Shown here in pieces: positions 1-64,000 of a stretch of 64,000 bases of DNA. The notes beneath the pieces are model-generated. The model saw only the letters and a program-made list of their open reading frames with translations. It searched no databases and was not told the DNA's origin. The translations under genes and the position numbers were made by a program. Source of the DNA: an endosymbiont of Bathymodiolus septemdierum str. Myojin knoll (GTDB lineage: Bacteria; Pseudomonadota; Gammaproteobacteria; PS1; Pseudothioglobaceae); contig NZ_AP013042.1 of NCBI RefSeq assembly GCF_001547755.1, positions 248,001-312,000 of the forward strand, read 5' to 3'. The first letter of the stretch is position 1, and the number at the start of each line of letters is the position of its first letter.

Positions 1-600
1 TTCATCAAGAATTAGGCTAGGATTGGTACTATCGAATCTTTTCGATAGGGTACTTTTTGAAAGTGAAAAAGAATAATCATTAATATCGTCATCAAATTTG
101 ATGACATTTTTTTTGGCATTGATTTTAATGTGTTGGATATTATTAATAGCAATTTTGTCCATGTTACTTTCAAATATTTTAAACTTACTTTCTTCTCGTA
201 AAACACAATGATAAATAGAACTTTGTGTTTGATAGGTTTTTTTGGCAAACTGAATTCTAGCATTTCTGAGATTTGCTACCTTTTCAATGAGTTTTTTGTT
301 GCTTAAACCTATATATAGTTCCCTGTCATTATTAAACTCTGCGATTTTTTGAAAGGTTTTATTATTATTTGCTAAAAATGTTTTTAGCCCTATACCAATA
401 AGGCCCTTTTTGGCATCTATCGATACATCACCTCTAGACAAATCATCTGCTTTGAATGCTCTGCAAAATAATTTTTCAGCTATTCTATAATAAAGATATG
501 GTGTTTTTGAATCCGAATATAAGTTTGATAAAGAGCCAACTATTTCTAAAAAATTCTGATAGTCTCCTTGTTGATTATTTGATTGATTTTCAAAAAACAT
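1..600 (-). CDS. Putative type II restriction endonuclease, 3' end outside window
   Basis: An uninterrupted reading frame of 200 codons runs from an ATG at 600 to the window edge, so the C-terminus is missing. It begins 4 bases after the stop of the cytosine methyltransferase gene, on the same strand, which is the usual layout of a restriction-modification pair. I see no safe catalytic motif; the segment around D62 to K73 (GDVSIDAKKG then GIGLKTF) could be part of a PD-(D/E)XK-like core, but the acidic residue before the Lys is absent. It loosely recalls enzymes annotated as restriction endonuclease PLD-domain proteins, a match made from memory only. The base composition is very AT-rich. I am confident that it is a gene; the endonuclease function is inferred mainly from context. 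Confidence 0.55.
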   Translation of the reverse strand, partial: MFFENQSNNQQGDYQNFLEIVGSLSNLYSDSKTPYLYYRIAEKLFCRAFKADDLSRGDVSIDAKKGLIGIGLKTFLANNNKTFQKIAEFNNDRELYIGLSNKKLIEKVANLRNARIQFAKKTYQTQSSIYHCVLREESKFKIFESNMDKIAINNIQHIKINAKKNVIKFDDDINDYSFSLSKSTLSKRFDSTNPSLILDE

Positions 601-604
601 TTGA

Positions 605-1702
605 TTAAGTTTCCAAGGCTAAAGTTATATTATTTATAATTCTCTCTACCAAAGGAACGCAGATAGAGTTGCCAAATTGTTTATACAAATTAGAGTCAGT
701 TATGTTTGGCAGTATATAGTTTTCTGGATACCCTTGAAAATTCGCACACTCTTTAGGTGTTAACTTTCTAATTCCTTTATTATCTAAAATGATTGGCACA
801 TTGTGTCCACCCATACCCATATTTGCTGTTAATGTTGGACAGACAGCACTTTTATTTTCTCGAACATATTTTCTACGCCATTGATAAATAGTATTTTTTT
901 TAGTAATATCATCTTTTAATTTTTTATGCAAGGGTTTATTATTGTAGTAATATTTTTCATCAACTGCTTTTTCCAAACAACTGCTAATGGTTTTTTTGAG
1001 TTCTATTTTCTTCGGAAATGAAAAATTATTAAATGCTTTTTGTTCTAGAAAACCCACAATAAATATTCTTTCTCTATTTTGTGGCGTGTTGCCATATTTC
1101 ATGGCATTCAAAACATTGTCAGTAACTTTATACCCTAATTTCTGTAATTTATTATAAATGACTTTGATTGTATTACCTTTATCATGAGTTTTTAAATTTT
1201 TTACATTCTCCAAAATAAAGGCTTTTGGTTTTTTTTCTTTAAGGATTTTAACTATATCAAAAAACAAATTTCCTCTGCCATTTTTATCATCAAAACCCTG
1301 TCTATGACCTGCAATAGAAAATGGTTGACAAGGAAAGCCTGCAAATAAAAAATCAAAATCGGGTATATCTTTTGCTTTAACTTCGATGATATTGCCAGCA
1401 AAATTACCTGAATAAAATAAATCTTTATTGTGTTTTAAAAAATTAGCCTCATAAGTCTTTCTAGCATTATCATCAAATTCACTAGCGAAAACACATTGAC
1501 CACCTAAATTTGAAGCTGCTAGGTGAAAACCACCGATACCTGCAAATAAATCAATAAAAGTAAAATTGGGTTTTTTATTGACATCAGACTCTTTTGTCTC
1601 GAAGCGATCTAATAATCCCATTTGAAAGGCGTCCTCTACACAGTCAGTGTTTTTTTTGAGGGAATTTTCTTGGATGTAGTTAACATCTTTTATTTTTAGC
1701 AT
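605..1702 (-). CDS. DNA (cytosine-5-)-methyltransferase
   Basis: This gene transfers a methyl group from S-adenosylmethionine to C5 of cytosine in a specific DNA site. All the signature motifs are present in order in 365 residues: motif I (FIDLFAGIGGFH, residues 49-60), motif IV with the catalytic Cys125 (GFPCQPFS), motif VI (ENV, 165-167), motif VIII (QNRERIF, from 208), a target-recognition region at about 220-315, then motifs IX (RKLTPKECANFQGYP) and X (QFGNSICVPL). About 48 residues precede motif I. The downstream partial gene is probably its cognate nuclease, making this a type II modification enzyme. It is divergent from efp and more AT-rich than the flanking core genes, which suggests horizontal acquisition. 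The target sequence cannot be read from the protein. Confidence 0.95.
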   Translation of the reverse strand: MLKIKDVNYIQENSLKKNTDCVEDAFQMGLLDRFETKESDVNKKPNFTFIDLFAGIGGFHLAASNLGGQCVFASEFDDNARKTYEANFLKHNKDLFYSGNFAGNIIEVKAKDIPDFDFLFAGFPCQPFSIAGHRQGFDDKNGRGNLFFDIVKILKEKKPKAFILENVKNLKTHDKGNTIKVIYNKLQKLGYKVTDNVLNAMKYGNTPQNRERIFIVGFLEQKAFNNFSFPKKIELKKTISSCLEKAVDEKYYYNNKPLHKKLKDDITKKNTIYQWRRKYVRENKSAVCPTLTANMGMGGHNVPIILDNKGIRKLTPKECANFQGYPENYILPNITDSNLYKQFGNSICVPLVERIINNITLALET

Positions 1703-1775
1703 AGCATTATTTTACAAACAAAATACAGTGTAGTTTAAGTAAAATAAGATATTTTATTTTTCGTAATTTTTAAAA

Positions 1776-2339
1776 ATGGCAACTTATTCCACTAGTCAGT
1801 TCAAAAACGGCTTAAAACTTATTTTGGATGGTAATCCTTGTTCGATTATTAATAACGAAATTCGCAAACCTGGCAAGGGGCAGGCGTCTAATAAAGTCAA
1901 ACTTAAAGATTTAATCACGGGTAAAACTTTGGAAAAAACTTTTAAATCTGGCGAGTCTGTGGAAGGTGCTGATGTGATGGAAACAGATATGCAATATTTG
2001 TATAATGACGGCGATGGTTATAATTTTATGGACCCCAAAACTTTTGAACAATATACGCTGAGTGAAGTGGGTATGGGTGATGCGGTGAAATATTTGGTTG
2101 AGCAAGATATGTGTGTTATTACGCTTTGGAATGACAATCCGATTTCAGTCACACCACCAAATCATGTGATGTTGGAAGTGGTGGACACAGATCCTGGACT
2201 CAAAGGTGATACCGCAGGTACAGGCGGAAAACCAGCGACAATGAACACGGGCGCGGTGGTACAAGTACCTTTATTCATCAGCATTGGCGAGAAAGTTAAG
2301 GTTGATACGCGCACGAACGAGTATGCGGGACGCACTTAA
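1776..2339 (+). CDS. efp: Elongation factor P
   Basis: EF-P binds between the P and E sites of the ribosome and relieves stalling at polyproline stretches. The 187-residue length is normal. Lys34, the residue that receives the beta-lysyl group, is in the expected loop (KPGKGQA, residues 31-37). The C-terminal end ([10 protein letters not shown]) is typical of the family. The overlapping next gene, epmA, encodes the ligase that modifies Lys34, so substrate and modifier are translationally coupled. No clear Shine-Dalgarno sequence precedes the ATG; only an AT-rich stretch is visible. Confidence 0.97.
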
Positions 2340-3192
2340 AAAAAATAGCGTTTTTTTTAATCAAATACGACAATTTTTTGCCCAAAGAGATGTCGTTGAG
2401 GTGCAAACTCCGCAACTTTTAAACTACCCCGTTACCGATGTTTATATTGACAGCATTACCATGCAAGTCAATCAAGACATTGAACCACAAGCCAAATACC
2501 TGCACACCTCCCCCGAATTGGAAATGAAAAAACTGTTGGCGGGCGGTAGCGGTAATATTTATCAGATTTGCCCTGTGTTCCGTGACAATGAGCAAGGTGC
2601 TCAAAACTTTAATGAATTCACAATGTTGGAATATTATCGTGTGGATTTTGACATGCACCAATTGATGAATGAGGTTGTAGAACTGTTGCAACACTTGGGT
2701 TTTCAAGGTGAAGTGTCAAAATTATCTTATGCACAAGCGTTCAGAAAGTTTGCTGATATTGATATTTTAAATACCGATTTTGATAAACTTAAGTCCATCG
2801 CTAAAACCTATGGACTGTGTACAGATTTTGAGTGGATTGAAGACTTGCAAATCTTACTATTTACCCACTTAATAGAGCCAGAATTGGAAGATATCCCCTT
2901 TTGTTTCATCTACGATTATCCTGTAGAGCAATCCGCCCTTGCTAAGGCTAAAGGGCAAGTGGCACAGCGTTTTGAGTTATATGCGCACGGCATTGAAATC
3001 GCCAACGGCTACGATGAATTACAAGGGGCGGGCGAATATCAACAGCGTTTTGAAGACGAAATCAGTAAGCGCGCTGTATTGGGCAAAACCTCCGTTGATT
3101 TAGACAAAGATTTCTTATCAAGTTTAGCCAATCCTTTGCCACAATGCTCAGGTGTGGCAATTGGCATTGAACGATTATTATCGGTAAAATAA
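2323..3192 (+). CDS. epmA: Elongation factor P--(R)-beta-lysine ligase
   Basis: This class II lysyl-tRNA-synthetase-like enzyme attaches (R)-beta-lysine to Lys34 of EF-P. Motif 2 is visible as FRDNEQG then [10 protein letters not shown], and motif 3 as [10 protein letters not shown] near the C-terminus; there is no anticodon-binding domain, as expected for EpmA. I place the start at ATG 2323, overlapping efp by 17 bases, because the family begins shortly before the [14 protein letters not shown] helix; an in-frame TTG at 2284 is possible but less likely. The protein stops five residues after motif 3 (ends LLSVK), about 20 residues earlier than the E. coli enzyme. The family call is firm; whether the short C-terminus matters is unknown. 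Confidence 0.92.
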
Positions 3193-3197
3193 CACTT

Positions 3198-3911
3198 ATG
3201 AAATTTTTAATTATCCTGATTATCAGTCTAAATACCCATGCATTGCAACTGTTGCAGCCTAAGAGCGGGCACAATACCATCAAGCAACAATCGGAGCAAT
3301 CAACCCTATCGGCCAGCAAACTTTTAACGCAATTAAAAAAAGATGCCAAACGAGGCAATGCAAGAGCACAGTTTAGTTTAGCAAATATGTATTACCATGG
3401 TATTAGTACCAATCAAGATGTCAAGTTGGCGCTTTATTGGTACACTCAAGTGGCTGAATTGGGCTATCCGAGCGCACAATTTAATTTAGGTAATTTTTAT
3501 TATGAAGGCATCGGTACTCAGAAAAATTTTCAACAAGCGATATTTTGGTATGAAAAATCTGCCAACCAAAATTTGATTAAAGCACAATATAAATTGGCCA
3601 AAATTTATCATCAGCAAGGTGATGAAAATACTGCCAAATACTGGTATGAAAAATCTGCACAATTAGGCTTTGTCCGTGCACAATTAGACTTAGCAAAATT
3701 ATATGAAGTGGGTTTGGGTATTGACAAAGATTTAAAATTGGCACAACATTGGTATGAAAAAGCTGCAATGCAATTCAACGCTGAAGCGCAAGCGTATTTA
3801 AACAAACTTATTCGTGACAAAAAATCAATCAACGGACCAAGTTTGCAAGAAATCTCAGACTCATTAGCAGAAAATAGCAAGCTTTTAAATAATGAGACTG
3901 TTGAACATTGA
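3198..3911 (+). CDS. SEL1-repeat protein, exported
   Basis: The 237-residue protein has an N-terminal hydrophobic segment (MKFLIILIISLNTHA) consistent with Sec export. It is then built of SEL1-type TPR repeats of about 36 residues, for example GNARAQFSLANMYYHG, YPSAQFNLGNFYYEGIG and FVRAQLDLAKLYEVGLG. I count four to five repeats between residues 50 and 205, followed by a polar tail. SEL1 solenoids mediate protein-protein contacts; no enzymatic domain is visible and the partner is unknown. It starts 5 bases after epmA and its stop overlaps the start of the ycgN-like gene, so it is probably in the same transcript. Confidence 0.85.
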   Translation: MKFLIILIISLNTHALQLLQPKSGHNTIKQQSEQSTLSASKLLTQLKKDAKRGNARAQFSLANMYYHGISTNQDVKLALYWYTQVAELGYPSAQFNLGNFYYEGIGTQKNFQQAIFWYEKSANQNLIKAQYKLAKIYHQQGDENTAKYWYEKSAQLGFVRAQLDLAKLYEVGLGIDKDLKLAQHWYEKAAMQFNAEAQAYLNKLIRDKKSINGPSLQEISDSLAENSKLLNNETVEH

Positions 3912-4348
3912 AAAATAATTTTTGGGAAGTGCTTACGCTTGAAGAGATGACTCGTACGCAATGGGAATCGTTATGCGACAATTGTGGACGCTGTTGCCTG
4001 CACAAAATCGAAGATGAGGACACTGAAGAAATTTATTTCACTGATGTTGCTTGTCAATATCTTGATGTAGAAACTTGCCAGTGCCCGCACTACGAAATGC
4101 GACAATCTTTCGTACCTGATTGTCTAACTATCTACCCAGATTGGGGTAAAAAATTTAATTGGCTGCCCGCTAGTTGTGCCTACCGCCTATTATCCGAAGG
4201 TAAGCCCTTATTCGATTGGCACCCATTGATTAGTGGTAATGTAGATTCTGTACATTTGGCGGGGATTTCTGTTCGCGGACGGACATTCAGCGATGAAGAA
4301 GTAGCGGCAGAAGACATTTATAAGCATGTTATCACTTGGGTTGATTGA
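3908..4348 (+). CDS. YcgN-type cysteine-cluster protein (UPF0260)
   Basis: The protein closely follows the YcgN/UPF0260 pattern: FWEVLTLEEMTRTQWESLC, then CDNCGRCCLHKIEDEDT, then CQYLDVETCQCPHYEMR and PDCLTIYP. The many conserved cysteines suggest a metal or Fe-S centre, but the biochemical function is not established. I choose the TTG start at 3908, overlapping the preceding stop by four bases, because the conserved FW and TLEEM residues lie upstream of the first in-frame ATG (3947). The length of 146 residues is usual for the family. Confidence 0.9.
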   Translation: MKNNFWEVLTLEEMTRTQWESLCDNCGRCCLHKIEDEDTEEIYFTDVACQYLDVETCQCPHYEMRQSFVPDCLTIYPDWGKKFNWLPASCAYRLLSEGKPLFDWHPLISGNVDSVHLAGISVRGRTFSDEEVAAEDIYKHVITWVD

Positions 4349-4400
4349 TGAAAAAAATCTGTTAAAATTTGTCTTTAATATTTTAAACTAAGAATTTGCA

Positions 4401-4784
4401 ATGAAAAAAATCTTATTATTGGCTTTATTGCTTACCACGCAAGCATTCGCCGCATGGCCACATAAAGACATTTCACAAGCGGTATTTGCAAAATCAGTAG
4501 AAGAAAGAGCGCCAATTGACATCATTACCGAAATCGATAACTCCGTAAAAAAAGTCTATTTTTTTACCAATATCCGTCATTTAAAAGGGGATAGAATTAC
4601 CCATCGTTGGCTGTATAAAAGCAAAGTAAAGGCAGAAATCAGTTTTGACATCAAAGGCAATAGATGGCGCGTTTGGTCAAGTAAAAACCTTTGGCACAGA
4701 TGGACAGGGGAATGGACGGTTGAAGTTGTCAATCAAAACGCAGAAATTTTATTAACAAAAACATTCGAGTATAAAAAATCATGA
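4401..4784 (+). CDS. DUF2914 domain protein, exported
   Basis: The first 17 residues ([17 protein letters not shown]) are a Sec signal peptide. The remainder matches DUF2914, a small beta-rich domain with spaced Trp residues ([30 protein letters not shown]). The function of the domain is unknown; it is often exported or fused to membrane segments. The stop codon overlaps the argG start (ATGA), so the two genes are probably co-translated. No link to arginine synthesis is evident. Confidence 0.85.
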
Positions 4785-5977
4785 ATAAAGTAGTATTAGC
4801 CTATTCAGGTGGATTGGATACCAGCATCATCGTTAAATGGTTGCAGGACACTTACCAATGTGAAGTCGTTACTTTTACAGCGGATATTGGTCAAGGAGAA
4901 GAAGTCGAGCCCGCCCGCGCTAAAGCAAAAGCCGCTGGTGTAACCGATATTTATATTGAAGATTTGCGTGAAGAATTTGCTCGTGATTTTATCTTTCCAA
5001 TGTTCCGTGCTAACGCAATTTATGAAGGCGAATATTTATTAGGCACTTCAATTGCGCGTCCGCTAATCTCTAAGCGTTTGGTAGAAATTGCCGACGAAGT
5101 TGGTGCCGATGCCATTAGCCACGGCGCAACAGGCAAAGGTAATGACCAAGTGCGTTTTGAATTAAACGCTTATGCGCTGAATGCCGATATTCAAGTAATT
5201 GCCCCTTGGCGTGAGTGGGATTTGTCATCACGAGAGTCATTGATGAATTACGCAAAAAAGCACGGCATTGAGATTGATTACCAAAAACAAAACAAAAAAT
5301 CTCCTTACTCAATGGACGCAAATTTATTGCATATTTCTTACGAAGGCGATATTTTGGAAGACCCATGGGCAGAGCCAGAAGACGATATGTGGCGTTGGAC
5401 AGTTTCCCCTGAAGATGCCCCTGACAAAGCCGAGTATGTGGAACTTACTTATTTAAAGGGCGACATTATTGCCATCAATGGTAAGGCGATGAGCCCCGCA
5501 ACCGTAATGGAAGATTTGAACAAACGCGCAGGTGCTCACGGTATTGGCCGTGATGATATTGTTGAAAACCGTTTTGTTGGTATGAAGTCTCGTGGTTGCT
5601 ATGAGACACCAGCCGGCACAGTAATGCTAAAAGCCCATCGGGCTATGGAAAGTCTTACTCTCGACCGAGAGGCGGCACATCTAAAAGACGAATTAATGCC
5701 AAAATATGCCAAAATGATTTATAACGGTTTTTGGTTTGCGCCAGAGCGAGAAATGCTACAAGCTGCCATTGACCAAACGCAATCCGTCGTTAACGGCACC
5801 GTGCGCCTTAAATTTTACAAGGGTAATGTCATCATCGTCGGTCGTAAATCTGACAACTCATTGTTCAGTGAAAAAATTGCAACTTTTGAAGACGATCAAG
5901 GTGCGTATGACCAAAAAGATGCAGCAGGTTTTATTAAACTCAATGCATTGCGTTTACGCCTTAAGGCACTAAGTTGA
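4781..5977 (+). CDS. argG: Argininosuccinate synthase
   Basis: The enzyme condenses citrulline and aspartate with ATP to make argininosuccinate in arginine biosynthesis. The N-terminal ATP-binding P-loop is visible as [15 protein letters not shown] (residues 7-21), and other conserved segments include [29 protein letters not shown] and [11 protein letters not shown]. The length of 398 residues is typical. It overlaps the DUF2914 gene by 4 bases and is followed within about 35 bases by an intrinsic terminator, so it ends this plus-strand unit. Confidence 0.98.
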
Positions 5978-6009
5978 TATTCAACCTTAAATTTAAATAA
6001 TAGACAATA

Positions 6010-6037
6010 AAAAGCCCGATAATCACCGGGCTTTTTA
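6010..6037. terminator. Intrinsic terminator, bidirectional
   Basis: The stem AAGCCCG / CGGGCTT has a short loop, with an A-run before it and a T-run after it. It lies between argG (plus strand) and tRNA-Cys (minus strand), so it can serve both converging transcripts. Confidence 0.85.
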
Positions 6038-6049
6038 TTGTACTTTATA

Positions 6050-6123
6050 TGGAGGCCGGAACCAGAGTCGAACTGGTCTATAAGGCTTTGCAGGCCCCTG
6101 CATAACCGCTTTGCTATCCGGCC
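6050..6123 (-). tRNA. tRNA-Cys (GCA)
   Basis: The 74-base cloverleaf has acceptor stem GGCCGGA/TCCGGCC, an anticodon loop CTGCAAA (anticodon GCA), a GTTCGACTC T-loop and an encoded CCA end. It follows pgsA and tRNA-Gly as in E. coli pgsA-glyW-cysT. A strong terminator-like hairpin separates it from tRNA-Gly. Confidence 0.95.
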
Positions 6124-6142
6124 AAGGTGTGGAAGCGGTAAT

Positions 6143-6173
6143 AAAAAAAAGCCTGTTCTCACAGGCTTTTTTT
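6143..6173. terminator. Terminator-like hairpin between tRNA-Gly and tRNA-Cys
   Basis: The stem GCCTGT / ACAGGC is flanked on both sides by runs of A and T, so it looks like an intrinsic terminator in either direction. Reading the minus strand it comes 6 bases after tRNA-Gly and about 20 bases before tRNA-Cys. Confidence 0.75.
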
Positions 6174-6178
6174 AAATT

Positions 6179-6254
6179 TGGAGCGGGAAACGAGATTCGG
6201 ACTCGCGACATTCACGTTGGCAACGTGATGCTCTACCAGCTGAGCTATTCCCGC
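6179..6254 (-). tRNA. tRNA-Gly (GCC)
   Basis: The 76-base cloverleaf begins GCGGGAATAGCTCAG, has anticodon loop TTGCCAA (GCC), and ends with encoded CCA. It is nearly identical to the E. coli glyV/W type and lies 25 bases after the pgsA stop on the same strand. Confidence 0.96.
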
Positions 6255-6279
6255 ATAAGCGACATATTATAATGTGTTT

Positions 6280-6867
6280 TTATTGGGGTTTGAAGGTTTT
6301 TATACCTTCTTTTAAATAAATAAACCCAGAGTATAAAGTTAACAAAGTGGCAGCAACCAATAAGCTCACCCCAATCTCAAAACTCGGCAAGCCAAAAAAT
6401 GGCTGCTGATAAAGTAAAAATAGAATGGCAAAGATTTGCACGAAGGTTTTTACCTTGCCAACAAATGATACATTGATCGTTGAACGCTGGCCAATCGTAC
6501 CCATCCATTCTCTAAGAGCAGATACCAAAATCTCTCTGGAAATAATAATCAACGCACAAATACTAATATACCAGTGCGTATCACTTGGATAAAAATCAAC
6601 TAAAATTACCAGTGCTGTTGAAACCATTAATTTATCTGCAACAGGATCCAAAAACGCACCTAATCTCGAAGTCATATTTAATTTTCTTGCAAGGTAACCA
6701 TCTAAATAATCCGTCACGCTAATCATTGCATAGATTAGCGTGACTGCAAAATTTATCCAAGTAAATATCGGCGTGTCAGTATAAGCGGGTTGAAAATAAT
6801 ACAATACTACAAATAACGGGATGAGCGCAATTCTTGATAAAGTTAAAATATTTGGTATTGTCATCAT
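6280..6867 (-). CDS. pgsA: CDP-diacylglycerol--glycerol-3-phosphate 3-phosphatidyltransferase
   Basis: This inner-membrane enzyme makes phosphatidylglycerol phosphate, the first committed step to phosphatidylglycerol. The CDP-alcohol phosphatidyltransferase signature is visible as DYLDGYLARKLNMTSRLGAFLDPVADK, quoted here in two parts: DYLDGYLARK, then GAFLDPVADK. Several hydrophobic segments follow. I place the start at ATG 6867 (or the adjacent ATG 6864, MTIPNILTLSR), giving about 195 residues, normal for PgsA. The frame stays open upstream but there it crosses the tRNA-Arg gene, so a longer start would be an artefact. Confidence 0.95.
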   Translation of the reverse strand: MMTIPNILTLSRIALIPLFVVLYYFQPAYTDTPIFTWINFAVTLIYAMISVTDYLDGYLARKLNMTSRLGAFLDPVADKLMVSTALVILVDFYPSDTHWYISICALIIISREILVSALREWMGTIGQRSTINVSFVGKVKTFVQIFAILFLLYQQPFFGLPSFEIGVSLLVAATLLTLYSGFIYLKEGIKTFKPQ

Positions 6868-6925
6868 AAGATAATAATCAGTATAAACAAAAAACCCCTG
6901 CATATTTGCAAGGGTTTTAAAAATA

Positions 6926-7002
6926 TGGTGCGCCCGGCTGGAGTCGAACCAGCAACCGCTCGGTTCGTAGCCGAGTACTCTATCCAGTTGAGCCACGGGC
7001 GC
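6926..7002 (-). tRNA. tRNA-Arg (ACG)
   Basis: The 77-base cloverleaf begins GCGCCCGTGGCTCAAC, has anticodon loop CTACGAA (ACG, read as ICG after deamination), and ends with encoded CCA. It lies 58 bases upstream of pgsA on the same strand and probably shares its transcript. Confidence 0.96.
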
Positions 7003-7148
7003 AAATTTTTGCTTGAAAATGCAAGCTACTGCGTTATTTTCCAACTGGTGTATATGTAATACTACCTGTTGAAAAATGCCTTGTATTTTACGCCTTCAAA
7101 CAAAAATTGTTATAGAGCGTAAAGCGTTACTTTTCACAAGATGGGGAA

Positions 7149-8393
7149 TTATACGCAAATTTTTTCAATAATTCGTTCTAATTTTGCAACTCTTGAGCCT
7201 TTAAAAAGAAGGGTGGCATTTTTGTGTTGTTTCAGTGTTGCCACTAGTTCCTCTGCATTATCAAAATTTTGCACACCATAATCTGCTTGATAACTGTATA
7301 AATATTCAATATCTAATGACTTTGCAAATGCACCCACTTGCTGATGATAAGCCTCAGATTTATCGCCAAGCTCTGCCATTTGCCCCAATACTGCAATTTT
7401 TTCACCTGCAAAACCCTTTAATACTTCTAGTGCATATTGACTTGAGCTTGGACTGGCATTATAACTATCATCAATAATCGTCATTTCATCATAATGAATA
7501 ACATTCAGCCGACCTTTTTCCGCCTGCGTATTTTCCAAGCCCTGTTTAATAGTCGCAATATTCACCCCCAATGCAGCCGCACAAGCACTTGCGCTCAAAG
7601 CATTATCAATATTATGTCTGCCTAATAGCGGTAAATTTACAGTAATTTTTTCATTAAAAATCGTCAAGCAAAATTGATTATTGTTAATCTCACTGGCAAA
7701 TATATCACCCCCTTCGCCAAAACTGATATCACCCGTAAACCCTGTTTGCGTATTCACAATATTCTGCGAATGCGATGCGTAAATTTCACCTTTCGCTTTC
7801 ACCAAATTCTCAAACCCACCAAATTCACCTATATGCGCATCCAAAGTATTGGTAACAAGTGCAATATCGGGGTTAACCATGTCACGCAAATATGCGATTT
7901 CTTCCAAATGATTCGCCCCCATTTCAATGACGGCATATTGGTGTTTTTCTTCTAATTTAAGCAAGGTCATTGGTACACCGAGATGGTTATTGAGATTGCC
8001 TTTGGTTGCCAAAGTGGGTGCTTTTAATTTAAGAATGTTTTTCAACATATTCTTGGTCGTGGTTTTACCGTTGCTACCCGTAATTGCAACCACTTTCGGC
8101 TTCAGCCTTTCTAAATTCCACCGTGCAATCTGCGTAAATGCAACCTGCGTATCTGCCACCACTAACGATGGCAAATCCACCACCACAGAATGATGCACTA
8201 CAACTGCCACAGCCCCCATTTCTTGCGCCTTTTCTACATAGTCATGCGCATCAAAATTCTCCCCCACCAACGCCACAAACACGCCGCCATCCATTCTTTT
8301 TCGAGTATCTGTATAAATACCAGTTACTGCCACATCGACAGAACATTCCGTTTTTAAAATTTTGGCAAGGGTGCAGGTTGTGGTTTTTAACAT
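7149..8393 (-). CDS. murF: UDP-N-acetylmuramoyl-tripeptide--D-alanyl-D-alanine ligase
   Basis: MurF adds D-Ala-D-Ala to the UDP-MurNAc tripeptide, the last cytoplasmic precursor step of peptidoglycan. The Mur-ligase ATP-binding loop is visible as AITGSNGKTTTKN (about residues 103-115). The mid-domain motif (YAVIEMGANHLEEI) and the C-terminal (TIIDDSYNASPSS) motif are also present. The 414-residue protein is a little shorter than the E. coli enzyme (452). It follows murE on the same strand with a 66-base gap, a fragment of the division and cell-wall cluster; mraY and murD are not in the window. Confidence 0.96.
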   Translation of the reverse strand: MLKTTTCTLAKILKTECSVDVAVTGIYTDTRKRMDGGVFVALVGENFDAHDYVEKAQEMGAVAVVVHHSVVVDLPSLVVADTQVAFTQIARWNLERLKPKVVAITGSNGKTTTKNMLKNILKLKAPTLATKGNLNNHLGVPMTLLKLEEKHQYAVIEMGANHLEEIAYLRDMVNPDIALVTNTLDAHIGEFGGFENLVKAKGEIYASHSQNIVNTQTGFTGDISFGEGGDIFASEINNNQFCLTIFNEKITVNLPLLGRHNIDNALSASACAAALGVNIATIKQGLENTQAEKGRLNVIHYDEMTIIDDSYNASPSSSQYALEVLKGFAGEKIAVLGQMAELGDKSEAYHQQVGAFAKSLDIEYLYSYQADYGVQNFDNAEELVATLKQHKNATLLFKGSRVAKLERIIEKICV

Positions 8394-8459
8394 AGGGTTT
8401 ATTATAAACCAAATTCATTTTTCCTTTTAAAAACTCTGTTCCTGCAATAAAAAAAGATG

Positions 8460-9884
8460 TTATTGCCTATTTTTTATTTTTGCCAATCTTGCGCCTTCAA
8501 TGATGGCAGCAATGATAATGTCGTTGTCGTTAGATTTTAGGGTTTTGTCTTTAAATGTTTGGGTGGTTTCATGGCCTTTGCCAGCGATGAGTAGGCATTC
8601 TTGTTCGCCGAGGCTAATGACAGCGCCCTCAATAGCAAGTTGACGGTCTTCGGTGATGTTGACTTCGTAGCTGTCATCGATGCCGTCGAGAATGTCATCA
8701 ATGATGGCGCGTGGGTCCTCGTCTCGTGGGTTGTCGTTGGTGAGAATGAGGGTGTCGGCAAGTTTTGAGGCAATTTTACCCATTTGTGCACGCTTGTTTT
8801 GGTCGCGATTACCACCACAACCGAAGACGACGCGGATAGCGTATTCTGGGTAGTGGGTGCGTAGGGTGGTAATGGCATTCTCAATGGCATCAGGGGTGTG
8901 GGCGTAATCAACCCAAATTGGCTGACTGGCATTTTTTTGCATTCTACCTGGGGGTGGGGTCAGCCTGTGGAGTAGAGGGATAACCTCTTCATCGCTAAAT
9001 CCTAAAGTTTTTAGGGTGTGGAATGCAGCTAAAACATTTTGTAAATTAAACTTACCTAAGAAGGGAATTTCGAAAACAAAACCGTTTAGTGTGGCTAAAA
9101 AACCTTGTTCAGTGGTTTTGATATCGGTGAAATCGGATAAGGCGTAGGTGCTGATTTTTTTGTTTTTGGCGGCGGTGAGGAAATCGGCATAATTGGCATC
9201 GTCTTGGTTGAGGACGACGGATTGTACGCTACTCTGTGAGAATAGGCGGGTTTTGACCTGTTTATAGCTTGCTAAATCTGAGTGGTAATCTAAATGGTCT
9301 TGGGTTAGGTTGGTAAAAACGGCAGTGCGGATGTTGAGACCTGCGATGCGGTTTTGGTCGATACCGTGAGAGGAAACTTCTAAAACGGCGGTGTTAATAC
9401 CATCTTTTGCGTAGCCGTCCAAAGTGCGATACAGCGTGAGAATATCGGGGGTAGTTTGTGCTGAATTTTGCTCAGAATTGCTAATGCCTAAGGTGCCGAT
9501 GAGTCCATTTTTGATACCTAATGCAGCCAATAGTTGCGAAATGAAACACGCCACAGAGGTTTTGCCATTGGTGCCAGTGATGCCGACAATATCAACTTTG
9601 ATGGCATTATCGTAGAAAGTGGTGGCTAATGTTGCTAAATGTTTTGATAAGTTGTCAACTCGAATAGAAGGGACGCTACACTCTATGTCTTTTGAATCGA
9701 CTAAAACAGCAACACAACCTTTGTCAATCGCTTGGTCTATGTAGTCGCTACCGTGTCCAGTCGCACCTTGTAGGGCAATGAAGAGGTCGCCATTTTGGAC
9801 TTGGCGGGAGTTGAGACAGAGACCTTCTATAGAAAAATCGAATTCGGTAGGGGCAATGGTTTGCAGAAGTTTTTTGATATTCAT
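8460..9884 (-). CDS. murE: UDP-N-acetylmuramoyl-L-alanyl-D-glutamate--2,6-diaminopimelate ligase
   Basis: MurE adds meso-diaminopimelate to UDP-MurNAc-L-Ala-D-Glu. The ATP loop (GITGTNGKTSVACFI), the carbamylated-Lys region and the DNPR motif (LTNDNPRDEDP) are present; DNPR is the signature of the diaminopimelate-specific enzyme and so points to a Gram-negative type wall. The length of 474 residues is close to the family norm. It is transcribed ahead of murF and diverges from soxB across a 124-base gap. Confidence 0.97.
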   Translation of the reverse strand: MNIKKLLQTIAPTEFDFSIEGLCLNSRQVQNGDLFIALQGATGHGSDYIDQAIDKGCVAVLVDSKDIECSVPSIRVDNLSKHLATLATTFYDNAIKVDIVGITGTNGKTSVACFISQLLAALGIKNGLIGTLGISNSEQNSAQTTPDILTLYRTLDGYAKDGINTAVLEVSSHGIDQNRIAGLNIRTAVFTNLTQDHLDYHSDLASYKQVKTRLFSQSSVQSVVLNQDDANYADFLTAAKNKKISTYALSDFTDIKTTEQGFLATLNGFVFEIPFLGKFNLQNVLAAFHTLKTLGFSDEEVIPLLHRLTPPPGRMQKNASQPIWVDYAHTPDAIENAITTLRTHYPEYAIRVVFGCGGNRDQNKRAQMGKIASKLADTLILTNDNPRDEDPRAIIDDILDGIDDSYEVNITEDRQLAIEGAVISLGEQECLLIAGKGHETTQTFKDKTLKSNDNDIIIAAIIEGARLAKIKNRQ

Positions 9885-9951
9885 AGGGGGGTATTATAAC
9901 GAAACCACGGGCGTTAAAACTATTTCAGAATATTATAATGTAATGATAGTT

Positions 9952-9980
9952 TTGTGTTTTGTCGGCAAACATAGTAGAAT
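9952..9980 (+). promoter_or_regulatory. Possible sigma70 promoter of soxB
   Basis: TTGTGT and TAGAAT are spaced by 17 bases and end 28 bases before the soxB ATG, which is preceded by an AAGGA ribosome-binding site. A second possible -10 (TATAAT, about 9933) lies upstream without a good -35. Confidence 0.4.
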
Positions 9981-10008
9981 TACAATCTTGATTATATAAG
10001 GAAAAAAA

Positions 10009-11898
10009 ATGGCTTTAACGCGTAGAGAGTTTATCAAGGTATTGGGCGCTGGTTCGGCAGCGGGTTTGATTAGTGGTTGTGGGAACGATGCGGATAAATT
10101 ATCGTCGCAAGAGAATATGTATGAGGTGGCAAAGACGGGCAGTGCGCGTATTTTGCATATTACCGATACGCATGGTAATTTGTTGCCAAATTATTTCCGT
10201 GAGCCAAATGTGAATTTGGGTTTTGGATCCACTTTTGGGCAATTACCACATGTGGTGGGGGATAAATTACTGAAAGAAATTGGTTATAAAAAAGGTTCTC
10301 CTGAAGCTTACGCTTTTACTTATAATAATTTTGAAGATTTAGCGGCTAAATACGGTAAGACCGGTGGCTTTGGACAGATTAAAACCGTTTTAGATTCGTT
10401 GCGTGAAAGTGCGGGCGGTGTGAAAAACACGCTAACACTGGATGGTGGTGATACTTGGCAGGGTTCAGGTACATCGTTGTGGACGCGTGGTGCGGATATG
10501 GTGGAAGCTTGTAATATGTTGGGTGTTGATGTGATGGTTGGGCATTGGGAGTTTACTTATAAAGAGCAAGAAGTATTGAAAAATGTCGGGTTCTTTAAGG
10601 GGGATTTTTTGGGTCAAAATGTGCGTATCTTAGAAGATGCTTTATTAGACGACAAATATATTACAATGACAGAAAAATATGATGGTAGAGGTCTTTATAA
10701 CGAAGATGATGCATTGCCGTTTAAACCTTATGTAATTAAAAATGTGGGCGGGCATCGTATTGCTGTAATTGGTCAAGCGTTTCCACGCACCTCAAATGCA
10801 AACCCTCAAAAATACTTCTTTCCAGACTGGTCATTTGGTTTGCGTGAAGACGAGATGGCAGAATTAGTCGCTGATATTCGTAAAAATGAAAAGCCAGATG
10901 CGGTGATTGTGATTTCTCATAATGGTATGGATGTGGATATCAAGATGGCATCGCAAGTCGTTGGTATTGATGCTATTTTTGGTGGACATACGCATGATGG
11001 CATGCCGAAACCTATCGAGGTGAAGAATGCTGGTGGCGTAACCGTGGTAACCAATGCGGGTTGTTCAGGTAAATATATCGGGGTAATGGATTTAGACATT
11101 AAAAACCATAAGGTTGTTGGTTACAATTATAAAATGTTGCCGATTTTGACAGACTTTATTAAGCCGGATGCAACTGTTGTGTCATATATTAATAAAATGC
11201 GTAATACTAAGTATGATAAGAATGTGGTGGAAGCGCGCAGTAGTACAATGAGCAACAATCCAAACCGTATTGGTAAAACTTATGATGAAATTTTGACTGA
11301 AAAACTCTGTACTACGGAACAAACACTCTATCGTCGTGGCAACTTTATGGGCACCTGGGATCAAGTGTTGGTGAATTCGTTGCGTGAAGAGCATAATGCA
11401 GATTTTTCCATGTCGGCAGGTGTGCGTTGGGGCACTTCAGTGCCAGCGGGACATGATGTAACCATGGAAGATTTGATGACCAATACTTCAATGACTTATG
11501 GCGAGACTTATGTGAATGAGTTAAAAGGTTCGCAACTTAAAGATATTTTTGAAGGTATTGCTGAGAATCTCTTTGTCCAAGATCCTTATTTGCAATCTGG
11601 CGGTGATATGGTGCGTATCGGTGGCTTGGACTATACGATTGATCCGGCAGCAAGTTTGGGTAATCGTATTAGCGACATTAAAGATGATGAAGGTGTAGCA
11701 ATTGATATGAATAAATCTTATAAAGTCGCAGGTTGGGCACAGGTTGGTTCAGTGGGCAATGGTCGTTTGATGTGGGATGTAGCAGCAGATTATTTGCGTA
11801 AGCAGAAGCATTTGAATTTGACCAAAGTTAACCATCCGACCATTAAAGGCGTGCAGGATAATCCAGGTATTGAAAACTATGCAGGTAAATTAATTTAA
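10009..11898 (+). CDS. soxB: Thiosulfohydrolase SoxB
   Basis: SoxB hydrolyses the sulfone group from SoxYZ-bound sulfur intermediates in periplasmic thiosulfate oxidation. It belongs to the calcineurin-like/5'-nucleotidase family and uses two manganese ions. Metal-binding motifs are visible: HITDTHGNLLPNY (near residue 50), GGDTWQGSGTSLW (near 145), GHWEFTY (near 178), SHNGMDVD (near 303) and GGHTHDG (near 325). The N-terminus has a twin-arginine signal (TRREFIKVLG) followed by LISGC, so it may be a Tat-exported lipoprotein. At 629 residues it is slightly long for SoxB. No other sox genes are nearby, as is common in this clade, where soxB is often apart from soxXYZA. Confidence 0.96.
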   Translation: MALTRREFIKVLGAGSAAGLISGCGNDADKLSSQENMYEVAKTGSARILHITDTHGNLLPNYFREPNVNLGFGSTFGQLPHVVGDKLLKEIGYKKGSPEAYAFTYNNFEDLAAKYGKTGGFGQIKTVLDSLRESAGGVKNTLTLDGGDTWQGSGTSLWTRGADMVEACNMLGVDVMVGHWEFTYKEQEVLKNVGFFKGDFLGQNVRILEDALLDDKYITMTEKYDGRGLYNEDDALPFKPYVIKNVGGHRIAVIGQAFPRTSNANPQKYFFPDWSFGLREDEMAELVADIRKNEKPDAVIVISHNGMDVDIKMASQVVGIDAIFGGHTHDGMPKPIEVKNAGGVTVVTNAGCSGKYIGVMDLDIKNHKVVGYNYKMLPILTDFIKPDATVVSYINKMRNTKYDKNVVEARSSTMSNNPNRIGKTYDEILTEKLCTTEQTLYRRGNFMGTWDQVLVNSLREEHNADFSMSAGVRWGTSVPAGHDVTMEDLMTNTSMTYGETYVNELKGSQLKDIFEGIAENLFVQDPYLQSGGDMVRIGGLDYTIDPAASLGNRISDIKDDEGVAIDMNKSYKVAGWAQVGSVGNGRLMWDVAADYLRKQKHLNLTKVNHPTIKGVQDNPGIENYAGKLI

Positions 11899-11957
11899 AT
11901 TCTAAGGAGACCACTACATCAACCCATCACAACTTATGAAACACATAAAACAACGCC

Positions 11958-12015
11958 TTTTTTACCCAAAAACTCGTCAAATAGCTGGCTATTCTCCTCA
12001 TTTTTGGGTAAAAAA
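11958..12015 (+). other. Perfect 15-bp inverted repeat with inner palindrome
   Basis: The arms 11958-11972 and 12001-12015 are exact reverse complements (TTTTTTACCCAAAAA type). The 28-base spacer holds a second palindrome, AATAGC-TG-GCTATT (11980-11993). It lies between soxB and the DUF4395 gene, 59 bases after the soxB stop. It could slow or end transcription after soxB or protect its mRNA; there is no separate U-run beyond the A/T arms. Confidence 0.7.
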
Positions 12016-12069
12016 TGCACTATTTTCTATATTCCCTAAGTCGTACTGGGTTAATGCAGTGATCTCTTA

Positions 12070-12804
12070 ATGAAAATTACAACGGTTTTTAAAAATTTGT
12101 GGTTTCGTGATTTAAGCGAGGACAAAATACATATTAATGATGCTGCTGTGCAAGTTCGTGCGGGGATTTTATTGATTATTCCAATTTATATGGTGTTCAC
12201 TTTTGTGAATGTGGTGTATGGTCCAACTTGGGAGGTATCACCTGAGGTTATTGCTGCAGATACTTATGAAACTGATATGGAGGACCGCACGCTATATGTT
12301 GTTGAAGCGACGAAGCGGGTGTTTGAGTATGCGTTTCAGACAAAGTTATTGGTTTATGCTTTGATTGAAATGTTATTGGGTATGTCAGTGATTGGCGCTC
12401 GGTTTTCGCCGACAATTTTGTTGGCAAGTTTTTTAACGCTAAACAAACCACCTGAGTGGAAGCCAATTGGACCCAAGCGTTGTGCGTGGATTATGGGGGC
12501 GAGTTTTATTTCTGTGTGCATTGTGTTTTTTAATCCTGATGCGATTGCTGATGCGATTAACGGGGTATTGGGCACAAGTATTCCAGTGGATGTAAATTAT
12601 GTGCCATCTACATTAGCATTGAGTTTGGTGGCATTGTGTTTATCGTTTATGTGGTTGGAAGCGATTGTGGGTTATTGCGTGGGCTGCAAAGTGTATGCAT
12701 TATTGGTCAAAATCGGTATTGCTAATCGTCATTGTGATGCTTGTGAAAATATTGACTGGGATGAAATTAAACGCAAAAAACAGCAAAAATTAGATAAAAA
12801 ATAG
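12070..12804 (+). CDS. DUF4395 integral membrane protein
   Basis: The 244-residue protein has about four hydrophobic segments (around residues 30-48, 95-120, 135-155 and 180-215). The GYCVGCKVY sequence is characteristic of DUF4395, and a second Cys pair occurs near the C-terminus (HCDACENIDW), before a Lys-rich tail. DUF4395 proteins occur near sulfur-oxidation and thioredoxin or rhodanese genes, so a redox or sulfur role in the inner membrane is possible but unproven. It lies 171 bases downstream of soxB, with only 8 bases to the next gene. Confidence 0.75.
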   Translation: MKITTVFKNLWFRDLSEDKIHINDAAVQVRAGILLIIPIYMVFTFVNVVYGPTWEVSPEVIAADTYETDMEDRTLYVVEATKRVFEYAFQTKLLVYALIEMLLGMSVIGARFSPTILLASFLTLNKPPEWKPIGPKRCAWIMGASFISVCIVFFNPDAIADAINGVLGTSIPVDVNYVPSTLALSLVALCLSFMWLEAIVGYCVGCKVYALLVKIGIANRHCDACENIDWDEIKRKKQQKLDKK

Positions 12805-12812
12805 TAGAAAAA

Positions 12813-13931
12813 GTGTTTAAATTTTTTGTTTTATTTTGGCTGTTTGTTAGTGCATCAGTTGCCGATGTGGTCAAACCTGCTTTGGTTGAAATCTCAATTT
12901 ATCCCGATAAAAAAGTTGAAATTGTCATTGATTTGAACCTTGAAGCAATGATGACAGGTATTGGTACACAATACAAAAAAACCACGGATGCACCAAACTC
13001 AGTCGAGTATGACGAATTGCGCGCCTTAAAGCCAGCAGAACTGCGCAAACGATTTGAAGTATTTGAGTCACAGTTTCTAAAAAAAATTCAATTCACGGTT
13101 AATCAAAAAGTTCAAGTCCTACATCTGGAAAAGATATTTATTGATATTATTGGCTATAAAAAACGCCCAAGAAAAACGCTGCTGACCTATGCAACCCAAC
13201 TTGAGAAATGGCCAAAAACATTCTCTTGGCAATATGATAAGGCATCCGGTAATAGTGCGTTGCGCTATCAAATATTTAAAAAAGATGAATATAATTGGAG
13301 TCAATGGCAATGGCTGAATAATGGAAAGCCCAGTGGCGTGATTGATATTGAACATCCTGAGTCTGTAAGTGCCATGCAGCGTTTGACGCAGTTTATTGCC
13401 ATTGGTTTTGACCATGTGGTTCCTTTAGGTTGGGATCATATTTTATTTATTATTGGCATGGCGCTTTCCTCACTTTTATGGCGTAAATTATTGCTATTAG
13501 TAACGACCTTTACCCTTGCACACACCCTAACATTGGGATTGGCAATGATAGGGGTGGTAGAAATCTCAGCGCGCATCATTGAGCCGTTGATTGCATTTTC
13601 AATTGCTTATGTTGCTATTGAGAATTTATTTTTAAATCAATCTATCAAGCGGAAAAGTATTGTTGTATTTTGTTTTGGTCTGATTCATGGACTAGGTTTT
13701 GCGACCATGCTCAAGTCTTTTGAAATGACTGATGATAACTTTGCCACCACTTTGATGGGTTTTAATGTGGGCGTGGAATTGGCTCAGATTATGATTGTGT
13801 TAAGTGTGGTAGCAGTTCTTTTAATTATTCGCGCTTTAAGTTTAAATTATCGAAAAGTGGCAGTGACGCCTATTTCTGTATTGATTGCTTTGATTGGAAT
13901 TTGGTGGGGGATTGAGCGGATTATTGGTTAG
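12813..13931 (+). CDS. HupE/UreJ-like membrane protein
   Basis: The protein has a signal peptide (MFKFFVLFWLFVSASVA), an exported N-terminal domain of about 180 residues, and a C-terminal half of about six hydrophobic helices. The half begins FDHVVPLGWDHILFIIGMAL, the signature of the HupE/UreJ 2 family, with a later FGLIHGLGFATML motif containing His. Relatives are proposed metal (nickel or cobalt) permeases, but this long two-domain form is poorly characterised. It starts at GTG 12813, 8 bases after the DUF4395 gene, so the two are probably co-transcribed. Its stop overlaps the convergent kdsD stop by four bases. Confidence 0.8.
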   Translation: MFKFFVLFWLFVSASVADVVKPALVEISIYPDKKVEIVIDLNLEAMMTGIGTQYKKTTDAPNSVEYDELRALKPAELRKRFEVFESQFLKKIQFTVNQKVQVLHLEKIFIDIIGYKKRPRKTLLTYATQLEKWPKTFSWQYDKASGNSALRYQIFKKDEYNWSQWQWLNNGKPSGVIDIEHPESVSAMQRLTQFIAIGFDHVVPLGWDHILFIIGMALSSLLWRKLLLLVTTFTLAHTLTLGLAMIGVVEISARIIEPLIAFSIAYVAIENLFLNQSIKRKSIVVFCFGLIHGLGFATMLKSFEMTDDNFATTLMGFNVGVELAQIMIVLSVVAVLLIIRALSLNYRKVAVTPISVLIALIGIWWGIERIIG

Positions 13932-14893
13932 ATAATTTTCGCCTGCATTAAGGTATGCGTGTTGATTGCACCGACCACTTGATTATTTTCATCAACCACA
14001 GGCAGTGAATTTAGGTTAAATTTATCCATCATTGCGACCGCTGCCATCGCAGGTTTGTCGGCTAAGATGGACTTACAATTCGAGGTCATTACTTCGCCAA
14101 TAGTCAAGTCTTGAATGTTGGCATGTGTTTCTAAAACGCGACGCAAATCGCCATCAGTAAATACTCCTTTAAGGTTTTTTTCTTCAGTGATTAACACCAT
14201 GCCTAAGGCTTTTTGACTCATGACTAATAAAGCATCTAACAACCTAGTATCTGCGCTAACATAAGGGATATCATCGCTCGTTTTCATAATAGTGTTAACA
14301 AAAGTAAGCAAGCGCCTGCCAAGTGCGCCCGATGGGTGGGAGCGGGCGAAGTCGTCGGGACTAAAGCCTTTGTCATTGAGCAAACTGACTGCCAATGCAT
14401 CGCCCATCGCTAATGCTACTGTGGTTGACGAAGTTGGGGCTAAATTGTGCGGACAGGCTTCTTTTTCGACGCTGACATCTAAATGTACATCGCTGATTTT
14501 TCCAATAGAAGAATCTGCATTGCCAGTCATGCTGATGATTGACACGCCGAGGCGTTTGATAACAGGTATCAAAGTCATAATTTCATCGGATTCACCTGAG
14601 TAAGAAATGCAAATGGCAACATCATTTTGTTCAATCATTCCTAAGTCTCCATGTCCTGCTTCAGCAGGATGGACAGCAAAAGCAGGGGTGCCTGTGGAGG
14701 CGAAAGTGGCAGCAATTTTGTTGCCAATATGTCCTGATTTTCCCATACCTATTAAAATGACTTTGCCAGTGCATTTTTGGATTAAGAGGCAGGCATTAAC
14801 AAAACTTTGATCAAGTTTGTCAGCTAGTTGCGTGACAGCCTGTGCTTCAGTGAGGATAACTTGTTTGGCGGATTGTAGGAGTGAGTCAGACAT
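13928..14893 (-). CDS. kdsD: D-arabinose 5-phosphate isomerase
   Basis: KdsD interconverts ribulose 5-phosphate and arabinose 5-phosphate, the first step to the lipopolysaccharide sugar Kdo. The N-terminal SIS domain is visible (GKVILIGMGKSGHIGNK, then TPAFAVHPAEAGHGDLGM, with the expected His residues) and two CBS domains fill the C-terminal 120 residues. The length of 321 matches the KpsF/GutQ family. It diverges from the phosphatase gene across a 45-base AT-rich spacer that contains TATAAT-like sequence. Confidence 0.95.
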   Translation of the reverse strand: MSDSLLQSAKQVILTEAQAVTQLADKLDQSFVNACLLIQKCTGKVILIGMGKSGHIGNKIAATFASTGTPAFAVHPAEAGHGDLGMIEQNDVAICISYSGESDEIMTLIPVIKRLGVSIISMTGNADSSIGKISDVHLDVSVEKEACPHNLAPTSSTTVALAMGDALAVSLLNDKGFSPDDFARSHPSGALGRRLLTFVNTIMKTSDDIPYVSADTRLLDALLVMSQKALGMVLITEEKNLKGVFTDGDLRRVLETHANIQDLTIGEVMTSNCKSILADKPAMAAVAMMDKFNLNSLPVVDENNQVVGAINTHTLMQAKII

Positions 14894-14938
14894 ATTGGTA
14901 AGTTAAATATATATAATGTTGGATTTTATCTAATTAAT

Positions 14939-15418
14939 ATGTATATGAGCAACGAAAAAATCAAAATTTTATTTGTATGCATGGGAAACATCTGTCGTTC
15001 GCCGACTGCGGAAGGTGCTTTTCGGGTGCAAATGAAAAAACTCGGTGTGGAAGATTTGTTTGAGGTTGATTCGGCAGGAACTCATGCTTATCATATTGGC
15101 GAACAGCCAGATGCTCGTTCACAATTATCGGCGAATAAGTATGGCGTGGATTTATCAACGCAACGCGCCCGTCAAGTGCATGAGTCAGATTTTTATCATT
15201 ATGATTATATTTTTGCGATGGACGCTAGTAATTTAGCGGATATGATGGATATTTGCCCAGCGGAGCATCAGCACAAACTTTCTTTGATGCTTGATAATAT
15301 TCCGAACAACAACGGCAAAGGTGTTCCTGATCCCTATTTTAAAGGGCGATTTGATGCCATTTTTGAAATGTTGAATAGGGCAAGTACTTTTTTGTTGAAT
15401 AAATTACTTATATCCTAA
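14939..15418 (+). CDS. Low-molecular-weight protein tyrosine phosphatase
   Basis: The catalytic P-loop CMGNICRS (C-X5-R-S) is near the N-terminus and the general-acid loop VPDPYF is near the C-terminus, so the enzyme should be active. The length of 159 residues is usual. Start choice is between ATG 14939 and ATG 14945; neither has a strong ribosome-binding site. In many bacteria such enzymes act on exopolysaccharide tyrosine kinases, but no such partner is visible here. It is followed by the long hairpin at 15442-15532. Confidence 0.93.
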   Translation: MYMSNEKIKILFVCMGNICRSPTAEGAFRVQMKKLGVEDLFEVDSAGTHAYHIGEQPDARSQLSANKYGVDLSTQRARQVHESDFYHYDYIFAMDASNLADMMDICPAEHQHKLSLMLDNIPNNNGKGVPDPYFKGRFDAIFEMLNRASTFLLNKLLIS

Positions 15419-15441
15419 TCCAAAGATAAAAAGTCTGAATA

Positions 15442-15532
15442 TGGCGTTAAGCCTTGCTATCAAAGTGCTTTCAAAATCCAGTGGTTCTACGGCGATTTTT
15501 TGAAAGCGCTATGGTGGTAAGGGTTGGCGTCA
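15442..15532 (+). other. Long imperfect RNA hairpin (35-position stem, 21-base loop)
   Basis: Arms 15442-15476 and 15498-15532 pair over 35 positions: 26 Watson-Crick, 7 G-U and only 2 mismatches, with the G-U pairs in plus-strand RNA. The same positions would be A-C mismatches in minus-strand RNA, so a plus-strand transcript is favoured. A T-rich tract follows (15534 onward), which resembles a terminator. It starts 24 bases after the phosphatase stop and ends 80 bases before the str promoter. It may be an oversized terminator or a structured RNA; no known family is recognised. Confidence 0.7.
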
Positions 15533-15611
15533 GATTTTTGTTTTCTATTTTTGGATTAAGGTTATATAAAAACAGTCTTTCAACGCAAGTGAATAAAAAT
15601 CGGTAAATATG

Positions 15612-15640
15612 TTGACTAGGATTATTTTGCACAGTATAAT
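15612..15640 (+). promoter_or_regulatory. Sigma70 promoter of the str operon
   Basis: TTGACT (15612-15617) and TATAAT (15635-15640) are spaced by exactly 17 bases, 83 bases before rpsL. This near-consensus arrangement fits a highly expressed ribosomal operon. Confidence 0.88.
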
Positions 15641-15650
15641 ATGACCCTTT

Positions 15651-15674
15651 ATTGCTCCTTGAAAGAGGAGTGAT
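15651..15674 (+). promoter_or_regulatory. Leader hairpin of the str operon
   Basis: ATTGCTCCT and AGGAGTGAT can pair over nine positions (with two G-U pairs) around a six-base loop, just after the expected transcription start. It contains an anti-Shine-Dalgarno-like CTCCT. Whether it regulates rpsL is unknown. Confidence 0.45.
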
Positions 15675-15722
15675 TGGTATGTATTTAAAAAAATATTTAG
15701 ACAATTATTGGAGTTCAGATTT

Positions 15723-16097
15723 ATGTCAACGGTTAATCAATTAGTGCGTAACCCGCGTAAAAAGAAAGTAACAAAGAGTGGTGTACCTGCATTGGACAGT
15801 TGCCCGCAAAAGCGTGGTGTATGTACTCGTGTGTATACAACAACCCCTAAGAAGCCTAACTCGGCATTGCGTAAAGTTGCTCGTGTTAGATTAACAAACG
15901 CTGCTGAAGTAACGACCTATATTGGTGGTGAAGGTCATAACTTACAAGAACACTCGGTCATTTTGATTCGTGGTGGTCGTGTTAAAGATTTACCAGGTGT
16001 TCGTTACCACACAGTTCGTGGTGCATTAGATACAGTTGGTGTTGATGGCAGAATGCAAGGGCGTTCTAAGTATGGCACTAAAAAACCAAAGAAATAA
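15723..16097 (+). CDS. rpsL: 30S ribosomal protein S12
   Basis: S12 lies at the decoding centre of the small subunit. The 124-residue length and sequence ([15 protein letters not shown], then [17 protein letters not shown] and [14 protein letters not shown]) are standard. I start at ATG 15723, which has GGAG at 15710-15713; the in-frame ATG at 15708 would overlap that ribosome-binding site. K43 in the TPKKPNS loop is the wild-type, streptomycin-sensitive form. Confidence 0.98.
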
Positions 16098-16107
16098 ACT
16101 AACTTAA

Positions 16108-16590
<483 letters not shown>

Positions 16591-16608
16591 TAATAAGGAT
16601 TTAAGAAA

Positions 16609-18711
16609 ATGGCAAGAAATCACCCACTGAAGCATTATCGTAATGTTGGCGTTATGGCACACATTGACGCTGGTAAAACAACCACTACTGAACGCGTTCT
16701 TTTATATACAGGTCGTACACACAAAATTGGTGAAGTGCATGATGGCGGCGCCACTATGGATTGGATGGAGCAAGAGCAAGAACGCGGTATTACCATTACT
16801 TCTGCGGCGACTACTTGTATGTGGAAGGGTATGGATGATCAGTTTGAAGAGCATCGTATTAATATTATTGATACTCCAGGTCATGTTGATTTTACGATTG
16901 AAGTTGAGCGCTCTCTTAAAGTATTAGACGGTGCATTGGCTTTATTTTGTGCAGTTGGCGGCGTTGAGCCACAATCTGAGACAGTATGGCGTCAAGCAAA
17001 CAAATACAATGTGCCAAGAATTGGTTTTGTTAACAAAATGGACCGTGCAGGTGCTGATTTCTTGCGTGTTTGTGAGCAAATTAGAACGCGCCTAGGTGCT
17101 AATCCAGTGCCAATGCAAATTGCCATCGGTGCTGAAGAAGACTTTAAAGGTGTGATTGATTTAATCACTATGAAAGCAATATACTGGAATGAAGAAGACC
17201 AGGGCGCAACTTACGAAGCCAGAGAAATTCCTGCTGAATTACAAGACTTGGCAGACGAAAAGCGTGAAGATATGATAGAAGCAGCGGCAGAAGGTAATGA
17301 TGAGTTAATGGAAAAATACCTAGAAGAAGGCGAATTAACGAACGACGAAATCAAACAAGGTATTCGTCTGCAATGTATTGACAACCAAATTATTCCTATG
17401 TTCTGTGGTTCAGCTTTTAAGAATAAAGGCGTGCAAGCAGCATTAGATGCAATCATTATGTATATGCCATCACCGCTTGATGTAGATGCGATTGAGGGTA
17501 TTTTAGATGACAAAGATGAGACCAAAGTGCCACGAAATGCTGATGATAATGAGCCTTTTTCAGCCTTAGCGTTTAAAATTGCCACCGACCCATTTGTGGG
17601 TAACCTAACCTTTTTCCGTGTGTATTCAGGCGTCTTAAAAGCAGGTGATTTTGTTTATAATTCATCTAAAGGTAAAAAGGAGCGTATTGGTCGCATGGTG
17701 CAAATGCACTCTAATGAACGCGATGAAATTAAAGAAGTGCGTGCTGGCGATATTGCAGCGGCAATTGGCTTGAAAGATGTAACCACAGGCGATACTTTGT
17801 GCGATATGAAAGAAAAAATCATATTAGAAAGAATGGAGTTTCCAGAGCCAGTCATCGCCTTGGCGGTTGAACCAAAAACTAAAGCAGACCAAGAAAAAAT
17901 GGGTATTGCCTTGGGTAAATTAGCTGCTGAAGACCCATCATTTAGAGTTTCTAGTGATGAAGAGTCAGGTCAAACGATTATTGCAGGTATGGGCGAGCTT
18001 CATTTGGATATTATTGTTGATCGTATGCGTCGTGAATTTGATGTTGAATGTAATGTTGGCGCACCGCAAGTAGCTTATCGTGAAGCGATTACAACCTTGG
18101 TTGAGCATCAGCATAAATTCGCTAAGCAATCAGGTGGTCGTGGTCAATACGGGCATGTACATTTGCGTATTGAACCTCAGGAGCCTGGTGCAGGTTATGA
18201 GTTTGTTGATGAAATTAAAGGCGGTGTAATCCCTAAGGAATATATTCCTGCGGTCAACAAAGGTATTCAAGAGCAAATGGAGAATGGTGTATTAGCAGGC
18301 TTCCCGTTAGTGGATATGAAAGTTACCGTTTATGATGGTTCTTACCATGATGTTGATTCAAACGAAATGGCATTTAAAATTGCAGCGAGTAAATGTTTGG
18401 CAGAAGGCGTTAGAATGGCAAACCCTCAGTTACTTGAACCAATGATGGCAGTCGAGATTGTGACCCCTGAAGAGTATATGGGTGATGTTATGGGTGACCT
18501 TAATCGTCGTCGTGGTTTAGTAGGTGCTATGGAAGACTTGCCAAATGGCAAACAACTCAAAGCAGATGTACCACTAGCTGAAATGTTTGGTTACGCTAAT
18601 GATTTGCGTTCTATGACTCAAGGGCGTGCAAGTTATTCAATGGAATTTTCAAAGTACACAGCCGCACCGAAAAATGTTGCCGATGATGTCATTGAAAAAT
18701 TAAACAAATAA
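16609..18711 (+). CDS. fusA: Elongation factor G
   Basis: EF-G is the GTPase that drives ribosomal translocation and helps recycle ribosomes. The G1 loop [12 protein letters not shown] (residues 17-28), G3 DTPGHVDF and G4 NKMDR are intact, and the C-terminal domains extend to 700 residues, the usual length. It sits between rpsG and tuf in standard order. Confidence 0.98.
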
Positions 18712-18738
18712 ATTTACTTAAAGTAGCAGGAACTTAAA

Positions 18739-19929
18739 ATGTCAAAAGAAAAATTCGAAAGAAACAAACCCCATGTCAATGTTGGCACAATCGGTCATGT
18801 TGACCATGGTAAAACTACCCTAACAGCAGCCATCACCAAAGTAATGGCAGAAGCAAACGGCGGTGAATTTAACGACTATGCAGATATTGATAACGCTCCT
18901 GAAGAAAGAGAACGCGGCATTACTATCTCAACAGCCCATGTAGAATACGAAAGTGAAACGCGTCATTATGCTCATGTAGATTGCCCAGGACATGCGGATT
19001 ATGTTAAAAATATGATTACCGGTGCTGCCCAAATGGACGGCGCTATTATTGTTATCGCTGCCACAGATGGCCCAATGGCACAAACCCGTGAGCACATTCT
19101 TTTGTCTAAGCAAGTTGGTGTTCCATACATCCTTGTTTATATGAATAAAGCCGATATGGTTGACGATGAAGAATTGGTAGAATTGGTTGAAATGGAAATC
19201 CGTGAGTTATTAACAGAATACGATTTCCCAGGTGATGACACGCCAGTTATCTTTGGCTCTGCACTTAAGGCATTAGAAGGCGATACTTCAGACATCGGTG
19301 TGCCTTCAATCGTCAAACTGGTTGAAGCATTAGACACTTATATTCCAACCCCTAAGCGCGACACAGATAAGACATTCATTATGCCAATTGAAGATGTATT
19401 CTCAATCTCTGGCCGCGGCACCGTTGTAACAGGTCGTATTGAAGCAGGGGTTGTTAATGTTGGTGACGAATTAGAAATTGTTGGTATCAAAGAAACAAAA
19501 ACCACCACTTGTACAGGTGTTGAAATGTTCCGTAAGTTATTAGATTCTGGTGAAGCAGGTGACAATGTTGGCGTGCTTCTTCGTGGCACCAAGCGAGAAG
19601 AAGTTGAACGCGGTCAAGTATTGGCGAAACCAGGCTCTATCAAACCACATGCAAAGTTTGAAGCAGAAATCTATGTCTTAAGCAAAAATGAAGGTGGTCG
19701 TCATACACCATTCTTCAACAACTACCGTCCACAGTTTTATTTTAGAACAACAGATGTAACTGGCGCATGTCAATTACCTGAGGGCGTAGAAATGGTAATG
19801 CCTGGCGACAATGTGAAAATGCAAGTAGAATTACTTTCTCCGATTGCTATGGAAGATGGTTTAAGATTTGCCATTAGAGAAGGCGGTCGTACGGTTGGTG
19901 CGGGTGTTGTTGCTAAGGTGACAGATTAA
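18739..19929 (+). CDS. tuf: Elongation factor Tu
   Basis: EF-Tu delivers aminoacyl-tRNA to the ribosome. GTPase motifs [19 protein letters not shown] and NKADM are intact, and the 396-residue sequence ends with the usual [14 protein letters not shown]. It is the last gene of the str operon. This is the only tuf in the window. Confidence 0.98.
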
Positions 19930-19962
19930 AGGAAATAGTTAATTTAAGGGTGAATATTCTTG

Positions 19963-19968
19963 TATAAT
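19963..19968 (+). promoter_or_regulatory. Possible -10 element of the S10 operon
   Basis: TATAAT lies 52 bases before rpsJ in the 91-base tuf-rpsJ gap. No good -35 is visible at 16 to 18 bases upstream and no terminator separates the two operons, so read-through from tuf is also likely. Confidence 0.35.
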
Positions 19969-20020
19969 GTTCGCTTTTTCGTTGAAAGACATAAATCGAT
20001 TTTAAATAGGGATTAGACAC

Positions 20021-20332
20021 ATGAGCAATCAAAATATTAGAATTAAGTTAAAGGCATTTGACCATCGTTTAATCGACAAGTCAGCCATTGAGATTGTAGC
20101 AACTGCAAAGAGTACAGGTGCAAGTGTCAGGGGTCCAATTCCTTTGCCGACGAAGAAAGAACGCTTTACCGTATTAACTTCTCCGCATGTTAACAAGAAG
20201 GCGAGAGACCAGTACGAATTAAGAACATATGTTAGATTAATGGATGTTATTAGCCCAACTGATAAAACAGTAGATGCTTTAATGAAGTTAGATTTGGCAG
20301 CAGGTGTTGATGTAGCAATCCAGCTTAATTAA
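20021..20332 (+). CDS. rpsJ: 30S ribosomal protein S10
   Basis: S10 is a small-subunit head protein that also partners NusB in antitermination. The 103-residue sequence ([17 protein letters not shown], then [15 protein letters not shown]) is typical. It opens the S10 operon. Confidence 0.98.
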
Positions 20333-20361
20333 CAAACGAATAAGTAATAGGAAGAAATATC

Positions 20362-21093
20362 ATGGCAATTGGTTTAGTAGGACAAAAATTAGGAATGACT
20401 CGCATCTTAGCTGACGATGGTTCGGCGACTGCAGTAAGCGTTATTAAAGTTGAGCCTAATCGTGTTGTTCAAACAAAAACAGTAGAAGTAGATGGTTATA
20501 GTGCCGTTCAAGTGACTACTGGCGCTAAAGTTAACAAGAAAGGCGAAGCAAAATTGCGTCGTGTTTCTTCGGCAACTAAGGGTCATTATGCAAAAGCTTC
20601 ACAAGACATTGGTTTAGGTCTTTGGGAATTCAGAGCAGATGCCGATGAGATCGCAGGTGCAACAAGTTTTGATTTATCAATTTTTGGTGCAGGCCATTTC
20701 GTTGATGTCACTGGACAATCTAAAGGTAAAGGCTTTCAAGGTGGTGTTAAACGACACAATTTCCAAATGCAAGATGCGACGCACGGTAACTCAATCTCTC
20801 ATAGGGCAATTGGTTCTACTGGACAGTGTCAAGAGCCTGGTCGTGTATTTAAAGGTAAGAAAATGGCTGGTCACATGGGTGATGAGCAAGTAACACAAGA
20901 ATGTTTAGAAGTAATTCGTGTTGACAACGAAAGAAACCTAATCTTGGTAAAAGGTGCAATTCCTGGTGCTACTAAAGGTTTCGTTAAAGTTAATTTTTCT
21001 ACTAAGAAAGATAAGATTAACACTGGCGTTAGTAAGCAACTTCAAGAGCAACAGACTGCTGATACAGCAGTTGAAGCTGAAACAGAAGAATAA
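20362..21093 (+). CDS. rplC: 50S ribosomal protein L3
   Basis: L3 is an early-assembling protein close to the peptidyl transferase centre. The core is standard ([13 protein letters not shown], then [13 protein letters not shown] and [25 protein letters not shown] in two overlapping blocks). At 243 residues it carries an acidic, Gln/Glu/Ala-rich tail of about 30 residues beyond the usual end (from [15 protein letters not shown]). The tail looks disordered and its role is unknown. Confidence 0.97.
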
Positions 21094-21102
21094 GGTTTTA
21101 AA

Positions 21103-21717
21103 ATGAAATTAAAAGTATTAGATATCAGTGCCAAGAAATCAACTTCTACCGAAGTTGCTGATGCGGTATTTGCAAGAGACTATAATCAGTCGTTGGTTCA
21201 CCAAGTGACAACCGCCTATATGGCAACGGGTCGTCAAGGTTCTAAGGCGCAGAAAAATCGTGCGGCAGTGAGTGGTGGCGGTAAGAAACCTTGGGCGCAA
21301 AAAGGCACAGGTCGTGCTCGTGCAGGTACTTCGCGTGGTCCTATTTGGCGCTCAGGTGGTGTGACATTTGCTGCACAACCAAGAAGTTTTGCACAGAAAG
21401 TTAATAAGAAAATGTACAAAGGTGCAATTTCTGTTATATTCTCTGAATTGGCACGCACTGAGCGCTTAAAGGTTGTTAAGGATTTTGGTGTTACAGACGC
21501 AAAAACAAAGAATATAACAGCATTACTTAAAGCATTAGATGTAACAGACGCTTTATTGATGACAGAAGAATTGGATGAGAATTTATATCTTTCTTCACGC
21601 AATTTATACCATGTCGGTGTTTGTGACACACAAAGTATTGACCCAGTTAGTTTGATTGGTTACAAGAATGTGGTGATCACTGAAGCGGCATTAAAGAAAA
21701 TTGAGGCGCAATTATGA
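21103..21717 (+). CDS. rplD: 50S ribosomal protein L4
   Basis: L4 lines the peptide exit tunnel and, in E. coli, represses the S10 operon. The tunnel loop region [19 protein letters not shown] is clear. The protein is 204 residues and its stop overlaps the rplW start (ATGA), indicating translational coupling. Confidence 0.97.
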
Positions 21718-22007
21718 ACCAAGAAAAAGTATTAAAAACCTTGTTGGCACCGATTGTTTCTGAGAAAACGACAATGTTGTCATCAACAAGCAATCAGTAT
21801 GCCTTTAAAGTACGCATTGATAGTAATAAAAAAGAAATTAAAGCAGCAGTTGAAGCCTTATTTGGTGTAACGGTAGAAAATGTAACCACTTCTGTTGTTA
21901 AAGGCAAGGTAAAAGTTTATAAAGGAAAAAAAGGTCGTCGTATTAATTGGAAAAAGGCAATGATAAAAGTGTCTGAAGGTCAAATGATTGACGTAAGCGC
22001 ATCTTAA
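21714..22007 (+). CDS. rplW: 50S ribosomal protein L23
   Basis: L23 sits at the tunnel exit, where it docks trigger factor and SRP. The 97-residue protein has the usual [11 protein letters not shown] start and the Lys-rich [16 protein letters not shown] loop. Confidence 0.97.
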
Positions 22008-22017
22008 GAGAGAGATT

Positions 22018-22845
22018 ATGGCACAAGTAATTAAAAGAAAACCAACTTCACCTGGCAGACGATTTGTTGTCAATATTGTTGATAAAGATTTACATAAAGG
22101 CGCGCCTTATGCACCTTTGACAGAAAGCAAAAATAGAATCAGCGGTCGTAATAACCGTGGAAAGATTACGGTTCGTCATAAAGGTGGTGGTCATAAGCGT
22201 CGCTATCGCATTATCGATTTTAGACGAAACAAAGATGACATGGTTGCAAAAGTTGAGCGCTTAGAATACGATCCAAATCGTAGTGCCAACATTGCTTTGG
22301 TTTTGTATGCAGATGGTGAGCGTAAGTATATTATTGCACCAAATGGCTTGAATGCAGGTGATGAAATTATTTCAGGTGTCAGTGTTGCTATTAAAGCTGG
22401 TAATGTAATGCCATGTGCAAACATTCCACTTGGTAGTGTTATTCACTGTATTGAACTTAAGCCAGGTAAGGGAGCGCAAATGGCACGCAGTGCAGGTACT
22501 TCTGCGCAGTTGATTGCAAAAGAGGGTGCTTATGTGACTTTGAGATTGCGTTCTGGTGAAGTTCGTAAAGTATTAGCAGATTGTCGTGCAACCATTGGCG
22601 AAGTGTCTAAGAAAGAGCACAGTTTGAGAAAATTAGGTAAAGCGGGCGCAACACGCTGGAGAGGTGTTAGACCGACAGTTCGTGGTGTTGTAATGAACCC
22701 AGTTGATCACCCACATGGTGGTGGTGAAGGTAAAACCAGTGGTGGTCGCCATCCGGTTTCTCCTTGGGGCACGCCAACTAAGGGTTATAAAACACGCAGT
22801 AATAAGCGCACTGATAAACTTATCGTGCGCCGTAGAAATAAATAG
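22018..22845 (+). CDS. rplB: 50S ribosomal protein L2
   Basis: L2 is required for subunit association and for peptidyl transferase assembly. The conserved segment near the C-terminus ([18 protein letters not shown]) contains the critical His, and the length of 275 residues is normal. Confidence 0.98.
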
Positions 22846-22853
22846 GAATAATC

Positions 22854-23123
22854 ATGGCTAGATCATTAAGAAAGGGTCCATTTGTTGACGAACATTTAAT
22901 CAAAAAAGTATTAACTGCTCAAGAGAACAATGATAGAAAACCAATTAAAACTTGGTCGCGTCGTTCAGTAATTGTACCTGAGATGATTGGTTTGACAATC
23001 GCAGTGCACAATGGCAGAGCGCATGTACCAGTCTCTATTAATGAGCAAATGGTTGGTCATAAATTAGGCGAATTTGCAATAACCAGAACATTTCACGGAC
23101 ACAGTGGCGACCGCAAGGCGTAA
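22854..23123 (+). CDS. rpsS: 30S ribosomal protein S19
   Basis: S19 binds the head of the small subunit next to S13. The sequence [18 protein letters not shown] and the later [16 protein letters not shown] segment are diagnostic; the 89-residue length is normal. Confidence 0.97.
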
Positions 23124-23138
23124 ATTAAAGGATTAAAA

Positions 23139-23474
23139 ATGAAAGAAGTTAAAGCAAGTCATAAATATGCAAAAACCTCGGCTTTTAAAGCGCGATTGGT
23201 AGCGGATCAAATTCGCTCAAAGTCAGTTGAAGAGGCACTTAATATTTTATCGTTTAGCAATAAAAAAGCATCAGTGCTTGTTAAGAAAGTCTTAAATTCG
23301 GCGATTTCAAATGCTGAAAACAATGACGGACTAGACATTGATGAACTAAAAGTGAGCAGCGTCTATATTGACGAAGGCTCAACAATGAAAAGAATTCGTC
23401 CAAGAGCAAAAGGTCGTGCGAATCGTATTTTAAAAAGAACAAGCCACATTACAGTTGGCGTAAGCGCAGGTTAA
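23139..23474 (+). CDS. rplV: 50S ribosomal protein L22
   Basis: L22 touches all 23S rRNA domains and its hairpin lines the exit tunnel ([18 protein letters not shown]). It is 111 residues, in standard position before rpsC. Confidence 0.97.
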
Positions 23475-23476
23475 TT

Positions 23477-24169
23477 ATGGGTCAAAAAGTAAATCCAAAA
23501 GGTATTAGATTAGGCATCGTTAAAGATTGGGATTCTAAGTGGTATGCGAATTCTCAAGACTACCCTAAGTACTTATTATCTGATATCGAAGTTAGAGATT
23601 TCTTGTTTGAGGAATTAAAAGAGGCTTCTGTTAGTCGTGTTCAAATTGAACGCCTAGCAAATAATGCTAAAGTAATTATTCATACTGCTCGCCCAGGTAT
23701 CGTCATTGGTAAAAAAGGTGCAGACATTGAAGCATTAAAAGTCATCATTACCAAGATGATGGGTGTGCCGGTACATATTAGCATTGAAGAAATTAAAAAG
23801 CCAGAATTAGATGCGCGCCTAGTGGCAGAGAATATTGCACAACAGTTAGAAAAGCGTGTGATGTATCGTCGTGCTGTTAAGCGTGTATTGGGTAATGCTA
23901 CTCGCTTAGGTGCCCAGGGTATTAAAGTTATGGTTAGTGGTCGCTTGAACGGTGCAGAAATTGCTCGTTCTGAGTGGTATCGCGAAGGTCGTGTGCCATT
24001 ACATACATTTAGAGCGGATGTTGATTATGCGCATTATGGTGCAAACACACAGTATGGTGTAATTGGTATTAAGGTTTGGATCTTTAAAGGTGAAATCTTA
24101 GACCATAAGAAAGGCACATTAGATGAGGTTGCTCGTCGTGGTGCTACTAATCAAATTGGCAAGAAATAA
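23477..24169 (+). CDS. rpsC: 30S ribosomal protein S3
   Basis: S3 forms part of the mRNA entry channel. The KH domain motif ([17 protein letters not shown]) and the N-terminal [14 protein letters not shown] are present. The gene begins two bases after rplV and encodes 230 residues. Confidence 0.98.
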
Positions 24170-24180
24170 AGGATTGAGAA

Positions 24181-24591
24181 ATGTTACAACCTAAACGCAC
24201 AAAATTTAGAAAAATGATGAAAGGTCGCAACCGCGGTCTCGCAACTGGTCACAAGGTTAGTTTCGGTGAAATTGGTTTGCAGGCTGTTGGTAGGTGTCGC
24301 ATGACTGCCAGACAAATAGAATCTGCTCGTAGAGCGATGACGCGTCATGTAAAACGCCAAGGTAAGATTTGGATTCGTGTATTCCCAGACAAGCCTATTA
24401 CCAAAAAACCATTAGAAGTTCGTATGGGTAAAGGTAAAGGTAGCGTTGAATATTGGGTTTCGCAGATTAAACCGGGTCAAATGTTATTTGAAATGCAAGG
24501 GGTTGATGAGGCTGTTGCGGTTGAAGCATTTGCACTTGCGTCAGCAAAATTACCAGTAAAAACAAAAGTAATTAAAAGGATGGCAATGTAA
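24181..24591 (+). CDS. rplP: 50S ribosomal protein L16
   Basis: L16 organises the A-site tRNA region of the large subunit. [19 protein letters not shown] and the [11 protein letters not shown] segment are diagnostic; 136 residues. The last base of its stop codon is the first base of the rpmC ATG. Confidence 0.97.
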
Positions 24592-24779
24592 TGGACGCAA
24601 AAGAATTAAGAGGTCAAGACACTTCTGCACTTAACGAAACTTTGATGACACTTCTAAAAGAGCACTTTGAGTTGCGCATGCAACACAAAAGTTCACAATT
24701 AGATGATGCATCTAAGTTAAGAAAGATTAAAAAGTCAATTGCACGAGTTAAAACTATTATCAAAGAGAAACAAGTATGA
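24591..24779 (+). CDS. rpmC: 50S ribosomal protein L29
   Basis: L29 is a small helical protein at the tunnel exit. The 62-residue sequence ([20 protein letters not shown], then [14 protein letters not shown]) fits. It overlaps rplP by one base and rpsQ by four (ATGA). Confidence 0.96.
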
Positions 24780-25042
24780 GTGAGAATAAAGTAGAACGCG
24801 TATTAACAGGTAAAGTTGTTAGCAATAGTCGTGATAAAACAATTGCGGTTGAAATTGAGCGTAAAGTAAGACACCCGATTTATAAAAAGTACATCAAGCG
24901 TAGTACTAAGGTGCACGCACATGATGCAAACAACGAATGTGGTTTAGGTGACACAGTAAGAGTAGTTGAGGCGAAGCCATTTTCAAAAACTAAATGTTGG
25001 GCGTTGTTAGAAGTCCTTGAAAAATCAGTTGCGATTGATTAA
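24776..25042 (+). CDS. rpsQ: 30S ribosomal protein S17
   Basis: S17 is a primary 16S rRNA binder with an OB fold. [17 protein letters not shown] and [18 protein letters not shown] are characteristic. The length is 88 residues, coupled to rpmC by an ATGA overlap. Confidence 0.97.
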
Positions 25043-25071
25043 TTATTAGCATAATAAAAAGAGAATAAGAC

Positions 25072-25440
25072 ATGATTCAAATGCAAACAAAACTTCATAT
25101 TGCCGACAACAGTGGTGGTGTCAAAGCAATGTGTATTAAAGTATTAGGTGGCTCTAAGCGTCGTTATGCGAATATCGGTGATGTGGTTAAAGTCAGTATT
25201 AAAGAAGCCGCACCGCGCGCTAAAGTGAAGAAAGGTGATGTTTATGACGCTGTTGTTGTTCGTACGGCGCAAGGTGTTCGTCGTGCTGACGGATCGCGTA
25301 TTCGTTTTGATAATAATGCCGTGGTATTGTTAAACACAAAACTTGAACCAGTTGGCACGCGTATCTTTGGTCCTGTAACTCGTGAGTTGCGTAACGCTAA
25401 ATTTATGAAGATTGTGTCATTAGCACCCGAGGTACTATAA
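25072..25440 (+). CDS. rplN: 50S ribosomal protein L14
   Basis: L14 forms an intersubunit bridge. [16 protein letters not shown] and the segment [17 protein letters not shown] are diagnostic; 122 residues. Its final base overlaps the rplX start. Confidence 0.98.
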
Positions 25441-25751
25441 TGCAAAAAATTAAATTAAACGATGAAATAATCGTCATTGCAGGTAAAGATAAAGGCTCAA
25501 AAGGTACAGTAACAAAAGTTATCGGTGCTAAGGTTATTGTTGAAGGTTTGAATATTGCTAAAAAGCATGTTCGTCCTAATCCAAATGCAGGTGTTACAGG
25601 CGGTATTGTTGATACTGAAATGCCAATGGCAATTTCAAATGTCGCACTTTACAATGCAAAAACTAAGAAAGCCGATAGAGTTGGTATTCGTACTGACAAA
25701 GACGGCAACAAAGAAAGATTTTTTAAATCAAACGGCGATGCAATCGTTTGA
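25440..25751 (+). CDS. rplX: 50S ribosomal protein L24
   Basis: L24 starts large-subunit assembly. The KOW motif is clear ([20 protein letters not shown]) and the length of 103 residues is normal. Confidence 0.97.
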
Positions 25752-25778
25752 GACAGTTAAAGGATAAAGGAAAATACA

Positions 25779-26318
25779 GTGTCTAGATTACAACAACAAT
25801 ATAAGAATGAGATTCTACCTGCTTTACAAAAAGAGTTAGGTCAGAAGAATCCAATGGCAATCCCTAAGATTGAAAAAATTACTATCAATATGGGTTTGGG
25901 TAGTGCCTTGGGTGATAAGAAAATTTTGCAAAGTGCATTAGAAGAAATGAGTTTAATTGCAGGTCAAAAACCAATGACCTGTATTGCACGAAAATCAGTA
26001 GCAAGCTTTAAGTTAAGAGAAGGTAACGCTATTGGTTGCAAGGTAACTTTACGCAAAGAAAAGATGTATGAATTCTTGGATCGCTTGGTTAACATTGCGA
26101 TTCCGCGTATTCGTGATTTTCGTGGTTTGAATGAGAAATCATTTGATGGTCGCGGTAATTACAATATGGGTTTAACAGAGCAAATCGTATTCCCAGAAAT
26201 TGATTTCGAAAAAGTAACAAGCGTGCGTGGTATGGATATTGCTATCACTACCAGTGCACAGAATGATGAAGACGCTAAGAAACTATTGGCAATGTTTAAT
26301 TTCCCATTTAAAGGATAA
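25779..26318 (+). CDS. rplE: 50S ribosomal protein L5
   Basis: L5 binds 5S rRNA in the central protuberance. The start is GTG 25779 with AGGA upstream. [18 protein letters not shown] and [20 protein letters not shown] are diagnostic; 179 residues. Confidence 0.97.
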
Positions 26319-26323
26319 AGAAA

Positions 26324-26629
26324 ATGGCTAAAAAGTCTATGATAAATAGAGACATCAAGCGCATGAAGTTGGTTGCAAAATACCAAACGAAACGCCTCGA
26401 ACTCAAAAAAATAATTAAGAGTGTGCATTCCTCTGATGAAGAGCGCTTCCAAGCGACTATTAAGTTACAAGGTTTACCGCGTGATGCATCGCCAACTAGG
26501 CAGCGTAGTCGCTGTGGTTTGACAGGTCGTCCACACGGTTTTTATCGTAAGTTTGGTTTGTCAAGAATCAAATTAAGAGAGCGCACCATGAACGGTGAAG
26601 TTCCTGGTTTATCTAAAGCAAGTTGGTAG
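26324..26629 (+). CDS. rpsN: 30S ribosomal protein S14
   Basis: This is the 101-residue form without zinc-binding cysteines ([16 protein letters not shown], then [18 protein letters not shown]). It lies in the small-subunit head near S10 and S19. Confidence 0.97.
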
Positions 26630-26640
26630 GAGAATAGATT

Positions 26641-27036
26641 ATGAGTATGTCTGATCCAGTCGCTGATATGTTAACCCGCATTCGTAATGCACATATGGTT
26701 GAAAAGAAAGAAGTTAACATTCCAGCATCAAATTTAAAGTCTGCTATTGCAAGTGTTATGCAACAAGAAGGTTATATTGAATCATTTAGTGTTGCAGGTG
26801 AAAAGGCCACTAAAACTTTAACGGTTAAGTTAAAGTATTATGATGAGAAGCCTGTTATTGAAACATTGAAAAGAATTTCAAAGCCAAGCTTGCGTGTTTA
26901 TGCGAAGAGTACCGAAATGCCAAGTGTTATGAATGGCCTAGGTATTGTTATTGTTTCAACGCCTAAGGGTGTAATGACTGGACAAAATGCAGCGGCCCAA
27001 AATGTGGGTGGTGAAGTTTTGTGCAGCGTTTCTTAA
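26641..27036 (+). CDS. rpsH: 30S ribosomal protein S8
   Basis: S8 is a primary assembly protein and, in E. coli, the repressor of the spc operon. [18 protein letters not shown] and the C-terminal [19 protein letters not shown] are standard; 131 residues. Confidence 0.98.
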
Positions 27037-27048
27037 AGGAGTTATAAG

Positions 27049-27594
27049 ATGTCTAGAGTAGCAAAAGCACCCATTACAATACCAACTGGTATTGAAGTAT
27101 CGTTAAGCGGTTCTTCAATGATTGTTAAAGGTAAATTAGGTCAAATGCAGATGGTCGTTCATCCGTCAGTAACGGTTACCAATGCGGAGAATGTTTTAAC
27201 CTTTGATATTGCCAAACTTGATAAAAAAGATCAAAAGAAAGCCTGGGCGCAAGCGGGTACCGCAAGAGCCAACACAGCGAATTTAATTCAAGGTGTTTCA
27301 GAAGGCTGGGTAAAAACACTAACACTTATTGGTGTTGGTTACCGTGCAAAATCAGCAGGTAAAGTAATAGATTTAACTTTGGGTTTTTCACATCCTGTTC
27401 AGTACACATTGCCAGAAGGCATTAGCGCTGAAACACCCTCTCAAACAGAGATTGTTATTAAGGGTATGGACAAGCAAAAAGTAGGTCAAGTAGCTGCGGA
27501 AATTCGTGCTTATCGCCCACCAGAGCCTTATAAAGGCAAAGGTGTTCGTTATACTGATGAGCATGTGGTTCGTAAAGAAGCGAAAAAGAAATAG
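27049..27594 (+). CDS. rplF: 50S ribosomal protein L6
   Basis: L6 lies near the GTPase-associated region. MSRVAKAPITIPTGIEV and the C-terminal YRPPEPYKGKGVRYTDE are diagnostic; 181 residues, slightly longer than the 177 of E. coli. Confidence 0.97.
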   Translation: MSRVAKAPITIPTGIEVSLSGSSMIVKGKLGQMQMVVHPSVTVTNAENVLTFDIAKLDKKDQKKAWAQAGTARANTANLIQGVSEGWVKTLTLIGVGYRAKSAGKVIDLTLGFSHPVQYTLPEGISAETPSQTEIVIKGMDKQKVGQVAAEIRAYRPPEPYKGKGVRYTDEHVVRKEAKKK

Positions 27595-27620
27595 AGCGAA
27601 TAATTAATTAAAGGTATTGT

Positions 27621-27962
27621 ATGAAACTTTCTAAAAAACAAGCTCGTTTAAGAAGAGCAACTAAGTTTAGAGCAAAGCATGCTGAGAAGGGTGTTGAGCG
27701 TTTATGCGTTTATAAGTCTTCTCAACATATTTATGTGCAAGTGATTAGTGCTTGTGGCACGAAGACTTTGGCTCAAGCGTCTAGCTTAAAAGAAAAAAAT
27801 GGCGGCAATGTCGCAGCAGCAACTAAGATTGGTGCAGAGATTGCCAAATTAGCAAAAGCAGCAAAAGTGACCAAGGTTGCGTTTGACCGCTCTGGTTTTA
27901 AATACCATGGTCGTGTTAAGGCATTAGCAGAAGCAGCTAGAGATGGCGGCTTAGACTTTTAA
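27621..27962 (+). CDS. rplR: 50S ribosomal protein L18
   Basis: L18 binds 5S rRNA together with L5. [17 protein letters not shown] and the C-terminal [20 protein letters not shown] are typical; 113 residues. Confidence 0.97.
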
Positions 27963-27985
27963 AAAAATATAAAAAGGCATAGAGA

Positions 27986-28504
27986 ATGGCAGATTTTAGA
28001 AAAAAAAATAAAGAAGACGGCGATGACTATATTGAAAAATTGGTCAACATTCGTCGTGTTGTAAAAGTAGTTAAAGGAGGTCGTATCTTTGGCTTCTCAG
28101 CATTGGTTGTTGTTGGTGATGGTAATGGTAAAGTAGGTTATGGTACGGGAAAAGCTCGTGAAGTGCCTATTGCCATCCAAAAAGCAATGGACAAAGCCAA
28201 GAAAGCAATGAAGAAAGTTCCCCTTAAAAATGGCACCCTTTATTATTCAATTACTTCAAGTGTCGGTGCTGCAAAAGTTTATATGCAACCTGCATCAGAA
28301 GGTACTGGCGTTATTGCTGGTGGTCCAATGCGTAGTGTATTGGAAGCAGTTGGTGTTCATGATATCTTAGCAAAATGTAACGGTACCCGCAACCCTATTA
28401 GTGTTGTTCGTGCAACGATTGAAGGTTTGACGACAATGTCATCTCCACAGTTGGTAGCAGCCAAGCGTGGCAAGAGTGTTGAAGAAATTACTGGAGAAGT
28501 GTAA
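27986..28504 (+). CDS. rpsE: 30S ribosomal protein S5
   Basis: S5 shapes the mRNA entry site and affects accuracy. The double-stranded RNA-binding segment ([20 protein letters not shown]) and the C-terminal fold are present; 172 residues. The stop overlaps the rpmD start by one base. Confidence 0.98.
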
Positions 28505-28770
28505 TGGCTGAAGAGAAAAAAGTAACAGTAAAGAAAGCCACTGCTAAAAAAACAGCACCTAAAAAGGTAGTCGCTAAAAAAGCGGCACCTAAAAAGAACA
28601 CGGTAAGCGTTACTTTGGTTAAGAGCTTCTTTGGTCGCCTACCATCGCATCGTGCAACCGTAACAGGTCTTGGGCTTAAGCGTATTAATCACACAGTAGA
28701 GTTGGTTGATACGCCAGAAGTCAGAGGCATGATTAACAAGATAGCTTACCTATTAAAGGTAGAAGGTTAA
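28504..28770 (+). CDS. rpmD: 50S ribosomal protein L30 with basic N-terminal extension
   Basis: The C-terminal 57 residues are an ordinary L30 ([18 protein letters not shown], then [12 protein letters not shown]). They are preceded by about 31 residues that are almost only Lys, Ala, Thr, Val and Pro (repeats such as [12 protein letters not shown]). Ordinary bacterial L30 is about 60 residues, so this form is half as long again. The start overlaps the rpsE stop, which leaves little doubt about the reading frame; a shorter start would lack a good ATG. The extension resembles histone-H1-like tails and may bind rRNA. Confidence 0.92.
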
Positions 28771-28774
28771 AATT

Positions 28775-29218
28775 ATGAATACTATGCAATTAAACACATT
28801 GTCTCCTGCAGAAGGTGAGAAAAAATCTAGAAAACGCGTTGGTCGTGGCATTGGCAGTGGCTTTGGTAAAACTTGTGGTCGTGGTCACAAAGGTCAAAAG
28901 GCTCGTTCTGGTGGTTTTACTAAAATCGGTTTTGAAGGTGGTCAGATGCCCCTGCAACGACGCCTTCCTAAGGTTGGTTTCTCTTCCCGTGTTTCAATCA
29001 TTACTTCGCAAGTTACTTTGTCTGAACTTGACAAGTTAGAGGAAAAAGAAATTACGATTGATGTATTAAAGCAGCATAATTTAGTGACTAAGAATATTAA
29101 GCGTGTCAAAGTGATGCTTTCTGGTGAAATCAATAGAGCAATTACTTTAACAGGTATTAAAGCAACTAAAGGTGCAAAATCAGCGATTGAAGCGGCCAAA
29201 GGCACAATAAAAGAGTAA
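28775..29218 (+). CDS. rplO: 50S ribosomal protein L15
   Basis: L15 is a late-assembling large-subunit protein. The Gly/Arg-rich N-terminal region ([20 protein letters not shown]) is diagnostic; 147 residues. It directly precedes secY. Confidence 0.97.
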
Positions 29219-29222
29219 TTTT

Positions 29223-30518
29223 ATGAGTCAGTCTGGAATTTCCCAAGATTTATCAAAGCGCATTTTCTTTTTATTGGGTGCGTTAATTGTTTTCAGACTG
29301 GGTACACATATTACCATCCCTTTTATTTCTTCAACTGCGCTAGCGTCATTGGTGCAAGATCAGCAAGGCACGATTTTAGATATGTTCAATATGTTTTCTG
29401 GTGGTGCTTTAGCAAGATTATCGATTTTTACATTGGGTATTATGCCTTATATTTCGGCATCAATTATCATTCAGTTAATGACTTCAGTGGTGCCAAAATT
29501 AGAGCAACTTAAAAAAGAAGGTGAAACTGGAAAACGAAAGATTACCCAATATACGCGTATGGGCACGGTGTTATTGGCGGTGTTTCAGTCATATGGTATC
29601 TCTATTGCTTTGCAATCACAAAGCGCAGGTGGCGTGGCTTTAGTAACAAGTGGTGGTTTTACTTTTAGTTTGGTAACAGTAGTTACTTTGACCACGGGAA
29701 CTTTGTTTTTAATGTGGTTAGGCGAACAAATTACAGAAAAAGGCATTGGTAACGGTATCTCGATGATTATTTTTGCAGGTATTGTTTCGGGTCTGCCTAA
29801 GGCAATAGGCTCAACTTTATCGTTGGTTTCTACGGGAGAATTGGCGGTTATTTTAGTTGTTATTTTATTGGCAATGACTTTATTAGTAACGGCTTTTGTG
29901 GTATTTATGGAACGAGGGCAACGCCGTATTACGGTGAATTACGCTAAGCGTCAGCAAGGCCGTAGTATGGTAGGTGGACAGAGTTCATACTTGCCATTAA
30001 AGATTAATATGGCGGGTGTGATTCCACCAATTTTTGCTTCTTCGATTATTTTGTTCCCAGCAACTTTAGGCGGCTGGTTTTCACAATCGGATGGCTTGGG
30101 TTGGTTAGCTGATTTGACGGCGAGTATTTCTCCAGGTCAGCCGTTGTATGTTATGTTTTATGGTTTAGCAATTGTATTTTTTACATTTTTCTACACGGCG
30201 TTAACTTTTGATTCAAAGGATATGGCTGATAACTTGCGTAAGTCAGGCGGCTTTATTCCAGGCATCCGCCCAGGTAAGCATTCAGCGGATTATATTGACG
30301 CAGTAACATCGCGTTTAACAGCATCAGGTGCGGTTTATATTACTGCAGTTTGCCTGTTGCCAGAATTTTTGATTTTATATTGGAATGTACCCTTTTATTT
30401 TGGTGGTACCAGTTTGTTAATTATTGTGGTTGTGGTAATGGATTTTATTACTCAAGCGCAATCACATTTAATGTCTAATCAGTATGAGTCATTAATGAAA
30501 AAATCAGGTTTAAATTAG
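29223..30518 (+). CDS. secY: Preprotein translocase subunit SecY
   Basis: SecY forms the protein-conducting channel of the inner membrane with SecE and SecG. Ten hydrophobic segments can be traced over 431 residues. Conserved stretches include [29 protein letters not shown] and [12 protein letters not shown]. It is translated 4 bases after rplO. Confidence 0.98.
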
Positions 30519-30530
30519 AAGGTAAGTATT

Positions 30531-30644
30531 ATGAAAGTAAGAGCATCAGTTAAGAAAATTTGTATCAATTGTAAAATCATCAAGCGACACGGCGTTGTTC
30601 GTGTTATTTGTAAAGAGCCTAGGCACAAACAAAGACAAGGTTAA
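30531..30644 (+). CDS. rpmJ: 50S ribosomal protein L36
   Basis: A 37-residue gene begins at ATG 30531, 12 bases after secY ([20 protein letters not shown], ending [10 protein letters not shown]). It keeps the zinc ligands C-X2-C, C and H, so it is the zinc-binding form of L36. Confidence 0.96.
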
Positions 30645-30651
30645 TTGAGAA

Positions 30652-30680
30652 TTGACAGGGGAAGGCTGGCAAGGTATAAT
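30652..30680 (+). promoter_or_regulatory. Consensus sigma70 promoter of the alpha operon
   Basis: TTGACA (30652-30657) and TATAAT (30675-30680) are perfect consensus hexamers with a 17-base spacer, 94 bases upstream of rpsM. The leader between them and rpsM may hold the S4 control site known in E. coli, which was not traced. Confidence 0.92.
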
Positions 30681-30774
30681 TGCCCGCTTTGCAAATTTTA
30701 ATTTCGTTACTGTTTTTAAAGAAGAAAGAAACAGGATGGATTTTAATAAAAATAAGATATAAAGGAAAAGGTAA

Positions 30775-31128
30775 ATGGCTAGAATAGCGGGAATAAATGT
30801 TCCAACACATAAACATATTGTTATTGGCTTACAGTCAATTTTTGGTATTGGCGCAACGCGTGCAAAAGCGATTTGCACAGAACTTAAATTAGATGAAAGC
30901 ACCAAGGTGTCAGACATAGCTGAAGACCAGTTGGAGTTAATTCGTGCTGCTGTTGCAAGCTTTGAAGTTGAAGGTGACCTTCGTCGTGAGATCGCAATGA
31001 ATATTAAGCGTTTGAAGGATTTAGGTTGTTATCGTGGCATTCGTCACAGAAAAGGATTGCCACTTCGTGGACAAAGAACTAAGACAAACGCTAGAACTCG
31101 CAAGGGTCCTCGTCGTTTAATTAAATAA
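30775..31128 (+). CDS. rpsM: 30S ribosomal protein S13
   Basis: S13 contacts the P-site tRNA and the large subunit. [19 protein letters not shown] and the C-terminal [17 protein letters not shown] are diagnostic; 117 residues. First gene of the alpha operon. Confidence 0.98.
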
Positions 31129-31144
31129 TTATTAGGTAACTATT

Positions 31145-31528
31145 ATGGCTAAAACACCAGTAAAGAAAAAATCAAAGAAAGTCGTCACCGACGGTATTGC
31201 GCATATTCACGCAACATTCAACAACACCATTGTTATGATTACTGATCGTCATGGTAATGCAGTATGTTGGGCGACTTCTGGTGGTTCTGGTTTTAGAGGC
31301 TCTAGAAAATCAACCCCATTTGCAGCACAAGTAGCAGCTGGTAATTGTGGTGAAAAAGCATTGACTTTCGGCATGAAGAATTTAGATGTTCGTGTTAAAG
31401 GTCCTGGTCCTGGTAGAGATTCAGCCATTCGTGGTTTGAACGCACAAGGGTTAAAAATTCAATCAATCACAGATGTGACGCCAATCCCTCATAATGGTTG
31501 TCGTCCTTCTAAGAAACGCAGAGTATAA
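31145..31528 (+). CDS. rpsK: 30S ribosomal protein S11
   Basis: S11 lies on the platform near the E-site m[22 protein letters not shown] and [18 protein letters not shown] are diagnostic; 127 residues. Confidence 0.98.
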
Positions 31529-31537
31529 GGATAAATT

Positions 31538-32164
31538 ATGGCTAGATATACTGGACCTACTTGTAAATTAGCGCGTCGCGAAGGCACGGACTTATTTCTA
31601 AAAAGTGGCATTAGATCATTAGATTCTAAATGTAAAGTAACGCAACTCCCTGGTATGCACGGTGCAACTGCCCGTCCAGCGAAACCTACTGAGTATGGTT
31701 TGCAATTACGCGAAAAGCAAAAAGTAAGACGCATTTATGGCATCTTAGAAAAGCAATTCCGCTCATATTACAAGAAAGCATCTCAAAAGAAAGGTTCAAC
31801 TGGTGAAAACTTACTTAGCCTTTTAGAGTGTCGTCTTGATAATGTGGTTTACCGTATGGGTTTTGGCTCTACGCGTGCTGAATCTAGACAGTTAGTGTCT
31901 CACAAATCTATTTTAGTCAACGGCTGCGTGATTAATATTCCTTCTTACCAAGTGAGTGCTAACGATGAGATTTCTATTAGAGAAAAAGCAAAAAAACAAA
32001 GTCGCATTCAATTGGCAGTAGAACTTGCTGGACAAGGTGAGCAGCCCGAGTGGATTGATGTTGATACTAAAGCACTTAAGGGTGTATTTAAAAATGTTCC
32101 TGCCCGTGATGATTTGTCGTCTGACATCGCAGAGCATCTAATTGTTGAACTATATTCAAAATAA
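31538..32164 (+). CDS. rpsD: 30S ribosomal protein S4
   Basis: S4 is a primary 16S rRNA binder and, in E. coli, the alpha-operon repressor. [18 protein letters not shown] and the S4-type RNA-binding domain ([20 protein letters not shown]) are visible; 208 residues. Confidence 0.98.
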
Positions 32165-32174
32165 AGGTACTATT

Positions 32175-33155
32175 ATGCAAGGAAAAGCAAAAGATTTTTT
32201 AAAGCCAAAGTTAGTTGATTTAACAGAAACGGCAACCAACCAATATAGAGTTATTCTTGAGCCTTTAGAAAAAGGTTTTGGTTATACACTAGGTAATGCA
32301 CTCAGGAGAACACTGTTATCCTCTATGGTGGGTTCAGCGATTACTGAAGTGGCGATTGACGGTGTGATGCACGAGTTTTCAACTATTGATAGCGTCCAAG
32401 AAGATGTATTGGATATTTTATTAAACCTTAAAGAGGTTTCAGTTGCACTAAATACTTCTGAATCAGCTGAAGTTGTTATTGATAAAAAAGGCCCTTGTGA
32501 AATCACAGTGGCTGATATTGAAGCAAATGGTACTGATGTTCAGGTGTTTAATAAGGATAAAGTGATTGCCACGGTAAATGCTGGTGGACATATACGCATG
32601 ACGCTTAAGATTGCTACGGGTACTGGTTATGATGCCGCTGCAGCACGCGATGATGAAGCATCAGCCATCGGCGGTATGCAACTAGACGCAAGTTTTTCCC
32701 CAATTAAGCGTGTTAGCTTTACAGTTGACGCGGCGCGTGTTGGGCAAAAGGTTAATCTTGACAAATTAAACATTGAACTTGAAACGAATGGCTCTGTTAA
32801 TGCTGAAGCAGCGATTAAGCGTGCAGCAACTATCTTACAAGACCAATTGTCTTCATTTGTTGAGTTAGAATTAGTTGAAGAAGAAGAGGTATTACCTACT
32901 TCAGATGATTTTGATCCACAATTGTTAGCAGCAGTAGACGAGTTAGAGTTAACGGTTCGTAGTGCAAATTGCTTAAAAGCTGAGCAAATTTATTACATTG
33001 GTGATTTAATCCAGAAATCTGAACAAGATTTACTAAGAACCCCTAACTTAGGTCGTAAGTCGTTGAATGAAATTAAAGAAGTATTAACTGACAAAGGCCT
33101 AGAATTAGGTACAGCCATTGAAAATTGGCCGCCAGTTGATTTAATGAGTGAATAA
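32175..33155 (+). CDS. rpoA: RNA polymerase subunit alpha
   Basis: Alpha dimerises to nucleate core RNA polymerase assembly and its C-terminal domain contacts UP elements and activators. The N-terminal domain ([20 protein letters not shown]) and C-terminal helix-hairpin-helix domain ([19 protein letters not shown]) are intact. I start at ATG 32175 ([11 protein letters not shown]), giving 326 residues; an upstream TTG in frame at 32142 lies within rpsD and is unlikely. Confidence 0.98.
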
Positions 33156-33164
33156 GGAAATAGT

Positions 33165-33551
33165 ATGAGACATAGAAAGTCAGGTAGACAGCTAAATCGT
33201 AACTCTTCTCATCGTAAAGCGATGTTTAAGAATATGGCAAATTCATTGTTTCTTCACGAAACAATCAGAACAACTTTACCAAAGGCGAAGGAACTTCGTC
33301 GCGTTGTTGAACCATTAATCACTAAGGCTAAGATAGACAGCGTTGCTAATCGTCGTTATGCGTTTGCAAGGTTGCGTGATGATGCAATGGTTGCTAAGTT
33401 GTTCACTGAATTAGGTCCATTCTACGAGAAGCGCCCAGGTGGTTATATCCGTATTCTTAAAGCCGGTTTTCGCACTGGCGATAAAGCGCCAATGGCGATT
33501 GTTCAATTAGTTGATTTCGATAGCGCTGCTAACGATTCTGCAGATTCATAA
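33165..33551 (+). CDS. rplQ: 50S ribosomal protein L17
   Basis: [20 protein letters not shown] is diagnostic of L17. The protein is 128 residues and closes the alpha operon. Confidence 0.98.
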
Positions 33552-33563
33552 AGGAAATTTAAT

Positions 33564-33779
33564 ATGCCTTCAATTAAAGTAAGAGACAACGAACCATTTG
33601 ATATCGCACTTAGACGCTTTCGTCGCACTTGTGACAGAGCTGGTGTTATTACTGATGTTCGTAAGAAAGAATTCTATGAAAAGCCAACTTGGGTTAATAA
33701 GCGTATGAAGGCAGCAGCCGTCAAGCGTACCCATAAAGAAATGGCTAAAAACCGCATTCATCGTAAGCGCATGTATTAA
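33564..33779 (+). CDS. rpsU: 30S ribosomal protein S21
   Basis: S21 helps initiation by exposing the 3' end of 16S r[22 protein letters not shown] is typical; 71 residues. In most gammaproteobacteria rpsU leads into dnaG and rpoD, with yqeY sometimes between; here it follows rplQ by 12 bases and two unrelated small genes come before yqeY. Confidence 0.97.
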
Positions 33780-33781
33780 TG

Positions 33782-33811
33782 TTTACAATAGAAGGATTTT
33801 TTAGGTAAGAT
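33782..33811 (+). promoter_or_regulatory. Possible promoter of the small orphan gene
   Basis: TTTACA (33782-33787) and TAAGAT (33806-33811) are spaced by 18 bases directly after the rpsU stop and 30 bases before the next start codon. Confidence 0.4.
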
Positions 33812-33841
33812 ATATAGGCGTGACTAGAAAAGGAGAAGGTT

Positions 33842-34006
33842 ATGAGTATTTGGGTCGAAAATTATGGGTTTTCAGAAGAGAGTTCGGTAATAATTAATGA
33901 AAATATTAATGAGTTTAATAAAATTGCAGGAACAATAGAAGAAACATGTGTTAAAGATAATCATGAGTGTGAAAAAATCAAGGAAGATTTAAAAGAATAC
34001 CAGTAA
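33842..34006 (+). CDS. Small acidic protein of unknown function (54 aa)
   Basis: A 54-residue frame starts at ATG 33842 with a strong ribosome-binding site (AAGGAGAAGG) and ends 22 bases before an intrinsic terminator. The product begins MSIWVENYGFSEESS and is rich in Glu, Asn and Ile, with two Cys near the C-terminus and no membrane segment. Codon use and the complete promoter-RBS-terminator set support a real gene. I recognise no family; its position between rpsU and yqeY suggests an accessory insertion. Confidence 0.65.
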   Translation: MSIWVENYGFSEESSVIINENINEFNKIAGTIEETCVKDNHECEKIKEDLKEYQ

Positions 34007-34028
34007 TTTAATGCATTATTTTTTTTAA

Positions 34029-34058
34029 AAGGCTTTGCTTGACAAAGCCTTTTTTTTT
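34029..34058 (+). terminator. Intrinsic terminator
   Basis: A nine-base-pair stem (AAGGCTTTG / CAAAGCCTT) with a five-base loop is followed by eight or more T residues. It ends the rpsU/small-gene unit. Confidence 0.88.
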
Positions 34059-34086
34059 ACATAAACAATCTTATAATTTAAAAAAT

Positions 34087-34518
34087 ATGAATATAAACAT
34101 AACAGAAGAAACTCTCGCCCCTTATTGCGGTTTAATTTATGAAATTTATAAAACCAAAGGCAATTTTTTTAAAGAAGAAGAGGGATTTAAAGAAATTTTT
34201 TATGTTGCAATAAGTCATTCATTGCCAGACATAGCAAATTACGTTAAAGAAGTTAGAATTAATATTACTGAACTTGATATTGTAAAGGTATTAGTGTTTT
34301 CTATTCAACATCTTCAAGGCAGTATTATCATCGAGCGTTATATTAGAAGTATATTTTCTTATTTAGAAGAGACATATTCTGTTACTTTTGACCGTAAAGA
34401 ATTAAATCAATCTATAAAAGTTTGTGAAAACCTTATAAAGGAAGAGCAAATTATACCTGTATATACCTTTATTAAAGGCATGCAAGAGGGCGCTAGAGCG
34501 GTGAGAAAAGAGTGTTGA
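34087..34518 (+). CDS. Hypothetical protein, possibly leaderless mRNA
   Basis: The 143-residue protein starts at ATG 34087 (MNINITEETLAPYCGLIYEI). It is mostly alpha-helical in appearance, acidic and soluble, with no signal peptide and no family that I recognise. No Shine-Dalgarno sequence precedes the ATG; TATAAT at 34072-34077 would place transcription within a few bases of the start codon. The frame also remains open upstream to 34039, but that would run through the terminator. Its stop overlaps the GTG start of yqeY by 7 bases, so it is coupled to yqeY translation. Confidence 0.7.
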   Translation: MNINITEETLAPYCGLIYEIYKTKGNFFKEEEGFKEIFYVAISHSLPDIANYVKEVRINITELDIVKVLVFSIQHLQGSIIIERYIRSIFSYLEETYSVTFDRKELNQSIKVCENLIKEEQIIPVYTFIKGMQEGARAVRKEC

Positions 34519-34952
34519 AACAACGCATCACTGACGATATGAAATTGGCAATGAAGGCAAAAGATAAAGATGCCTTAAAAGCCATTCGTATGATTTTGGG
34601 TGCCATCAAACAAAAAGAAGTTGATGAACGCATCGAAGTTAGTGATGACCAGGTGCTTGCTGTTGTTCAAAAAATGGTCAAGCAACGCAAAGACTCAATC
34701 TCACAGTTTAAAGAAGCGGGTCGCATCGACTTGGTAGAAGTGGAAGAGGCAGAGTTGGCAATCATTAATAACTATATGCCAGCCCAACTATCAGAGGCTG
34801 AAATTGTTACAGCAGTTGACAAAGCTATTGCCGATAGTGGCGCAAGTTCTATGGCGGATATGGGTAAGTTAATGGGTGCGTTAAAAGGTGTATTGGCTGG
34901 TAAAGCCGATATGGGTGTAGTCTCAGCGGTTATTAAATCTAAATTCTCGTAA
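34512..34952 (+). CDS. yqeY: GatB/YqeY domain protein
   Basis: YqeY-type proteins share the tail domain of the GatB amidotransferase subunit; their exact role is unknown but a tRNA-related one is assumed. Diagnostic segments are QRITDDMKLAMKAKDKDAL, MIRMILGAIKQKEVDERI-like (here IRMILGAIKQKEVDERI) and NYMPAQLSEAEI. The start is GTG 34512, matching the usual length of about 147. The genes normally downstream (dnaG, rpoD) are absent; an IS-rich island starts 54 bases later. Confidence 0.92.
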   Translation: MLKQRITDDMKLAMKAKDKDALKAIRMILGAIKQKEVDERIEVSDDQVLAVVQKMVKQRKDSISQFKEAGRIDLVEVEEAELAIINNYMPAQLSEAEIVTAVDKAIADSGASSMADMGKLMGALKGVLAGKADMGVVSAVIKSKFS

Positions 34953-35159
34953 TACAGGCTTAAAACTACTTATTGCTTAAATAAGGTAGATCATGAAACT
35001 CTATATGAGACCTTTGCACAATTCATAATCTGTTTCCTTAATTTCAGTTTGTCTGTTTTTCAAAAATATTTTCTATAATCCACTGTATTTTTCTTATAAA
35101 AATCTTTGATTTATCTATATTTTATTGCTTTATCTCTTTATTTTTTACTCTTTCTCCGT

Positions 35160-35583
35160 TCATTGGATACAACAATCCCTCAGATTGTACATTCGCTTAA
35201 AAATATTCATCCCAGTTTTTCATTACTATTTTTATTGGCATAGGCACTATCAGCAAAGACTTGCCCACAGGTTTTGGCTTTACTTATATCAAGCAGTTTG
35301 TCAAATTCTTTTGAGTCATGCACATTGCCAGGGTATAGGTCATCTTTTTAACAAAGCCATCTTCATCACTCAGATTGTACCACGCTTGAAGGATGAGGAT
35401 TTTAAACATCATCAGTGGCGGATAACTAGATACGCCTCATACAGATGAATATAAGTTTGAAAGTGTTTGCTCTATCTCACCCCAGTTGATGATGTCATGC
35501 ACATCATCAAGTTCTGATAGGGATTTATGTTTGATAAAGAGAGAATCTGCAAATGAGTTTTGTTTTGTGTTTTTCCAAGACAT
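35160..35583 (-). pseudogene. IS5-family transposase remnant
   Basis: The remnant aligns with the intact 336-residue transposase (43629-44639) but lacks two blocks. The first junction joins CCCAGTTTT to TTCATTA (near 35221). The second joins at CTTCATCA (near 35366-35373), where the intact copy has this octamer at both ends of the missing block. The product would be frameless and lacks the catalytic region. Confidence 0.88.
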
Positions 35584-35643
35584 TTTTAGTATTTTTATGA
35601 TTGATTTAGATGGGTGTTATTTTGCCAGATTGGTGGTTTTGGA

Positions 35644-37024
35644 GACCCTGTAAACACAGATTGTGTAAACCCTCATATTTTATAATCCCTAAAAAGGAGA
35701 AAAAACATGAGTAACGCAACACTAAGAAAAAACCAAAAGAACCAACTGAACAACACAGGCATTAACCAACAAAAACTCCGTGCTTTTGCTGGTGAGCTTG
35801 CCAAAGACATCCACACCCAAGATGACTTGGCAGACTTGTCTGCATCATTGGTTAAGATGACCATAGAAGCGGCACTTGGTGCTGAGATGGAACATCACCT
35901 TGGCTATCCAAAATATGGACAAAATGGCAATGAATCTAATGCCAGTAATAACGCTCGCAATGGCTACTACTCTAAAATTGTTAAAGGTAATCATGGCGAA
36001 GTTGAACTTGCTATTCCAAGGGATCGCAATGCTAACTTTGAGCCTGCTATCATTGAGAAGGGTCAAACCAGATTAGGCGCTTTTGATAATCAAATATTAA
36101 GCCTGTATGCCAAAGGCATGAGCACCCGTGATATTGTCACAACCTTTAAAGAGATGTATGACGCTGACATCTCAGCAACGTTGGTGTCCAATGTAACACA
36201 AGCGGTTATTACTCAAGCCACAGAGTGGCGTAATCGTCCATTGGATGAGATTTACCCCATTGTTTATTTAGACGGTATTGTCATTAAAGTTAGGCAAGAT
36301 AAACAAATCATTAAAAAGACCATGTACATTGCCCTAGGCGTTAATCTTGAGGGTAAAAAAGAATGTCTTGGCTTATGGTTGTCCAAAAATGAATCTTCTA
36401 AGTTCTGGTTGGGCGTTCTTAACGATATTGCTAATCGTGGCGTAAAAGACATTCTGATCGCCTCAGTCGATGGGTTAACGGGATTCCCCGAAGCTATTAA
36501 TGCCGTGTTCCCACAGGCTGATGTACAACTGTGTATTGTTCATATGGTTCGCAACTCGCTTAAATATGTGGGCTATAAGGAACGTAAGAATGTTGCTAGT
36601 GATTTAAAGCAAATCTATCAGTCTATTATTGAAGAAGAAGCTTTATTGGCGTTAGATGAGTTTGAGTATAAATGGGATACGCAGTTCCCAAGTATCGCCA
36701 AATCGTGGCGACGAAATTGGGATAATGTTGCTACTCTATTTGCTTATCCTGAGGCAATCAGAAAGGCAATCTATACCACTAATGCCATTGAATCCTTAAA
36801 CTCAGTGATTAGAAAATCTATCAAAAACAGAAAGATTTTTAATCATGATAACTCTGCTTTTAAAGTGGTCTTTTTAGCCATTGAAGCAGCCAGTAAGAAA
36901 TGGACAATGCCAATACGAAATTGGTCACAAGCAATGAATCAGTTTATAATCTTACATGAGGATAGATTAAAGGATTATGTCTGATTTTTGAAAGAGGTGT
37001 TTACACAATCTGGTTTACAGGGTC
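35644..37024 (+). mobile_element. IS256-family insertion sequence, intact
   Basis: The terminal inverted repeats start GACCCTGTAAAC and share AGATTGTGTAAAC just inside. An exact 8-bp target duplication, GTTTTGGA, lies at 35636-35643 and 37025-37032, as expected for IS256. The element is 1381 bp and has one full transposase gene. It inserted into the right end of the IS5-like copy. Confidence 0.94.
35707..36984 (+). CDS. IS256-family (mutator-type) transposase
   Basis: The 425-residue protein has the mutator-type layout: N-terminal region with LGYPKYGQNGNESNA-like sequence, then YLDGIVIKV, the SVDGLTGFPEAINAVFP catalytic segment, CIVHMVRNSLKY and the TTNAIESLNSVIRKSIK C-terminal catalytic Glu motif. 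It is full-length and free of stops, so transposition is possible. An AAAAAGGAG ribosome-binding site precedes the ATG. Confidence 0.95.
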   Translation: MSNATLRKNQKNQLNNTGINQQKLRAFAGELAKDIHTQDDLADLSASLVKMTIEAALGAEMEHHLGYPKYGQNGNESNASNNARNGYYSKIVKGNHGEVELAIPRDRNANFEPAIIEKGQTRLGAFDNQILSLYAKGMSTRDIVTTFKEMYDADISATLVSNVTQAVITQATEWRNRPLDEIYPIVYLDGIVIKVRQDKQIIKKTMYIALGVNLEGKKECLGLWLSKNESSKFWLGVLNDIANRGVKDILIASVDGLTGFPEAINAVFPQADVQLCIVHMVRNSLKYVGYKERKNVASDLKQIYQSIIEEEALLALDEFEYKWDTQFPSIAKSWRRNWDNVATLFAYPEAIRKAIYTTNAIESLNSVIRKSIKNRKIFNHDNSAFKVVFLAIEAASKKWTMPIRNWSQAMNQFIILHEDRLKDYV

Positions 37025-37125
37025 GTTTTGGATTGATTTATGCAAAGGCCTCTATATAATATTAAGTTACTAATTCATTGTAGCAAACATAGAATTAGTA
37101 TACTTATAATATAAAGGAAATTAAT

Positions 37126-39501
37126 ATGAATAAAATTCTATCAAAAATCACAGCACCCGCTGTACTGTCATTATCATTAATTGGCGCTGTCAATGTGCAT
37201 GCTACGAGTGTCGCTGTCAAGCCAAGTGCTTATAGTGATAATTTAAAAAATTTACCAGATCCAAATGTTGTTGGGAAACCGGTTAAAACTAAGACGCCAC
37301 GCTATGTCTATTTTGAAGATAGGGATTATATAATTCCTGAAGGCAGAGAAGTTAGTGCATACTATGCGACTTGGGGTGTATATGGTGGTCGTGATTACAA
37401 GCCAAGCGATGTTCCTGTTAAGAAATTATCGCATGTTTATGTTGCTTTTGGCTCTATTTGTGGTGACAATCCAGGTGCTTATGGCGGCGGATCGGGTTCT
37501 AAAACCGCCTGTAGTAATATGCAGTCAAGTAACGGTGGTTATTGGATGCCAGGTATAAAATCTCTAAGCAAGGGCGACCTTTCGCTTGTTGATGATGTTG
37601 GTGCTTTTTGGCAAAAAGGTGGCGTTGGCGTTGGACCAATTACCAAAGGTCAAATGAGCGGCATGATTGACTGGAAAACTAGAAACCCAAACCTAAAGGT
37701 TATTTGGTCTTTGGGCGGATGGTCTTATAGTCGTCCTTTTTTCGAGATGGCAAGTACTGAAGCAAGCCGCAAACAATTCGTTAAATCTGTTGTTTTGTGG
37801 TTGTCTCAACCTGTAATGGACTTTGTTGATGGTATTGATATTGACTGGGAATTTCCTGGCGGTTTAGGTCTTGATAGCGATGTAGGCGATCCTTCATCTG
37901 ATGGTGCAAATTATGTTCTATTATTAGAAGAACTTAGAGAAGCACTTGATGGTTTAGGTAAGTTGAAGAATGATCGTCATTATGACCTTAGTGCTGCAAT
38001 TGGTGTTGGTACTGACAAGTTAGCTAATTTCAAGGCTAGTGGAGCTGTTGTTGGTGATATGTTGCCATACCTTGATAGACTGGGACTTATGACTTATGAC
38101 TTTAGCGGTGGTTGGAGTAATACTATTGGATTTAATGCTGGTGTTGATGGCAAAGTTGCTAATGATGCTCAAACTATAAATGGTGCTATTGAAATATTGC
38201 GTAATGAACACAATGTTACTGATTTCTCTAAAGTATCACTTGGTGTGGGTTTTTATGGTCGTGGACAAAAAGCTGCTGCCAGTATAACTAATCCTAGTAA
38301 AGTTCCAGGTATGCCTAGTAAAGGTATGAGTAAAAGACAAGGGTCAGTCGAGGAAGGAGTTTATTCTTATTTTGATCTTCACAAAAATATACTAGGTGAA
38401 AATTTAGATGGTATTAATGGTTGGGAAAGTTACTACTATCCTGAATTTAAATCTAATCTAGTTTTTAATCGTCAAACAGGTGATGTTATTAGTTATACCT
38501 CTCAACAAAGCATAGATGATATTGTTGCTTACGCAAAAGAAATTGGTGCTAAAGGTATATTTGCATGGCAAATTGACGATGATAATGGTATGTTATTAGA
38601 AAAAATTCATCAATCTTATGGACATTCTCAAGAGCAAATTGACGATGGCACACCTTGGGTTTTCGCTCCTTCGTGTAAGGCAATTTTTAATGCTAATGTA
38701 GAAATTTTAGCTGGTGCTTATTCTTACCATAAAGGTAAAGTTATGGAGAGTACTAGTTGGACTCAGAGTTGCGATAAAGGCTGGCAAGAGGCAATTTCTT
38801 ATGGTGATATTGATATAAGTGATTCTAGTAATTATCATCTAATGGACGGAGTTGGTCGTTATGCTTTGGGAGCTAAAAATCCTGGAGTTTACACAGGTTA
38901 TAATAGCAACGACGATGGCAATGGCAACGACGATGGTAACGACAACGACAACGACAATGGCAATGGTAATGGTAACGACGATGGTAATAATAACAATACT
39001 ACATTAAGTGCTGCTAGTTGGGATGTGTCAAAAGTCTATAATACTGATGACAAGGCATCGTACAAGGGAAAAGTCTATAGTGCTAAATGGTGGTCATTAG
39101 GAAATCCTCCACCTGCAAGCGAATGGAAAGAGATCGGTATTGCTAATAATGACAATGACAATGGCAATGGCAATGACAACGACAACGACAATGACAATGT
39201 CAATGACAATACATCAAGTGCCGATACTTGGGATTCTCTACAAGTCTATAATAATGGCGATAAAGTGCTGTATAAAGGCGTTGTTTATAGCGCTAAATGG
39301 TGGACACAAGGAAATCCTCCTCCAGCACCTGAATGGGGTCGTGTTAGTGCAGAGACTGATTCTTCTGGTGTTGCTATTTGGAAGGCTAGTGATGTCTACA
39401 ATGGAGGCGATACTATAGTTCACAACGGTAAGAAATATACCGCTAAATGGTGGACACAAGGAAACCCTCCTCCGGCGTCTGAATGGACAGAAGTTAAGTA
39501 A
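37126..39501 (+). CDS. Secreted GH18 chitinase with three chitin-binding modules
   Basis: The enzyme should cleave beta-1,4 bonds of chitin outside the cell. It has a signal peptide (about residues 1-26, ending VHA). A GH18 catalytic domain covers roughly residues 60-500, with the signature DGIDIDWE at 235-242 (catalytic acid Glu242) and LKVIWSLGGWSYS upstream. A Cys-containing segment follows (CKAIFNANVEILAGAYSYHKG). Three CBM5/12-type modules near 630-670, 700-742 and 750-790 share AKWW then GNPPPA. They are joined by low-complexity Asn/Asp/Gly linkers. A Shine-Dalgarno AAAGGAAA lies before the ATG and a terminator follows. The gene stands alone between two IS elements, 73 bases from the end of the first, which suggests acquisition. 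Confidence 0.94.
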   Translation: MNKILSKITAPAVLSLSLIGAVNVHATSVAVKPSAYSDNLKNLPDPNVVGKPVKTKTPRYVYFEDRDYIIPEGREVSAYYATWGVYGGRDYKPSDVPVKKLSHVYVAFGSICGDNPGAYGGGSGSKTACSNMQSSNGGYWMPGIKSLSKGDLSLVDDVGAFWQKGGVGVGPITKGQMSGMIDWKTRNPNLKVIWSLGGWSYSRPFFEMASTEASRKQFVKSVVLWLSQPVMDFVDGIDIDWEFPGGLGLDSDVGDPSSDGANYVLLLEELREALDGLGKLKNDRHYDLSAAIGVGTDKLANFKASGAVVGDMLPYLDRLGLMTYDFSGGWSNTIGFNAGVDGKVANDAQTINGAIEILRNEHNVTDFSKVSLGVGFYGRGQKAAASITNPSKVPGMPSKGMSKRQGSVEEGVYSYFDLHKNILGENLDGINGWESYYYPEFKSNLVFNRQTGDVISYTSQQSIDDIVAYAKEIGAKGIFAWQIDDDNGMLLEKIHQSYGHSQEQIDDGTPWVFAPSCKAIFNANVEILAGAYSYHKGKVMESTSWTQSCDKGWQEAISYGDIDISDSSNYHLMDGVGRYALGAKNPGVYTGYNSNDDGNGNDDGNDNDNDNGNGNGNDDGNNNNTTLSAASWDVSKVYNTDDKASYKGKVYSAKWWSLGNPPPASEWKEIGIANNDNDNGNGNDNDNDNDNVNDNTSSADTWDSLQVYNNGDKVLYKGVVYSAKWWTQGNPPPAPEWGRVSAETDSSGVAIWKASDVYNGGDTIVHNGKKYTAKWWTQGNPPPASEWTEVK
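38908..38998 (+). repeat. Low-complexity Asn/Asp/Gly-coding tract (linker 1)
   Basis: Near-hexameric repeats of AACGAC, GATGGC and AATGGC-type units encode a linker of the DDGNGNDDGNDND kind between the catalytic part and chitin-binding module 1. A similar tract at about 39144-39212 separates modules 1 and 2. Such tracts change length easily by slippage. Confidence 0.85.
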
Positions 39502-39510
39502 TTAATATTT

Positions 39511-39538
39511 CAGGAGGGTAAAACCTCCTGCTTTTTTT
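39511..39538 (+). terminator. Intrinsic terminator of the chitinase gene
   Basis: CAGGAGG and CCTCCTG pair around a six-base loop and are followed by CTTTTTTT, 10 bases after the chitinase stop. Confidence 0.9.
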
Positions 39539-39643
39539 ACTTAAATAGGAATCCAAATAACTGTGAATGATTATTGAAAATAGCGAGATGATATTTTGAT
39601 AATCGTTTACAGTTGTGTGAATTTCTTAAATAAAATTTTTTAT

Positions 39644-40387
39644 GGGTCTTAACTAGTTAAGCAATTAAAAATTGCTTAAGATACTAGTTATGACAAGGAA
39701 AAATAAGTATTACAACCGCTCAAGACTTTCAGAGGCAAAATTTAGAGAGATAATTAAATATTTTTCTCTAGATTTAAGTGCCACACAAATTGCACACACA
39801 AATTTAAATTTAAATACTGTTAATAAATTTTGACACTTGTAAGAATAAGAATTTTTGAATTATCAGCCCAAGATCAACTTCAATCTGCCCCACTAGTGGG
39901 GCAGATTGAAGTTGATGAAAGTTACTTTGGCGCACGGCGCATCCGCGGGAAACGCGGTAGAGGCGCCAGAGGTAAAACAATAGTATTTGGCTTATTAAAA
40001 CGAGGAGATAAGGTCTATACTCAAATTATAGAAAAGTGTGATAGAATAACGCTTCACAGTATAATAAAAGACAAAACATCAACCGATAGTATTATTAATT
40101 CTGATGGATGGCGTGGACATAATGGCTTAGTAGATTTTGGCTATAAAAAGCATTACCGTGTTCATCACGGCAAGAATGAATTTGCCAGAGGAAATTCTCA
40201 TATTAACGGTATTGAATCTTTTTGGGGCTATGCTAAAATTAGACTAGTTAAATTTAAAGGAATGAATAAAAAAATGTTTAAATACCACCTTAAAGAATGT
40301 GAATTTAGATTTAATAATCGCAAGCAAGATGTGTATAAAATCTTGCTTGATAATTTTAAAAAAGATCCGCTTAACTAGTTAAGACCC
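39644..40387 (+). mobile_element. IS1595-like insertion sequence, copy 1
   Basis: The ends are perfect 18-bp inverted repeats, GGGTCTTAACTAGTTAAG. An exact 8-bp target duplication (TTTTTTAT) flanks them at 39636-39643 and 40388-40395. The size (744 bp), the duplication length and the ISXO2-type transposase fit the IS1595 family. The right end lies 14 bases before the start codon of the next gene. Confidence 0.92.
39690..40378 (+). pseudogene. IS1595-family transposase with a one-base frameshift
   Basis: An N-terminal frame (39690-39833, MTRKNKYYNRSRLSEAKF) ends in TGA after ...NTVNKF. The DDE domain continues in the -1 frame from a TTG at 39830 (LTLVRIRIFELSAQDQ) to 40378. Adding one T to the TTTT run would join them. 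The catalytic residues are kept: D in EVDESYFG, D in INSDGWRG and E in NGIESFWGYAK. Either the gene is broken, or the 182-residue DDE part is made separately from the TTG. Confidence 0.85.
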
Positions 40388-40401
40388 TTTTTTATTAAAT
40401 A

Positions 40402-42975
40402 ATGAAAAAATGGATACTACATTTAATTCTAAAATTAGCAATTTATGTTTTGGCTGTTAATAATATCTCTTATGCTGAATATAATAATTTTTTAGATATT
40501 ACTAAAAATAACTTTAAGTTTCAAAAGATAGAAGATGTAAATACAGTTGATAATATTTTTAATGATGCTTTTGTAGAAATTAATTTAGAAGAATATGAGA
40601 ATGATTTTAATTTAGAGAAAACAATTGGTCATACGATAAACTCACAACAAGAGACAAAAGCCAAAAAAACTATTAGTAGTATGACTTGGTCTAATCAGAC
40701 TTTGTATGATGTTCCTTATATTAAGGTTTTATGGAAGGGTGCAATATGGGAAAATATTTTTTCCACTATTGGAGAAGAACCTGGTGTATCTGAAGTATGG
40801 CATCAAGTAGGCGTTAACTCTAAAGATCTTAATTCATGGGATTCTGAATATATTTATCAGGATATAGATACTGCGGTTTACTGGAAAGGATTTGTGTGGC
40901 GAAATACTGCTTACACTATAAATGAAGAACCGGGTGAGAGTGAAGTTTGGAAAAAAATCGGCTTATCTGGGCGTAATACGATTAGTAAATGGTCCCCTGA
41001 TGTATTTTATAAAGAAGCCGGTGAAGTTGTATTTTGGAATGGAAGAAGTTGGCGTAGTATAGGTCCAACTAAAGGGGCTGAACCTGGTAAGTTTAATGAC
41101 TGGGAAAGAATTGGTTATGTTGAAAATAACACTAAAGATGATGAAATAACATGGCAAGCTAACAAATCATACAATCATACTGGTATTGTTGTAAAACATA
41201 ATTCTATTATTTATTCTAGTCGTCGATTATCAATAGGAGAAGAGCCTGGCACTACTGACGCATGGGTTGTAGTTTCAATAGCTACTGACAATCCAGCAAC
41301 CAAATGGTTGAATGATAGAAATTACAATATAAATGATATCGTAATTTACGACAATAAACTTTGGCAAGCTGCATATAAAAATATAGGGGAAAGACCTTCT
41401 TATGCGGAAGATGTATGGAGTAGTATTGTAATAGATTCAGATTTTGAAAAAAATACCAGAAATTTCATTAACGAACAAGTTGGAATTCAAACAGATAGTC
41501 TTACAAAGTGGGACATAAATAAACCATATCCAGAACATAGTAGAGTTGTTTATAAAGGAAGAAGATGGGAAAACTTATATTATTCATCAGGAGAAACTCC
41601 GGGAGTAGGTATAAATTGGGTTTTACTTGATAAATATGTTGATGAGAATGGTATTCTTATTTGGCAGCCTTTTGAAATTTATCGGAATCCAGGTACGGTT
41701 GTGTCGCACAATGGAAAAACCTGGCACAACAAATGGTATACCGTAGGTGATGAGCCAGGAATAGATGATGTTTGGAGTGACACCAATGTTGATGGCACGC
41801 ACTTAATTGATGACAATGGAATTATTATTTGGCAGTCTGAGGTCGGTTATGAAAAAACATTGGCTGTGCATAATGGTAAATACTATAAGAATAGATGGTA
41901 TGCTGACGCTGGATTAGAGCCAGGACAGAGTAATATTTGGTATGAAGTTAATCAAGATGGTAGCAACTTAACCGATGAAAACGGTGCAATTATTTGGCAG
42001 TCTAATGCTGTATACGAATCAGTAACATTGGTTGTACATAATGGTAAATACTACAAGAATAAATGGTATGCTGATCCTGGATTGGAGCCAGGACAGAGTA
42101 ATATTTGGTATGAAGTTAATCAAGATGGTAGCAACTTAACCGATGAAAACGGTGCAATTATTTGGCAGTCTAATGCTGTATACGAATCAGTAACATTGGT
42201 TGTACATAATGGTAAATACTACAAGAATAAATGGTATGCTGATCCTGGATCGGAGCCAGGACAGAGTAATATTTGGTATGAAGTTAATCAAGATGGTAGC
42301 GACTTAACCGATGAAAGCGGTGCAATTATTTGGCAGTCTGATATTGTATACGAATCAGTAACATTAGTTGTACATAATGGTAAATACTACAAGAATAAAT
42401 GGTATGCTGATCCTGGATTGGAGCCAGGACAGAGTAATATTTGGTATGAAGTTAATCAAGATGGTAGCAACTTAACCGATGAAAACGGTGCAATTATTTG
42501 GCAGTCTGATGCTGTATACGAATCAGTAACATTGGTTGTACATAATGGTAAATACTACAAGAATAAATGGTATGCTGATCCTGGATCGGAGCCAGGACAG
42601 AGTAATATTTGGTATGAAGTTAATCAAGATGGTAGCGACTTAACCGATGAAAGCGGTGCAATTATTTGGCAGTCTGATATTGTATACGAATCAGTAACAT
42701 TAGTTGTACATAATGGTAAATACTACAAGAATAAATGGTATGCTGATCCTGGATTGGAGCCAGGACAGAGTAATATTTGGTATGAAGTTAATCAAGATGG
42801 TAGCAACTTAACCGATGAAAACGGTGCAATTATTTGGCAGTCTGATATTGTATACGAATCAGTAACATTGGTTGTACATAATGGTAAATACTACAAGAAT
42901 AAATGGTATGCTGATCCTGGATCGGAGCCAGGACAGAGTAATATTTGGTATGAAGTTAATCAAGATGGCAATTAA
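40402..42975 (+). CDS. Secreted multi-module chitin-binding-like protein (857 aa)
   Basis: After a hydrophobic N-terminus (MKKWILHLILKLAIYVLAV, cleavage near residue 25) and about 65 polar residues, the protein consists of about 14 modules of 50-56 residues. Each has the CBM5/12 (ChtBD3) pattern: W, then Y, VxHNGK or VxxKG, Y/W, KW, G, EPG and a closing W. The first eight are diverged (for example KVLWKGAIWENIFSTIGEEPG); the last six (residues 520-855) are nearly identical. There is no catalytic domain, transmembrane anchor or sorting signal. It is likely an exported, multivalent glycan or chitin binder. No Shine-Dalgarno sequence is seen; the upstream region is the end of an IS. Confidence 0.85.
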   Translation: MKKWILHLILKLAIYVLAVNNISYAEYNNFLDITKNNFKFQKIEDVNTVDNIFNDAFVEINLEEYENDFNLEKTIGHTINSQQETKAKKTISSMTWSNQTLYDVPYIKVLWKGAIWENIFSTIGEEPGVSEVWHQVGVNSKDLNSWDSEYIYQDIDTAVYWKGFVWRNTAYTINEEPGESEVWKKIGLSGRNTISKWSPDVFYKEAGEVVFWNGRSWRSIGPTKGAEPGKFNDWERIGYVENNTKDDEITWQANKSYNHTGIVVKHNSIIYSSRRLSIGEEPGTTDAWVVVSIATDNPATKWLNDRNYNINDIVIYDNKLWQAAYKNIGERPSYAEDVWSSIVIDSDFEKNTRNFINEQVGIQTDSLTKWDINKPYPEHSRVVYKGRRWENLYYSSGETPGVGINWVLLDKYVDENGILIWQPFEIYRNPGTVVSHNGKTWHNKWYTVGDEPGIDDVWSDTNVDGTHLIDDNGIIIWQSEVGYEKTLAVHNGKYYKNRWYADAGLEPGQSNIWYEVNQDGSNLTDENGAIIWQSNAVYESVTLVVHNGKYYKNKWYADPGLEPGQSNIWYEVNQDGSNLTDENGAIIWQSNAVYESVTLVVHNGKYYKNKWYADPGSEPGQSNIWYEVNQDGSDLTDESGAIIWQSDIVYESVTLVVHNGKYYKNKWYADPGLEPGQSNIWYEVNQDGSNLTDENGAIIWQSDAVYESVTLVVHNGKYYKNKWYADPGSEPGQSNIWYEVNQDGSDLTDESGAIIWQSDIVYESVTLVVHNGKYYKNKWYADPGLEPGQSNIWYEVNQDGSNLTDENGAIIWQSDIVYESVTLVVHNGKYYKNKWYADPGSEPGQSNIWYEVNQDGN
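41959..42966 (+). repeat. Six tandem 168-bp repeats in the multi-CBM gene
   Basis: Units start at 41959, 42127, 42295, 42463, 42631 and 42799, each coding 56 residues (one chitin-binding-like module). Units differ at a few sites: N or D in S(N/D)LTDE, NG or SG, AVY or IVY, GLEPG or GSEPG. From the second unit on, these variants alternate, so units 3-4 and 5-6 are copies of a 336-bp dimer. The array was therefore amplified recently by recombination. Confidence 0.97.
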
Positions 42976-43476
42976 TAAGACCATGTACCATCTTATATTC
43001 TGTAAAATATAACAATTTTGACAGATTGTGTTAATCCAAAAACTTGAATAAAAAAAATGGGTCTTAACTAGTTAAGTAATTTTTAATTGCTTAAAATACT
43101 AGTTATGACAAGGAAAAATAAGTATTACAACCGTTCAAGACTTTCAGAGGCAAAATTTAGAGAGATAATTAAATATTTTTCTCTAGATTTAAGTGCCACA
43201 CAAATTGCACACACAAATTTAAATACTGTTAATAAATTTTGACACTTGTAAGAATAAGAATTTTTGAATTATCAGCCCAAGATCAACTTCAATCTGCCCC
43301 ACTAGTGGGGCAGATTGAAGTTGATGAAAGTTACTTTGGCGCACGGCGCGTCCGCGGGAAACGCGGTAGAGGCGCCAGAGGTAAAACAATAGTATTTGGC
43401 TTATTAAAACGAGGAGATAAGGTCTATACTCAAATTATAGAAAAGTGTGATAGAATAACGCTTCACAGTATAATAA

Positions 43477-44719
43477 GAGACCTTTGCGTAATTCATAATT
43501 TATTGCCTTAATTTCAGTTTGTCTGTTTTTCAAAAATATTTTCTAGAATCTACTGTATTTTTCTCATAAAAATCTTTGATTTATCTAGATTTTATCGCTT
43601 TATCTCTCTATTTTTACGCTTTCTCCGTTCATTGGATACAACAATCCCTCAGGTTGCGCATTCGCTTAAAAATATTCATCCCAGTTTTAAGATTATGACT
43701 TATGGCAATCAGTTGCGCTCTAGTCTTGTTTCGTTCTAACCCAAGGTATCTTGCCTTGCCTAAACCGTGATGAAGCTTTAGCAAGCCAAAGGTTCGCTCA
43801 ACAATATAGCGAATAGATGAGCGTTGTTTATTCTCTTGTTTCTGCTCTTTGGTTAAAGGCTTGTTTCTGTAGGCACGGTGCAATATTTTATTGTTTTCTT
43901 TACCCAATTTTTCATTATTATTTTTATTAGCATAGGCACTATCAGCAAAGACTTGTCCACAGGTTTTGCTTTTGCTTATATCAAGCAGTTTGTCAAATTC
44001 TTTTGAGTCATGCACATTGCCAGGGGTATAGGTCATCTTTTTAACAAAGCCATCTTCATCAGTATTAGCATACATCTTGAAGCCATAGGTGGTTTTCTTT
44101 TTGCCATCGGCTGCTATTTTGACATTGTAGTTGGCTTCAGGGTCTTGGGTATTGTTGCCATCCTTGCCTTTGTGCTTTCTACATTGCTTGACTTCAATGA
44201 CAGTGGCATCAATAATGTTAATTGAGCCTAATGAGACAATGATTGAATTTTGTTCTAGATGAGTGTTGATTTGTTCTAGTAGAGGTTCTAAGAGTTTTTC
44301 AGTATTGAGTAGTTGTCTAAAACGCCAAATGCTGGAATGGTCTGGCACACTCTCAGATAATGATAAATCAATAAAACGCCTGAACATTAAGTCTCTGGCT
44401 ATTTGTTTTTCTAAGGCTTCATCACTCAGATTGTACCACGCTTGAAGGATGAGGATTTTAAACATCATCAGTGGCGGATAGCTGGGTGCGCCGCGTACAG
44501 ATGAATATAAGTTTGAAAGTGTTTGCTCTATCTCATCCCAGTTGATAATGTTATGCACATCATCAAGCTCTGATAGGGATTTGTGCTCTACAACGAGAGA
44601 ATCTGCAAATGAGTTTTGCTTTGTGTTCTTCCAAGACATTTTTAGTATTTTTATGATTGATTTAGATGGGTGTTATTTTACCATATTGGTGGCTTTGGGT
44701 TGATTTATGCAAAGGTCTC
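43477..44719 (-). mobile_element. IS5-like element, copy 2, intact
   Basis: The element is 1243 bp with GAGACCTTTGC inverted ends and a 5-bp duplication AATAA at 43472-43476 and 44720-44724. The duplicated bases are visible because the interrupted IS1595 sequence is known from copy 1. It carries a full-length transposase. Confidence 0.93.
43629..44639 (-). CDS. IS5-family transposase
   Basis: The 336-residue protein has the IS5-type N-terminal domain (SYPPLMMFKILILQAWYNLSD, then DHSSIWRFRQLL) and a DDE domain. Likely catalytic residues are D in NIIDATVIEV, D in VFADSAYANK and E in RYIVERTFGLLK. No stops or frameshifts are seen, so it may be active and could act on the deleted copy 1. Confidence 0.93.
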   Translation of the reverse strand: MSWKNTKQNSFADSLVVEHKSLSELDDVHNIINWDEIEQTLSNLYSSVRGAPSYPPLMMFKILILQAWYNLSDEALEKQIARDLMFRRFIDLSLSESVPDHSSIWRFRQLLNTEKLLEPLLEQINTHLEQNSIIVSLGSINIIDATVIEVKQCRKHKGKDGNNTQDPEANYNVKIAADGKKKTTYGFKMYANTDEDGFVKKMTYTPGNVHDSKEFDKLLDISKSKTCGQVFADSAYANKNNNEKLGKENNKILHRAYRNKPLTKEQKQENKQRSSIRYIVERTFGLLKLHHGLGKARYLGLERNKTRAQLIAISHNLKTGMNIFKRMRNLRDCCIQ

Positions 44720-45064
44720 AATAAAAGACAAAACATCAACCGATAGTATTATTAATTCTGATGGATGGCGTGGATATAATGGCTTAGTAGATTTTGGCTA
44801 TAAAAAGCATTACCGTGTTCATCACGGCAAGAATGAATTTGCCAGAGGAAATTCTCATATTAACGGTATTGAATCTTTTTGGGGCTATGCTAAAATTAGA
44901 CTAGTTAAATTTAAAGGAATGAATAAAAAAATGTTTAAATACCACCTTAAAGAATGTGAATTTAGATTTAATAATCGCAAGCAAGATGTGTATAAAATCT
45001 TGCTTGATAATTTTAAAAAAGATCCGCTTAACTAGTTAAGACCCATAATTAAACTAAAAAAACA

Positions 45065-47203
45065 ATGAAAAAAACACTTGTATTTATTATATTGACATCA
45101 TTTTTATTTGTCGGATGTACCCCTACTAAGGCGCCAAATATATTTTCTAAAAGAAATGAAGTTGTTCACGCAGCAATAGAAGCAATAAAAAATCAAAAAA
45201 CAGGAGAAACACTTGCTAATGTTGTTAATACATATAAAGATAAATTTAACAAATCAAACGATCTTACTGATTTTGTAGATTATCAATATATTAAATTTTC
45301 TAGTATCTCTAATTTGGAAAAATTAGCAAATTTGAGCGCTCAAAATAATAATATCAAAGACACTATAAGATTTTTAGAAGAAATAATCCAAATTGACCCA
45401 TCAAGTCAAAAGCATATTCTCACATTGAATCGTTTAAAAGGAACAGACAAAGCGACAAAAATTGCCTTAGAGCTTTCGCCTTTCTCAAAAAATGGTGTTA
45501 TTATTAACGAAAAGTTTTTTCGTCATGCATTGTTTTTTGCGGGAAATAAACCTAAGCAATTAAGGTCATTAGATGATTTTACTGATTATAACAGTTCAGT
45601 CTACACGAAAGTTATTAATAAGTTATTTATACCTTATCAAGAAATTGCAAAAAATAAACACAATACAGACTTAAATAAAAAGAAAAAATTGAATCAATCT
45701 AAAATCACTTCTAAGAAGGCTTTTAAGAACACTAAAAATGATTCTAAAAGCACCTCTAAAAGCATCTCCTATGGACGAATTACTTTAAATTACCGTACAG
45801 GCGAAACTAAGAGAAAAAAGAAAGAAACAATAACTTTGCCTGAATATGAAAAACCTGTTTTAAATAAGAGCAATGAAGCCGTTCCAATTAAAGATGTCTA
45901 TAATGTTCTTTCTCATGAATTTGGTTATCACATCGTAACTCATAAATCCGCATCAAGAGTTTTAAATGACCCTAAAGCAACAATTAAAATTAACAGCGAC
46001 ATGTTGGTTATTGATGTATTAAGTCAAATAGCAACTCAAAACCACATAAACTTTGTATTTAATCAAGATAAAGTTTATGTTTATGGCACTGAGGAAATCC
46101 CATTAGATCTTAATAATAAACGAAGTGTTCATGTGATTCGTTCTGAATTTCAAGATATTGAAAGTAGTTTTATTGCACTTGAAGCCTCTGGTTTTGGTGG
46201 AAATATTTCTGGGCTCGATCTTAATTCAAATGTTATATGGTTTCATGGAAATGATGGTGAATATTTGCGCGCTTTGTTGATTGTTGCCGTTTCTGATTCC
46301 CACAGTGCAGAGGTCATTGTTGATATAGAAATAGTAGAAGTGGAGAGTTCTTTTTTAAGTAATATAGGTTTGCGCATTCCTCATCTTGTAGAATTAAGCT
46401 TAAGCAATCCTACTTATCGTAAATATAGCACCTATGGAGGAGAAATTGGAAATAACGGTGTTATTGTTTCTAATGCAATTGTCAACAGCGCAAATCTCAC
46501 CAATATTCTTAAGCAAAAAACAAGTGATGTCCTGAAGGCGACAATTAATGACCCAGCTTTTCGTCTAGCAATGCAAGAAAAAAATGAAAGAATTCAGATT
46601 ATTGAAAAACCAACGCTGCGTGTTCGTCACGGAACAGAATCCACAATAGATGTTGGTAATAAAGTGCCTGTATTTACTACTACAGTAAATTCTAATGGAG
46701 TAATAAAAGAGTCACCATCTTATTTAAGCACTGGCGTTAAAGTTAAAGTTAAAGCGGATATTTTATCTAATAATGAAGTAAGGCTTGATTTAGATATCTC
46801 TATTTTAAATTATGTGCGCGATATAGTTACTGAACGCGGCACTAGGAAGGCTCTTCTTGGCAATAGAGATATAAAAACAATTTTAACAGTCAGTGATGGT
46901 GATACTTCTATCATAGGTAGTTTAACTTCTACATCTAATAATAAGAATAATGATACCTTGCCAGGTATGTCCAATAGCGCATTTGGCTTTTTAGGCGGAG
47001 AGATGGGCAACAATCAGCATAATAGTGAATTACTGGTTTTTGTAACACCAAGAATAGTTCGCCCTCGGGGAATGCCGTCTAGGGCATCCATGCAAACTAC
47101 TGGAGGGCGCTCATTCAACGCTAAGTCTATCAAACAATTAAAGAAAGATATAAAAGAGTTTAAGAAGAGTCGTGATAAACTATCTAGATATTCTAGAAGA
47201 TAG
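45065..47203 (+). CDS. Orphan outer-membrane secretin, lipoprotein type
   Basis: Secretins form large outer-membrane pores for type II secretion, type IV pili or phage export. The signal peptide ends in a lipobox (FVGC, Cys18). Residues about 25-150 look helical and repeat-like (IRFLEEIIQIDPSSQKHI). Residues 270-400 form N-domain-like segments. The secretin core spans about 405-680, with VEVESSFLSNIGLRIP, EKPTLRVRHGTESTIDVG (Glu514 onward), VKVKVKADIL and LLVFVTPRIVRP. It ends in a basic tail. No assembly ATPase, inner-membrane platform or pseudopilin gene is nearby. It starts 20 bases after an IS1595-like end and has no clear Shine-Dalgarno sequence. Export of the neighbouring chitin-binding proteins is a plausible role, but inferred. 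Confidence 0.85.
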   Translation: MKKTLVFIILTSFLFVGCTPTKAPNIFSKRNEVVHAAIEAIKNQKTGETLANVVNTYKDKFNKSNDLTDFVDYQYIKFSSISNLEKLANLSAQNNNIKDTIRFLEEIIQIDPSSQKHILTLNRLKGTDKATKIALELSPFSKNGVIINEKFFRHALFFAGNKPKQLRSLDDFTDYNSSVYTKVINKLFIPYQEIAKNKHNTDLNKKKKLNQSKITSKKAFKNTKNDSKSTSKSISYGRITLNYRTGETKRKKKETITLPEYEKPVLNKSNEAVPIKDVYNVLSHEFGYHIVTHKSASRVLNDPKATIKINSDMLVIDVLSQIATQNHINFVFNQDKVYVYGTEEIPLDLNNKRSVHVIRSEFQDIESSFIALEASGFGGNISGLDLNSNVIWFHGNDGEYLRALLIVAVSDSHSAEVIVDIEIVEVESSFLSNIGLRIPHLVELSLSNPTYRKYSTYGGEIGNNGVIVSNAIVNSANLTNILKQKTSDVLKATINDPAFRLAMQEKNERIQIIEKPTLRVRHGTESTIDVGNKVPVFTTTVNSNGVIKESPSYLSTGVKVKVKADILSNNEVRLDLDISILNYVRDIVTERGTRKALLGNRDIKTILTVSDGDTSIIGSLTSTSNNKNNDTLPGMSNSAFGFLGGEMGNNQHNSELLVFVTPRIVRPRGMPSRASMQTTGGRSFNAKSIKQLKKDIKEFKKSRDKLSRYSRR

Positions 47204-47299
47204 CTTGAATTTATATTAGTGTAATAACTGATCAAAAGAGTGCGTTAACCTTAACCACCTTTTAATCTTATAAAAAACTGTACAGCAGGAAAATATACA

Positions 47300-48040
47300 A
47301 TGAGACCTTTGAATAATTCGTCTATATTAATTTTATTGCTAATCAGTAATTTTGCATTTGCACAGGTTGTGCCAAATTATGCCAAAGAAAAACGCTGGGC
47401 ATCACAAGTAGAAGATGGCTTGATGGATGGTGATGTAGTTTGGCTAAATGCCAACAAACGACAATTTATGTCGCTTTATACGCCTAGTGAAACTAATACT
47501 AAGCGTGCGGCATTAATTGTTCATGGTTTAGGTGTGCACCCAGATTGGGCGCAAGTTATTCAACCTTTACGCGTTGCACTTAGTGAAAAAGGCTGGCATA
47601 CCTTGTCTATTCAAATGCCAGTATTGGCAAACGATAAAGATGCAATGCAATATATACCTTTACTAACTCAAGCTGACAATCGCATTAAAGCCGCAGTTGA
47701 CTACCTGCAGCAACAAGGATTAAATGCAGATGCAATTGTGTCTCACAGTTTAGGCAGTCTAATGAGTGCGCATTATTTGGACAATCAACAGCATTCATTC
47801 AAATATTTTATTGCTATTGGGATGCCAGATTTAGCGGTTAAATATTTGGGTAAGATTCGCATTCCAATGTTGGATTTATATGGTGTGGATGATATTGAGC
47901 CGGTGCTTAAATCTATTAAAGAGCGAGCACAAGCCTCTAAAAAAAATAAACATTACACACAAAAAAGAGTGGATGCCGATCATTTTTTTAACGACAAGGA
48001 TACCTTGTTAATTGACGAGGTTGGCACCTGGTTGAAATAG
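47300..48040 (+). CDS. DUF3530-type alpha/beta-hydrolase-like protein, exported
   Basis: The protein has a signal peptide (MRPLNNSSILILLLISNFAFA) and a hydrolase-like fold: AALIVHGLGVHPDW (oxyanion region), a nucleophile elbow SHSLGS, and a late His (DADHFFND). This matches DUF3530, whose members are annotated as possible esterases; the substrate is unknown. The length of 246 residues is usual. An AGGA-type ribosome-binding site precedes ATG 47300. It is the first core-like gene to the right of the IS island. Confidence 0.8.
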   Translation: MRPLNNSSILILLLISNFAFAQVVPNYAKEKRWASQVEDGLMDGDVVWLNANKRQFMSLYTPSETNTKRAALIVHGLGVHPDWAQVIQPLRVALSEKGWHTLSIQMPVLANDKDAMQYIPLLTQADNRIKAAVDYLQQQGLNADAIVSHSLGSLMSAHYLDNQQHSFKYFIAIGMPDLAVKYLGKIRIPMLDLYGVDDIEPVLKSIKERAQASKKNKHYTQKRVDADHFFNDKDTLLIDEVGTWLK

Positions 48041-48051
48041 CGCTCTTATTA

Positions 48052-48810
48052 TTGCTCGGTGCATTTTCTGGCTTTATTGCTGGATTACTGGGCGTAGGCG
48101 GTGGTTTGATTATTGTGCCGGTATTGTTGTATGTATTGGCATTTGAGGTTCAAGAGGCGGTGTTAATGCATACAGCGATTGGCACCGCACTTGCGGTGAT
48201 TGTTTTTACCTCTATATCTAGCGTTTGGGCGCATCATCGTCATGGTGCTATTTATTGGCAATATTTTATAAAACTCACGCCTACTATTTTATTGGGTGCT
48301 TTTAGCGGAGCGATTATTGCCCAATATTTGAGTTTTGATTTCTTGCGAATTTTCTTTGCAATCTTTGAAATAATGGTTGCAATGATTATGTGGTTTGGTA
48401 TCAGTGCTGCTGGGCATGTAGATAATTTAAACAGATGGGTTTGGTTGGTAACAGGCTACATTATCGGATTGGTTTCAGCCATAGTTGGTATTGGTGGCGG
48501 TACAATGACCACGCCATTTCTAATTTACAATAAGGTCGATATTAAAAATGCTATTGCTACTTCAGCAGCTGTGGGCATGCCGATTGCAATTGCTGCCAGT
48601 ATTGGTTTTATTGTGGCTGGCTGGAATACCAAAAATGTTGTGGGTAGTCTAGGTTTTATCCACATTCAAGCGTTATTTAGCATAGTTGTGATGAGTGTGA
48701 TTTTTGCCCCACTTGGTGTTAAAGTTGCGCATAGTGTAGACGGGAAAAAACTAAAGAAATTTTTTGCGTTATTTTTGGTAATATTAGCAATTTCAGTTTT
48801 AAGTTTCTAA
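48052..48810 (+). CDS. Sulfite exporter TauE/SafE-family (TSUP) permease
   Basis: The protein is about eight hydrophobic helices with the two TSUP half-motifs, FSGFIAGLLGVGGGLIIVPVL near the N-terminus (quoted in overlap: AGLLGVGGG) and GLVSAIVGIGGGTMTTPFL in the second half. TSUP members move sulfite, sulfonates or other anions across the inner membrane, which would suit a sulfur oxidiser; the actual substrate is unknown. The start is uncertain: TTG 48052 is the first standard codon, 11 bases after the DUF3530 stop, but helix 1 seems to begin a few residues earlier (ALLLLLGAF), so an unusual upstream start is possible. It is convergent with mpl and overlaps it by 12 bases. Confidence 0.85.
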   Translation: MLGAFSGFIAGLLGVGGGLIIVPVLLYVLAFEVQEAVLMHTAIGTALAVIVFTSISSVWAHHRHGAIYWQYFIKLTPTILLGAFSGAIIAQYLSFDFLRIFFAIFEIMVAMIMWFGISAAGHVDNLNRWVWLVTGYIIGLVSAIVGIGGGTMTTPFLIYNKVDIKNAIATSAAVGMPIAIAASIGFIVAGWNTKNVVGSLGFIHIQALFSIVVMSVIFAPLGVKVAHSVDGKKLKKFFALFLVILAISVLSF

Positions 48811-50103
48811 TTGAGCAATGAGTCTGCTGAAAATATTTCCAAACCCACCGTTTGACATTACCACAAAATGACCTTTTTTGATTTGACCGAGTGCAGTAAC
48901 GATGTCCTCAACAGAATTAAACAAACTACCTTTATCAAACAAAGCACCAATATCCCAATCTAGACTGTCTGGTTTTAAGATAAGTATTTGGTCGGCTTCA
49001 CTAAGGGCGTCTACCAAAGTTTGTTGATGGAACCCGGATTTCATTGTATTAGAACGCAACTCTAAAATCGCGATAATTCTTTCACTGCCAACTTTAACGC
49101 GCAATCCCGACAGCGTGGTTTGGATGGCAGTTGGGTGATGGGCAAAATCATCGTATAGAGTAATCTCATTAGTTTGGTGTTTAATTTCTAAGCGGCGTTT
49201 GACACCTTGAAATGTATTCAGCGCTTCGCAGGCGACATCAAAAGGTACACCGATATGATGCGCAGCATAAATGGCATTAAGCCCATTTTGCATATTATGT
49301 TCGCCCAATAGATTCCAATCTACCGTGCTATTTTCAACAGTGAAGGTTGTGCCATTTTTACTCAATGATAAATCAGCAGTTGGCAAGATTTGTTGTTCTG
49401 AATAAATACCCATTTCAATGACTTGGTTAATATTTTCATTGCCCTGTGGGTGGATAATAACGCCATGACTTGGCACGGTGCGAATTAGGTGGTGAAATTG
49501 TTTTTGGATATCTTTAATGGAATCAAAAATATCGGCGTGGTCAAATTCTATATTATTAATCACCAAAGTTTTGGCATGGTAATGCACGAATTTTGAACGC
49601 TTGTCGAAGAAGGCAGTGTCATATTCATCGGCTTCAATGACAAAAAAGTTGGAATCGGTTAGTCGCGATGATATGCCAAAATTTTCTACCACACCACCAA
49701 TTAAAAAACTGGGGTTGTAGCCTGCATCTTCCAAAATCCACGCTAACATACTCGCCGTTGTAGTTTTACCATGTGTGCCAGAAATAGCAAGCACCCATTT
49801 ATTTTGTAGCACGCATTCGCTTAGCCATTGTGCGCCTGATGTATAAGTATATTGTTTATTTAAAATTTCTTCTACGCACGCATTACCCCGCGAAAGCGCA
49901 TTGCCAACGATATAAACATCGGCTTTGGGCATATCTTTGGTTTGGTAGCCGTGGGTATAAGTAATACCTTGTTCATTGAGTTGGGTGCTCATCGGTGGAT
50001 AGACACCCTGATCTTGCCCAGTGACAGTATGTCCGAGTTGTTTGGCAATTAATGCTAACGAGCCCATAAAAGTGCCAGCAATACCGAGAATGTGAACATG
50101 CAT
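48799..50103 (-). CDS. mpl: UDP-N-acetylmuramate:L-alanyl-gamma-D-glutamyl-meso-diaminopimelate ligase
   Basis: Mpl reattaches recovered murein tripeptide to UDP-MurNAc in peptidoglycan recycling. It resembles MurC but the N-terminus MHVHILGIAGTFMGSLALIAK and the ATP loop AISGTHGKTTTASML are Mpl-type, as are FLIGGVVENFG and DDFAHHPTAIQTTL. The length is 434 residues. It is divergent from cca. Confidence 0.94.
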   Translation of the reverse strand: MHVHILGIAGTFMGSLALIAKQLGHTVTGQDQGVYPPMSTQLNEQGITYTHGYQTKDMPKADVYIVGNALSRGNACVEEILNKQYTYTSGAQWLSECVLQNKWVLAISGTHGKTTTASMLAWILEDAGYNPSFLIGGVVENFGISSRLTDSNFFVIEADEYDTAFFDKRSKFVHYHAKTLVINNIEFDHADIFDSIKDIQKQFHHLIRTVPSHGVIIHPQGNENINQVIEMGIYSEQQILPTADLSLSKNGTTFTVENSTVDWNLLGEHNMQNGLNAIYAAHHIGVPFDVACEALNTFQGVKRRLEIKHQTNEITLYDDFAHHPTAIQTTLSGLRVKVGSERIIAILELRSNTMKSGFHQQTLVDALSEADQILILKPDSLDWDIGALFDKGSLFNSVEDIVTALGQIKKGHFVVMSNGGFGNIFSRLIAQLET

Positions 50104-50181
50104 TTTTAGTCACCCTTTTTAAAATTCTATTCGTGTATTATATGCAAATCCTTTATTTATTTATTCTGATTTGTAATAACA

Positions 50182-51264
50182 ATGAAAAAGTATTTAGTCG
50201 GCGGCGCAGTCCGTGATCAATTATTAGGTATTGCTGATGAGAATACTGAAAACGATTGGCTTATTGTTGGCTCATCGCCTGAAGAGATGTTGGATTTGGG
50301 CTATCGTCAAGTTGGCAAAGAGTTTCCTGTGTTTTTACACCCAGGCACACAAGAAGAATACGCGCTTGCTAGAATTGAACGCAAAGTTGGTAAAGGTTAT
50401 ACAGGTTTTGAATTTGATACCTCCAAAGGCGTTACCCTAGAGCAAGATTTATCCAGGCGAGATTTAACCATTAACGCCATTGCTAAGTGCAACGGCGAAT
50501 TATTTGATCCATTCAATGGGCAAGAAGACTTAAATAATGGCTTACTCCAACATGTGTCCGATGCATTTAGTGAGGACCCTGTGCGCGTGTTACGCGTGGC
50601 ACGCTTTGCAGCACAATTTAAAAAATTTGGCTTTAAGGTTGCACATAAAACCCACAAATTAATGAAAGAAATGGTGACTTCGGGCGAGGTAGATGCGTTG
50701 ACACCCGAACGCATTTTCAAAGAATTGGAAAAATCTTTATTGTCAACAACACCATCTGCATTTTTTAAAGTGCTGTTAGCGTGCGGTGCTTATGACAGGA
50801 TATTTTCAGCACTTGAAAAACATAATAACCAAAGTCATCAAAATCCTTTTGAATTTTTAGACGATTTAAAGACGAGTAATCCACGGATAAAATTTGCAAT
50901 TTGGCTAAAAGATGAAAAATCAATTGCCATTACTGAATTGTGTAAGTCTATAAAGTGTCCAAAGAAATATCAAGAATTAGCAAAATTGACCAATACCTAT
51001 TATAAATTTACTGAAAAATTCAGCACTCAAACTGCAGATGAAATTTTCGATTTTTTTAAAAAAACTGATGCACTCAGACGCAAAGAGCGATTTGTAGCGT
51101 TACTTGAAACTTTTGAGTTATTAGGTATTGATGTGAGCAATATGATTAAATGTCGAGATTTGCTAGATACAATTGACGCCTCTCAATTCAATAAAATCGA
51201 TATTGCCACCGCTATTCAAACTGAGAAGCGCCGTATTATCTCCTCGCTTCTCGATAACTTATAA
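50182..51264 (+). CDS. cca: CCA tRNA nucleotidyltransferase
   Basis: The enzyme adds or repairs the 3' CCA of tRNA. Class II nucleotidyltransferase motifs are present: YLVGGAVRDQLLG, ENDWLIVG, RRDLTINAIA and DPVRVLRVARFAAQF, then the TPERIFKELEK region. At 360 residues it is shorter than the E. coli enzyme (412) and I see no HD phosphohydrolase domain. All tRNA genes seen in this window encode CCA, so the role here is probably repair. Confidence 0.93.
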   Translation: MKKYLVGGAVRDQLLGIADENTENDWLIVGSSPEEMLDLGYRQVGKEFPVFLHPGTQEEYALARIERKVGKGYTGFEFDTSKGVTLEQDLSRRDLTINAIAKCNGELFDPFNGQEDLNNGLLQHVSDAFSEDPVRVLRVARFAAQFKKFGFKVAHKTHKLMKEMVTSGEVDALTPERIFKELEKSLLSTTPSAFFKVLLACGAYDRIFSALEKHNNQSHQNPFEFLDDLKTSNPRIKFAIWLKDEKSIAITELCKSIKCPKKYQELAKLTNTYYKFTEKFSTQTADEIFDFFKKTDALRRKERFVALLETFELLGIDVSNMIKCRDLLDTIDASQFNKIDIATAIQTEKRRIISSLLDNL

Positions 51265-51276
51265 AACTGGAAAATT

Positions 51277-51672
51277 TTATTTATATCCTTGTGGTTGAAT
51301 GATTGCTGGGATTACTTTTCCATTCATTAAAACCATATAAATATTGTATTTTGACTTCATGGATTTGTTAGCAACTTTAATTAGATAGTGCCACTGGTTT
51401 TTATGTTTTGGTATTGTTCTTATTTCAATTTCTTTGATTGGTTTTAGTGATTTTGTGAATTTTTTAACAGCTTGAATGGCTTCATTAACCGTTAAAGGCG
51501 GCGCTTCCAAGTTAGGGTTCCATTCAGGGTTATTACGCATATCTTCTGGGTTGGTAAAGGTGACTATATTTAAGTCGTCAAACTGTTCAACTGTTTCAAC
51601 TTTAAATTGAAAGGCATAAGCATTTGAAAATACGGCAATAATAAATATTAATAAATAGCGATAGTTATTCAT
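51277..51672 (-). CDS. Exported protein of unknown function (131 aa)
   Basis: The protein starts MNNYRYLLIFIIAVFSNAYA, a signal peptide. The mature part of about 110 residues contains VETVEQFDDLNIVTFTNPED and later WHYLIKVANKSMKSK and has no cysteine. I recognise no family. It is convergent with cca (12 bases between stops) and has its own ribosome-binding site (AGGAGT) before the ATG. Confidence 0.7.
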   Translation of the reverse strand: MNNYRYLLIFIIAVFSNAYAFQFKVETVEQFDDLNIVTFTNPEDMRNNPEWNPNLEAPPLTVNEAIQAVKKFTKSLKPIKEIEIRTIPKHKNQWHYLIKVANKSMKSKYNIYMVLMNGKVIPAIIQPQGYK

Positions 51673-51757
51673 TTTTAACTCCTAATAATTGAACTTGTTA
51701 ATTTGTTGGGATATTATAGTTTAACAATGCATGGTATTTTAATGAACTATCAAGTTA

Positions 51758-54235
51758 TTATTTTTCAACACGACACAGCGAGTCAAAATCGCAGTAGTTA
51801 CAAGCACTATTGGTTGGATTAACTTGTGCCTTGCCTACTTGGAAATTTTGACTGGCAGATTCTAATAACAGCTTCCAATTGACAATCTGTTTATCCCATT
51901 GTGTACACGAATTGTTAGTGCGTTGTTTAGGCAAAGATTCTTCGTCTTTTGACAGACCTTTGATGCTGACTTTATTGGCGTTGAGTTGAATAAAGGCAAT
52001 GCCTTGTGTGTCTTTGCTAATCGCATAGATAGGCAGTTGCGGCTCTTTAATGACTTCGCCGCACCAATGACTGACTGTAGGGTTGCCAATTTTGTAGTCG
52101 AAAATGATTTTATCGCCATTTTCCATCTCATCTAATCTGTCAAGTCGGGTGCTAAACTTTAGTCCGGCAATGTTAGTTTCTAATTTTTCCTCGGTGGACA
52201 ATACCGTAAATGCACTTCTGTTTTTATCCTCTTCGAGGAATTGATGAAGGATGCGTGAGATTCTGATTTTTTCAATTTCTTTAAAGCCCGATGGCTCATA
52301 ATGTTTCAATGCAGACAATATTTTTTGTTTAATTAGCACTTTTAATTCATCCTGTTGCAATGCCAATAATGCCGATTGCGTGGTAATATCTTGGTAAAAA
52401 TATTGCAAAGTAGCATGGATAATATAGCCTTGTTCCATTCTGTTGAGTCCAATATGAGGGGTATCAAAAGTGCGAGTATTTAATCGGTGTGCAAAGCCTT
52501 TGAATTCACATGCCATTTGGTCTTTTAAGATACCGACACCGCCGTTAACTTGTGTATCTGACACAGAATTGGCTTTAATATCTAATAGAGTTTCTAAGAT
52601 TGTAGACTGGTGTTTATGCTGAGGTGACGCATTCTCGTCGCTAAATGTCAGTAACGGTGAAGGCTGCCGCTCATTCTCAGAATGGGTTTTAGCATACGAA
52701 AAAATCACACTGCCTGCTAAGTGGGTTAAATTGTTCAGTGTGTCCTCTGCATCTTTGGCAATTAACTCAAAATTGCTGTGCGGAATTTTATGTGCCTGAG
52801 CGATGTCATTGGGGATAAAACGCGGTGTATTGATTGAAGCGGGTAAGAATTCATCACTCATTCCGACCACCCAAGCATGGTCAAAAAACAAACCTTCGGC
52901 TTCCAAACTGCCGAGTATTTGAATCGGTGTTTTTGCTGATTGTGGTTGGAAAATTACTTGCGATAGCCACTTTATTAAATCAAGAATAGCAGTTGAAACA
53001 CTTATAGAATCACTGATTTGTGCCAATTGATTCAGTCCAGAGCGGGCAGATTGGTATTTATTAAACAGTTGATATTCGGTGCTGGATAAGGTTCTGTCTG
53101 TGGCAAACCCCCAAGTTTGTAAATAACGATCAAACAAAGACAGCCATTGGTCGTGACCTTGTTTTGGTTTTGACGCTTGAATAAGGATAGATTCTAAAAT
53201 ATTTTTCAGTTGTGGCACTGTGTCTAAATGGTCTTTCAGGCGCGAAAATTTAAAGTGCATTTTGGAAAAACTCAGTACCTTATTAACCAATAAAGCACGG
53301 GCAGATTGCTCTTCTTGTGCGTAGGCAATATAGGGTGATGTAACCACAGCGTTAAAAGTTTCGGTGCTAATATGGTTACTTTGAAACTGCTGACTGAGTT
53401 TTATTATGTTAATAATATGGCGAATTAACGGATAGTCGCTCAACGGCAAACCCAAAGAAATGTTATAAGATTTTTTCCCTGTTTCCACTAGCGTGTCGGA
53501 AAATACTTGGTCAAAAATAGATTTTATTTGATAGTGATTTTTATTTAAAGTAGGGCAAATAATAGCAATATGCTGATTTGGGTTTTGTTTATTTAAGCCC
53601 TTCGCCCATAAAGCCGTTGCTAGAATCTCATCGTCGGTTGTTTGAAAGACTTGCTGTGTGTTCTGTGGTTTTTCTTGTATGGTTTCAAGTGTTTGATAAC
53701 CAATTTTATTGAGTAATAATGATTGCACAGGTGTCAGCGTTTTAAAGCCATAAATATAAGGTTTGACAAAGTCAATGCACGATTCAAGCACCAATACAGG
53801 TAAATCATTCGCGTCTAATAAGTTTTTATCGTATTTGCTTTGTTGATAATCTTCCATCCAAGCAACAAACGAAGTAGCGTTTTCAATGTTGGTTTCCGAT
53901 AATTCTGCATAATCAATCAAATGTGCCATGCAATAGTCGTTATTTTTTATCACCTCATCCAACAAACGATTGTCAATTTTCCCTTGTTTTAATTTCAACA
54001 TTGAGCGTTCAATCAAAGTGCGAGATTCATTATTTGAAATTAATCGTTTAGAGGAATTTGATTTGATTTTCATCCAAGATTCTTGCAAATATTGCTGCCA
54101 AGACATAGCTTTTGGCAAGGCAGAATTTCTTTTTTGCATTCCCCAAGTTTTTTTGAACGCCAAGACCTGACGATTATTTGCTAGAATAATGATATCATCT
54201 TGCGTGAGTTTTTCCGTATTTACATTAATCCACAT
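51758..54235 (-). CDS. PD-(D/E)XK nuclease-family putative DNA repair protein
   Basis: The 825-residue protein has an AddB/UvrD-like layout without a Walker A motif. The nuclease domain is at the C-terminus ([19 protein letters not shown], then DYKIG, where D and K form the active-site motif). The final Cys cluster ([16 protein letters not shown]) resembles the Fe-S-binding cysteines of AddB-type nucleases. It recalls the family named probable DNA repair protein, TIGR03623, from memory. I start at ATG 54235, overlapping the engB stop by 11 bases; a TTG at 54241 is the alternative. Its AddA-like helicase partner is not in the window. Confidence 0.78.
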
Positions 54236-54824
54236 AGGCAAAAAAAGTATCCAAACGAGAACCTAACAAATCCAACCCCTGTTTTTTCAAACTGGAAAAT
54301 AGCTGCACTTGCACGAAAGGATATGGCTCAATTGCACGCTTAACCTTCATCAATGAATTACTGGCAGCGCCTTTTTTAACCTTGTCCGATTTGGTTAAGA
54401 TAATCTGTGTCGGTAAATTTACATTGACACACCAATCTAACATCATCTGATCAAATGGTGTCAATGGACGACGCACATCCATCACCAAAACTGCCCCTGA
54501 CAAACAGCGGCGTTTGGCAAAATATTCGCCCATATCAATTTGCCATTGCTTTTTCACGGCTTCCGGAACTTTGGCATAACCATAGCCGGGCAAATCTACC
54601 AAACGACGGTCTTCATCGAGTTCGAAAAATACCAAATGTTGTGTTCTACCTGGTGTGCGAGACACTTTTGCAAGTTTTTTCTGTAAGGTAATAGTATTGA
54701 TGGCACTAGACTTTCCAGCGTTAGAGCGACCAGCGAAGATGACTTCGTAACCGCGGTCATCTGGACAGCCTTTGAGTGATGGACAGGAAAGCAAAAATTT
54801 TGCGGGATGATAATTATTGTGCAT
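54225..54824 (-). CDS. engB: Ribosome-biogenesis GTPase EngB (YihA/YsxC)
   Basis: EngB is an essential GTPase involved in large-subunit assembly. G1 ([13 protein letters not shown]), G3 ([11 protein letters not shown]) and G4 (TKSDK) are all present; the length is 199 residues. Placement next to a cytochrome c4 gene, divergently oriented, is conserved in many gammaproteobacteria. Confidence 0.96.
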
Positions 54825-54900
54825 TTAATTTAACAAGCGTATAATAAAAAATTGTGACGATGAGTCATTATTATATATATTTAAAAAATAAGGAGACAGT

Positions 54901-55191
54901 ATGATTAAGAAAGTTTTAGTAGTAGCGGCGGCAGTAATGTCAATGAGTTCAATGGTTCAAGCAGATGGCAAAGGTGCTTATGCTGCTGGTGGTTGCGGTG
55001 GTTGTCACGGTGCTACTGGTAAATCAGTGGTACCAATCTATCCGAATTTAGCAGGCCAACATGCTGCTTATATCGTTAAGCAATTAAAAGATTTTCAATC
55101 TGGCGCGCGTAAAGATCCAACTATGAGTGCAATGGCTCCTCTAGCCAAAGGCAAAGAGCAAGAAATTGCTGATTGGTTAGCCAAGCAGTAA
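54901..55191 (+). CDS. Monoheme cytochrome c, class I (paralogue 1)
   Basis: A periplasmic electron carrier of 96 residues with signal peptide ending VQA and heme site CGGCHG. The likely Met ligand is in TMSAMAPLAKG. It resembles one half of cytochrome c4. It shares YIVKQLKDFQSGARK and other stretches with the next gene, so the two are tandem duplicates. An AAGGAGACAGT ribosome-binding site precedes the ATG. It probably passes electrons from sulfur oxidation to a terminal oxidase; that role is inferred. Confidence 0.93.
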   Translation: MIKKVLVVAAAVMSMSSMVQADGKGAYAAGGCGGCHGATGKSVVPIYPNLAGQHAAYIVKQLKDFQSGARKDPTMSAMAPLAKGKEQEIADWLAKQ

Positions 55192-55235
55192 CATTTGCCT
55201 CGTATGGCTTTTTAGTCATAAAAAGGTCTTATATT

Positions 55236-55283
55236 ATAAGCCGATATTTAATCCTTTTTTTCTTGGATGTAATATCGGCTTAT
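55236..55283 (+). other. 13-bp inverted repeat between cytochrome genes
   Basis: ATAAGCCGATATT (55236-55248) and AATATCGGCTTAT (55271-55283) are exact reverse complements with a 22-base spacer. It may end the first cytochrome transcript or regulate the second. A related half (AAGTCGATATT) recurs before the third cytochrome gene at about 55638. Confidence 0.7.
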
Positions 55284-55316
55284 TTTGTTTATAGAAGAAG
55301 AGAGTTTTGTATAAAT

Positions 55317-55607
55317 ATGAATAAATTAACAACAATGAGCGTAATAACATTAACGCTACTATCGGTTCAATCTTTTGCAAATGGTGGTTTGTTATATGAA
55401 GCCTTAGGTTGTATAGGTTGTCATGGTCCTGATGGTAAATCTACGCTTACAGCTTATCCATCATTAGCAGGCAAACCTGCTGCCTATATCGTTAAGCAGT
55501 TAAAAGATTTTCAGTCTGGTGCACGTAAAAATGCTACTATGAATGCAATAGCACCGATGGTCGCTGGTAAAGAGCAAGCAATTGCTGATTACCTAGCTGC
55601 AGAATAG
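55317..55607 (+). CDS. Monoheme cytochrome c, class I (paralogue 2)
   Basis: I start at ATG 55317 (MNKLTTMSVITL), which gives a normal signal peptide (to SFA) and a 96-residue protein of the same length as paralogue 1. The heme motif is CIGCHG and the Met ligand region is TMNAIAPMVAG. The frame is open further upstream but runs through the hairpin and lacks a signal peptide there. About two thirds of the mature residues match paralogue 1 by eye. Confidence 0.92.
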   Translation: MNKLTTMSVITLTLLSVQSFANGGLLYEALGCIGCHGPDGKSTLTAYPSLAGKPAAYIVKQLKDFQSGARKNATMNAIAPMVAGKEQAIADYLAAE

Positions 55608-55694
55608 CCACCTAAAAACTTAAATTCTATATTATAATAAGTCGATATTGAGTATAATACTGCTTTATTTTTTCACATAAAAGGAAACACGCTT

Positions 55695-56336
55695 ATGAAC
55701 AAATTAGCACTAATTTTTACCGTGGTATTGTCTTTAATTTCAATTCAGTCTTTCGCTAAAGGCGACGCAGTCGCAGGAAAAGCCAAGTCAGTTACCTGTA
55801 TTGGTTGTCACGGTGTTGATGGCAATTCAGTGGCACCTACTTTTCCAAAGTTAGCAGGGCAGAGTCAGGCTTATCTATTAAAGCAATTGCAAGACTTTAA
55901 AGCAAGCAAGCGTAAAGATGCAATAATGCTGGGCATGGTTGCACCATTGACAGACACAGATATGGTAAATTTATCGGCATATTACGCATCACAAAAAGTG
56001 TCTAAAGGTATAGTTAATCCAAGTGCTAATATAGCACTAGGTCAAAAGATTTATCGTGGTGGCAAGAAATCAACAGGGGTAACGGCTTGCATCGCTTGTC
56101 ATGGTCCACGCGGCAGGGGCGTTCCATCAGCAGGTTTTCCGTCGTTGTCCTCACAGCATGCAATTTATGTTGCCAAACAACTTAAATTGTTTCGTCAACA
56201 TTCAATTAATCAGCAAACGGGTGAGACACTACCTAGTAGAACCAATGATTACGAAGGCATGATGATTAACTTTACTAAGAACTTGACCAATAAAGAGATT
56301 GATGCGGTTTCGGCTTACATCTCTAGTTTGTACTAA
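55695..56336 (+). CDS. Diheme cytochrome c4
   Basis: The 213-residue protein has a signal peptide (ending SFA) and two c-type domains with heme sites CIGCHG and CIACHG. Met ligands are likely in IMLGMVAPL and MMINFTKNL-type segments. Cytochrome c4 carries electrons to cbb3-type oxidases in many gammaproteobacteria. It follows the two monoheme paralogues, with an AGGAAA ribosome-binding site, and ends before a terminator. Confidence 0.95.
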   Translation: MNKLALIFTVVLSLISIQSFAKGDAVAGKAKSVTCIGCHGVDGNSVAPTFPKLAGQSQAYLLKQLQDFKASKRKDAIMLGMVAPLTDTDMVNLSAYYASQKVSKGIVNPSANIALGQKIYRGGKKSTGVTACIACHGPRGRGVPSAGFPSLSSQHAIYVAKQLKLFRQHSINQQTGETLPSRTNDYEGMMINFTKNLTNKEIDAVSAYISSLY

Positions 56337-56355
56337 ACTTCACACATTAGGTTAT

Positions 56356-56386
56356 AAAAAAAGGCAGTCTTTACTGCCTTTTTTAT
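56356..56386 (+). terminator. Intrinsic terminator after cytochrome c4
   Basis: AAAGGCAGT and ACTGCCTTT pair around a short loop and are followed by further T residues, 20 bases after the stop. It separates the cytochromes from tig. Confidence 0.88.
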
Positions 56387-56445
56387 TGTCTCAGTATAAG
56401 GTATAATTTAGCCTTTTTTAAAAAGTAATATCGGATTGACAATAT

Positions 56446-57744
56446 ATGAAAACTTCACTAGAAACATTGGACGGACTAGAAAGAGCGTTAACGGTTGAAT
56501 TACCAGTTGACATATTTAAGCAAAAGACGGACGCCGTCCTTAAAAAAATAGCGGCCAATACACAAATTGACGGCTTTAGAAAAGGTAAGGTGCCTATGTC
56601 TATATTGCGTAAGCAGTTTGGCGCTCAAGCGAGTTCAGAAGCGGTTAATGATGTTGTCAATGACACTTTAGTAGATGCATTAACAGATGCAAAAATGAAC
56701 CCCGCCTCTAGACCAGATATTACAAAAATTGATGCGGATAATGAAAAAACTTTTTCTTATACCGTTAAATTTGAAGTATATCCAGAGATTAAAATTAATG
56801 ATTTTTCCAAGTTGAAGGTTGAGCAAGCAGAGGCCGTAGTTACTGCAGATGATGAAAAGAAAACATTAAAAGGCTTGATCGATCAAGCGGTTGAATATAA
56901 AGCAGTTAAACGAAAATCTAAGGATGGCGACCAAGTCGTTATCGACTTTAAAGGTATGCTAGATGGCGAAATATTTGAAGGTGGTGTTGCCGCTGATTTT
57001 AAAATGGTCTTGGGTAAGGGCTCAATGATTGCAGGTTTTGAAGAGGGGCTACAAGGTCTATCTGCTGGCGACTCTACCAAACTGGATTTAACTTTCCCGA
57101 AAGAATATCATGCGCCGCAATTAGCAGGTAAAGCCGTTGTATTTGAAGTGGACATGAAAACGGTTGAAGCGCCAACATTGCCAAAATTAGATGATAAATT
57201 TGCAGAAAAATTCGGTGAAAAATCAATAGACGATTTAAAGACAAGCATGAGCACACAAATGGGGGTTGAATTAGCGACTCGTTTATCCAACCAAAATAAA
57301 GATGTTTTATTTACAGCCTTATTAGAAGCGAATGATTTTGAAGTGCCACAGGCAAGCATTGACCAAGAGGCGGAAGTATTATTGAAAGATATGCAACAGC
57401 GTATGCAGCAACAAGGTATGTCATCCCAGAGTGATATGCCTGCTTCTACTTTCAACCCAGAAGCAAAACGCCGTGTTCAGTTAGGCTTATTGGTTAATCA
57501 AATCGCAACTGAAAATAAAATTGAAGCAACTAAAGAGCAGTTAGACGCCAAATTGAAAGAAATGGCAGATTCATATGGTGAACAAGCGCAACAAATTATG
57601 GATTATTACAACGCAGATCCTTCAAGGATGACTTCTATTGAGTCAATGGTTGTGGAAGAAATGGTTCAAGCGCTTATTTTGAAAGAGGCAAAAGTAACCA
57701 AAATTACAAAAACTTTTGAGGAAGTTACACAAGCACAAGCATAA
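56446..57744 (+). CDS. tig: Trigger factor
   Basis: Trigger factor is the ribosome-bound chaperone that receives nascent chains near L23. The ribosome-docking signature [17 protein letters not shown] is near residue 45, the FKBP-like domain ([16 protein letters not shown]) is central, and the helical C-terminal domain completes 432 residues. The last base of its stop is the first base of the clpP ATG. Confidence 0.97.
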
Positions 57745-58340
57745 TGACAATAGAAAACTTAAATCAAATTCCAATGGTGGTGGAGCAATCTGCCCGCGGT
57801 GAACGCGCTTACGATATTTATTCGCGCCTTCTAAAAGAACGCGTTATTTTTATGGTGGGCCCTGTTGAAGATTATATGGCAAATGTTATTGTCGCACAGA
57901 TGCTATTTTTAGAATCTGAAAACCCAGACAAAGACATTCATTTGTATATCAATTCTCCAGGTGGGTCGGTATCTGCGGGTCTTGCAATTTATGACACCAT
58001 GCAATTTATCAAGCCAGATGTTTCAACGCTTTGCATTGGTCAAGCGGCAAGTATGGGTGCTTTGTTATTGACCGCAGGTGCCAAAGATAAACGCTTTGCC
58101 TTGCCAAATGCAAGAATGATGATTCATCAGCCATTGGGTGGTTTTTCTGGTCAAGCCAGTGATATTGATATTCATGCACAAGAGATTCTTAAGGTGAGAG
58201 AAAAACTCAATAACATCTTGAAAACACACACGGGTCAATCGATTAAAAATATCCAAAAAGACACAGACAGAGACAACTTTATGTCAGCAGCCGAATCGGC
58301 TAAATATGGACTGATTGACAAAGTCTTAAACAAGCGATAA
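57744..58340 (+). CDS. clpP: ATP-dependent Clp protease proteolytic subunit
   Basis: ClpP is the tetradecameric serine protease that works with ClpX or ClpA. The catalytic Ser ([11 protein letters not shown]) and His ([10 protein letters not shown]) segments are present, with Asp in the later helical region; 198 residues. It overlaps tig by one base and precedes clpX by 20 bases. Confidence 0.98.
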
Positions 58341-58360
58341 CCCAGCACCAAGGATTTATT

Positions 58361-59647
58361 ATGGCAGAGCAAACAACAAGCAACAAAGGATTAAACTGTT
58401 CATTTTGCGGCAAAGAAAAATCTGCCGTTGCGCGTTTGATTGCAGGTCCTGGTGTTTATATTTGTAACGAATGCGTTGAATCTTGTCATGGTTTACTTGA
58501 AGAAGAAACCATAAAAAAAATGACTGAGGCGCACCAAGATTGGGATTACACACCTAAGCAATTACGCGATTTTTTAAACGAATATGTGATTGGTCAAGCA
58601 CATGCAAAAAAAGTATTATCAGTTGCAGTTTATAACCACTATAAACGCTTGCAAAGTGGTTATATTTCTAATGATGTAGAATTAGATAAATCTAACATCT
58701 TAATGATTGGGCCAACAGGCTCGGGTAAAACATTATTAGCGCAAACTTTGGCACGGCTTTTGGATGTGCCGTTCACTGTTGCAGATGCAACTACTTTAAC
58801 GGAAGCTGGTTATGTGGGCGATGATGTGGAAAATGTGATTAAAAGTCTATTATCAAAATGTGATTTTGACGCTGACCGTGCTGAACGCGGTATCATCTTC
58901 ATTGATGAAATTGACAAGATTTCCCGTCGTTCAGATTCGCCATCAATTACCCGCGATGTTTCGGGTGAAGGCGTGCAACAGGCAATGTTAAAATTGATCG
59001 AAGGGACAATCGCTTCTGTGCCACCACAAGGCGGACGCAAGCATCCAAATCAAGAAACCATTGATGTTGACACCTCTAAGATTTTATTCATTTGCGGTGG
59101 TGCGTTTGATGGCTTGGACAAAGTCATTGGCAGGCGCGTTGAAAAAGCCACAGGTATCGGATTTTCAGCAGATGTCAAAGATTTGAACGGAGAAAAGACA
59201 CTCACGGATTTATTTAATTTAATTGAGCCAGAAGACTTGATTAGTTATGGATTAATTCCAGAATTGGTTGGTCGTTTGCCAGTGCAAACTGCATTGGGAG
59301 AATTAGATGAAGAGGCTTTAATTCAAATTCTCACCAAGCCGAAGAACTCAGTGGTCAAGCAATTTCAAGAAATATTTTTAATGGAAGGTGTTAAATTAAT
59401 CTTTAAAAAACCTGCGTTGGCTGCGATTGCAAAATTGGCGATTAAGCGTAAAACAGGTGCCAGAGGCTTGCGTTCTATCTTGGAAGATTTGCTATTAAAC
59501 ACAATGTTTGAATTGCCTTCATTAGAAGATGCGAGTGAAGTGGTGATTGATAAGTCCGTGGTTGAAAAAACCAAAGACCCAATTATTGTTTATAAAGTAA
59601 AAAAACCTAAGACTACTAAAACCAAGAGCGCCAAAAAGGCTTCTTAG
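58361..59647 (+). CDS. clpX: ATP-dependent Clp protease ATP-binding subunit ClpX
   Basis: ClpX unfolds substrates and feeds them to ClpP. It has the N-terminal zinc domain (CSFCGKEKS and CNECVE), Walker A GPTGSGKT, Walker [11 protein letters not shown], and the ClpP-docking loop region; 428 residues with a Lys-rich tail. Confidence 0.98.
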
Positions 59648-59654
59648 GTATTTT

Positions 59655-60965
59655 TTGGAATTATTTGACAAGCAAAAAGACGCCGTCGGTCAAGGCGAAC
59701 GCACGCTATTAGTCTATGTAGAACTCCCTAATAACCGACATATTCATAATGGTATGGATGAGTTTGCCGAATTGGCAAGCTCATCTGGTTTGAGCGTTCT
59801 CAAAAATCTAAAGGTCTCTCGTAACAACGCCAAAGCTAAACATTTTATCGGCTCTGGTAAAGTAGAAGAATTAGCGGAACTTGTTAAAGAATTAGAGCTA
59901 GATTTGGTTATTTTCTCAGCCGAATTATCCCCCTCGCAAGAGCGCAATTTAGAGGCAGACCTTAAATGCCAAGTCATGGACCGCACAGGTTTAATCTTAG
60001 ATATTTTTTCCCTTAGAGCCAGTTCATTCGAAGGCAAATTACAAGTCGAATTGGCACAACTCCGACATCTATCGACTCGATTAGTCCGAGGTTGGACACA
60101 TCTTGAAAGGCAAAAAGGCGGTATTGGTATGCGTGGCCCAGGTGAAACGCAATTAGAAACCGATAAACGATTGATTGCCGTGCGTATCAAGAATATCACC
60201 AAACGATTGGATAAAGTCCATAAACAGAGAGATTTAGGGCGTAAATCTCGTATCAAGAATGAACTGCCAATGGTGGCTTTAGCGGGCTATACCAATGCGG
60301 GAAAATCCACGCTATTTAATACCATCACCAAGGCAGAAGTCTTTGCTAACGACCAACTGTTTGCCACTTTGGATTCTACTATTAGACGCGTAATATTACC
60401 CGCATCAGGTGAAGCCGTCATTGCCGATACCGTTGGATTCATTCAAAACCTACCCCACGATTTAGTTGCTGCTTTTAAATCTACTTTGGAAGAAACCAGT
60501 CAGGCGAATGTGTTATTGCATGTCGTTGATGCTGCCGACGAATACAACATCGAAAAAATCGAGCAAGTGCAAGAAATTATTACCGACATTGGTGCCGACA
60601 AGGTTCCAAGTATTCTAGTAATGAATAAAATTGATTGTGTAGAAAATCTTGAACCCAGATTAGACCGTGACGAAAATGGCAGGATTTTTCGAGTATGGAT
60701 TTCTGCACAGACAGGTGATGGCATCGACTTATTGTATCAAGCATTGGCAGAACAATTGAGCGGAATGATGACACGCGCCAAAATACAAATTGATGTTAAA
60801 AGTGCCTATATTCGCAGCGAAATTCATAATATCGGTTATATCCACAATGAAAAAGTGGATGATTTTGGGCAATGGGTACTTGAAATCAATGTCACTCATC
60901 ACTATCTATCTAAAATATTAAGTTTAAAAGGTGTAACACTATTATGGGAACAGAAAGCACAGTAG
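59655..60965 (+). CDS. hflX: GTPase HflX
   Basis: HflX binds the large ribosomal subunit and splits stalled ribosomes, notably under heat stress. The N-terminal HflX domain (FIGSGKVEELAELV and the GGIGMRGPGETQLETDKR region) precedes the GTPase domain with GYTNAGKSTLFN, DTVGFIQNLPHDL and MNKID; 436 residues. The start is TTG 59655, 7 bases after clpX. The gene usually follows hfq; here it sits between clpX and lon and overlaps lon by 22 bases. Confidence 0.95.
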   Translation: MELFDKQKDAVGQGERTLLVYVELPNNRHIHNGMDEFAELASSSGLSVLKNLKVSRNNAKAKHFIGSGKVEELAELVKELELDLVIFSAELSPSQERNLEADLKCQVMDRTGLILDIFSLRASSFEGKLQVELAQLRHLSTRLVRGWTHLERQKGGIGMRGPGETQLETDKRLIAVRIKNITKRLDKVHKQRDLGRKSRIKNELPMVALAGYTNAGKSTLFNTITKAEVFANDQLFATLDSTIRRVILPASGEAVIADTVGFIQNLPHDLVAAFKSTLEETSQANVLLHVVDAADEYNIEKIEQVQEIITDIGADKVPSILVMNKIDCVENLEPRLDRDENGRIFRVWISAQTGDGIDLLYQALAEQLSGMMTRAKIQIDVKSAYIRSEIHNIGYIHNEKVDDFGQWVLEINVTHHYLSKILSLKGVTLLWEQKAQ

Positions 60966-63280
60966 ATATCATTGATTTAAATCAAGCGTTGGTGCCATTA
61001 TTGCCACTGCGTGATGTGGTGGTATTTCCGCACACTGTTATACCCCTTTTTGTCGGCAGAAAATCATCCGTTAACGCCATCACACAGGCAATGGGCACCA
61101 ATAAATACATTTTCTTGGTCGCCCAAAAAGACGAAAAAACCGAAGAGCCAGCTAATAAAGACTTACATAGCGTTGGCACCTTGGCAACGATTTTACAAAT
61201 GCTAAAACTGCCTGATGGCACCATTAAAGTTTTAGTTGAGGGTGTTAAGCGTGCAAAAATTGAAGAATTTGTCGAAGCTGAGGGTTATACCGAAGTGAAA
61301 GTCAACGAACTTCAACTCAAAGTCGGCGCAGATGTGGAGCTAGAGGCAATGATGCGTTTGGCATTAGAAAACTTTGAAAAATATATTAAGCTCAACAAAA
61401 AAATCCCAGAAGAAGTTTTAAACATGCTTAAAGATGTGAGCGATATTGAGCGTTTCAGCGATATTATTATTGCTAATTTAACTTTGAAAACTGATGAAAA
61501 ACAAGAATTATTAGGCGGTGATAGCGCCCAAATTAGACTGGAAAAAATTCTCTCTGCAATCCAAGGTGAGATTGATGTTTTAGGTACTGAGCGCAAAATC
61601 CAATCCCGTGTGCGCAAGCAAATGGAATCCAACCAAAGAGACTATTATTTAAATGAACAAATGAAGTCTATTCAAAAGGAACTTGGACAAGCAGAAGATG
61701 AAAACGAAATTGAAGACTTGCAAGCAAGTATCAATAAAGCCAAAATGCCTAAAGAAGCCAAGGAAAAGGCTGAGTCTGAATTGAAAAAGTTGTCCAGAAT
61801 GTCCTCGCAATCTTCCGATGCTTCCATTATTCGCACTTACATTGAAAATTTATGCGATGTACCGTGGAAAAAGAAAACTAAAATCAACAGCAATTTAGCC
61901 AAAGCAAAAAAGATTTTAGATGACGATCATTACGGTCTAGATAAAGTCAAAGAACGCATCTTAGAGCACCTCGCCGTACAAACACGCGTCACCCATAACA
62001 AGGCAAACATCCTATGTTTAGTTGGACCTCCAGGCGTTGGTAAAACTTCATTGGGCGAATCCATTGCCAGATCTGTCAACCGTAAATTCGTGCGTATGGC
62101 ACTCGGTGGCGTCAGAGATGAAGCGGAAATTCGTGGACACCGTCGCACTTACATTGGTGCAATGCCAGGCTCTATCATTCAAAAAATGCAAAAAGCGAAA
62201 GTCAAAAACCCACTTTTCTTATTGGATGAAATAGAAAAAATGGCATCTGATGCTCGTGGCGACCCTTCCAGTGCAATGTTAGAAGTTTTAGATCCAGAGC
62301 AGAATAACAGTTTTAACGACCATTACATAGAAGTTGATTACGACCTTTCACAAGTGATGTTCGTAGCAACTGCAAACTCATTAGACCTACCACAACCGTT
62401 ACTGGATAGAATGGAGATTATCGAATTATCGGGTTATACTGAAAATGAAAAATTAGAGATTGCCAAGCGCCACCTCATCAAAAAAGCAATGGAAAACAAC
62501 GGCGTTACCGCCAAAGAAATTTCATTCAAAGATTCTGCTATCCTTGATATTATCCGCTACTACACGCGTGAAGCAGGTGTGCGTAGTTTAAGCAGAACCA
62601 TCAGTACTATTTGCCGTAAAGTCGTCAAAGAAGTGGTCTTGAAAAAACGCAAAACCAAAGCCACTATCAGCGACAAGACTTTGGAAAGGTATTTAGGTGT
62701 TCACAAACATCGTTTCGGACTGGCAGAAGAAAAAAACCAAGTTGGTGAAGTCACTGGTTTAGCTTGGACTTCTGTCGGTGGTGATTTACTCACCATTGAA
62801 GCCGCCGCTTACAAAGGCAAAGGCAAGCTTAACTACACCGGTCAACTCGGTGATGTAATGAAGGAATCTATCCAAGCTGCAATGAGCGTCACCCGCACTC
62901 GTGCTAAAGACCTTAATATTGCTGATGATTTCCAAGAAAAACTCGATATCCACATTCATGTCCCCGATGGTTCAACACCAAAAGATGGTCCAAGCGCTGG
63001 CGCTGCTATGTGCACCGCATTGGTCTCTGTGCTAACAGGTAGAAAAGTCAAAGCCGATGTTGCCATGACGGGTGAAATCACTCTGCGTGGAGAAATCACC
63101 CCAATCGGCGGACTCAAAGAAAAAATGCTCGCTGCTCTCCGTGGTGGCATTAAAACCGTCATTATCCCCAGCGACAACGAACGCGAACTCTCAGAAGTCC
63201 CCGATAAAATCAAAGGAAAGTTGAATGTCATTAAAGTCCAATGGATTGACGAAGTTTTGGATATTGCCTTAGAAAAATAG
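60944..63280 (+). CDS. lon: Lon protease
   Basis: Lon is the homo-oligomeric ATP-dependent protease for misfolded and short-lived regulatory proteins. The N-terminal substrate domain (LPLLPLRDVVVFPH), AAA+ Walker A GPPGVGKTS, Walker B FLLDEIEKM and the Ser-Lys catalytic dyad (DGPSAGAAM, then GGLKEKMLAA) are intact; 778 residues. It starts inside the end of hflX, so the two are translationally coupled. Confidence 0.98.
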   Translation: MGTESTVDIIDLNQALVPLLPLRDVVVFPHTVIPLFVGRKSSVNAITQAMGTNKYIFLVAQKDEKTEEPANKDLHSVGTLATILQMLKLPDGTIKVLVEGVKRAKIEEFVEAEGYTEVKVNELQLKVGADVELEAMMRLALENFEKYIKLNKKIPEEVLNMLKDVSDIERFSDIIIANLTLKTDEKQELLGGDSAQIRLEKILSAIQGEIDVLGTERKIQSRVRKQMESNQRDYYLNEQMKSIQKELGQAEDENEIEDLQASINKAKMPKEAKEKAESELKKLSRMSSQSSDASIIRTYIENLCDVPWKKKTKINSNLAKAKKILDDDHYGLDKVKERILEHLAVQTRVTHNKANILCLVGPPGVGKTSLGESIARSVNRKFVRMALGGVRDEAEIRGHRRTYIGAMPGSIIQKMQKAKVKNPLFLLDEIEKMASDARGDPSSAMLEVLDPEQNNSFNDHYIEVDYDLSQVMFVATANSLDLPQPLLDRMEIIELSGYTENEKLEIAKRHLIKKAMENNGVTAKEISFKDSAILDIIRYYTREAGVRSLSRTISTICRKVVKEVVLKKRKTKATISDKTLERYLGVHKHRFGLAEEKNQVGEVTGLAWTSVGGDLLTIEAAAYKGKGKLNYTGQLGDVMKESIQAAMSVTRTRAKDLNIADDFQEKLDIHIHVPDGSTPKDGPSAGAAMCTALVSVLTGRKVKADVAMTGEITLRGEITPIGGLKEKMLAALRGGIKTVIIPSDNERELSEVPDKIKGKLNVIKVQWIDEVLDIALEK

Positions 63281-63310
63281 TATTCACTCAAATTACTTTG
63301 TTTTTTTTTG

Positions 63311-64000
63311 TTAAAGCTTTTTAAGTTTGGCGTAGTAAAATCCGTCGAATTCTCTGCAAGGTAGTTGTTGTCTGCCATGGGTGGTTTCAACGCCCCAATC
63401 TATATTAATTTTTTCTTCAATAGCGTCGGGGTGGGCGGAGAGAAAGGTGGCAATTTGTTGTTCATTTTCGGGTTTTAGGATGGAGCAGGTGGCGTAGAGT
63501 AATGTGCCACCTGGTTTAAGCATTACCCATAAATTATTGAGAATGTCTTTTTGCAGAGTAACTAAAGCACTGATATCTTTGGGTTTTCGCAGTAGTTTGA
63601 TGTCTGGGTGGCGACGGATGACGCCGGTGGCAGAGCAGGGGGCATCAAGCAGAATTTTGTCGAATAATTGACCATTCCACCAATCTTGGGTTTGGGCGTT
63701 ACCTTGGGCAAGACTGATGTTTTTAATGTTGAATCTATCAATATTTTCTTGGACGCGTTTTAGCCGGTCATTATCGCTGTCAAGAGCGGTGATTTTGGCG
63801 TTTGGGGCGAGTTCGCTGATGTGGGTGGTTTTGCCACCTGGGGCACAACAGGCATCTAAGATTTTGTCATTATTTGTGGGTGCTAATAGCTGGGCAGCGA
63901 GTTGGGCGGAAGCGTCTTGGACGAAGCACGAACCTTGTTCAAAATCAGCAATATCATAGACATCCATTGCTTGATTAAGCACGCGTGCTTGAGGTGCGAC
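63311..64000 (-). CDS. rsmB: 16S rRNA (cytosine-967-C5)-methyltransferase, 5' part outside window
   Basis: RsmB methylates C967 of 16S rRNA. The visible 229 residues are the C-terminal catalytic domain: QDASAQLAAQLL, the SAM motif DACCAPGGKTTH, LLDAPCSATGVIRRHPDI with one active Cys, and LLYATCSI with the second. The frame runs to the window edge upstream, so the N-terminal NusB-like domain is missing only because of the cut. It is convergent with lon, 30 bases apart. Confidence 0.95.
   Translation of the reverse strand, partial: VAPQARVLNQAMDVYDIADFEQGSCFVQDASAQLAAQLLAPTNNDKILDACCAPGGKTTHISELAPNAKITALDSDNDRLKRVQENIDRFNIKNISLAQGNAQTQDWWNGQLFDKILLDAPCSATGVIRRHPDIKLLRKPKDISALVTLQKDILNNLWVMLKPGGTLLYATCSILKPENEQQIATFLSAHPDAIEEKINIDWGVETTHGRQQLPCREFDGFYYAKLKKL

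Follow-up and report, generated by a model that had tools for sequence, protein, structure and literature searches.

A putative IS1380-type MITE beside the str operon of a Bathymodiolus septemdierum endosymbiont belongs to a family whose spread probably favoured folding of one strand

Folding as RNA is often attributed to bacterial MITEs, but, to our knowledge, few studies have distinguished selection on it from the simple possession of inverted repeats. Delihas describes long stem loops in the transcripts of bacterial MITE families, and NEMIS RNA has been proposed as a target of RNase III (PMC2229807). In Bacillus, bcr repeats frequently form part of transcribed UTRs (PMC3446304), a conserved structure has been reported for Bcr1 (PMC2267715), and hairpin-forming MITEs are found in Ca. 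Thiomargarita nelsonii, a sulfur-oxidising gammaproteobacterium (PMC4853749). Here we analyse a hairpin located between a phosphatase gene and the str operon in the window (the whole stretch of 64,000 nucleotides studied, from an endosymbiont of B. septemdierum str. Myojin knoll). Judged from sequence, the hairpin appears to be the core of a worn copy of a gene-less IS1380-type MITE, at positions 15413–15561, that presumably arrived by transposition. The MITE family appears to be new and the window copy is ordinary in kind; our partial coverage of the literature yielded no IS1380-type MITE of such kind and no test of strand asymmetry, which makes the novelty provisional.

The arms of the hairpin (15442–15476 and 15498–15532) pair exactly as counted in the preliminary description, with 26 Watson–Crick pairs, 7 G-U pairs and 2 mismatches, and enclose a loop of 21 bases. 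The RNA fold of this core has an energy of −49.6 kcal/mol, compared with −22.0 ± 2.7 for shuffled sequences (z −10; 0 of 200 shuffles as stable). The core is real, but the ends originally assigned to it are too short, as the inverted repeat extends on both sides with 61-nt arms (15416–15476 and 15498–15558). Comparison with other copies sets the natural unit at 15413–15561, which comprises 45 Watson–Crick, 12 G-U, 2 A-C and 5 other positions and folds at −68.1 on the plus strand versus −35.1 on the minus strand. The T-rich tract noted 3′ of the hairpin is present, but constitutes the right terminal arm of the element. The features considered below are as follows.

14939–15418, plus strand: low-molecular-weight protein-tyrosine-phosphatase-like ORF of 159 aa, the upstream neighbour (motif CMGNICRSP, read by eye)
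15408–15412, no strand: left target-site duplication, TTATA (identical in sequence to 15562–15566)
15413–15561, plus strand: whole putative MITE copy, 149 bp, one hairpin when the plus strand is read (inverted repeat; ends common to other copies; covariance-model match to full model 1–162)
15413–15432, plus strand: left terminal inverted repeat, IS1380-type end (aligned with other copies and with the ends of PF13701-bearing IS in genomes G003 and G011)
15416–15418, plus strand: stop codon of the phosphatase ORF, inside the element (the joined flanks end NKLLI* instead of NKLLIS*)
15442–15532, plus strand: core hairpin of the preliminary description (fold energy and exact pair counts)
15483–15487, plus strand: apical motif GGTTC (no change in any of 15 aligned copies from two subfamilies)
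15542–15561, minus strand: right terminal inverted repeat (alignment with other copies and IS ends)
15562–15566, no strand: right target-site duplication, TTATA (from sequence)
15612–15640, plus strand: sigma-70-like promoter of the str operon, TTGACT-17-TATAAT (outside and downstream of the element)
11907–12066, minus strand: copy of a second, unrelated interspersed repeat, for comparison only (one-strand folding also present)

The element is small (149–163 bp across copies), non-coding and multicopy, has terminal inverted repeats of approximately 20 bp (CCCTAATCCAAARATARAAA) and a target-site duplication, and is missing at the orthologous site, all of which are features of a MITE. Its ends, TAATCC...GGATTA, at first suggested an IS630/TA-type insertion, which was ruled out by the 5-bp duplications. 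We assign it to the IS1380 type because the same ends occur on congeneric autonomous elements that carry an IS1380-family transposase (PF13701), none of which was found in its own genome. Scanning for a short GC-rich stem with a run of T immediately after it revealed no intrinsic-terminator-like site at the hairpin or element, and a consensus scan found no promoter inside the element, so any RNA would arise by read-through. An Rfam search yielded nothing above the gathering threshold, the sub-threshold matches being mostly to microRNA models; since all scores fell below threshold, a known Rfam family was ruled out.

The phosphatase gene and rpsL, the str-operon gene found from 15723 in the window, are adjacent in 21 relatives, and in all 21 the element is missing between them, the distance being 118–207 bp at these loci versus 308 bp in the window. 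The insertion adds a single residue to the phosphatase ORF and, on this reading of the frame, appears to do it little harm. Nearly all of the relatives without the element keep the TTGAC...TATAAT promoter box; this, and the position of the promoter downstream of the element, ruled out a str-operon leader or promoter. The preliminary description had suggested an RNase III target, a stable 3′ UTR of the phosphatase mRNA or a small RNA. A dedicated role of any of these kinds in the phosphatase/str region is not supported: the element is absent from this spot in the 21 relatives, has lost part of its apical stem and has no detected promoter or terminator inside, and it is instead an interspersed mobile repeat. 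No local function is shown by the window copy. Two further observations concern the same interval. Between the element and the str promoter, the window has approximately 30 bp more (15567–15611) than the relatives. In a Ca. Ruthturnera MAG, the phosphatase–rpsL gap (locus L048, 4500–4657) contains a short palindrome of another kind, GAGACCTTTGCATCAT...ATGATGCAAAGGTCTC, which lies past the promoter within the rpsL leader; this indicates that the region has been struck by repeats more than once.

The 1.469-Mb genome of the endosymbiont contains four near-full copies, counting the one in the window, along with short or decayed ones (12 matches at E ≤ 1e-5, both strands counted). Three copies of 163 bp, at 14.5, 944.5 and 951.9 kb, are 83–85% identical to the window copy, the chief difference being a deletion of 14 nt from the apical stem of the latter. 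Short versions of 66–79 bp are found at 160.2, 325.1, 1059.2 and 1328.2 kb, plus fragments. Among related genomes the element was detected in 8 of 58 by DNA search and, within the bacterial family, in 13 of 83 by covariance model. The genome with the most copies, G002, also holds a 204-bp variant, 42 nt longer through an insert in the right arm. This variant has multiplied as well, which means that a stem without interruption is not indispensable. An exact, mostly A/T duplication of 5 bp is kept in 15 of the 35 TIR-bearing copies. Five structure-model matches without TIRs (L180, L182, L197, L198 and L199) were excluded from all counts; L182 also matches the second repeat family described below. 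We distinguish subfamily A, from the endosymbiont's own genome and G002, and subfamily B, from G005, G011, G024 and G031.

A candidate source for the transposase was found in congeneric genomes. In G003 and G011, the MITE ends also bound elements of 1.7 kb with ORFs that match PF13701 (DDE_Tnp_1_4), which we take to be the transposase family of IS1380. Both IS have the left end CCCAAATCCAAAAATAGAAC, two letters off the 20-bp consensus with which MITE ends were searched for. The G011 IS is 1677 bp long and flanked by a 5-bp duplication (CTTAT/CTTAT), the same length as that of the MITE, while the G003 IS (1718 bp) has no clear target duplication. The transposase frame has one internal stop in G011 and is split into two ORFs in G003; with the frames broken in this way, no clearly intact source was seen. 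Profile searches detected no PF13701 match in the endosymbiont's own genome or in G002, which makes the MITEs there orphans. A transposase in the same genome, which is expected of an active pair although not strictly defining, was thus not detected. The endosymbiont's genome does contain, at approximately 1.0599 Mb (L078, 3507–3785), a C-terminal DDE transposase fragment (PF01609/PF13751) between short MITE copies, adjoining a duplicated start of a copper-chaperone gene. This IS5-like fragment, near three of the short copies, was ruled out as the parent, as it is the PF13701 IS that share the MITE ends.

Across the family, it is consistently one strand that folds. The plus strand gave the more stable fold in 35 of the 35 TIR-bearing copies folded (for example, −93.0 vs −51.1 kcal/mol). 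For covariation, 15 copies were aligned to the 73-pair hairpin folded from one full copy (c14k): 94.2% of cells pair (85.8% when shuffled), 23 of the 73 pairs show changes on both sides (15.8 shuffled) and the covariation score of 0.331 (0.184 shuffled) was reached by 0 of 500 shuffles, figures that relatedness can inflate, since the copies share ancestry and the counts are not fully independent. A comparison of subfamilies A and B shows 12 pairs in which both sides have changed and pairing survives, and one in which it is broken.

Single transitions in Watson–Crick pairs are equally likely to produce G-U and A-C. In subfamily A, the majority pairs include 13 G-U and 0 A-C and the minor types present in at least two copies 6 G-U and 0 A-C, whereas the types seen once are balanced (9 G-U, 10 A-C). 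Two stem positions that do not pair were left outside the structure; they read A-G and G-G in the reference copy, where their omission thus conceals no A-C pair. Subfamily B is noisier, with shared minor types of 3 G-U and 1 A-C and five non-standard majority pairs. Fresh decay is therefore symmetric and propagated variation asymmetric, and the balance among singleton changes rules out strand-biased mutation. The G-U argument for selection on single-strand folding, as opposed to a DNA palindrome, originally advanced for this hairpin, thus stands at the level of the family and not at this locus. The same is true of the compensatory changes expected of a selected RNA: they are present in copies at other loci, and none occur at the window locus because the orthologues there lack the element.

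A scan of the window for other strong hairpins led to the second, unrelated repeat, whose 160-bp copy at 11907–12066 folds at −86.3 kcal/mol on the minus strand versus −43.4 on the plus strand. The same strand folds better in all 20 copies of this family. Its majority pairs include 12 G-U and 0 A-C, the shared types 12 and 3, and the types seen once 14 and 14, with one A-C position of the reference copy lying outside the counted set. With both families pooled, majority and shared types amount to 43 G-U and 3 A-C, versus 23 and 24 for singletons (Fisher p = 2e-6). Copies of the second family are numerous in 9 of the 12 congeneric genomes; they have in common a core of approximately 120 bp and bear three different end types of approximately 20–25 bp (GAGACCACTGCATTAACCC, GGGACTGTTGAATRTTGAAAG and GGGCACCCCCAGAAACCCC). 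Its plus strand in the window (11936–12070) has a 44-codon open frame (MKHIKQRLFYPKTRQIAGYSPHF...) with no Pfam match. A perfect 44-bp palindrome, ATCAACTTCAATCTGCCCCACT/AGTGGGGCAGATTGAAGTTGAT, also occurs twice in the window (39873–39916 and 43282–43325), within stretches that are nearly identical and lie 3.4 kb from each other, at the start of an apparent transposase-type reading frame.

We consider it likely that the element is a MITE mobilised by an IS1380-type transposase and that one-strand folding was selected as it spread. An IS1380-family DDE transposase would have recognised the ends of approximately 20 bp and inserted the MITE at the end of the phosphatase gene, duplicating TTATA; the source transposase, missing from the endosymbiont's own genome, would survive in congeneric genomes. 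During spread, selection would have kept the ability of one strand to form a hairpin of approximately 160 nt, the part of the account for which the evidence is statistical. The counts indicate that lineages that multiplied tolerated G-U pairs and not A-C mismatches, while single copies, including that in the window, decay neutrally. Most probably, the folded single strand, more likely RNA than ssDNA, would help the spread of the element itself and not the regulation of its neighbours. Neighbouring genes, taken from crude ORF calls of at least 60 aa, lie relative to the plus strand as ++ in 10 cases, −− in 10, convergent in 12 and divergent in 3. The copies favour gene ends with no single orientation, and a host-level orientation bias was rejected on the equal ++ and −− counts. 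This makes a benefit to host mRNAs through plus-strand transcripts unlikely, and selection appears to operate on how well the element itself spreads.

The alternatives differ in what they take the folding to be for. The hairpin might be a host-level regulatory RNA kept by local selection, with a cis role between the phosphatase gene and the str operon in stabilising the 3′ UTR, in attenuation or as a site for RNase III. The phosphatase stop lies in the element, which would be co-transcribed if read-through occurs; the fold is very stable, many copies lie near gene 3′ ends and Correia/NEMIS hairpins have been proposed as RNase III targets that regulate adjacent genes (PMC2229807). We nevertheless regard this as very unlikely, given 21 relatives with the same gene order and mostly the same str promoter box that lack the element, a window copy that has decayed and lost part of its apical stem, the even orientations across the family and the lack of a detected terminator or promoter in the element. 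It is also improbable that this is an ordinary MITE with unselected folding, in which long ends would yield the palindrome as a side effect and the surplus of G-U would come from chance or a strand mutation bias. Inverted-repeat ends and folding into long stem loops are indeed general among MITEs (PMC2229807), but the private changes are balanced in both families (9 : 10 and 14 : 14), which speaks against mutation bias, and stand against the 43 : 3 ratio of majority and shared types. This alternative must also accommodate 23 pairs that covary on both sides, the repetition of the pattern in a second, unrelated family and the near-equal strands of an E. coli ERIC locus (see below).

A hairpin in ssDNA could instead have been selected, such as one formed by a single strand at the replication fork, where it might join the ends for transposition, with G-T tolerated more readily than A-C. 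The signature of selection on propagating lineages, independent of insertion context, would suit this, and DNA energy parameters, applied to one copy, also favour the plus strand (−42.7 vs −26.8), so that fold energies fit RNA and ssDNA alike. G-T wobbles in DNA are weaker than G-U pairs in RNA. The latter come close to a full pair, which makes RNA the likelier molecule; moreover, IS1380-type ends and duplications point to a DDE mechanism acting on double strands, which is not known to require folded ssDNA, and either strand of DNA would serve equally. Selection on ssDNA is therefore rather doubtful, and we retain selection on one strand during spread, probably as RNA, as the preferred explanation. 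An extension, possible if speculative, is that in this bacterial family two or more unrelated MITE families, among them the present one with IS1380-type ends and the 11907–12066 family, spread only when they carry a one-strand hairpin of approximately 160 nt, either because folded RNA or ssDNA takes part in DDE-driven mobility or because a selfish RNA module borrows transposon ends.

Private changes provide a built-in neutral control here: decay is strand-symmetric, while the changes that have multiplied keep one-strand pairing, in two unrelated families. If this is confirmed, the need of a MITE for its RNA becomes directly testable through arm changes that affect one strand only. The locus also advises caution, as a strong, covarying hairpin that lies between ordinary genes is not necessarily a regulatory RNA of that locus.

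Several described systems resemble this element in part. Like the Correia/NEMIS elements of Neisseria, it belongs to a MITE family of 100–200 bp with TIRs, a target duplication and an RNA hairpin (PMC2229807). Correia/NEMIS elements have TA termini, however, which the window element lacks: its family ends in TCC/CCC...GGG, makes a 5-bp duplication and has no promoter by consensus scan. The bcr1–bcr3 repeats of the Bacillus cereus group, compared by description and not by sequence, are MITE-like and of similar size, and the ERIC (IRU) repeats of enterobacteria are likewise intergenic palindromic MITEs. At the E. coli pgk–fbaA locus (one locus, three strains), the two strands of ERIC fold almost equally well (−77.6 vs −71.7), with 5 and 3 G-U pairs, respectively, so that one-strand folding is not a feature of every bacterial MITE. 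The MITEs of Ca. Thiomargarita nelsonii differ by description, having 10-bp duplications or TATA ends and no parental IS found (PMC4853749). The IS1380 family is matched in both the terminal inverted repeats of approximately 20 bp and the 5-bp AT-rich duplication; the MITE is without a transposase gene, and the ends alone are held in common.
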